From the NCBI RefSeq assembly GCF_014203155.1, contig NZ_JACHIK010000027.1, forward strand, positions 1-35,323: a DNA stretch of 35,323 nt, read 5' to 3'. The position numbers were made by a program, and so were the translations under genes. The notes under the pieces are model-generated. The model saw nothing but the letters and a program-made list of their open reading frames with translations, did not search any database and was not told the origin of the DNA. Positions 1 through 35,323 of this stretch are shown here, piece after piece. The stretch is from Shinella fusca (GTDB lineage Bacteria; Pseudomonadota; Alphaproteobacteria; Rhizobiales; Rhizobiaceae). Numbering within the stretch: the first letter of the stretch is position 1; every line of letters begins with the position of its first letter.

Positions 1-54
1 CTCACCATCCTCAACGCAATCATCCGCGACGGTAAACCATGGAAAAACGCTTGA
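1..54 (+). CDS. IS110-type transposase, C-terminal end (partial)
   Basis: Only the last 17 codons and a TGA are present, reading LTILNAIIRDGKPWKNA. This matches the conserved C-terminal tail of IS110/IS116/IS902-family (DEDD) transposases, which typically ends in an 'LTILNAxIR' segment. The gene enters from outside the window and stops 16 bp before a RIME palindrome begins. An identical 3' end lies in the opposite orientation at the other end of the window. The family call rests on this short tail alone, so the subgroup (IS110 or IS1111) cannot be settled. Confidence 0.7.
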   Translation, partial: LTILNAIIRDGKPWKNA

Positions 55-95
55 CCACAAAGACAGTCGCTCTCCCCGCAAGCGGGGCGAAGGGG
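5..95. repeat. 91-bp terminal inverted copy (left)
   Basis: This segment is the exact reverse complement of 35233-35323. It covers the transposase tail, the short IS 3' end (to about position 69) and the first palindrome of the RIME remnant. Identity stops at position 96, where the two RIME copies diverge. The repeat may extend outward beyond the window on both sides. Confidence 0.95.
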
Positions 96-207
96 CAGGC
101 TGCGCGGGTTTCCTGCATCACCAGCGACCATCGTTCGGGAAGGCCTTGCCTTCTCCTCCTTCTCCCCGCTTGCGGGGAGAAGGTCCCGGCAGGGGGATGA
201 GGGGCGG
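70..207. repeat. RIME-type palindromic intergenic element, truncated by the IS
   Basis: Two GC-rich palindromes built on CTCCCCGC-aa/ct-GCGGGG cores (about 70-95 and 149-183) are separated by about 55 bp and end in a 'CCCGGCAGGGGGATGAGGGG' flank. The same two-palindrome layout is complete at 15213-15336 and truncated at 35146-35258. This matches rhizobial intergenic mosaic elements (RIME). The outer flank expected on the left is replaced by the IS end at position 69. Confidence 0.8.
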
Positions 208-235
208 GGGCGGCATATTTTTACGGAGACATCGG

Positions 236-871
236 ATGGCAGGATTTCATGAGGTGCGGTTTCCGCTGCGCGTCGCGCTTGGCACCAGCGGGGGGCCGGT
301 GCGGCGGACGGATATCGTCAGTCTTTCCAACGGGCGGGAGAACCGCAACCGCCGCTGGCAGGATGCCCGGCGGCGCTACGATGCGGGCTCGGGCGTGCGC
401 TCGCTCGACGATCTCTATGCCGTGCTCGCCTTCTTCGAGGCGCGGGCGGGGCAGTTCTTCGGGTTCCGCTTCCGCGATCCGGTGGACCATAAATCGTGCG
501 CGCCCGGCACGGCGGTTTCCGCGACCGACCAGCTTCTCGGCAACGGCGACGGCGAGACGGCGGCCTTCCGGCTCGTCAAGCGCTATGCGGATGCGGGCGG
601 GGAGACGGTGCGGCTGATCGAAAAGCCGGTGGCCGGCAGCGTCGTCGTCTCGGTGGCGGGGAGCCTCGTGCCGGCGGCGGATTATACCGTCGATGCGGCG
701 ACGGGGACCGTCACCTTCGTGGCGGGCAAGGTTCCGGCTTCGGGCGCGGTGCGGGCCGGCTTCGAATTCGACGTGCCGGTGCGCTTCGACACGGACCGCA
801 TCGATATCGACCTTGCCCAGTTCGATGCGGGGCGCATCCCGTCCATTCCGCTGGTGGAGGTGCGGCCATGA
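236..871 (+). CDS. GTA/phage tail protein gp12-like (DUF2460, TIGR02217)
   Basis: A 211-residue protein starting MAGFHEVRFP. It carries the family's N-terminal signature: an early FHEVRFP, then TDIVSLSNGRENRNRRW, RRRYDAGSGVRSLDDLYAVLAFFEAR and FGFRFRDPVDHKSC. In gene transfer agents of the Rhodobacter capsulatus type this is gp12, a distal tail component assembled near the baseplate. ATG 236 is chosen because family members start at this motif and GGAG lies just upstream (225-228). A longer in-frame start at 146 would be translated from the RIME repeat and is unlikely. The gene opens a four-gene tail set joined by short overlaps; its usual upstream partner (gp11 tape measure) is not in the window. 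Confidence 0.88.
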   Translation: MAGFHEVRFPLRVALGTSGGPVRRTDIVSLSNGRENRNRRWQDARRRYDAGSGVRSLDDLYAVLAFFEARAGQFFGFRFRDPVDHKSCAPGTAVSATDQLLGNGDGETAAFRLVKRYADAGGETVRLIEKPVAGSVVVSVAGSLVPAADYTVDAATGTVTFVAGKVPASGAVRAGFEFDVPVRFDTDRIDIDLAQFDAGRIPSIPLVEVRP

Positions 872-1752
872 GGACGATCCCGGAAGGGCTCCAGGCCCAT
901 CTCGACGGCGAGGCGACGACGCTCTGCCATTGCTGGAAGGTGACGCGGCGCGACGGCGTGGCGATGGGGTTTACCGACCACGACCGCGACCTTGCCTTCG
1001 ACGGCCTCGCCTTCCTTGCGGCGAGCGGTTTTTCCGCGAGCGAGAGCGAGGACGGCAACGGGCTTTCGGCGGAGGGCGGCGATCTTTCCGGCGGCTTTTC
1101 CGCCGAGGCGATCCGCGCCGAGGATCTTTCGGCCGGGCGCTACGACGGGGCGAAGGTCGAGGTCTATACGGTCAACTGGCAGGATCCGGCCGAGCGGCTC
1201 CTGCTGCGCACGGCCGAGCTTGGCGAGGTGCGGCGCGAGGGCGGACAGTTCCGCGCCGAGTTGCGGCGGCTGACGCACCGGCTCGACCAGGTGCGCGGGC
1301 GCATCTACGGGCGCCAGTGCGATGCCGTGCTGGGGGACGGGCGCTGCCGGGTGAACCTCGCCGCCTTCCGCGCCACGGCGACGGTGACGGCGGTGCGGGA
1401 CGACATGCATCTTTCGGTGAGCGGGCTTTCCGGCTTTGCCGAGCGCTTTTTCCGCTATGGCGTGATCGCCTTTTCGAGCGGCGCGGCGGCGGGGCTTTCG
1501 GCCGATATCGAGGACCATCGCAGGGCGGACGGGGCGGACGAACTGGCGCTGTGGCTGCCGATGGCCGCGGGGATTGCCGCCGGCGACACGCTGGAGGTGA
1601 CGGCGGGCTGCGACAAGCGCTTCTCCACCTGTCGCTCGAAGTTCGCCAACGGACTGAATTTCCAAGGGTTTCCGCACATGCCGGGTAGCGATTTCAGCTA
1701 CGGCTATGCCGACGGGGAGACCGTGCACGACGGGAGGCCGCTTTATGGGTGA
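868..1752 (+). CDS. GTA/phage tail protein gp13-like (DUF2163, TIGR02218)
   Basis: A 294-residue protein whose ATG overlaps the gp12 stop (ATGA), indicating translational coupling. The N-terminus (MRTIPEGLQAHLDGEATTLCHCWKVTRRDG, then MGFTDHDRDL) and the C-terminal cysteine-containing tail (GCDKRFSTCRSKFANGLNFQGFPHMPG) are the hallmarks of DUF2163 proteins, which sit between gp12 and gp14 in GTA clusters and form part of the tail hub. Length matches the family (about 290 residues). The C-terminal CDK-x4-C segment is well conserved in relatives. No frameshift or missing region is visible. Confidence 0.9.
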   Translation: MRTIPEGLQAHLDGEATTLCHCWKVTRRDGVAMGFTDHDRDLAFDGLAFLAASGFSASESEDGNGLSAEGGDLSGGFSAEAIRAEDLSAGRYDGAKVEVYTVNWQDPAERLLLRTAELGEVRREGGQFRAELRRLTHRLDQVRGRIYGRQCDAVLGDGRCRVNLAAFRATATVTAVRDDMHLSVSGLSGFAERFFRYGVIAFSSGAAAGLSADIEDHRRADGADELALWLPMAAGIAAGDTLEVTAGCDKRFSTCRSKFANGLNFQGFPHMPGSDFSYGYADGETVHDGRPLYG

Positions 1753-2197
1753 GGGGCCGCGGACAACGACCGGCGAACGCGTCCTTGCCGTCGCGCGCAG
1801 CTTCATCGGCACGCCGTACCGGCATCAGGCCTCGCTGAAGGGCGTCGGCTGCGATTGCCTGGGGCTGGTGCGCGGTGTGTGGCGGGAGCTTTACGGGGCG
1901 GAGCCGGAGGTGCCGGCGCCCTATGCGGCGGACTGGGCGGAGCGGGCAGGCGAGGAGCGGCTGCTTGAGGCTGCCCTGCGCCACTGCGGGCCGGCGCTGG
2001 CGGTCGCGGAAATGCGGCCGGGCGATCTTCTGATCTTCCGCTGGCGGGAGGATGTCGCGGCCAAGCACGCCGGCATCGCCGCGCCGGACGGGCGTTTCAT
2101 CCATGCCTACGAGCAGGCGGCGGTAATCGAATCGCCGCTCGTGCCCTGCTGGCGCCGGCGCATCGCCGGCGTCTTCCGTTTTCCGGAGCTTTCCTGA
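1745..2197 (+). CDS. GTA gp14-like NlpC/P60 cell-wall peptidase (TIGR02219)
   Basis: A 150-residue NlpC/P60 cysteine peptidase, the tail-tip muralytic enzyme expected to open peptidoglycan during DNA delivery. The catalytic cysteine is C38 in GCDCLGLVRGVW; a histidine in the KHAGI segment (near residue 104) and FIHAYE supply the remaining catalytic context. The start at 1745 overlaps the gp13 stop by 8 bp and has GGGAGG (1732-1737) at good spacing. An in-frame ATG at 1706 would add 13 residues and overlap gp13 more deeply with no better SD. Order gp12-gp13-gp14-gp15 is the standard GTA order. Confidence 0.9.
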   Translation: MGEGPRTTTGERVLAVARSFIGTPYRHQASLKGVGCDCLGLVRGVWRELYGAEPEVPAPYAADWAERAGEERLLEAALRHCGPALAVAEMRPGDLLIFRWREDVAAKHAGIAAPDGRFIHAYEQAAVIESPLVPCWRRRIAGVFRFPELS

Positions 2198-2200
2198 TCC

Positions 2201-5200
2201 ATGGCGACACTTCTCTTCCAGGCTGCGGGCGCTGCGCTCGGCGGCGTGTTCGGTCCCGTCGGCGCGATCGTCGGCCGGGCCGTCGGGGCGCTTGCCGGCT
2301 CCATCGTCGACCGCTCGCTGATCAGCGGCACGCAGACGATCTCCGGGGCGCGGCTGACCGACGGGCGCGTGCCGGGCGCCGAGGAGGGCACGGCGATAAG
2401 CCGCGTCTACGGCACGGCGCGGGTCGGCGGCACGCTGATCTGGGCGACGCGCTTCGAGGAGGAGGTGACCGTCGAGCGGCGCGGCGGCAAGGGGCGGGGC
2501 CCGCGCGTGGAGACCTACCGCTACTATGCCAATGTCGCGGTCGGGGTCTGCGACGGGCCCATCGCCTCGATCCGGCGGGTGTGGGCGGACGGGCGCGAGA
2601 TGGACCTTACCGCCGTCGAGATGCGCATCTACCGCGGCACGCGCACGCAGGCGCCCGATCCGCTGATCGAGGCCAAGCAGGGGGCGGGAAGGACACCGGC
2701 CTATCGCGGGCTTGCCTATGTCGTCTTCGAGCACCTGCCGCTCGACACCTACGGCAACCGCATCCCCGTGCTGCAGTTCGAGGTGGTGCGGCCGGTCGGC
2801 ACGCTGGAAGGCGCCATCCGCGCCGTCACCGTCATTCCGGGCTCCAGCGAGCACGGCTACGATCCGCGGCTGGTCACGGAACGGCTCGGCTCGGGCTCGG
2901 CGCGCAACACCAACCGCAACATGCTGGTGGCGGCGACCGACTGGCAGGCCTCGATCGGCGAACTGCAGCGCCTCTGCCCCAATCTCGAACGCGTCGGGCT
3001 CGTCGTCGGCTGGTTCGGCACGGACCTTCGGGCCGGCGCCTGCCGCGTCCTGCCGGGCGTGGAGACCGCCGCGCGCGGCGTCGAGAGCCGGCCGTGGCGC
3101 GTCTCGGGCATCGCGCGCGGCGGCGCCCATGTGGTGAGCCGCAGCAACGGCAAGCCCGCCTATGGCGGCACGCCTTCCGACGACAGCGTGATCGCGGCCA
3201 TCAGGAACCTCAAGGCCCGCGGCATCGAGGTCTATCTCTATCCCTTCCTGCTGATGGACGTGCCGGCGGGCAACGGCCTGCCCGACCCCTATGGCGGCAC
3301 GCGGCAGGCGGCCTATCCCTGGCGCGGGCGCATCACCTGCCATCCGGCAAGCGCCGACGGGACGAGCGCGGCGCGCACGCAGGTCCAGGCTTTCCTCGGC
3401 AGCGCGCAGAGGAGCCAGTTCACCGTTTCCGGCGAGACCGTCAACGGGCCCTCGGGCGACAACGGGTTCCGCCGGCTGATCCTGCATTATGCGCTGCTCG
3501 CCGAGGCGGCCGGCGGGGTCGACGGCTTCCTCATCGGCTCGGAGATGCGCGGGCTGACGTGGCTGCGCGACGGGGCGGGGACGTTTCCCTTCGTCGACGG
3601 GCTCGTCACGCTCGCGGCCGATGTAAGGGCGATCCTCAGGCCCGGCACGAAGATCACCTATGCGGCGGACTGGAGCGAGTATTTCGGCTTCCAGCCGGCG
3701 GACGGCAGCGGCGAGGTGCGCTACCATCTCGACCCGCTCTGGGCCTCCTCCGCCATCTCGGCCGTCGGCATCGACAACTACATGCCGCTCTCCGACTGGC
3801 AGGACGACGATATCGTCTCCGGCAATCCGGACGGCTTCCGCCATCCGGAGGACGCGGCGGCGATGCGCGGCCTCATTACGGGCGGGGAGGGCTTCGACTG
3901 GTACTATGCGAGCGCGGCCGACCGGCAGGCGCGCATCCGCACGCCGATTGCCGACGGGGCGGCGGGAAAGCCCTGGGTGTTCCGCTACAAGGACCTTCGG
4001 AACTGGTGGACGAAGCCGCATTACGAGCGGGCGCCGGGCGGGGCGGAGCTTTCCGCGCCGACCGCCTGGGTGCCGCGCTCCAAGCCGATCTGGTTCACCG
4101 AGCTCGGCTGCCCGGCGGTCGACAAGGGCGCGAACCAGCCGAACGTCTTCGTCGACCCGAAGAGCGCGGAGAATGCGCTGCCCTATCATTCCGGCGGGGC
4201 GCGCAGCGACGGCGTGCAGCGGCGCTTCCTCGACGCCCATCATGCCTGGTGGCAGGGCGACGGGCCGGAGCCGGGCATGGTCGATCCCGGCCGCATCTTC
4301 CTGTGGACCTGGGACGCGCGGCCCTATCCGGCCTTCCCGGAGAATGCCGGCCTCTGGGCGGACGGCGGCAACTGGCAGCGCGGGCACTGGCTGACCGGCC
4401 GGCTCGGCGCGGGCACGGCGGCGGACGTCATCGCCGCCATCCTCACCGACCACGGTTTCACCGATTTCGACGTCTCGGGCGTTGCCGGCGACCTGCCGGG
4501 CTTCGTGCAGGCCGAACAGGCCTCGGCGCGCGGGCTGATCGAGCCGATCATGCAGGCCTTCCAGATCGACGCGCTGGAGGCGGACGGCAGGATCCACTTC
4601 CGCTCGCGGTTGAAATCGGCGCTGCCGCCGGCAACGCTCGACGTGCTCGCCGAGCGGCCGGACGAGACGCTCTTCGAGGAGACCCGCGCGCATATCAGCG
4701 ATCTTGCCGGCGAAGCGATCCTCGATCATTTCGACGATACGGACGCCTATGCGCATGTGACCGCCCGCTCGCGCCGCATGGCCGGCGACACGGACCGGGT
4801 GCTGCGCCTTTCGCTTCCGGCGGTGCTGCATGCGGGGGCCGCGGCGGCGAGCGTCGAGACGGCGCTGCGCGACAACCGTTCCGGCCAGCGGCGTGTCACC
4901 TTCCGCCTGCCGCCGACCGCGCTTTCCTTCACACCCGGCGACGTGGTGCGCCTGAAGGACGGGCCGGCGGGGCGCTTCCTCATCACGCAGATCACGGACG
5001 GGCTGATGCGCGAGGTGGAGGCGCGCGCCATCGCGGCGGGCGACAGCGGCGCGCCGGCCCCGGACGGCGAGGAAAAGCAGCCGGTCAACGGGGCGGGGCC
5101 GGGCGATGCCTTCGCGCCGGAGGTCGTCTTCCTCGACCTGCCGGTGCTGGGCTCGGGCGGCCCGCAGGATTTTGCGCGCGTCGCGGCCTATGCACAGCCC

Positions 5201-6040
5201 TGGCGCGCCATGGTCGTCTCCAGTTCGGACAGCAGCGAGGGGTATCGCGTGCGCACCCGGCTCGACCGGCCGGCGCGCATCGGCACGCTTGCGGAAGCGC
5301 TGGAGCCGGGCGTCGTCGCGCGCTTCGACGTGAACCGGCCGCTGGTAATCGACCTTCCGGCCGGCGGGCTCGCCTCGGTCGACACGCTGGCGGTGCTGAA
5401 CGGGGCGAACCGCATCGCGGTCCTTGCCGCAAACGGCGCCTTCGAGATCGTCGGCTTCCGGGAGGCGAGCGAGATCGCGCCGGGGCGCTGGCGGCTTTCC
5501 GACCTGCTGCGCGCGCTTTGCGGCACGGAGGATGCGATGGCCGCGGGGCATGCCGTCGGCGAGACGGCGGTGCTGCTCGACGATGCCGTGCGCCCGCTGG
5601 GGCTCGACGTGGAGGAGGTGGGACGGCAATCCAACTGGCTCGTCGACGCCATCGGAACGCCGCCGGGGCAGGCCGGTCCCTTCGCCTTTGCCGGCGGGGA
5701 GCGGGCGCTGACGCCGCTCTCGCCGGTGCATCTGCGCGCCCGGCGCGGGGCGGGCGGGGCGATCCTCCTCACATGGATCCGCCGCGGCCGGATCGATTCG
5801 GACAGCTGGCTCGCCACGGAGATCCCGCTCGACGAGCCGAACGAAGCCTACCGCCTGGAAATCCTCTCGGGCGCGACGGCGGTGCGCACGGTCGAGACCG
5901 CCGCGCCCTCCCATCTCTATGCGGCCGCCGAGGAGCTTGCCGATTTCGGCGCGCCGCAGACGAGCCTTGCCATCCGCGTGCGCCAGCTCGGCCGGGCGAT
6001 CCCGCTCGGCCTGCCGGCGCAGGCCATTCTCCCGCTCTAG
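2201..6040 (+). CDS. GTA gp15-like baseplate/host-specificity multidomain protein
   Basis: A 1279-residue protein of the GTA 'megatron' type that forms the tail tip and contacts the recipient. The N-terminus is rich in glycine, alanine and hydrophobic residues (MATLLFQAAGAALGGVFGPVGAIVGRAVG), as in relatives. A glycoside-hydrolase-like TIM-barrel region runs roughly from residue 420 to 730 (FLIGSEMRGLTWLRD; PIWFTELGCPAVDKGANQPN), followed by phage-tail-3-type domains and a beta-rich C-terminus. Length is typical (about 1250-1300). It begins 3 bp after gp14. The reading frame is intact throughout, so this part of the cluster shows no sign of decay. Confidence 0.9.
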   Translation: MATLLFQAAGAALGGVFGPVGAIVGRAVGALAGSIVDRSLISGTQTISGARLTDGRVPGAEEGTAISRVYGTARVGGTLIWATRFEEEVTVERRGGKGRGPRVETYRYYANVAVGVCDGPIASIRRVWADGREMDLTAVEMRIYRGTRTQAPDPLIEAKQGAGRTPAYRGLAYVVFEHLPLDTYGNRIPVLQFEVVRPVGTLEGAIRAVTVIPGSSEHGYDPRLVTERLGSGSARNTNRNMLVAATDWQASIGELQRLCPNLERVGLVVGWFGTDLRAGACRVLPGVETAARGVESRPWRVSGIARGGAHVVSRSNGKPAYGGTPSDDSVIAAIRNLKARGIEVYLYPFLLMDVPAGNGLPDPYGGTRQAAYPWRGRITCHPASADGTSAARTQVQAFLGSAQRSQFTVSGETVNGPSGDNGFRRLILHYALLAEAAGGVDGFLIGSEMRGLTWLRDGAGTFPFVDGLVTLAADVRAILRPGTKITYAADWSEYFGFQPADGSGEVRYHLDPLWASSAISAVGIDNYMPLSDWQDDDIVSGNPDGFRHPEDAAAMRGLITGGEGFDWYYASAADRQARIRTPIADGAAGKPWVFRYKDLRNWWTKPHYERAPGGAELSAPTAWVPRSKPIWFTELGCPAVDKGANQPNVFVDPKSAENALPYHSGGARSDGVQRRFLDAHHAWWQGDGPEPGMVDPGRIFLWTWDARPYPAFPENAGLWADGGNWQRGHWLTGRLGAGTAADVIAAILTDHGFTDFDVSGVAGDLPGFVQAEQASARGLIEPIMQAFQIDALEADGRIHFRSRLKSALPPATLDVLAERPDETLFEETRAHISDLAGEAILDHFDDTDAYAHVTARSRRMAGDTDRVLRLSLPAVLHAGAAAASVETALRDNRSGQRRVTFRLPPTALSFTPGDVVRLKDGPAGRFLITQITDGLMREVEARAIAAGDSGAPAPDGEEKQPVNGAGPGDAFAPEVVFLDLPVLGSGGPQDFARVAAYAQPWRAMVVSSSDSSEGYRVRTRLDRPARIGTLAEALEPGVVARFDVNRPLVIDLPAGGLASVDTLAVLNGANRIAVLAANGAFEIVGFREASEIAPGRWRLSDLLRALCGTEDAMAAGHAVGETAVLLDDAVRPLGLDVEEVGRQSNWLVDAIGTPPGQAGPFAFAGGERALTPLSPVHLRARRGAGGAILLTWIRRGRIDSDSWLATEIPLDEPNEAYRLEILSGATAVRTVETAAPSHLYAAAEELADFGAPQTSLAIRVRQLGRAIPLGLPAQAILPL

Positions 6041-6053
6041 GAAAGGAAAGCCG

Positions 6054-6260
6054 ATGACCGACATGAAAGCCTGGTATCAGTCCCGCACCGTCTGGGGCGC
6101 CCTCATCGCCATCCTCGCTTCGCTCGCCAAGGTGGCGGGCTTCGAGATGTCCGCGGGCGATGAGGGCGACCTTGCCGACCTCATCGTCGCGGCGGTGGGC
6201 ACCGTCGGCGGCCTCGTCGCCCTTTTCGGGCGGATTTCGGCGCGCCACCGGGTGATGTGA
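6054..6260 (+). CDS. Small holin-like membrane protein
   Basis: A 68-residue protein, MTDMKAWYQSRTVWGALIAI..., with two hydrophobic stretches (about residues 13-28 and 44-60) separated by an acidic loop (SAGDEGDLADL). The WYQSRTVWG opening and this two-segment layout are typical of small holins in alphaproteobacterial phages and rhizobial GTA loci. It follows gp15 by 13 bp and has an AAAGGAAAG SD (6042-6050). If it works with the GTA it would let a lytic enzyme reach the wall, or take part in particle release. The role rests on pattern and position only. Confidence 0.65.
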   Translation: MTDMKAWYQSRTVWGALIAILASLAKVAGFEMSAGDEGDLADLIVAAVGTVGGLVALFGRISARHRVM

Positions 6261-6325
6261 GGGCCGCATCCTTGAATCGGACTGTGCGGAGGGCCTCGTA
6301 ATCCCCTGAATTCAATGCACGATCC

Positions 6326-6360
6326 GGCCGCCGGCTGCCTTCTTCGGGCGGCCGGCGGCC
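6326..6360 (+). terminator. Likely terminator after the tail operon
   Basis: A 10-bp perfect stem (GGCCGCCGGC, 6326-6335, with GCCGGCGGCC, 6351-6360) extends inward to about 15 pairs including G-U pairs, with a TCTTC loop. It lies 65 bp after the holin-like stop and before the feuN promoter region. The run that follows (GCATTCATTT) is only moderately T-rich, so it may be a weak intrinsic or Rho-assisted terminator. Confidence 0.5.
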
Positions 6361-6425
6361 GCATTCATTTGCCATTCAGCGTGGATCGTTTATTGCTTGC
6401 ATCATAGTGATCCGCACCTGAAAGT

Positions 6426-6683
6426 ATGTTCATGGCCTCGCCACTTCTCATATCCGCGCTTGCGGCCAGCCTGATGCTTCCGGCCCCCATGGAGATGGGC
6501 GCTGCGCGGAGCGTCGTGCGCGTTGGCGGCGATTGCAGCAATGCGGCGCAGCGTGTGGTGGCGCAGACCGGCGGCGAGCTTCTTTCCGCCAAGCCGGACG
6601 GCGATAGCTGCGTGGTGACCGTGCTGGTGCCCGGCAACGGCAATGCGCGGCCGCGCAAGGTGACCGTTCGCGTACCGATGTAA
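6426..6683 (+). CDS. feuN: FeuN-like small periplasmic regulator of FeuPQ
   Basis: An 85-residue protein with an N-terminal signal-like segment (residues 1-20) and a mature region with two cysteines (C37, C62) able to form a disulfide. It sits 43 bp upstream of the OmpR-type regulator and kinase. In Sinorhizobium meliloti, FeuN is a small periplasmic protein encoded just upstream of feuP and feuQ that holds the FeuQ sensor in check; its loss is lethal through FeuPQ overactivity. The assignment rests on size, export signal and gene order. An ATG at 6432 is an alternative start; neither has a strong SD. A weak promoter-like pair (TTGCCA at 6369, TATTGC at 6391) lies upstream. Confidence 0.72.
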   Translation: MFMASPLLISALAASLMLPAPMEMGAARSVVRVGGDCSNAAQRVVAQTGGELLSAKPDGDSCVVTVLVPGNGNARPRKVTVRVPM

Positions 6684-6726
6684 GGCCGCAGGGCAAGGCG
6701 TGTAACAGGGGATAGGAAGAGGGCGA

Positions 6727-7398
6727 ATGCGCATTCTGGTGGTCGAGGACGACGTCAACCTGAACCGTCAGCTCAGCGAGGCCCTGAAGGAAGCCGGCTA
6801 CGTGGTGGACCAGGCCCTCGATGGCGAGGAAGGTCACTATCTCGGCGACACCGAGCCCTATGACGCCATCATCCTCGATATCGGCCTTCCGGAAATGGAC
6901 GGCATCACCGTTCTCGAAAAATGGCGCGCCGACGGCAAGGGCATGCCCGTGCTGATCCTGACGGCGCGCGACCGCTGGAGCGACAAGGTGGCCGGCATCG
7001 ACGCCGGGGCCGACGACTATGTGGCAAAGCCCTTCCATGTCGAGGAGGTGCTGGCGCGCATAAGGGCGCTCATCCGCCGGGCGGCCGGCCATGCGAGCCC
7101 CGACATCGTCTGCGGGCCGGTGCGGCTCGACACCAAGGGCTCCAAGGCGACCGTCAACGGCGAGACGCTGAAGCTCACCTCCCACGAATATCGCCTTCTC
7201 TCCTATCTCATGCACCACATGGGCGAGGTGGTCTCGCGCACCGAGCTGGTCGAGCACATGTACGACCAGGATTTCGACCGCGATTCCAACACCATCGAGG
7301 TCTTCGTCGGGCGCCTGCGCAAGAAGATCGGCGTCGACCTGATCGAGACCGTGCGCGGCCTCGGCTACCGGATGCAAGCGCCGGCCAATGGAAAATAA
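6727..7398 (+). CDS. feuP: FeuP, OmpR-family response regulator
   Basis: A 223-residue two-domain regulator. The receiver domain (1-115) has the acidic pair D8/D9, phospho-acceptor D51 in LDIGLPEMDG, T79 and K101. The C-terminal winged helix (about 125-218) has the OmpR-type TSHEYRLLSYLM and VFVGRLRKKIG segments. It binds DNA when phosphorylated by FeuQ. In S. meliloti FeuP/FeuQ activates ndvA and so cyclic beta-glucan export, needed for hypo-osmotic adaptation and nodule invasion. The start has AGGAAGAGG upstream (6715-6723). It overlaps feuQ by 11 bp, indicating co-translation. The specific name comes from the feuN-P-Q arrangement. Confidence 0.82.
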   Translation: MRILVVEDDVNLNRQLSEALKEAGYVVDQALDGEEGHYLGDTEPYDAIILDIGLPEMDGITVLEKWRADGKGMPVLILTARDRWSDKVAGIDAGADDYVAKPFHVEEVLARIRALIRRAAGHASPDIVCGPVRLDTKGSKATVNGETLKLTSHEYRLLSYLMHHMGEVVSRTELVEHMYDQDFDRDSNTIEVFVGRLRKKIGVDLIETVRGLGYRMQAPANGK

Positions 7399-8806
7399 GG
7401 CCAGGCGCTCCCGCTCGCTCACCTTCCGCGTCCTCTTCCTCGCCTCCCTCTGGGCCGCGGTGGCGCTCGTCGTCATCGCCGTCGTCATCTCGACGCTCTA
7501 CCGGCAGAGCGCGGAGAAGAGTTTCCGCGATCTTTTGCGCGCGCAGCTCTACAACGTCATCAACTCGGTTTCGGCGGGCGAAAACACCCGGCTTGCCGGC
7601 ACGCCGCAGCTCGGGGACCTGCGCTTCTTCCAGCCGCAATCGGGCTGGTACTGGATCGTCGAGCCCATCGGCGGGGCGCTGGAGGGCGAGGCGCTGACCT
7701 CCTCCTCGCTCGGCAGCGGCAGCATTCCCATTCCCGACACGGACAGCATTCCCTTCGACACGCGCTACGAGCGCTTCTACACGACCGTCGATTCCTTCGG
7801 CAACGAGGTGGAGGTCGGCGAGACGGAAGTGGTGCTCGACGACGAGGGCCGCACGGCGCGCTTCCGCGTCGTCGGCAACCGGGACGTGCTGGAGGCGGAC
7901 ATCAAGGACTTTTCCGGCAGCCTCTATCTCGCGCTCGCCGGCTTCGGCTTCGGCAGCCTGCTGCTCAACGCGGCGGCGATCCTCATCGGCCTCAAGCCGC
8001 TCGACCGGGCGCGCAAGGCGCTGGAGAAGATCCGGGCGGGGGAGAGCGAACAGCTCGACGGCGATTTCCCGAGGGAAATCCTGCCTTTGGCGAGCGAAGT
8101 GAATGCATTGATCGACAGCAACCGCCGCATCGTCGAGCGCGCGCGCATGCAGGTCGGCAACCTTGCCCATTCGCTGAAGACGCCGATCGCCGTGCTGCTC
8201 AACGAATCGCGCCTCATATCCGCCCCGCAGGGCGAGCTCGTGAAGACGCAGGCCGAGGCGATGCAGAGCCAGGTGCAATCCTACCTCAACCGCGCGCGCA
8301 TCGCCGCCCAGCGCGAATCCGTGCTTGCCCGCACCGAGACGCAGCCGGTGCTGGAGCGGCTGGTGCGGGTGATGCGGCGGCTGAACGCCGACAAGCAGTT
8401 TCCGCTGAGCGTCGATCCGCCCGGGCTGGTGCTGGCGATGGAGCAGCAGGATATCGAGGAGACCGTCGGCAACCTCCTCGAAAACGCCGCCCGCCATGCC
8501 CGCACGACCGTCACGACCCGCGCCTTCGCCGCGCCCGCCGACACGCGCGGCAGCGACGATGCGCGCAAGGGCTGGATCGTCATCGAGGTGGAGGACGACG
8601 GGCCGGGCCTTGAGCCGGAGGAGATCGGCGAGGCGATGAAGCGGGGCAAGCGGCTCGACGAGAGCAAGCCCGGCACGGGCCTCGGCCTTTCCATCGTCAG
8701 CGAGATCGCCTCCGAATACCAGGGGACCTTCGGGCTTTCCCGGGGGGCCGGCGGCGGGCTGATGGCGCGCCTCGTCCTGCCCGCCGTCACAAAGGATGTT
8801 GCCTGA
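7388..8806 (+). CDS. feuQ: FeuQ, membrane sensor histidine kinase
   Basis: A 472-residue kinase. Transmembrane segment 1 (about 13-37) and segment 2 (about 178-201) enclose a periplasmic sensor domain of about 140 residues, where FeuN would act. A HAMP-like linker follows (202-250), then the dimerisation helix with phospho-acceptor H261 in LAHSLKTPIAVL, the N box (GNLLENAARHA, N366), DDGPGLEPEE and GTGLGLSIVSEI. It is a PhoQ/EnvZ-like architecture; the LAHSLKTP H box is typical of PhoQ-type kinases. The gene starts inside the feuP 3' end. Confidence 0.82.
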   Translation: MENKARRSRSLTFRVLFLASLWAAVALVVIAVVISTLYRQSAEKSFRDLLRAQLYNVINSVSAGENTRLAGTPQLGDLRFFQPQSGWYWIVEPIGGALEGEALTSSSLGSGSIPIPDTDSIPFDTRYERFYTTVDSFGNEVEVGETEVVLDDEGRTARFRVVGNRDVLEADIKDFSGSLYLALAGFGFGSLLLNAAAILIGLKPLDRARKALEKIRAGESEQLDGDFPREILPLASEVNALIDSNRRIVERARMQVGNLAHSLKTPIAVLLNESRLISAPQGELVKTQAEAMQSQVQSYLNRARIAAQRESVLARTETQPVLERLVRVMRRLNADKQFPLSVDPPGLVLAMEQQDIEETVGNLLENAARHARTTVTTRAFAAPADTRGSDDARKGWIVIEVEDDGPGLEPEEIGEAMKRGKRLDESKPGTGLGLSIVSEIASEYQGTFGLSRGAGGGLMARLVLPAVTKDVA

Positions 8807-8914
8807 GGCGGCGGACAATGCAAAAAGGATAAGGCCCGCGGGAATGAGGACCGCGGGATGACGGAACCACGGCGCGGCCTGTCCGCCCCGGCATGAGAGA
8901 GACGGTCCCAGCGG

Positions 8915-9349
8915 ATGAAGACGGGTTTGCGCGGCGCCTTTTTCCCCCTCCTTCTGGCAGTTTCGGTTTCGGGATGCGCAACGACGTCGGGCAGCGGCCC
9001 GGCGGGCGGTGGCGGCCTTCTTTCCAGGAAGCCCGAGGGGCCGGCGGTCTATATCACGGCCTTGCAGGGCGGGCTCGTCAGCCGCAATGCGGCCGCCCAG
9101 CTTTCCAAGGCGGATACGCAGCGCGCGCTCGAAGCGGAGTACCGCGCGCTGGAGGCAGCCCCCGGCGGCCAGCCCGTCACCTGGCAGGGCAGCGGCGTCA
9201 GCGGCTCGGTCGTGGCGGCGGCGCCCTACCAGGTCGGTTCGCAGAACTGCCGGCAGTACAGCCATACGCTGACCGTCTCCGGCCGCGAGACGACGACGCG
9301 CGGGGCGGCCTGCCGCAATGCGGACGGTGCGTGGACGCCGCTTTCCTGA
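8915..9349 (+). CDS. Outer-membrane lipoprotein, 17-kDa surface-antigen-like
   Basis: A 144-residue protein with a lipoprotein signal peptide: basic start (MKTGLR), hydrophobic core and lipobox VSGC with the lipidated cysteine at position 21. The mature part is a short linker rich in glycine and serine, then a region with ALEAEYRALEAAPGGQPVTW and a C-terminal segment with two cysteines (QNCRQYSHTLTV, RGAACRN). This layout resembles the RT0821/Lpp0805 'surface antigen' (COG4520) lipoproteins common in rhizobia. Function is unknown. It lies 108 bp after feuQ; a CCCGCGG/CCGCGGG stem (about 8837-8863) between them could end the feu transcript. Confidence 0.7.
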   Translation: MKTGLRGAFFPLLLAVSVSGCATTSGSGPAGGGGLLSRKPEGPAVYITALQGGLVSRNAAAQLSKADTQRALEAEYRALEAAPGGQPVTWQGSGVSGSVVAAAPYQVGSQNCRQYSHTLTVSGRETTTRGAACRNADGAWTPLS

Positions 9350-9442
9350 CAATCGCGGGCCGTTGCGGCGAAACGCCTCAATTTTGCGTCATTGTTCCCT
9401 TGGGAATTGGAAACGTCCTGCGCTTCCAGTATTTGAACGGTC

Positions 9443-10579
9443 ATGCTGTTCTGGATTCTCGTCGCCTTCCTGACGGCGGCCGTCGCCGCCATCCTGCTTC
9501 TTCCTCTTCTGCGGCGCCCCGGGGCGGCGGCGGACGACACCGGCCATGACGTCGAGGTCTACCGCGACCAGCTCGAGGAGCTGAAGCGCGACGAGGCGAC
9601 CGGGCTCATCGCCGCCGGCGAGGCCGAGCTTGCCCGCGCGGAGGTCGCGCGCCGGCTGATCACGGCGACGAAGGCGGAGAAAAGCCGCCGCGACGCGCCG
9701 GCACGGCGCAACCGGCTGGCGCAGGCCTTCATCATCGTCGCGCTGCCGGCCATCGGCCTCTGTCTCTATCTCGCGACCGGCCAGCCGGGCCTTCCGGCCC
9801 AGCCGCTCGCCGAGCGCCTCGCCCATCCGGGCAGCGATATCAGCATCCTCGTTGCGAAGGCCGAGAACCATCTGGCGGCCAATCCCGACGACGGGGAGGG
9901 CTGGGACCTTCTCGCGCCGATCTACTATCGCAGCGGGCGGATGGAGGATTCGGCGAACGCCTTCCAGCAGGCGATCCGCCTTCTCGGCCCGACCACCGAC
10001 CGGCTCGACGGCTATGCGGAAGCGCTGATCGCGCTCTCGAACGGTATCGTGACGACGGATGCGCGCGCCCGGCTGGAGGAATCGCTGAAGCTGAAGCCGG
10101 ACAATCCACGCGCCCGCTACTATCTCGCGCTTGCGCTGGAGCAGGAGGGCAAGCGCCCCGAAGCGCGCGCCGCCTTCGAGGCGCTGGTGAAGGATTCGCC
10201 GAAGGACGCCGCCTGGCTGCCGCTCGTCGAGACCCATATCGCGGCGCTCGACGGAAAGGCCGGCACGCAGACGGACGGCGCGCCCGGCAACCCGACCGCC
10301 GACGACGTGGCGGCGGCCGAGGACATGTCGGCCGGCGACCGCCAGCAGATGATCGCCGGCATGGTCGAGGGGCTTGCGGCGAAGCTTGAGGAAAATCCCG
10401 ACAATTTCGAGGGATGGATGCGCGTCATCCGTTCCTATGTTGTGTTAAATCAAAAACCGAAGGCGCAGGCGGCGCTAAGGACGGCGCTGAAAACCTTCCC
10501 GGCGGACAGCGAAAACGGAAAACAGCTCCTGGCGCTCGCCCGGGACCTGTCGATTTCGGCCGAGGGTAGCGGACAATGA
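9443..10579 (+). CDS. ccmI: CcmI/CycH, cytochrome c maturation TPR protein
   Basis: A 378-residue membrane protein with an N-terminal helix (about 1-22), a cytoplasmic loop ([29 protein letters not shown]), a second helix (about 92-112) and a periplasmic TPR domain (about 135-260: [32 protein letters not shown] and following). CcmI captures apocytochrome c and hands it to the CcmF/CcmH haem lyase. The QLxELxRDxAxGLI signature is diagnostic. Its stop overlaps the ccmE start (ATGA). It is the first gene of the operon, 93 bp after the lipoprotein gene. Confidence 0.93.
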
Positions 10580-11025
10580 CACGCAAGCAGAAACGTCTGG
10601 CGGTTATCGGCGGCGGCGTCGCTTTCCTCGTGGCGGCGGTGCTGCTCGTCATGTTCGCCTTCAGCCAGTCGATCGCCTATTTCTATGTGCCGGGCGACCT
10701 CGCCAAGGCCAATGTCGCGCCCGGAACGCGCATCCGCCTCGGCGGGCTCGTGGAGAACGGCACGGTCAGGCGCGGCGAAGGCTCGACCATCACCTTCACG
10801 GTGACCGATACGCTGGCGACGGTGCCGGTGACCTATACGGGCATCCTGCCGGACCTCTTCCGCGAGGGGCAGGGCGTGGTGGCCGAGGGCGCCTTCGGCA
10901 CGGACGGGCTTTTCGTCGCCGACACGGTACTCGCCAAGCATGACGAGACCTATATGCCCAAGGACGTGGCCGACCGCCTCAAGGCGCAGGGCGTCGAACT
11001 TTCCGGCAAGGAAACGATCAAATGA
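10576..11025 (+). CDS. ccmE: CcmE/CycJ, periplasmic haem chaperone
   Basis: A 149-residue protein with one N-terminal membrane anchor (about 8-30) and a beta-barrel OB-fold domain. The haem-attaching histidine lies in [11 protein letters not shown] (about residue 123), the conserved HDExYMP motif, with its nearby tyrosine. CcmE receives haem from CcmC/CcmD and passes it to CcmF; the ccmA-D genes are not in this window. ATGA overlaps at both ends tie it to ccmI and ccmF. Confidence 0.95.
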
Positions 11026-13007
11026 TCATCGAGCTCGGACATTATGCCCTCGTTCTGGCGCTGGCGACGGTGATCGTCCAGTTCGTGCTGCCGGTGATCG
11101 GCACGGCGCGCGGCGACCGCGCGCTGATGGCCGTGGCGCCCGCCGCGGCGCTTGCCGGCTTCTTCCTCGTGCTCTTCTCCTTCTCCGTGCTGACCTTCGC
11201 CTATGTCGTCTCCGACTTCTCGGTCGCGAATGTCTGGGAGAACTCGCATTCGCTGAAGCCGCTGATCTACAAGATCTCGGGCGTGTGGGGGAACCACGAG
11301 GGCTCGATGATGCTGTGGCTGCTCATCCTGTCCTTCTTCAGCGCGCTGGTCGCGACCTTCGGCGCCAACCTGCCGGAACGGCTGCGCGCCAACGTGCTGG
11401 CGGTGCAGGGCCTCATCTCCGTCGCCTTCGCGCTCTTCATCCTGCTCACCTCCAATCCGTTCCTGCGCCTTGCACCGGCTCCGGCCGAGGGGCGGGACCT
11501 CAATCCGGTGCTGCAGGACATCGGCCTCGCCATCCACCCGCCGCTCCTCTATCTCGGCTATGTCGGCTTCTCCGTCTGTTTCTCCTTCGCCATCGCCGCG
11601 CTGATCGACGGGCGCATCGATGCCGCCTGGGCGCGCTGGGTCAGGCCCTGGGCGCTCGCCGCCTGGAGCTTCCTGACCGCCGGCATCGCCATGGGCTCCT
11701 ACTGGGCCTATTACGAGCTCGGCTGGGGCGGCTGGTGGTTCTGGGATCCGGTGGAGAACGCCTCGTTCATTCCGTGGCTTGCCGGCACGGCGCTCCTCCA
11801 CTCCGCGCTCGTCATGGAAAAGCGCGAGGCGCTGAAGATCTGGACCGTGCTGCTGGCGATCCTCACCTTCTCCATGTCGCTGCTCGGCACCTTCCTCGTG
11901 CGCTCCGGCGTGCTGACCTCGGTGCATGCCTTCGCGACGGACCCGACGCGCGGCGTCTTCATCCTCGGCATCCTCGTCTTCTTCATCGGCGGGGCGCTCT
12001 CGCTCTTCGCCTTCCGGGCCGCGACGCTGAAGGCCGGCGGTCTCTTCGCGCCGATCTCGCGCGAGGGCGCGCTCGTCCTCAACAACCTGATCCTGACGAC
12101 CGCGGCGGCGACCGTGCTGACCGGCACGCTCTATCCGCTGGTGCTGGAAGCGCTGACGGGAGAAAAAATCTCCGTCGGACCGCCCTTCTTCAACCTCACC
12201 TTCGGCGGGCTCATTCTGCCGCTTTTGCTCGCGGTGCCGTTCGGCCCGCTGCTCGCCTGGAAGCGCGGCGACGTGTTCGCGGCCGGCCAGCGGCTCTTCG
12301 CGGCCGCCGGCGTCGGCCTCGTGCTGGCGGCCGTCGTCCTCTACATCCACAGCGGCGGGCCGGTGCTCGCCTATTTCGGCCTCGCCATCGGCTTCTACAT
12401 GATCGCCGGCGCGGTGACGGACCTGTGGCTTCGCGCCGGGATCGGCAAGGTCAAGGGCAATGTCGCCTTCCGCCGGCTCATCGGCCTGCCGGGCTCGGCC
12501 TTCGGCACGACACTCGCCCATATCGGCATCGGCGTGACGGTGATCGGCATCGTCGCCGCGACGGCCTTCCAGACGGAACATGTCGTGGAGATGAAGCCTG
12601 GCATGCAGGTGGAATCGGGCGGCTATACGCTCGTCTTCGAAGGCATGCGGCAGGGGCAGGGGCCGAACTACACGGAAGAATCCGGCCACTTCAACGTCAT
12701 GCGCGGCGGCGTCACCGTCACCGACATCTGGTCGTCGAAGCGCCTCTACATGGCGCGGCGCATGCCGACGACGGAGGCCGGCATCCGCACCTTCGGCCTC
12801 AGCCAGCTCTATGTCTCGCTCGGCGACGCGATGGCCGACGGCGGCATGGTCGTGCGCGTCTGGTGGAAGCCGATGATCCTGTGCATCTGGATCGGCGCGC
12901 TGATCATGATGGCGGGGGGGGCGGTCTCGCTCCTCGACCGGCGGCTGCGCGTCGGCGCGCCGCAGAAGGCGCGCAAGGTCAAGCCCGTGCTGGAGGCGGC
13001 CGAATGA
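11022..13007 (+). CDS. ccmF: CcmF/CycK, cytochrome c haem lyase membrane subunit
   Basis: A 661-residue polytopic protein with the tryptophan-rich WWD haem-binding motif ([20 protein letters not shown], about residues 235-254), conserved periplasmic histidines ([30 protein letters not shown]) and around a dozen membrane helices. It reduces and ligates haem to apocytochrome c with CcmH and CcmI in the cytoplasmic membrane. Length is normal. It overlaps ccmE and ccmH by ATGA. Confidence 0.96.
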
Positions 13008-13465
13008 TGCGCCGCCTCGTCCTTGCCGCCGTCTTCCTCCTCTCTGCGCTCCCCTCCGCCTTCGCCGTCAATCCGGACGAGGTGCTGGCCGACCCGGCGC
13101 TGGAGGCGCGTGCACGGGCGCTTTCGGCCGAGCTTCGCTGCATGGTCTGCCAGAACCAGTCCATCGATGACTCGAACGCCGACCTTGCCCGCGACCTTCG
13201 CCTTCTCGTGCGCGAGCGGCTGAAGAACGGCGACAGCGACGAGGCGGTGATCGACTATGTCGTCTCGCGCTACGGCGAGTTCGTGCTTTTGAAGCCGCGT
13301 CTTCGCGGCGAGACGCTGCTTTTATGGGGCGCGCCGGTCGTGCTGGCGTTCGCCGGGGCGACGGCCATGCTGCTCTTCGCCCGCCGGCGCGGCGGCAAGC
13401 CGACCGGAACGCCGCTTTCCGAGACGGAAAAGGCCGAGCTGGAACGCGCCCTGCGCGGCGACTAG
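13004..13465 (+). CDS. ccmH: CcmH/CycL, apocytochrome thioreductase
   Basis: A 153-residue protein with a signal peptide (about 1-21), the redox motif [22 protein letters not shown] (LRCxxCQ, about residues 44-49) and a C-terminal membrane anchor (about 104-125) with a short cytoplasmic tail. It keeps the CXXCH cysteines of apocytochrome reduced before haem attachment. The start overlaps the ccmF stop; a second ATG follows at 13007. It closes the ccmIEFH operon. Confidence 0.95.
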
Positions 13466-13583
13466 GTTTTTCCCAACATTACGAAAAATTCATGCCGCGG
13501 ATAGTGCACCGTAATGTGTCCCGGCCTATCTCTTTTCCATCGGCTGCCGAACGCAGCCACGAGACAAGAGAAAAGGTGCAAGA

Positions 13584-15149
13584 ATGTCAAAGATCTCCGC
13601 ATTCCGTCCGGGCCTCAAGACCGCGCTGAAGACCTCCACGGTCGCCGGCCTTGCGGCCGTCATGCTGGCCACCGGCATTCCCGCGCGCATCAGCCAGAGT
13701 TTCGCCGATCCCGTTTCCGTCCAGGCTCCGCAGGTCGCGAGCTTCGCCGATGTCGTGCAGGCCGTTTCCCCCGCCGTCGTTTCCGTCCGCGTCCAGTCCG
13801 ACGTGAAGCCGGCCAACGACGAGAGCAATTTCTCCTTCAACTTCGGCGGCCGCGGCTTCGACGAGCTTCCCGACGACCACCCGCTGAAGCGCTTCTTCCG
13901 TGAATTCGGCGGCCAGGACGATCCGCACGGCGACCGCGGCCCGGATCGCCGCTTCGGCGATCGCCGCGGGCCCGGCCACAAGCCGCATCTGCGCCCGACC
14001 GCGCAGGGCTCCGGCTTCTTCATCTCCGAGGACGGCTACATCGTCACCAACAACCACGTCGTCAAGGACGGCGCGGCCTTCACCGTCGTCATGAATGACG
14101 GCACCGAGCTCGACGCCAAGCTCGTCGGCAAGGATACCCGCACGGACCTCGCGGTCCTGAAGGTCGACGAGAAGGACAAGCGCAAGTTCACCTATGTGAG
14201 CTTTGCCGACGACAGCCAGATCCGCGTCGGCGACTGGGTCGTGGCCGTCGGCAACCCGTTCGGCCTCGGCGGCACGGTGACGGCCGGCATCATCTCGGCC
14301 CGCGGCCGCGACATCGGCTCCGGCCCCTATGACGACTACCTCCAGGTGGACGCCGCCGTGAACCGCGGCAATTCGGGCGGCCCGACCTTCAACCTCAACG
14401 GCCAGGTCGTCGGCATCAACACCGCGATCTTCTCGCCGTCGGGCGGCAATGTCGGCATCGCCTTCGCCATCCCCGCATCCGTCGCCAAGGGCGTCGTCGC
14501 CGACCTGATGAAGGACGGCAAGGTGGATCGCGGCTGGCTCGGCGTGCAGATCCAGCCGGTGAGCCGCGACATCGCCGACTCGCTCGGCCTTGCGGATGCC
14601 GCTGGTGCCCTCGTCGTCGAGCCTCAGGCCGATTCTCCCGGCGCCAAGGCCGGCATCAAGAAGGGCGACGTGATCACGGCGCTCGACGGCGAGCCGGTCA
14701 AGGACCCGCGTGACCTTGCCCGCCGCGTCGCCGACATCGCCCCCGGCACGAAGGTCGACGTCACGCTGTGGCGCGACGGCAAGTCCCAGAACGTCCCGGT
14801 CGAGATCGGCACGCTTGCCGGCGAGCAGATCCAGGCTTCGACGAGCACCGACGAGGCTGCACCTGCCGAGGAGAACAGCGAACAGGCGCTCGCCGACCTC
14901 GGCATCTCGGTGACGCCCGGCGACGACGGCCTGACGGTCTCCTCCGTCGATCCGGACTCCGACGCCAGCGACCGCGGCCTCAAGGAAGGCGACCGCATCA
15001 CCTCAGTCAACAACCAGGCCGTCAAGTCGGCCGACGACGTGATGAAGGTGATCGAGGGCGCCCGCAAGGACGGACGCTCCAAGGCGCTGTTCCAGATCGA
15101 GACCAAGGACGGCAGCCGCTTCCTGGCGCTGCCGATCGACCAGGGCTGA
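13584..15149 (+). CDS. degP: DegP/HtrA-family periplasmic serine protease
   Basis: A 521-residue Do-family protease with an N-terminal export segment (about 1-41). The catalytic triad is H158 (VTNNHVV), D188 (TRTDLAVLK) and S264 (NRGNSGGPTF). Two PDZ domains follow (about 315-405 and 425-515), making a full DegP rather than a DegS type. Residues 110-135 form a charged arginine/aspartate/glycine-rich insert between the N-terminus and the protease domain. It degrades or refolds misfolded envelope proteins. The preceding 118 bp separate it from ccmH and end in GAAAAGGTG near the start. The ccmIEFH-degP order is conserved in rhizobia. Confidence 0.94.
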   Translation: MSKISAFRPGLKTALKTSTVAGLAAVMLATGIPARISQSFADPVSVQAPQVASFADVVQAVSPAVVSVRVQSDVKPANDESNFSFNFGGRGFDELPDDHPLKRFFREFGGQDDPHGDRGPDRRFGDRRGPGHKPHLRPTAQGSGFFISEDGYIVTNNHVVKDGAAFTVVMNDGTELDAKLVGKDTRTDLAVLKVDEKDKRKFTYVSFADDSQIRVGDWVVAVGNPFGLGGTVTAGIISARGRDIGSGPYDDYLQVDAAVNRGNSGGPTFNLNGQVVGINTAIFSPSGGNVGIAFAIPASVAKGVVADLMKDGKVDRGWLGVQIQPVSRDIADSLGLADAAGALVVEPQADSPGAKAGIKKGDVITALDGEPVKDPRDLARRVADIAPGTKVDVTLWRDGKSQNVPVEIGTLAGEQIQASTSTDEAAPAEENSEQALADLGISVTPGDDGLTVSSVDPDSDASDRGLKEGDRITSVNNQAVKSADDVMKVIEGARKDGRSKALFQIETKDGSRFLALPIDQG

Positions 15150-15212
15150 TCGGTTCGATGACTGCGTGCGGCGCCGCGGGACCGGAAGGTTTCGCGGCGT
15201 TGCCGTATCAGG

Positions 15213-15336
15213 CCTGCCCCTCATCCCCCTGCCGGGACCTTCTCCCCGCAGGCGGGGAGAAGGGGAAAAACGGCGAGGCTTTCCTTCCTCGCCCCGCCTG
15301 CGGGGAGAGGATGCCGGCAGGCAGGTGAGGGGCAGG
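15213..15336. repeat. Complete RIME-type two-palindrome element
   Basis: The element is bounded by inverted 11-mers CCTGCCCCTCA (15213-15223) and TGAGGGGCAGG (15326-15336). Inside are two palindromes, about 15238-15263 and 15286-15311, each with CCCCGC-x2-GCGGGG cores. It fills most of the gap between degP and the response regulator, and its stems could end or stabilise the degP transcript. It is the only complete copy in the window and serves as the reference for the two IS-interrupted copies. Confidence 0.85.
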
Positions 15337-15394
15337 TTCGCCCTTTAAAACGGTCCCGTTCCGACTCGGGGCATCATGCGCTAGGGTTGAAGCC

Positions 15395-16078
15395 ATGAAG
15401 ATATTGATTGTTGAAGACGATCTGGAGGCGGCGGCCTATCTGTCGAAGGCTTTCCGCGAGGCGGGCATCGTGCTCGACCATGCGAGCGACGGCGAAAGCG
15501 GCCTGTTCCTTGCCACCGAGAACAGCTACGACGTGTTGGTCATCGACCGCATGCTGCCGCGCCGCGACGGCCTGTCGCTGATCACCGAGCTGCGCCGGCG
15601 CAACATCCACACGCCCGTCCTCATCCTCTCCGCCCTCGGCCAGGTGGACGACCGCGTGACCGGCCTTCGCGCCGGCGGCGACGATTATCTTCCCAAGCCC
15701 TACGCCTTTAGCGAGCTTCTCGCCCGCATCGAGGTGCTCGGCCGGCGCAAGGGCACGCCCGAGCAGGACATGGTCTACCGGGTCGGGGACCTCGAGCTCG
15801 ACCGTCTTTCCCACACCGTCAAGCGCGCCGGAAAGGAAATCCTCCTCCAGCCGCGCGAATTCCGCCTGCTCGAATATCTCATGAAGAATGCAGGGCAGGT
15901 GGTGACGCGCACCATGCTGCTCGAAAACGTCTGGGACTATCATTTCGACCCGCAGACCAACGTCATCGACGTCCATGTCTCGCGGCTGCGCTCGAAGATC
16001 GAGAAGGACTTCGACCAGCCGCTGCTGCGCACCGTGCGCGGGGCGGGCTACATGATGAAGGACGAGGCGGCGGGCTGA
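15395..16078 (+). CDS. OmpR-family response regulator
   Basis: A 227-residue regulator. The receiver domain has D8/D9, phospho-acceptor D51 (VIDRMLPRRDG), S79 and K101; the winged-helix DNA-binding domain covers about 128-220 (LQPREFRLLEYLM, DVHVSRLRSKIE). It is paired with the kinase 4 bp downstream. Its position between degP and glnE is a conserved rhizobial arrangement, but the target genes cannot be read from the sequence. The kinase H box and the nearby degP suggest envelope sensing; that is inference. Confidence 0.9.
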   Translation: MKILIVEDDLEAAAYLSKAFREAGIVLDHASDGESGLFLATENSYDVLVIDRMLPRRDGLSLITELRRRNIHTPVLILSALGQVDDRVTGLRAGGDDYLPKPYAFSELLARIEVLGRRKGTPEQDMVYRVGDLELDRLSHTVKRAGKEILLQPREFRLLEYLMKNAGQVVTRTMLLENVWDYHFDPQTNVIDVHVSRLRSKIEKDFDQPLLRTVRGAGYMMKDEAAG

Positions 16079-16082
16079 ACCC

Positions 16083-17507
16083 ATGCAGCGATTGCTCGGC
16101 CGGCTGACCGCCCTCTACCGCACCACGGCGGTGCGCCTTTCGGCGGTCTATCTCCTCCTCTTCGCCGCATGCGCGGCCTTCCTCGTCTTCTACGTCTCCT
16201 CCATGTCGGAACGGCTGCTGCAGCAGCAGATGCACGAGGCGGTGGCGCAGGAGGCGGGCCAGATCGAGCGCATCTTCGACAGCAGCGGCATGAACGGCCT
16301 CCTGCGCACGCTGGAGCGGCGCGCCCGCCAGCCGGGCGCCAACCTCTACATCATCGCAAGCCCGAGCGGCGAGGTGCTGGCCGGCAACGTCGCCGCCATC
16401 CAGCCCGGCGTGCTCGATACGGAAGGCTGGACGGACACGCCCTTCCGCTACCAGCGCTACCAGGAGGAGGCGCGCGGCACCAACCGCCCCATGGCCTATG
16501 CGCAGGTGATCGTGCTGTCCAACGGCTTGCGCGTCCTCGTCGGCCGCGACCTCGGGGAACCTGAGACGTTCCGCAACCTCGTGCGCCAGGCGCTGATGGT
16601 GGCGCTCGGCGTGATGGGCGTCGGGGCGCTCGCCATCTGGTATCTCATCGGCCGCAACGCGCTGAAGCGCATGGACCGTATGTCGGACGCCAGCCAGCGC
16701 ATCATGGCCGGCGACCTCTCGCAACGCCTGCCGACGAGCGGCTCGGGCGACGAGTTCGACCGCCTTTCGGAATCGCTCAACACCATGCTCGGCCGCATCG
16801 AGAAGCTGAACGAGGGGCTGAAACAGGTCTCCGACAACATCGCGCACGACCTGAAGACGCCGCTGACGCGCCTGCGCAACAAGGCCGAGGCCGCGCTTGC
16901 GGCGGGCGATGTTGCCGAGCACCGCACGGCGCTGGAGGAGATGATCGGCGAATCCGACCAGCTCATCCGCACCTTCAACGCGCTGCTGATGATCTCCCGC
17001 GTCGAGGCCGGGCAGGCGCCGGCGGAAATGAGCGCGGTCGATATCAGCGGCATCGCCCATGACAGCGCCGAGCTTTACGAGCCCGTCACGGAAGATGCCG
17101 GCCTCGGCCTCGTCACGGAGATTGCGGACGGCATCGAGATCAAGGGCAACCGCGAGCTCGTCGGCCAGGCGCTCGGCAACCTCATCGACAACGCGATCAA
17201 ATATGCCGAGGGCAGCGGCGGCGAGCCGGAAATCCGCGTCTCGCTTGCAAGACGAGGTGGCGATGTCGTCCTTTCCGTCGCCGACAGCGGCCCGGGCGTG
17301 CCGGACGACAAGCGCGAGGAGGTGGTCAAGCGCTTCGTGCGGCTCGATGCCAGCCGCTCCAAGCCCGGCACGGGCCTCGGCCTCTCCCTCGTCGGCGCCG
17401 TCATGGAAATGCATCACGGCCGGCTGGAGCTGGATGCCACCCATCCCGGGCGGGAAAACAATCGGGGGCTGACCGTGAGGATGGTTTTCCCCGTGCTTCC
17501 GGACTGA
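16083..17507 (+). CDS. Sensor histidine kinase partner of the upstream regulator
   Basis: A 474-residue kinase with membrane segment 1 (about 18-39), a periplasmic domain of about 125 residues, membrane segment 2 (about 170-190), HAMP (about 191-245), phospho-acceptor H255 in DNIAHDLKTPLTRL, N box (GNLIDNAIKYAEG), DSGPGVPDDKRE, and GTGLGLSLVGAVMEMHHG. The IAHDLKTPLTRLR box is typical of QseC/PmrB/TctE-like kinases. It starts 4 bp after the regulator stop, so the two are co-translated. glnE follows 33 bp later and may be partly co-transcribed. Confidence 0.9.
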   Translation: MQRLLGRLTALYRTTAVRLSAVYLLLFAACAAFLVFYVSSMSERLLQQQMHEAVAQEAGQIERIFDSSGMNGLLRTLERRARQPGANLYIIASPSGEVLAGNVAAIQPGVLDTEGWTDTPFRYQRYQEEARGTNRPMAYAQVIVLSNGLRVLVGRDLGEPETFRNLVRQALMVALGVMGVGALAIWYLIGRNALKRMDRMSDASQRIMAGDLSQRLPTSGSGDEFDRLSESLNTMLGRIEKLNEGLKQVSDNIAHDLKTPLTRLRNKAEAALAAGDVAEHRTALEEMIGESDQLIRTFNALLMISRVEAGQAPAEMSAVDISGIAHDSAELYEPVTEDAGLGLVTEIADGIEIKGNRELVGQALGNLIDNAIKYAEGSGGEPEIRVSLARRGGDVVLSVADSGPGVPDDKREEVVKRFVRLDASRSKPGTGLGLSLVGAVMEMHHGRLELDATHPGRENNRGLTVRMVFPVLPD

Positions 17508-17540
17508 TACACCTTTTCGCCGACACGGCGAGGAGACATC

Positions 17541-20492
17541 ATGAGCGTGACGGAAGCGACGCGGTTTTCCGATCTTTCGGCCAGCCCGATCCGGCCCCTG
17601 AGCCAGACGGAGGCCAAATCGGTCCTTTCCGACCTCAAGGACTGGGGCCGGGACCACGCCGCCATCGCCCGGCTTCTCGGCGAGGAAGGCCCGCTGAAGG
17701 ACTTCATCGTCGCGGCCTTCTCGCTTTCGCCGTATCTCCGCGACACCGCCCGCATCGATCCCGGCCTTCTTGCCCGGGCGCTGGAGGAGCCGATCCTGCC
17801 GGCCATCGAGGCGGCGATCGCCCGCGCCCGCGCCGCATGGCGGGCGGAGGAGGGGGAGGTGACGGAGGCCGCGCTGATGACGCGGCTGCGCGTCGCCAAG
17901 CGGGAGGTCGCCTTCCTCACCGCGCTTGCCGACCTTGCCCGCATCTTCGACGCGCGCCGCACCACGGCGCTGCTGACGGCGCTTGCCGAGGCCGCGACCT
18001 CCGCCGCCATCGACCATCTCCTCCTTGCGGCGCATGAGAGCGGCAAGCTGAAGCTGCCAGATCCGGCCCATCCGAGCGAGAAATCGGGCCTCATCGTGCT
18101 CGGCATGGGCAAGCTGGGCGCCGCCGAGCTCAACTATTCCTCCGATATCGACCTCGTCGTCTTCTTCGATCCGATGGCCGATGTCGCGGCCGATCCGAGC
18201 GAGGCCGTCGAGACCTTCTCGCGGATCGTGCGCCGCCTCATCCGCATCATGCAGGAGCGCACGGCGGACGGCTACGTCTTTCGCACGGACCTGCGCCTGC
18301 GCCCAGATCCCGGCGCGACGCCGCTCGCCATCTCCTTCGATTCGGCCATGCTCTACTACGAGAGCCGCGGGCAGAACTGGGAGCGCGCCGCTTTCATCAA
18401 GGCAAAGCCGATTGCCGGCGACCTTTCGGCGGGCGCGGCCTTCCTCAAAGGGCTCGTGCCCTTCGTCTTCCGCAAATATCTCGACTATGCGGCCATCGCA
18501 GACATCCATTCGATCAAGCGGCAGATCCATGCCCACAAGGGGTACGGCGAGATCGCGGTGAAGGGGCACAACGTCAAGCTCGGCCGCGGCGGCATCCGCG
18601 AGATCGAGTTCTTTGTGCAGACCCAGCAGTTGATCGCGGGCGGCCGCGTGCCGGCGCTGCGCCTGCGCGCCACAGAACCGATGCTGGCCGAGCTTGCGAA
18701 AGCCAACTGGATCGACGCGGCGACGGCCGAGGAACTGACGGAAGCCTACTGGTTCCTGCGCGATGTCGAGCATCGCATCCAGATGGTGCGCGACGAGCAG
18801 ACCCATGTCCTGCCGGAGACCGAGGCGGAGCTGAAGCGCATCGCCTTCATGATGGGCTTCGAGGACACGGCCACCTTCTCGAAGCGGCTCGTCGAGGTGC
18901 TGCGCACGGTCGAGCGCCGCTATGCCGCGCTCTTCGAGCAGGAGGCGAAGCTCTCCTCCGAGACGGGAAACCTCGTCTTCACCGGCCAGAACGACGATCC
19001 TGATACGCTGGAGACCTTGAAGCGGCTCGGCTTCGAGCGCCCGTCCGACATTTCCCGCACCATCCGCACCTGGCATTACGGCCGCTACCGCGCAACGCAG
19101 TCCGTCGAGGCGCGCGAGCGGCTGACGGAGCTGACGCCGGAACTGCTGCGCGTCTTCGGCGAAAGCAAGCGGGCGGACGAGGCGCTGCTGCGCTTCGACA
19201 ATTTCATCTCGGGCCTTCCGGCCGGCATCCAGCTCTTCTCGCTGCTCGGCAACAATCCGGCGCTGCTCTCCCTCATCGTCAACATCATGTCCTCGGCGCC
19301 GAAGCTGGCGGAGATCATCGCGGCAAGGCCCCATGTCTTCGACGGCATGCTGGACCCCGGCCTTCTCGCCGAGCTGCCGACGCGCGCCTATCTTGCCGAA
19401 CGCATCGAGGGCTTTCTTTCAGGCGCCCGGCACTACGAGGACATCCTCGACCGCCTGCGCATCATCGCCGCCGAGCAGCGCTTCCTCATCGGCATCCGGC
19501 TCCTGACCGGCGCGATTACCGGAAAGCAGGCCGCGCGCGCCTTCACCCACGTCGCCGACCTCATCGTCGCCGCGACGCTGAAGGCGGTGCTGGCGGAGAT
19601 CGAGGCGGCGCACGGTAAATTTCCCGGCGGGCGCGTGGCGCTGGTCGGCATGGGCAAGCTCGGCAGCTTCGAGCTGACCGCCGGCTCCGACATCGACCTT
19701 ATCCTCCTCTACGACCACGACCACGACGCCTTCGAATCCGACGGTCCCAAGCCGCTCGACAACATCCGGTATTTCACCCGCATCACCCAGCGGCTGATCG
19801 CGGCGCTCTCAGCCCCGACGGCCGAAGGGGTGCTCTACGAGGTGGACATGCGGCTGCGCCCCTCCGGCAACAAGGGGCCGGTCGCCACCCGCATCACCTC
19901 CTTTGCGAAATACCAGGCGGAGGAGGCCTGGACCTGGGAGCACATGGCGCTGACGCGCGCGCGGCTTCTTACCGGCGACGAGAGCCTGATCGCCGAGGCG
20001 GAGGAAATCTTCCGCACGGTGCTTGCCCGCACGCGGGACACGGCGAAGATCGCCAAGGACGTCGCGGAAATGCGCGCCCTCATCGACGAGGAGAAGCCGC
20101 CGAAGGACATCTGGGATTTAAAGCTCATTGCCGGCGGGGTGATCGACATCGAGTTCATCGCCCAGTTCCTCGCGCTGGTCGCGCCCGCGCGCGGCGCGCC
20201 GCAGCCGGAAAGGGCGCTGCCGACGGGCGAGGCTTTGGCCATCCTCGGTGCGGCGATGATGGACGAAAACGACCTCGACACGGTCCAGAAGGCGCTGTCG
20301 CTCTATACGGAGATATCGCAGATCGTGCGCCTGTGCGTCGACGGCGGCTTCGACCCGAAGGAAGCCCCCGCCGGCCTCATCGACCTCGTCTGCCGGGCCG
20401 GCGACTGCCCGGACCTGCGCACGCTGGAGGCGGAGCTGCGGCGGATTTCCAAGGCGGTGCGGAAGATTTTCCAGGGGGTGGTGAAGGGGTAG
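17541..20492 (+). CDS. glnE: GlnE, glutamine synthetase adenylyltransferase/adenylyl-removing enzyme
   Basis: A 983-residue bifunctional enzyme that adenylylates glutamine synthetase (inactive) and removes AMP (active) under PII control. Two nucleotidyltransferase domains are visible: the N-terminal adenylyl-removing domain with GKLGAAELNYSSDIDLVVFF (about 192-211) and the C-terminal adenylyltransferase domain with GKLGSFELTAGSDIDLILLY (about 701-720), each with the paired aspartates DID. Length is typical (about 950-1000). The SD is GAGGAGAC (17529-17536). It ends convergent to pleC across an inverted repeat. Confidence 0.97.
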   Translation: MSVTEATRFSDLSASPIRPLSQTEAKSVLSDLKDWGRDHAAIARLLGEEGPLKDFIVAAFSLSPYLRDTARIDPGLLARALEEPILPAIEAAIARARAAWRAEEGEVTEAALMTRLRVAKREVAFLTALADLARIFDARRTTALLTALAEAATSAAIDHLLLAAHESGKLKLPDPAHPSEKSGLIVLGMGKLGAAELNYSSDIDLVVFFDPMADVAADPSEAVETFSRIVRRLIRIMQERTADGYVFRTDLRLRPDPGATPLAISFDSAMLYYESRGQNWERAAFIKAKPIAGDLSAGAAFLKGLVPFVFRKYLDYAAIADIHSIKRQIHAHKGYGEIAVKGHNVKLGRGGIREIEFFVQTQQLIAGGRVPALRLRATEPMLAELAKANWIDAATAEELTEAYWFLRDVEHRIQMVRDEQTHVLPETEAELKRIAFMMGFEDTATFSKRLVEVLRTVERRYAALFEQEAKLSSETGNLVFTGQNDDPDTLETLKRLGFERPSDISRTIRTWHYGRYRATQSVEARERLTELTPELLRVFGESKRADEALLRFDNFISGLPAGIQLFSLLGNNPALLSLIVNIMSSAPKLAEIIAARPHVFDGMLDPGLLAELPTRAYLAERIEGFLSGARHYEDILDRLRIIAAEQRFLIGIRLLTGAITGKQAARAFTHVADLIVAATLKAVLAEIEAAHGKFPGGRVALVGMGKLGSFELTAGSDIDLILLYDHDHDAFESDGPKPLDNIRYFTRITQRLIAALSAPTAEGVLYEVDMRLRPSGNKGPVATRITSFAKYQAEEAWTWEHMALTRARLLTGDESLIAEAEEIFRTVLARTRDTAKIAKDVAEMRALIDEEKPPKDIWDLKLIAGGVIDIEFIAQFLALVAPARGAPQPERALPTGEALAILGAAMMDENDLDTVQKALSLYTEISQIVRLCVDGGFDPKEAPAGLIDLVCRAGDCPDLRTLEAELRRISKAVRKIFQGVVKG

Positions 20493-20560
20493 GTGCACAT
20501 GGAGGGGAGGTGGTTCACTCACACCCCCGCCTGACCCCTTCCTTTTTCCGCCTCTCCTTC

Positions 20561-20648
20561 GTCATCCTCGGGCTTGACCCGAGGATCCACGCATCCCCGC
20601 CTGCCTTGAGTTCGTGGCATGGATCCTCGGGTCAAGCCCGAGGATGAC
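20561..20648. terminator. Long inverted repeat, probable bidirectional terminator
   Basis: Perfect 29-bp arms (20561-20589 and 20620-20648) enclose a 30-bp loop. Each arm is itself a palindrome with a CCTCGGG-CTTGA-CCCGAGG core. The sequence type GTCATCCTCGGGCTTGACCC is a widespread alphaproteobacterial intergenic repeat. It lies between the glnE stop (20492) and the pleC stop (20704), where both transcripts would end. There is no long T tract. Confidence 0.75.
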
Positions 20649-20703
20649 GTCAAAGGGTGAGGTGACGGCGTGTCCCACGAATGGCAACCCGCAGCGCGCC
20701 CGT

Positions 20704-23058
<2,355 letters not shown>

Positions 23059-23147
23059 AAACCTTGTACCCTCTCGTGATTCGGCGCGCCGCTCGCCCGA
23101 ATCTGCCCTAATGAATCAATTGTGATTCGGCTTGTCCAGAGGAAAAG

Positions 23148-23173
23148 GTAACGGACTTTTAACCAATTCTTAT
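23148..23173. promoter_or_regulatory. Candidate CtrA half-site array upstream of pleC
   Basis: Three TTAA-like half-sites are spaced by exactly 7 bp: GTAA (23148-23151), TTAA (23159-23162, followed by C) and TTAT (23170-23173). The CtrA consensus is TTAA-N7-TTAA(C), so two overlapping sites each have one mismatch. The array lies 90-115 bp upstream of the pleC start and overlaps the stop codon of the upstream minus-strand regulator gene. Confidence 0.4.
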
Positions 23174-23895
23174 GGTTGGGAAATTGCATCCGGCGGCGGG
23201 GCGGCCGGCCGGCGCGGGCCGGGTTCGCTCTCGCGCCATTCCTTCAGCATCGCCGCGCGCCGGCGCGGCGGCCGCGCCTCCAGCAGCGTGAGGCCCAGCA
23301 TGCGGTCTGTACGGAAATGGCGATAGGCCTGCCGGCGCTCGCACCAGGCGACGAGGATGCGCGTGTCCTCGAAATAGCCGAGCGCCACCGGCCAGACGAT
23401 CCGCTCGGTGACGGCGCCCGCCGCGTCGGCATAGGAAAGGCGCAGCTTGCGCTCCCGGCGGATCGCCGCGCGCAGCAGCGCAAGGTCGACGGTCTCGCTG
23501 TCGACGATCTTGCGCGGGCCGACCAGCAGCGCCGTGTTCTCCAGCTCCTCGCGAAGCTCGGCCGGCAGCACGGCGGAAATCTTGGCGAGCGCATCCGTCG
23601 CCGCCTTCGTCACGGGCGCATCGGCGAATTTCTCCACCCAGCGGAAGCCGAGCATCAGGGCCTCCAGCTCGCCTTGCAAGAACATCAGCGGCGGCAGCAT
23701 GAAGCCGGGGCGCAGCACGTAGCCGACGCCCGGCTCACCCTCGATGTCGGCGCCTTGCGCCTGAAGCGTGGCGATGTCGCGGTAGAGCGTGCGGATGCTG
23801 ACGCCGAGCTCGGCGGCGAGCGTCGCGCCGCTGACGGGCCGGCGGTGGCGGCGCAGGACCTGGAGGAGGGAGAGCAATCGTTCGGATCGGGCCAT
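23170..23895 (-). CDS. YafY-type HTH/WYL transcriptional regulator
   Basis: A 241-residue regulator starting MARSERLLSLLQVLRRHRRPV. The N-terminal DeoR-like helix-turn-helix (SGATLAAELGVSIRTLYRDIATLQAQGADIEGEPGVGYVL, residues 22-60) is followed by a WYL domain (about 135-220; ERKLRLSYADAAGAVTERIVWPVALGYFEDTRILVAWCERRQAYRHFRTDRM). ATG 23895 is preferred over an upstream in-frame ATG at 23952 because the family starts at this motif. It is divergent from the VOC gene and a palindrome lies just upstream of its start, suggesting autoregulation and control of the VOC gene. The ligand is unknown. Confidence 0.88.
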   Translation of the reverse strand: MARSERLLSLLQVLRRHRRPVSGATLAAELGVSIRTLYRDIATLQAQGADIEGEPGVGYVLRPGFMLPPLMFLQGELEALMLGFRWVEKFADAPVTKAATDALAKISAVLPAELREELENTALLVGPRKIVDSETVDLALLRAAIRRERKLRLSYADAAGAVTERIVWPVALGYFEDTRILVAWCERRQAYRHFRTDRMLGLTLLEARPPRRRAAMLKEWRESEPGPRRPAAPPPDAISQP

Positions 23896-23904
23896 GGCAG
23901 GATA

Positions 23905-23921
23905 CTGCCAATTTCTGGCAG
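23905..23921. promoter_or_regulatory. Palindromic operator candidate CTGCCA-N5-TGGCAG
   Basis: A perfect 6-bp inverted repeat with a 5-bp spacer lies in the 71-bp gap between the divergent regulator and VOC genes, 10 bp upstream of the regulator start. CTGCCA/TGGCAG dyads of this shape are frequent next to YafY-type regulators. It is well placed to control both promoters. Confidence 0.6.
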
Positions 23922-23966
23922 CGGTGTCGACTAGGATCGTTCCCGTCAACACGAAAGGAAGACCCC

Positions 23967-24335
23967 ATGATCTCCCCCAATCTCATGATCCTCTATGTCG
24001 AGAACGCGCCGGCAAGCGGCCGGTTCTACGAAACGATCTTCGGCACCGCGCCGCAGGTGCTGTCGCCGGGCTTCGTGTCCTTCCAGTTCCCCAACGGCCT
24101 TGGCCTCGGCCTGTGGTCGACCAACTCGCCGGAATTCGTGTCGGGCGGCACGGGCCACCGCGGCGAGATCGCCATCGTCGCCGACGACGATGCGGAAATC
24201 GACCGGCTGCATGACGAGTGGCGCGCGGCGGGCGTGACGATCGAGCAGGCGCCGTTCACGGCCGTCTTCGGCCGCACCTTCGTCGCGCTCGATCCCGACG
24301 GCCACCGCATCCGCGTCTGCCCGCCGGACAAGTGA
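23967..24335 (+). CDS. VOC-family (glyoxalase/bleomycin-resistance-like) protein
   Basis: A 122-residue single-domain VOC protein with the characteristic paired beta-alpha-beta modules: NLMILYVENAPASGRFYETIFG at the start and FVALDPDGHRIRVCPPDK at the end. Such proteins include drug-binding proteins, lyases and dioxygenases; the substrate cannot be inferred. AAAGGAAG (23953-23960) is the SD. It is divergent from the YafY regulator and probably its target. Confidence 0.88.
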   Translation: MISPNLMILYVENAPASGRFYETIFGTAPQVLSPGFVSFQFPNGLGLGLWSTNSPEFVSGGTGHRGEIAIVADDDAEIDRLHDEWRAAGVTIEQAPFTAVFGRTFVALDPDGHRIRVCPPDK

Positions 24336-24344
24336 GCCGACGGC

Positions 24345-26993
24345 TTACGCCTTCAGCATGCGCTCCACGATGTCCGACACGTCGGAGGAGAGCTTCTCAC
24401 CCGCAGCGATCGCGCGCAGCGCGTTGCGGGCGTGGTCGGAGCGCACCTCTTCCAGCGCCCGCCAGGAGCGCATGGAGGTGAGGATGCGGGCGGCAAGCTG
24501 CGGGTTCTTCGGGTCGATCTCGAGAATCTGGTCGGCAAGGAAGCGGTAGCCCGCGCCGTCCGCCCGGTTGAAGCCGGTCGGGTTGGAGAAGGCGAAGGTG
24601 CCGACGAGCGCGCGCACGCGGTTCGGGTTCGCCTTGTTGAAGAGTGGGCTTTCCATCAGCGCCTTGACGCGCTCCAGCGCGCCGTCGCCCGGAATGGTCG
24701 ACTGGATGGAGAACCACTTGTCGATGACCAGCGCATTGTCGGCAAAGCGCGCGCGGAAGGCTTCCAGCGCCTTTGCCGTTTCCGGCGCATCCGGGAAGCG
24801 GTGGGCAAGCACCGTCAGCGCGGCGCTGAGGTCCGTCATGTTGTCGGCGCTGGCGAAGGCTTCCGCCGCGCGGGCCGGCGTGCCGTCCGAGACAGCGAGA
24901 TAGGCGAGCGCCGCATTGCGCAGCGCGCGGTGGCCAGCGCCCGAAGCATCCGGCGTGAAGGCGCCTTCGGTGCGGTGGCCGGCGAAGAGCGCGGCGAAGA
25001 CGGCCGGGTCGCGGTTCGCCACGAAGGCGAGCACGGCTTCGCGCCCGGTGCGGATGGCGTCCGGGTCGTTGTTGCTGCCGAGCTCGCGGGCGATGTCGGA
25101 TTCGGAGGGAAGGGCGAGCGCCTGTGCGCGGAAGGCCGGCTCCAGGCTCTCGTCGGCGGCGATGGCGATCAGCGTATCGGCGAGCACGTCGCTCGTTTCC
25201 ACGGGCTCGCCGGCGCGCGCCTTGCGGGCGGCATCGACGAGGGTCGGAAGCGCAAGGTCGTTCAGCGCCTGCCAGCGGGCGAAGAGGTCGCCGTCATGCC
25301 GCGCGATATGGGCGAGGTCCGCGGCAGCCTGCTCGAAATGCAGGTTGACCGGCGCGGAAAAGCCCCGGTTGAGCGAGACGACCGGGCGCGAGGCGATGCC
25401 GGAGAAGGTGACGGTCTGGCGGCGCTCGGTCAGGTGCAGCACATCGCCGGTCACGTCCGCGCCGCTGACGGCGGTGGGGTTTGCTTCCGAACCGTCGGTG
25501 AGCAGCAGGCCGAAGCGCAGCGGAATGTGCATCGGCTCCTTGACGCTCTGGCCGGGCGTCGGCGGGATCATCTGCTCCAGCGAGAGCGTGAATTCGCCTT
25601 TGCCCTGGTCATAGGCCGAGGAGACGCTGACGAGCGGCGTGCCGGCCTGGTTGTACCAGAGCGAGAACTGGCTAAGGTCGACGCCGTTGGCATCCTCGAA
25701 GCATTTCACGAAATCCTCGATCGTCGCGGCATCGCCGTCGTGACGCTCGAAATAGAGGTCCATGCCCTTCTTGAAGCCGTCCTTGCCGAGGATGGTCGCG
25801 ATCATGCGCGTCACCTCGGAGCCTTTTTCATAGACGGTCGTCGTGTAGAAGTTGTTGATCTCGCGGTATTTCGTCGGGCGCACCGGGTGAGCGAGCGGCC
25901 CCGCATCCTCCGGGAACTGCTCGGATTTCAGGTGCCGCACCTCGGCGATGCGCTTGACGGCGCGCGAGCGCTGGTCGGCGGAGAACTCGTGGTCGCGGTA
26001 GACCGTCAGGCCTTCCTTGAGGCAGAGCTGGAACCAGTCGCGGCAGGTCACGCGGTTGCCGGTCCAGTTGTGGAAATATTCGTGGGCGATGATCGCCTCG
26101 ATATTCGCATAGTCCTGGTCGGTGGCGATTTCCGGGTCGGCCAGCACGTATTTGTCGTTGAAGACGTTGAGCCCCTTGTTCTCCATGGCGCCCATGTTGA
26201 AGTCGGAGACGGCGACGATCATGAAGATGTCGAGGTCGTATTCGCGGCCGAACACCTCCTCGTCCCATTTCATGGAGCGCTTCAGCGCGTCCATGGCATA
26301 GGCCGCGCGCGGCTCCTTGCCGTGCTCGACATAGATCTTCAGCGCGACCTCGCGGCCGGACATCGTCGTGAACGTGTCTTCCACCACGCCGAGGTCGCCC
26401 GCGACCAGCGCGAAGAGGTAGGAGGGCTTCGGGTGCGGGTCGAACCAGGCGGCGAAGTGCTTGCCTTCGCCGTAGCCCGCGCCGCCGAGGAAATTGCCGT
26501 TGGAAAGAAGAAGCGGGCAACTCGCCTTGTCGGCGATGATGTTGACCGTGTAGACGGCCAGTACGTCCGGCCGGTCGGGGAAATAGGTGATGCGGCGGAA
26601 GCCTTCCGCCTCGCATTGCGTGCAGTAGACGCCGTTGGCGCGGTAGAGGCCCATAAGCTGTGTGTTGGCCTCGGGATTGATCATCGTGGTGACGGTGATC
26701 TCGAAGGGCTCGCTTGCCGGCAGGTCGCGGATCGTCAGGCTCTCGGGCGTCGCGTCGTAGCGCGCCTTGTCCATCTCCATCTGGTCGAAGAGCAGGCTCG
26801 TCATGACGAGTTCGTCGCCGTCGAGGACGAGCGGGGCGGAAGGATCGGCGCCTTCGCGGCGGTGGAAGATCAGCCGCGCCTCGACCTTCGTTTCGGTCGG
26901 GTCGAGTTCGAAGGTCAGGTCGACGCGTTCGAGAACGAAGTCAGTCTGGCGATAATCTGCCAGATGGATGATCCGGCCGTTCTCTGTCCGCAT
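24345..26993 (-). CDS. pepN: Aminopeptidase N (M1 zinc metallopeptidase)
   Basis: An 882-residue cytoplasmic aminopeptidase releasing N-terminal residues from peptides. The substrate-binding GAMEN is at 268-272, the zinc motif HEYFH at 304-308 with the third ligand E327 (HExxH-x18-E), and a C-terminal helical domain completes the E. coli PepN-like four-domain form. Length matches (870-890). The gene is convergent with the VOC gene, only 9 bp apart. GGAGACGGGA lies upstream of the ATG as SD. Confidence 0.97.
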   Translation of the reverse strand: MRTENGRIIHLADYRQTDFVLERVDLTFELDPTETKVEARLIFHRREGADPSAPLVLDGDELVMTSLLFDQMEMDKARYDATPESLTIRDLPASEPFEITVTTMINPEANTQLMGLYRANGVYCTQCEAEGFRRITYFPDRPDVLAVYTVNIIADKASCPLLLSNGNFLGGAGYGEGKHFAAWFDPHPKPSYLFALVAGDLGVVEDTFTTMSGREVALKIYVEHGKEPRAAYAMDALKRSMKWDEEVFGREYDLDIFMIVAVSDFNMGAMENKGLNVFNDKYVLADPEIATDQDYANIEAIIAHEYFHNWTGNRVTCRDWFQLCLKEGLTVYRDHEFSADQRSRAVKRIAEVRHLKSEQFPEDAGPLAHPVRPTKYREINNFYTTTVYEKGSEVTRMIATILGKDGFKKGMDLYFERHDGDAATIEDFVKCFEDANGVDLSQFSLWYNQAGTPLVSVSSAYDQGKGEFTLSLEQMIPPTPGQSVKEPMHIPLRFGLLLTDGSEANPTAVSGADVTGDVLHLTERRQTVTFSGIASRPVVSLNRGFSAPVNLHFEQAAADLAHIARHDGDLFARWQALNDLALPTLVDAARKARAGEPVETSDVLADTLIAIAADESLEPAFRAQALALPSESDIARELGSNNDPDAIRTGREAVLAFVANRDPAVFAALFAGHRTEGAFTPDASGAGHRALRNAALAYLAVSDGTPARAAEAFASADNMTDLSAALTVLAHRFPDAPETAKALEAFRARFADNALVIDKWFSIQSTIPGDGALERVKALMESPLFNKANPNRVRALVGTFAFSNPTGFNRADGAGYRFLADQILEIDPKNPQLAARILTSMRSWRALEEVRSDHARNALRAIAAGEKLSSDVSDIVERMLKA

Positions 26994-27231
26994 GGTATGT
27001 CCCGTCTCCTGCTGCCCCGGCCTGTCCCGTTTTCATACAACCGGGCGGTTCGCCGGGACCCATTGCCCCCAAATTCCACCGATTGATATGCTTATTCGCT
27101 TAACATCTCATTGCCAGCGACGCTTCGATCACAACTTTGTTCCACAGGGGAACGAACGGGAAGGGGTCGACAACGCGCCGATCCGCACTAGATTTGGCTC
27201 TCCCGTCTTTCAATCTCAGGACATCGCCGTC

Positions 27232-29529
27232 ATGGACACCATAGCACCGAAATTCGGCGTGGGCGCCTCCGCTTTGCGCAAGGAGGACCTGCCGCTCCTG
27301 AAGGGCGAGGGCGCCTATACCGGCGATATCGTGCGGCCGGGCGAATTGCGCGGCTTCGTCCTGCGCTCGCCCCATGCGTCGGCGGCCTTCCGCATCGTCT
27401 CGACCGAGGCGGCGGAATCAGCGCCCGGCGTGCATCTGGTGATGACGGCGGCCGATATCGCCCATCTCGGCGACGTGCCCTGCCTTGCGCAGGTCACCCA
27501 GCCGGACGGCACGAAGCATCCCTTGCGGGGCACGCCGGTGCTCTGTCGCGAGCGCGTGCGCCATGTCGGCGACGCGGTCGCCTTCATCGTCGCCGACAGC
27601 CAGGAGGCGGCCGAGGACGCCGCCGAGCTCGTCGAGATCGACTGGGACATGGACGAGGCGAACGTCTCGCTTGCCGAGGCCGGCGGGGAGGGCGTGCCGC
27701 TCGTCTGGCCCGAGCTCGGCTCCAACCTCGCCTATCGGCACCAGACGGGGGACGCGGCGGCCGTGGAAAAGGCCTTTGCCGCGGCCGAGCGGATCTCCGA
27801 AATTACCGTCGTCAACAACCGCCTCGTCTCCAACTACATGGAAACCCGCGCCGCGCTCGGCGAATGGAATGAAGAGGCGGAGGAATTCACGCTCACCTGC
27901 GGCTCGCAGGGCGTGCATGGCGTGCGCAATTCGCTGGCGCGGCACGTCTTCGGCGTCGATCCGGAGAAGATCCGCGTCGTGACGCCCGATGTCGGCGGCG
28001 GCTTCGGCACCAAGGCTTTCAACTACCGCGAATATCCGCTGGTCATGGAAGCGGCGAAGCGCCTCGGTCGCCCGGTGAAATGGGTGGCGAGCCGGGGCGA
28101 GCATTTCCTTGCCGACGCGCATGGCCGCGACAGCATCGTCCATGCTGCCGTGGCGATGACGGCGGAGGGCCGCATCACGGCGCTGCGCATCCGCATGGAC
28201 GCCAATATGGGCGCCTATCTTTCGCAATATGGCCCGATGATCCCCACCATGGCCTCGATCATGGCGACCGGCGTCTACGACATCCCGCTGCTCGACATGC
28301 ATATCCGGGCCTTCTACACCAACACCACGCCGGTCGATGCCTATCGCGGTGCCGGAAGGCCCGAGGCGGCCTATGTCATCGAGCGGATGGTCGATACCGC
28401 GGCGCGCGACGTCGGCCTCTCGCCGGAAGCCTTCCGCCGCCTCAACTTCATCCGCCCCGAGCAGTTTCCCTATCGCACGGCCGGCGGCCGGCTCTACGAT
28501 GTCGGCGAGTTCGACGGCCACATGACGCTGGCCATGGAACGCGCCGGCTGGGCCGATTTCCCCGCCCGCGCGGCGGAAGCGAAGACGCGCGGGCGCATTC
28601 GCGGCATCGGCCTTTCCACCTATGTGGAGGCCTGCGCCTTCGCCGGCTCCGAGCCGGCGCATATCCGCCTCGAGGGCGACGGCACGATCACCCTCTTCAT
28701 CGGCACGCAGACCAACGGGCAGGGTCACGCCACCGCCTACAGTCAGTTCATCGCCGAGAAGATCGGCATCGATTTCGACCGCATCACCGTGCGGCAGGGC
28801 GATACGAAGGACCTGGCGAAGGGCGGCGGCACGGGCGGCTCGCGCTCCATTCCGCTGGGCGGCGCCTCCGTCGCCGCAGCGAGCGAGGACCTCGCGCAGA
28901 AGATGAAGCGCATCGCCGGCGACGAACTGGAAGCCTCGGTCGAGGATATCGAGCTTGTGGCGGGCGAGGCGCGCGTCGTCGGCACGGACCAGGTGCTGGA
29001 CTACGCCGCCATCGCCCGCGCCGCGAAGACCGGGGACGACCTCGTCGCGGTCGCCGAATTCGTGCAGGACGAGGCGACCTATCCGAACGGCACCCATGTG
29101 GTGGAAGTCGAGATCGACCCGGAGACCGGCACGACGGAGATCGTCAACTACCAGGTCGTCGACGATTTCGGCCTGACGGTGAACCCCGTCCTGCTGCTCG
29201 GCCAGGTGCATGGCGGCATCGTGCAGGGCATCGGCCAGTGCCTCACCGAGGAGGCGGTCTATTCGCCGGACGGCCAGCTCCTGACGGCGAGCTTCATGGA
29301 TTACGGCATGCCGCGCGCCGATCTCCTGCCCTTCTTCCGTTTCGAGACGCGCAACGTGCCCTCGACGACCAATGCGCTCGGCATCAAGGGGGCGGGCGAG
29401 GCTGCCACCATCGGCGCCTGTCCCGCCGTCATGAACGCCGTCGTCGATGCGCTTTACCGCGAGAAGGGCATAACCCATATCGACATGCCGGCGACGCCGC
29501 AGAAGGTCTGGATGGCGCTCAACGCTTAG
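27232..29529 (+). CDS. CoxL-like (form II) molybdenum hydroxylase large subunit, lone
   Basis: A 765-residue molybdopterin-binding subunit of the xanthine dehydrogenase/CO dehydrogenase family. Visible motifs are PDVGGGFGTKAF, the active-site loop AYRGAGR (370-376) and the catalytic glutamate E723 in GIKGAGEAAT. AYRGAGR is the form II signature; true CO dehydrogenase (form I) has AYxCSFR, so CO oxidation is not supported. No small (2Fe-2S) or medium (FAD) subunit gene lies in the window, which the holoenzyme normally needs. ATG 27232 gives the family start (MDTIAPKFGVGASALRKEDLPLLKGEG); AGGA lies upstream. Confidence 0.9.
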   Translation: MDTIAPKFGVGASALRKEDLPLLKGEGAYTGDIVRPGELRGFVLRSPHASAAFRIVSTEAAESAPGVHLVMTAADIAHLGDVPCLAQVTQPDGTKHPLRGTPVLCRERVRHVGDAVAFIVADSQEAAEDAAELVEIDWDMDEANVSLAEAGGEGVPLVWPELGSNLAYRHQTGDAAAVEKAFAAAERISEITVVNNRLVSNYMETRAALGEWNEEAEEFTLTCGSQGVHGVRNSLARHVFGVDPEKIRVVTPDVGGGFGTKAFNYREYPLVMEAAKRLGRPVKWVASRGEHFLADAHGRDSIVHAAVAMTAEGRITALRIRMDANMGAYLSQYGPMIPTMASIMATGVYDIPLLDMHIRAFYTNTTPVDAYRGAGRPEAAYVIERMVDTAARDVGLSPEAFRRLNFIRPEQFPYRTAGGRLYDVGEFDGHMTLAMERAGWADFPARAAEAKTRGRIRGIGLSTYVEACAFAGSEPAHIRLEGDGTITLFIGTQTNGQGHATAYSQFIAEKIGIDFDRITVRQGDTKDLAKGGGTGGSRSIPLGGASVAAASEDLAQKMKRIAGDELEASVEDIELVAGEARVVGTDQVLDYAAIARAAKTGDDLVAVAEFVQDEATYPNGTHVVEVEIDPETGTTEIVNYQVVDDFGLTVNPVLLLGQVHGGIVQGIGQCLTEEAVYSPDGQLLTASFMDYGMPRADLLPFFRFETRNVPSTTNALGIKGAGEAATIGACPAVMNAVVDALYREKGITHIDMPATPQKVWMALNA

Positions 29530-29694
29530 GGCGCCATTCGATCAAAAATATCCGCGAAACATCAGCAGAATTGATGCCACCGGCCGGGCAATCCCGCTAG
29601 ACTTGAAATCCTGCGGGCCGCTTCGACGGCTCCTTTCGATGCCTGACGCCACGGCCCGCCTCTGCGGCGGACTGCCTGGCGCGACGAGTTTTGC

Positions 29695-30633
29695 ATGGAC
29701 GCGCCGTATTCGAACCCCATGCGGGGTATCTTGCTCAAGGTCGCCTCGGTGGTGATCTTCCTGTGCATGTCCACGCTCATCAAGGCGGCCGGCAAGGATC
29801 TGGCGGCGGGGCAGATCACTTTCCTGCGCTCGGCCTTCGCCATCGTGCCCATCGCCATCTATTTCGGCTGTCGCGGCGAGCTCGTCGACGCCTTCCGCAC
29901 CCGCGATCTCACCGGGCATCTCATGCGCGGCTTCGTCGGTATCCTCGCCATGGGCTGCGGCTTCTACGGCCTCACCCGCCTGCCGCTGCCGGAGGCGATC
30001 GCCATCGGCTATGCCATGCCGCTCATTGCCGTCGTCATCGCCGCGGTGTTCCTGCAGGAGACCGTCGGCCTCTATCGCTGGTCGGCGGTGCTGGTGGGGC
30101 TGACCGGCGTCGTCATCATCACCTGGCCGCGCCTCACGCTCTTTCGCGACGGCGGGGTCGGCTCGGTGGAGGCGATGGGGGCGCTCGCCGTGCTCGCCTC
30201 GGCGACGCTCGGGGCCTGCGCGATGGTGCTGGTGCGAAAGCTCGTGCAGGCCGAGCGCACGCACACGATCGTCCTTTATTTCTCGCTTTCGGCCTCGGTC
30301 TTCTCGCTGGTGACGCTGCCCTTCGGCTGGAGCGAACTGAGCTGGCAGGCGCTGATCCTTCTTGCGCTCGCCGGCTTCTGCGGCGGCATCGCCCAGCTTC
30401 TCCTGACGGCGAGCTACCGCTATGCGGACGTCTCCACCATCGCGCCGTTCGAATACACCTCGATCGTGCTCGGCCTCGTCATCGGCTATTTCCTGTTCGG
30501 CGACGTGCCGACGGGCGCCATGCTGGTCGGCACGGTCATCGTGGTGATCGCGGGCATCTTCGTCATCCTGCGCGAGCATCGCCTCGGCCTGCAGCGCCGC
30601 GCGGCCCGCAAGCACATCACGCCTCAGGGCTGA
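29695..30633 (+). CDS. EamA/DMT-family transporter
   Basis: A 312-residue membrane protein with about ten hydrophobic helices in two repeated EamA halves (about 10-140 and 160-300), as in drug/metabolite exporters and S-adenosylmethionine or amino-acid transporters of this superfamily. Features include FLRSAFAIVPIAIYFG, RLPLPEAIAIGYAMPLIAVVIAA and an ASYRYADVSTIAPFEYTSIVLGLVIGY segment in the second half. The substrate is unknown. It has a poor SD (GACGAG). Its 3' end overlaps that of the convergent MFS gene by 10 bp. Confidence 0.88.
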   Translation: MDAPYSNPMRGILLKVASVVIFLCMSTLIKAAGKDLAAGQITFLRSAFAIVPIAIYFGCRGELVDAFRTRDLTGHLMRGFVGILAMGCGFYGLTRLPLPEAIAIGYAMPLIAVVIAAVFLQETVGLYRWSAVLVGLTGVVIITWPRLTLFRDGGVGSVEAMGALAVLASATLGACAMVLVRKLVQAERTHTIVLYFSLSASVFSLVTLPFGWSELSWQALILLALAGFCGGIAQLLLTASYRYADVSTIAPFEYTSIVLGLVIGYFLFGDVPTGAMLVGTVIVVIAGIFVILREHRLGLQRRAARKHITPQG

Positions 30634-31910
30634 CGCCATTCCGGCGTCGTGGTGTCCTCCAGCACGTCCTCGGCGGGCGCATCCGGCTGGAGCGCGGCGG
30701 CGGCGGCATCCGCGCCGAGCGGCTGCGCGGCCATCGCCTGGAAGTCCGTCTTGGCGACGAGGCCGTCGTTCTCCTCGCGCCGGCTGATGCGCCAGGCCGC
30801 ATAGGCGCCGTAGAGCGCGAAATAGACGGCCAGCACAGCAAAGAGCGATCCCGGCCCGAAGCGGTCCATGATCGGCCCGACCATCAGCGGCCCGGATATC
30901 GTGCCGAAGCCGTAGACGATCATCATGCCGGAGGAGACCTCGACATATTCGTCCGGCTGCGCGCGGTCGTTGGCATGGGCGACGTTCAGCGCATAGATCG
31001 GGAAGATGACCGAGCCGACGAAGGCCGCGACGACATAGAGCAGCGCCGCCGGCCCGCCGGAAACCATCGCCATGACGAGGCAGGAGACGGTGCCGACCGC
31101 CCCGCAGGCAACCATGACGAGGCGGCGGTCCATGCGGTCGGAGGCCCGCCCGATGGGGATCTGCGAAAGGGCGCTGCCGATCAGCACCGAGGCGAGCAGC
31201 GTCGCGCCCTCGGCGGTGGAAAGGCCCGTGCGCTGGGTGAACACGCCGCCGAGGTTCAGCCATGCTCCGGAGAGCGCGCCGGCCAGGAACGCGCCGACGA
31301 CGGCGACGGGCGAGCGGCGGTAGAGCGCCGGCACGTTGAAGCGCGCCTGCGTCGGCGGGGCGGGCAGCGGCGAGGAGGTGAGTGCCGTCGGCAGCAGCGC
31401 GACGGAGAAGATGATGCCGCACAGGATGAAGAGCGAGGTGTTCGACGGATCGCCGAGCGGCACGAGATACTGCCCGCCGATCGTGCCGACCATGGTGGTG
31501 ATGAGGTAGATGGAGAAGACCGAGCCGCGGTTCTCGTTGGTCACCCGCTCGTTCAGCCAGCTCTCGATGATGAGGTAGCTGCCGGAAATGGCAAAGCCGG
31601 AAATGCCGCGAAAGAGCATCCAGGCCCGCCAGTCGACGGCGAGCGCGCAGAGCAGGATGGCGATGGCCAGCAGCGTGATCAGCGCCACGAAGACCCGCAC
31701 ATGGCCGACGAGCAGCACGAATTTCGGCGTGACGACGCAGGAGAGCGTGAAGCCGATCGTATAGCCCGTCGCGATCATCGAGATCGTCTGCGTCGACCAG
31801 CCCTCGGCGACGGCGCGCACCGGCACGACATAGCTCTGGAGGCCGAAGGCCACCATCATGAGGAGGGTGGACAGCATCAGGCTGAGAATGGAGGCGAGGC
31901 TCGCCAGCAT
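30624..31910 (-). CDS. MFS transporter
   Basis: A 428-residue major facilitator with about 12 helices, a cytoplasmic loop after helix 6 (SSPLPAPPTQARFN) and the signature loop between helices 8 and 9, GRASDRMDRRLVMV, matching the MFS motif GxxxDrxgrr. The C-terminal tail of about 45 residues is alanine/acid-rich and soluble. It resembles the YcaD/TetA-like proton-driven exporter group, but the substrate is unknown. The 187 bp upstream lead into the small-ORF locus on the opposite strand. Confidence 0.88.
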   Translation of the reverse strand: MLASLASILSLMLSTLLMMVAFGLQSYVVPVRAVAEGWSTQTISMIATGYTIGFTLSCVVTPKFVLLVGHVRVFVALITLLAIAILLCALAVDWRAWMLFRGISGFAISGSYLIIESWLNERVTNENRGSVFSIYLITTMVGTIGGQYLVPLGDPSNTSLFILCGIIFSVALLPTALTSSPLPAPPTQARFNVPALYRRSPVAVVGAFLAGALSGAWLNLGGVFTQRTGLSTAEGATLLASVLIGSALSQIPIGRASDRMDRRLVMVACGAVGTVSCLVMAMVSGGPAALLYVVAAFVGSVIFPIYALNVAHANDRAQPDEYVEVSSGMMIVYGFGTISGPLMVGPIMDRFGPGSLFAVLAVYFALYGAYAAWRISRREENDGLVAKTDFQAMAAQPLGADAAAAALQPDAPAEDVLEDTTTPEWRQP

Positions 31911-31998
31911 GAGGGCTCCGCAGAATGGCGCGACAGGTTTGCGACTGTCGCTCTATTGCGGCGCCCGCGCGCTGTCTACAGCGACAACGGTTGGCGTA

Positions 31999-32019
31999 AT
32001 CCGGGAAGATTTCCCGGAT
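31999..32019. promoter_or_regulatory. Perfect palindrome ATCCGGGAA-GAT-TTCCCGGAT
   Basis: Nine-bp perfect arms flank a 3-bp centre in the gap between the MFS start (31910) and the small peptide gene. As DNA it is a good operator shape for a dimeric regulator of either divergent unit; as RNA it would form a tight hairpin. A smaller dyad GCGAC-T-GTCGC lies at 31941-31951, close to the MFS start. Confidence 0.45.
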
Positions 32020-32058
32020 GGTTTGGCGATTCCCGGCAGGGTTGTGTTATGGAGAAGG

Positions 32059-32221
32059 GCCGGATCGATTTCCGGCAAACGAAAGGAGGTGAGACGTTTG
32101 AAAATCCGGCTTACGTTGGTTATCAGGTTTCGAGGTTGGCGCCTAACCCTGACGATCAGCTAAGAAAACGGGGATCGGGCTTCGGCCCGGTTCCCACCGG
32201 AGAAAAGGCGTCTCACCTCCT
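32059..32221 (+). ncRNA. Structured small RNA/mRNA with SD and anti-SD arms
   Basis: Elements in order are: hairpin GCCGGA/TCCGGC (32059-32076); an SD arm AGGAGGTGAGACG (32084-32096); the 21-codon ORF; an 11-pair stem with a TTCG tetraloop (32170-32195, core CGGGC-TTCG-GCCCG); and CGTCTCACCTCCT (32209-32221), the exact 13-nt complement of the SD arm. Pairing of the two arms would close the whole RNA and hide the ribosome site. The downstream arm includes TCACCTCCT, identical to the 16S rRNA anti-SD tail. Transcription direction is inferred from the ORF. Exact RNA ends are unknown. I do not recognise a named RNA family. Confidence 0.5.
32098..32163 (+). CDS. 21-residue cationic beta-patterned peptide (TTG start)
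   Basis: A short ORF starting TTG, 7 nt after AGGAGGT; the wider GAAAGGAGGTGA (32081-32092) matches 12 nt of the complement of the 16S 3' end, an unusually strong SD. The peptide alternates basic/polar and hydrophobic residues (KIRLTLVIRF, then RG, then WRLTLTIS), with two similar halves around an arginine-glycine turn, like a cationic beta-hairpin. It has five arginines, one lysine and no acidic residue. No known family is recognised. The SD is complementary to a downstream arm, suggesting controlled translation. Possible roles are a membrane-active (type I toxin-like) peptide or a translated regulatory sORF. It is too short for composition tests. Confidence 0.5.
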   Translation: MKIRLTLVIRFRGWRLTLTIS

Positions 32222-32266
32222 CACGTCGAAGACGATACCACGACGCCCGCCGCTTTTCAAAGCGGC

Positions 32267-32410
32267 TCAGTTCGGCAGGAAGGCCTTGAGCGGGTCGCGG
32301 CGCTGGGCGGCATCGCGCGGCAGCGAGGCGAGCACGGAATATTCGCGCGCGGCATTCACGGCGGCGCGGATATCGGCGATATCGGACATCAGCTTGCGGA
32401 TGCGGGCCAT
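32267..32410 (-). CDS. Small protein of unknown function, 47 residues
   Basis: An ORF reading MARIRKLMSDIADIRAAVNA..., ending DPLKAFLPN. It looks mostly helical with a basic start and a mixed amphipathic middle, without a membrane segment or signal. A GAGGG SD lies about 7 nt upstream (32416-32420 on the plus strand). It starts 10 bp after the stop of the other small gene, so the two probably form an operon. Its stop codon abuts an 8-bp dyad GCCGCTTT/AAAGCGGC (32249-32266). No family recognised; possibly a DUF1127-size small rhizobial protein, but the DUF1127 motif is absent. Confidence 0.55.
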   Translation of the reverse strand: MARIRKLMSDIADIRAAVNAAREYSVLASLPRDAAQRRDPLKAFLPN

Positions 32411-32420
32411 CGTCGATCCC

Positions 32421-32597
32421 TCAGCGCTGGATGAAGTCGGAGAAGAGCTGGACGGGACGGTTGATGCGGGTAAAGCCGGTGGCCGTCATCTGCTCGTTGG
32501 CCGGGGTAGCGATGCCGCCGAAGCCGCGGCCGGCGCGAAGACCGGAATGGCGGAGCGTCTCGAAGCTCGAATGGATGGGCCGAAAGCGGGCGGTCAT
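32421..32597 (-). CDS. Small protein of unknown function, 58 residues
   Basis: An ORF starting MTARFRPIHSSFETLRHSG with a glycine-rich middle (RAGRGFGGIATPANEQ) and a C-terminal segment TRINRPVQLFSDFIQR. It is basic, not obviously membrane-bound, and has no recognised family. ATG 32597 is preferred because AAGGAA lies 8 nt upstream; the frame stays open to 32744 but those codons cover the likely promoter. It is the first gene of a two-gene minus-strand unit with the 47-residue protein. Confidence 0.55.
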   Translation of the reverse strand: MTARFRPIHSSFETLRHSGLRAGRGFGGIATPANEQMTATGFTRINRPVQLFSDFIQR

Positions 32598-32634
32598 GGG
32601 TCGATTCCTTAAATCCTGTCCCTCCCACATCGCC

Positions 32635-32662
32635 ATATTGCGCTGCAGCATTGATTTTGCAA
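32635..32662 (-). promoter_or_regulatory. Candidate promoter of the small-protein pair
   Basis: On the minus strand TTGCAA (32657-32662) and CAATAT (32635-32640) are separated by 16 bp, a fair match to -35/-10 elements. Transcription would start near 32628, about 30 nt before ATG 32597. The region is visibly more AT-rich than its surroundings. Confidence 0.35.
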
Positions 32663-32809
32663 TGCGACATTCTGCCCGGCTGGTATGAGCAATTCGCATG
32701 GCTGCTGAAGCATTTTGTTCATGCTTGCGGCAGATTCGCGGCAAATGCGATGCGGGTCCCGCAAAGCGGTTCGCCTAAGCCATTGAAAAAAGGAGATGGA
32801 GCCTTTCGG

Positions 32810-33670
32810 CTAGCCGTTCAGCCCTGCACGGAAAGCAAGCAGGTCCTGCCAGACAAGCCGCTTGCTGACCGGCGCCGTCACGAGGTCTTGTGGATGCAGC
32901 GTCGCAAAGGCCGGAATCGTGCGGCCGGAAATCTCCACCGTCCGCCATTCTCCGCGCAACTGGTGGATCGTATCGTTGGAGCGCAGCAGGAATCGCGCCG
33001 CGAAATTGCCGAGGACCAAGAGATGATTCGGCTCGGCGAGCGCGATCTGCCGCTCGATGAACGGCCGGCAGATATCGGCCTCGCGCTGCGAGGGCGGGCG
33101 GTTGCCCGGCGGGCGCCACGGCACGACATTGGTGAGGAGAAGATCGGCGCGGGCAAGCCCGATGCCGGAAAGCATGCGGTCGAGCATCGCGCCCTGCCGG
33201 CCGGAAAAGGGCTGGCCGTCGCGGTCGTCCTCGGCGTTCGGCATGGCGCCGATCACCATGACGGAGGGCTTCGGATTGCCTTCCGCGAAGACGAGGCAGC
33301 GCGCGCTGGTCTTCAGGTTGCAGCCGTTGAAGGCCTCCATCGCCGTGCGCAGTTCCTCCAGCGAGCGGGCGCTGCTCGCGGCAAATTCCGCTTCCGCCAC
33401 GGCCTGGCTGTCGGGGATCGCCACGTTCGGCAGCGGCGCCGGGGCGGCCGGGCGCGGCTGTTCCTGCCGCGCCGGGGCCTGCCGGGCGGCCGGCTGCGGG
33501 GCGGGGGCCGCCTCGCGCGGGGGTGCGATACCGCGCGCCGCGCGCATCGCCTCGAACTCGGCGATGCGGTCGACGGCTTCTTCCTCCAGCAGCCATTCCA
33601 CGCCCGCATCCGCATAGAAATGCAGGAGCGAACGGAGCTGCTCGGGGTGAAGGTCTCTGGCGGCGTTCAT
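32810..33670 (-). CDS. Uracil-DNA glycosylase family 4-like, incomplete Fe-S ligand set
   Basis: A 286-residue glycosylase with a proline/alanine-rich N-terminal linker (about 50-85) before the catalytic domain. Family motifs are GAMPNAEDD (141-149), QPFSGRQGAMLDRML, TNVVPWRPPGNRPP, CRPFIERQI and the LHPQD loop (258-262). It removes uracil from DNA to start base excision repair. Family 4 enzymes normally ligate a 4Fe-4S cluster with four cysteines; here only C117 and C201 align, while the other positions read F114 and W185 (an extra C125 is nearby). The cluster is probably absent. A GTG start at 33679 would add three residues; neither start has a clear SD. Confidence 0.88.
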   Translation of the reverse strand: MNAARDLHPEQLRSLLHFYADAGVEWLLEEEAVDRIAEFEAMRAARGIAPPREAAPAPQPAARQAPARQEQPRPAAPAPLPNVAIPDSQAVAEAEFAASSARSLEELRTAMEAFNGCNLKTSARCLVFAEGNPKPSVMVIGAMPNAEDDRDGQPFSGRQGAMLDRMLSGIGLARADLLLTNVVPWRPPGNRPPSQREADICRPFIERQIALAEPNHLLVLGNFAARFLLRSNDTIHQLRGEWRTVEISGRTIPAFATLHPQDLVTAPVSKRLVWQDLLAFRAGLNG

Positions 33671-33711
33671 GGCGGGCACATTATCGAAGCGGGAGCGGAG
33701 AGGAAAGCCGC

Positions 33712-35004
33712 TTACGCCGCCCAGGCCGCCACGTCGTCGCTTTCACCGATGAGCGCGAGGCCGTGGGCGATGGAAAGAAGCTCGCCGCCGCTCTCGATCT
33801 TCCCGGCATCGAAACGGCGCAGGAAGAGATTACGCACCGCCGGTACGAAGGAGGTGCCGCCCGTCAGGAACACCTTGTCGATGGCGCCCGCCGGCGTATT
33901 CGTCTTTTCCAGAACCTCGTCCAGCGCACCCTCGATGCGGGCAAGGTCCGGCGCGATCCAGCTTTCGAAATCGGCGCGCCTGACCCCTTTATGCCCGGCC
34001 TTGCCGAGCGGCGGGAAGTGGAACTCCGCCTCTTCGTCTGCCGAGAGCGCCATCTTGGTGGCCGAGATCGCCTGGTAGAGCGGATAGCCCTCGTCATGCT
34101 CGACGAGGTCGATGAAGAGCTCCAGCTTTTCCGGCTCCAGCGCCGAGCGTACCAGCGACTTGAGGTCGGTGAACTCGCGCGTCGTCTTGAAGATCGACAA
34201 CTGGTTCCAGCGCGCGAAATTGGCGTAGTAGCCGGAGGGCACCTCCAGCACCTTGTCGAAGCTTTTGAAATGCGAGCCCTTGCCGATCTCCGGCGCGACG
34301 AGGTGGTCGATCATGCGCGAATCGAAATGGTCGCCGGCAATGCCGACGCCGGAATGGCCGATGGGCGTCGCCGAAAGCCGGCCCGCCTGCCGCTCGAAGC
34401 GGATCAGCGAATAGTCCGTCGTGCCGCCGCCGAAATCCGCGACGAGCACGGTGGCGTCGCTCTTCAGCGTCTGGGCGAAATAGTAGGCGGCCGCCACGGG
34501 CTCGTAGACATAGTGGATTTCCGGGAAGCCGAGCCGCGTCAGCGCCGCGTTGTAGCGCTCCAGCGCCAGTGCCGGATCGGGGCTTGCGCCGGCAAACTGC
34601 ACCGGCCGGCCGGCGATCACCCGCGAGACCTCCGCCGGCCAGTCCGCGCCGGCATAGGCCTTGAGGCGGCGGAGAAAAATCTCCATCAGGTCGTCGAAGG
34701 CGTGGCGGCGGGCGAAGATCAGCGTGCCCTGGAAGAGGGCGCTCGCGGCAAAGGTCTTGATCGATTGCAGGAAGCGGCAATCGCCGGGATTGTCGATGAA
34801 CTGGCGGATCGCCGCCTGTCCCGCCTCGACCTTCAGCGCCTGCGCGCCGACCTGCGGATCCTTCATGAAGGAGAGCGCCGTGCGCATCGTGTCGGTGACG
34901 CCGACGCTGCTTTGGAAATGCATCGACCGCGTCTCGCTGCCGCCGGTCGCCAGCGCCAGAACCGTGTTCGTCGTGCCGAAATCGAGCCCGAGTGCCCGCG
35001 CCAT
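33712..35004 (-). CDS. Hsp70-family protein, YegD-like
   Basis: A 430-residue actin-fold ATPase related to DnaK but lacking the C-terminal substrate-binding domain, as in E. coli YegD. Nucleotide-binding motifs are LGLDFGTTNTVLA at the start, VADFGGGTTDYSLI in the middle (about 198-211) and VFLTGGTSFVPAVRNLF near the end (about 384-400). The region between the phosphate motifs contains YVYEPVAAAYYFAQ, the usual hinge segment. ATG 35004 puts the GTTN motif at the N-terminus and has GGGGGC upstream; the frame is open to 35154 but reads through the promoter region. Its client or role is not known. Confidence 0.92.
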   Translation of the reverse strand: MARALGLDFGTTNTVLALATGGSETRSMHFQSSVGVTDTMRTALSFMKDPQVGAQALKVEAGQAAIRQFIDNPGDCRFLQSIKTFAASALFQGTLIFARRHAFDDLMEIFLRRLKAYAGADWPAEVSRVIAGRPVQFAGASPDPALALERYNAALTRLGFPEIHYVYEPVAAAYYFAQTLKSDATVLVADFGGGTTDYSLIRFERQAGRLSATPIGHSGVGIAGDHFDSRMIDHLVAPEIGKGSHFKSFDKVLEVPSGYYANFARWNQLSIFKTTREFTDLKSLVRSALEPEKLELFIDLVEHDEGYPLYQAISATKMALSADEEAEFHFPPLGKAGHKGVRRADFESWIAPDLARIEGALDEVLEKTNTPAGAIDKVFLTGGTSFVPAVRNLFLRRFDAGKIESGGELLSIAHGLALIGESDDVAAWAA

Positions 35005-35145
35005 CGCCGTGCCCCCTGTGAATGCTGAATTGTGTTGAGCCGGAGCGGATGGCCCCGCGTGAAAGGCGCGTCGGACGCGCCGGAAAATGAAGAGCGCGCC
35101 AGATGGCACAGGCGGCCGTGGAAGGCAAGGGGAGGCGGGGGGATT

Positions 35146-35258
35146 GCCCCTCACCCTAACCCTCTCCCCGCAAGCGGGGAGAGGGGACTTGCCTCACGAA
35201 GGAGCTTTGGTTGGGGAAACCGGTCCGGCATACCCCTTCGCCCCGCTTGCGGGGAGAG
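35146..35258. repeat. RIME-type element, truncated by the second IS
   Basis: It begins GCCCCTCACCCTAACCC, with palindrome 1 about 35160-35185 (CTCTCCCCGC-aa-GCGGGGAGAG) and palindrome 2 about 35233-35258 (CCCCTTCGCCCCGC/GCGGGGAGAG). Compared with the intact copy at 15213-15336, the closing flank (GATGCCGGCAGGCAGGTGAGGGG) is missing and IS sequence starts at 35259. It separates the yegD-like gene from the IS. Confidence 0.8.
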
Positions 35259-35323
35259 CGACTGTCTTTGTGGTCAAGCGTTTTTCCATGGTTTACCGTC
35301 GCGGATGATTGCGTTGAGGATGG
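35233..35323. repeat. 91-bp terminal inverted copy (right)
   Basis: Exact reverse complement of 5-95, covering RIME palindrome 2, the IS 3' end and the transposase tail. It runs to the last base of the window, so the true repeat is longer. Confidence 0.95.
35274..35323 (-). CDS. IS110-type transposase, C-terminal end (partial), second copy
   Basis: The last 16 complete codons plus stop of the same transposase as at 1-54 (ILNAIIRDGKPWKNA then TGA), on the opposite strand, so both copies point into the window. The rest of the gene lies outside. Identical sequence in both copies suggests recent transposition of one element. Confidence 0.7.
   Translation of the reverse strand, partial: ILNAIIRDGKPWKNA

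Follow-up and report, generated by a model that had tools for sequence, protein, structure and literature searches.

Why should a 21-codon open reading frame (ORF) in Shinella fusca carry a Shine-Dalgarno (SD) sequence whose core is matched, base for base, by a complementary arm downstream of its own stop codon? The element lies at approximately 32059-32260 of the window, by which we mean the whole 35,323-nucleotide stretch of S. fusca DNA that was analysed, between a divergent MFS transporter gene (30624-31910, minus strand) and a 47-codon minus-strand ORF (32267-32410), and occupies a single locus in its own genome. An earlier, sequence-only reading had proposed an undescribed small ORF of toxin-like or switch type. 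The small size of both peptide and RNA makes type I toxin-antitoxin loci difficult to detect. A major hallmark of such loci, according to the sections of PMC6733600 available, is a primary transcript that is untranslatable and has its SD occluded, in some families through long-distance 5'-3' pairing. On the evidence assembled here, the S. fusca element is probably a type I toxin-antitoxin-like cassette of phage derivation, whose cargo, an unusual beta-hairpin-like peptide, we infer to be toxic. Its parts are collected in Table 1.

Table 1. Parts of the S. fusca element, with positions in the window and the basis of each assignment
Feature	Position	Strand	Basis
Sense promoter, probable -10 TATGGA preceded by TGT	32048-32053	+	read from sequence
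5' stem-loop of the message, GCCGGATCGATTTCCGGC	32059-32076	+	predicted fold
SD, GAAAGGAGGTGA, 12 nt	32081-32092	+	sole perfect copy in the window
5' arm of SD-sequestering stem	32084-32096	+	fold, repeat finder, covariation
21-codon ORF, TTG start 32098-32100, TAA stop 32161-32163, product MKIRLTLVIRFRGWRLTLTIS	32098-32163	+	translation, coding selection
Hairpin formed by the coding sequence	32110-32164	+	fold; covariation (helix 2)
G+C-rich hairpin with TTCG loop	32170-32195	+	fold; covariation (helix 4)
Anti-SD arm, CGTCTCACCTCCT	32209-32221	+	fold, repeat finder, covariation
Antisense promoter -10, TATCGT, preceded by extended -10 TGG	32232-32237	-	promoter scoring
Antisense promoter -35, TTGAAA, 17-bp spacer	32255-32260	-	promoter scoring

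The SD, which we take to be the complement of the 16S 3' end (no 16S gene was found in this draft genome), is matched with up to two mismatches at eight places in the window against 1.8 expected. Its 13-nt core and the anti-SD arm are complementary at 13/13 positions, just as the sequence-only reading had it, and a repeat finder extends the match to 18 nt at 89%. By our own arithmetic the chance of finding the complement of a given 13-mer inside about 250 nt is around 4e-6, and we accept the complementarity as real because both arms change together in homologues; on both grounds the earlier judgement that the match was improbable by chance holds. In the minimum-energy fold a 16-bp outer stem (32084-32099 with 32206-32221) is predicted to bury the SD together with the start codon's first two bases, and encloses a junction stem, the hairpin of the coding sequence and the TTCG hairpin that had already been noticed between the arms. 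This fold has an energy of -94 kcal/mol, compared with -62.97 +/- 4.28 kcal/mol for 200 shuffled sequences (z = -7.25), none of which was as stable. Upstream of the SD, a perfect stem of 5-9 bp occurs at the position of the 5' stem-loop in 43 of 54 elements, compared with 41% of random stretches.

These 54 elements were collected from Alphaproteobacteria and viral contigs, and the 51 with an intact ORF form alignment A2, from which L012 and L059, both frameshifted, and L004, whose stop codon is lost, are excluded. Across A2, 93.9% of cells pair on the predicted structure (81.2% when shuffled), 19 of 31 pairs are changed on both sides (13.9 when shuffled), and the covariation score is 0.392 compared with 0.173 for shuffled alignments and at most 0.119 for slid versions; these figures are to be read in the knowledge that the sequences are related and that the structure was derived from the same alignment. 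Compensatory change in the arms, which the sequence-only reading had put forward as a check, is plentiful, with 191 double-change cells against 53.3 in shuffles. The outer stem pairs in 97.3% of cells, with changes on both sides in 6 of its 11 pairs, and the hairpins of the coding sequence and the TTCG loop (helices 2 and 4, nine pairs each) have six and five such pairs respectively. Variants of the SD arm are themselves compensated, GGAGG being replaced by GGGGG with CCCCC opposite or by GGTGG with CCACC, and a phage record has the arms GGGGGTGTTGCG paired with CGCAACACCCCC. Judged from modelled structure and covariation, the SD lock is genuine, conserved and self-sequestering, and the primary transcript is predicted to present the occluded SD that is typical of type I loci.

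The ORF within the lock behaves as a gene. Twenty disjoint pairs of homologues give a pN/pS of 0.51 for the reading frame of the ORF, whereas the two other sense frames give 1.09 and 2.02 and the three opposite-strand frames 0.89, 0.59 and 1.18; the corresponding values across 277 pairs are 0.60 for the ORF and 1.04, 1.84, 1.08, 0.69 and 1.26 for the other frames. The low value of 0.59 belongs to opposite-strand frame -2, which contains stop codons in 7 of 51 copies, and is probably due to codons that share wobble positions. Among the 51 copies the start codon is TTG in 37, GTG in 12, and ATG and CTG in one each, and the stop codon is TAA in 44, TAG in 6 and TGA in one. Several homologues have an in-frame stop only 2-6 codons upstream of the start, so that the ORF is truly short. 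These substitution patterns indicate that the 21-codon ORF is under coding selection and is presumably translated, and it falls well below the 60 codons within which a selected ORF is sought in type I systems.

Type I toxins are usually, if not universally, hydrophobic membrane-spanning helices. Hydropathy analysis found no such helix in the window's peptide, which has a hydropathy of 0.55, a best 15-residue stretch of 0.70 and a beta-type moment of 2.54. Instead, hydrophobic residues alternate with charged or polar residues on either side of a central turn, a pattern that fits what a predicted amphipathic beta-hairpin would need. With a free turn position and tryptophan counted as hydrophobic, the pattern scores a mean z of 2.84 over 46 distinct peptides; that of the window's peptide is equalled by 2 of 300 shuffles, and the weakest, of the G220/L029 type and in the second copy of G050, by 22-66 of 300. 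The pattern is kept in far-diverged relatives such as MKFRELKLKIKFFGTNIELIIKF (L079) and MRLPKLRLRIRFRRFKLDLFIG (L132), and net charge is +2 to +7 across the peptides and +5 for the 21 residues of the window's own. The cationic character, alternating hydrophobic residues and turn described by the sequence-only reading are therefore borne out, as is the conservation of the pattern for which it had suggested looking. When three peptides were searched, Pfam gave a single sub-threshold match (Tlr3_TMD, 15.8 bits against a cut-off of 25) and NCBIfam and PHROGs gave none; one peptide searched against PDB also gave none. Beta structure is possible in some known type I toxins, given that a table legend in PMC8309996 marks beta-sheet as well as helix.

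In three loci the cargo is a different one. Two of them, L112 and L114, share with their relatives the lock, the hairpin, the dyad upstream, the antisense promoter and the downstream helix-turn-helix (HTH) gene, and fold with z = -8.07 and -9.24, but encode the peptides MKLLKLATLVVLIFLAGTQTAN and MKLLKLAILVALLILADTHAAW respectively, which have hydropathies of 1.30 and 1.57 and a best 15-residue stretch of about 2.5. L138 has other arms (AAGGAGTAAGG/CCTTACTCCTT), a hydrophobic peptide and TTGAGG-17-TATTAT on the opposite strand. The cargo of all three is of the hydrophobic-helix kind by which type I toxins are usually recognised. Were the cassette of type I, the RNA lock and the peptide that it guards would seem to evolve independently of each other. 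The exchange, across three loci and by analogy with known toxins, is the strongest argument for a toxin role, and with different peptides on one chassis it becomes directly testable whether the lock is generic.

Just past the anti-SD, on the opposite strand, the family shares a sigma-70-type motif consisting of TTGAAA, a 16-17 bp spacer, TGn and a TATAAT-like box. Its mean score is 10.55 in 41 elements scored without an HTH gene and 10.73 in 13 with one, compared with 7.42 +/- 1.20 in 3000 random stretches, and the 99th percentile of that control is reached by 23 of the 41. When L078 and L105, both of which an HTH gene adjoins, were removed from the set lacking that gene, 39 promoter stretches in 21 groups were left; their score was 10.64, while dinucleotide shuffles gave 7.84 and the other strand 7.31 (mean z 3.46). 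No more than 2 of 200 shuffles were as good in 16 of these groups, and promoters were weak in the other five (the L028 and L041 groups, two Chthonobacter groups and L061). For the element in the window, none of 200 shuffles scored as high, with a -10 box of only 4/6. Near HTH genes the -35 overlaps conserved FK codons and therefore provides no independent evidence, but the promoter is also present in L108, L131 and L138, in which something other than the HTH gene directly follows the element. The predicted start, near 32225, sits a few bases outside the lock, so that an antisense RNA would cover the entire message; the conserved promoter probably directs such a candidate RNA. The sense promoter is modest, with no convincing -35 found on reading the sequence and a family mean of 8.97 against 8.00 +/- 1.10 in random stretches, and inspection by eye found no clear intrinsic terminator for either strand. 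The antisense promoter was overlooked by the sequence-only reading, as were the HTH partner in phages and the exchange of peptides.

Searches with model R1, built from 10 sequences, matched 18 of 394 genomes of the family at E 0.01; on inspection these comprised 15 full elements, one degenerate copy (L031) and two chance-like matches (L032, L033), which were set aside. Four of 297 genomes matched in the order, and the broader model R2 matched three of 385 in the class, each count including the S. fusca genome, which was the sole match among 299 of the phylum. These counts are lower bounds, since stricter filters apply whenever more than 40 genomes are searched. The exact two-arm pattern was found in 25 stretches of named genomes, one of which (L062, Streptomyces) is a plain palindrome and was set aside; the other 24 are from Shinella, Phyllobacterium, Brucella endophytica, Brucella daejeonensis, Rhizobium, Aureimonas, Chthonobacter, Pseudochelatococcus and unclassified Rhizobiales. 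It follows from both kinds of search that the distribution is sporadic and centred on Hyphomicrobiales. 'Rhizobial', the term used at first, describes this centre but is too narrow, for other alphaproteobacterial families, viral contigs and the Azospirillum sp. TSH58 plasmid TSH58_p02 (L152) carry the element too, the plasmid copy having a longer peptide, MDFLRWLKSLFPKFRFKIRLTAEIELDTRDRS, and an HTH gene.

Copies may be multiple, with four at 308-bp spacing in G220, five in G660, two genuine elements (L079, L090) in one genome of the presumed genus Bartonella and two with different peptides in Shinella granuli (L049); a genome search gave a further match in G719 (E 0.008). Others are broken, being frameshifted (L012, L059), without their stop (L004, L052) or reduced to a relic (L031), and the cassette is therefore dispensable in places. 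In L004 and L052, from two Shinella, the stop position reads CAA rather than TAA and the frame continues into the hairpin. Chance or false matches (L113, L153-L156) and matches of 24-25 bp (L010, L011) were set aside. No element was found in phage records searched by DNA or in one viral pattern search, and nothing was found in plasmids searched with the HTH protein L030, in E. coli genomes searched with the L138 element, or in phage records searched with the L138 and L131 peptides. Membership of a known Rfam family, which the sequence-only reading had named as a possible objection, is not indicated by any match to the window at gathering thresholds; a permissive scan gave a snoRNA match at 31842-31914 of chance level (12.2 bits, E 4.6), and five further loci together yielded nothing but a tRNA. 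No description of the element was found in the literature, of which few subscription papers were covered. The absence of an Rfam match or a published account, together with arm covariation and the peptide pattern, supports the proposal of an undescribed toxin-like or switch ORF.

A phage origin of the cassette is most likely, to judge by its neighbours. In viral contigs the element adjoins HNH, terminase or portal genes, and in most viral loci that carry it, it stands 15-21 nt upstream of the start codon of a small HTH gene, the product being Pfam HTH_3 in all five proteins scanned; an extra small ORF intervenes in L131 and L138. A search with an alignment of HTH proteins returned 31 viral loci, 20 of which were judged to carry the element (L134 and L144 by eye), although nine of the 20 come from contigs already in the set, leaving 11 of 22 new loci with several near-identical negatives. 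No such element precedes the plasmid HTH genes of Pectobacterium, Devosia and Azospirillum oryzae. Short dyads, for instance CGTACTCAGTACG, lie upstream of the element in phages, and perfect palindromes with a half-length of at least 5 are present in 41% of the 54 stretches upstream of an element and in 21% of controls; the HTH protein would, on this arrangement, repress the sense promoter. No HTH gene lies beside the window's element, and a search of its genome with one HTH protein, run without a positive control, was empty at E 0.01. The start of the HTH reading frame seems, on inspection by eye, to persist as a fossil inside the antisense promoter in Shinella and others.

The sense strand would then yield a short message opening with a protective stem-loop, and once its 3' end is made the SD and start codon would be locked with the anti-SD in a stem of 13-16 bp; with both locked, the full-length message is proposed to be untranslated. 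If AapA and Hok are a guide, the 3' arm would have to be removed or opened before the 21-residue, +5 peptide could be synthesised, a predicted amphipathic beta-hairpin that may act on the membrane. RNA from the opposite-strand promoter would pair with the whole message and so serve as antitoxin. The downstream HTH protein of phages would probably control the sense promoter through the dyad sites, and in Shinella the HTH gene has presumably gone and left the cassette to stand alone. The coding selection on the ORF, the covarying lock, the antisense promoter motif, the linkage to phages and the exchange of peptides are computed results; synthesis of the two RNAs, toxicity of the peptide, the activation step and the repressor role are what we infer. 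A broader proposal, held with slightly less belief than doubt, is of a modular phage-borne chassis (5' stem-loop, SD, tiny ORF, tetraloop hairpin, anti-SD and antisense promoter) for unrelated toxic peptides, mostly cationic beta-hairpins and elsewhere membrane helices, forming a type I class with a beta-hairpin toxin that Shinella and other Hyphomicrobiales would have domesticated into a unit standing by itself. Were the cassette of type I, it would represent a widespread alphaproteobacterial family defined by a strong structural RNA signature, and would add a beta-hairpin-like class of peptide.

Cationic amphipathic hairpin-like peptides resemble antimicrobial beta-hairpins. That likeness, and the HNH, terminase and portal genes beside the viral loci, would also suit an accessory peptide of phage derivation that is no self-toxin, serving for example in superinfection exclusion, signalling or as a secreted antimicrobial, and silenced by the lock and the antisense RNA. 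Two layers of silencing and exchange with a transmembrane-like peptide favour self-toxicity over this reading, which we regard as unlikely; no secretion signal happened to be noticed. It is a still less likely prospect that the element is a translated regulatory leader of the HTH gene, with ribosomes moving along the small ORF switching the RNA between open and closed forms and thereby determining how the downstream regulator is expressed; copies without the gene would then be relics. The close spacing to the HTH start in most viral loci with that gene would be expected of a leader, the sense transcript would continue into the gene, and in Bartonella XRE genes are preceded by another structured RNA, with a proposed riboswitch role (PMC5387305, in the part available); yet 39 of the 54 elements have no HTH gene directly downstream and most of these keep the lock, the ORF and the antisense promoter, another small ORF intervenes at two loci, as noted above, and a leader needs neither a conserved pattern of residues nor the whole replacement of the peptide in L112 and L114.

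An opposite-strand promoter that scores far above the sense promoter could point to a trans-acting small RNA as the functional product, with the sense ORF incidental, but selection acts on the sense frame, start and stop codons vary yet keep their function, and the one opposite frame with a low pN/pS is the frame interrupted by stops; we consider this very improbable. A palindromic mobile repeat would account for near-perfect inverted ends of 13-16 bp, but scarcely for a single locus in the S. fusca genome, coding selection and promoters that lie outside the repeat, and we give it almost no credence.

Among known systems, Hok/Sok, Ibs/Sib, Ldr/Rdl and TisB/IstR combine a tiny toxin ORF with antisense control and tandem copies. 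The type I-like cassette favoured here shares with them its tiny toxin-like ORF, predicted antisense control and tandem copies, as well as the hydrophobic-helix peptides of L112, L114 and L138; it differs in that the window's peptide is no such helix, the paired ends here surround a three-way junction and phage copies have an HTH partner. The resemblance to AapA/IsoA of Helicobacter and relatives, as drawn from sections of PMC6733600 and in part from general background, extends to a short ORF, an SD locked by a 3' anti-SD, a cis-antisense RNA over the message (predicted here) and several copies. Compared by description, the window's element differs from AapA/IsoA in its amphipathic alternating strands and in matching no Rfam family at gathering thresholds, and its family differs in TTG/GTG starts, the HTH partner in phages and its occurrence in Alphaproteobacteria.

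The Brt structured RNAs of Bartonella are described in the available part of PMC5387305, the main text of which makes no mention of 'peptide', as lying upstream of XRE-type (trp HTH) genes, with a proposed riboswitch role. They resemble the present element in being structured RNAs directly upstream of a small XRE-type gene, in multiple copies and in mobile regions (PMC5387305), but the Shinella copy has no adjacent HTH gene. Identity of the two, suspected at first, seems unlikely, since R2 gave no match at E 10 to 11 loci, nine of them probable Brt loci picked, in the presumed genus Bartonella, by position upstream of Trp-like genes, the comparison containing no Brt sequences as such. A different conserved structured RNA, approximately 260 bases upstream of the HTH match, precedes Trp-like HTH genes at L082, L083, L086, L088, L092, L094-L096 and L098; it is probably the Brt family, and an Rfam scan of L082 gave nothing at the gathering threshold.

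Some further features were observed in passing. The annotated phage record MW202613 (L147) has both the element and an HTH gene, but nothing is annotated at that place on their strand. Upstream of the sense promoter region in the window is an 8-bp inverted repeat, TCCGGGAA-GAT-TTCCCGGA (32000-32018), possibly a candidate operator; in the related Shinella locus L003, TCCGGGAATTCCCGGA stands closer to the message. The end of the 47-codon minus-strand ORF (MARIRKLMSDIADIR...LKAFLPN) lies a short way upstream of the antisense promoter, and other Shinella have similar sequence after the element, so that the transcript of this ORF might also run antisense across the element. Elsewhere in the window there are large intergenic-type inverted repeats at 71-180, 15213-15336, 20560-20649 and 35162-35258, with arms of 25-57 nt that are 77-97% complementary, several of which have a CTCCCCGC core and the appearance of dispersed rhizobial palindromes.
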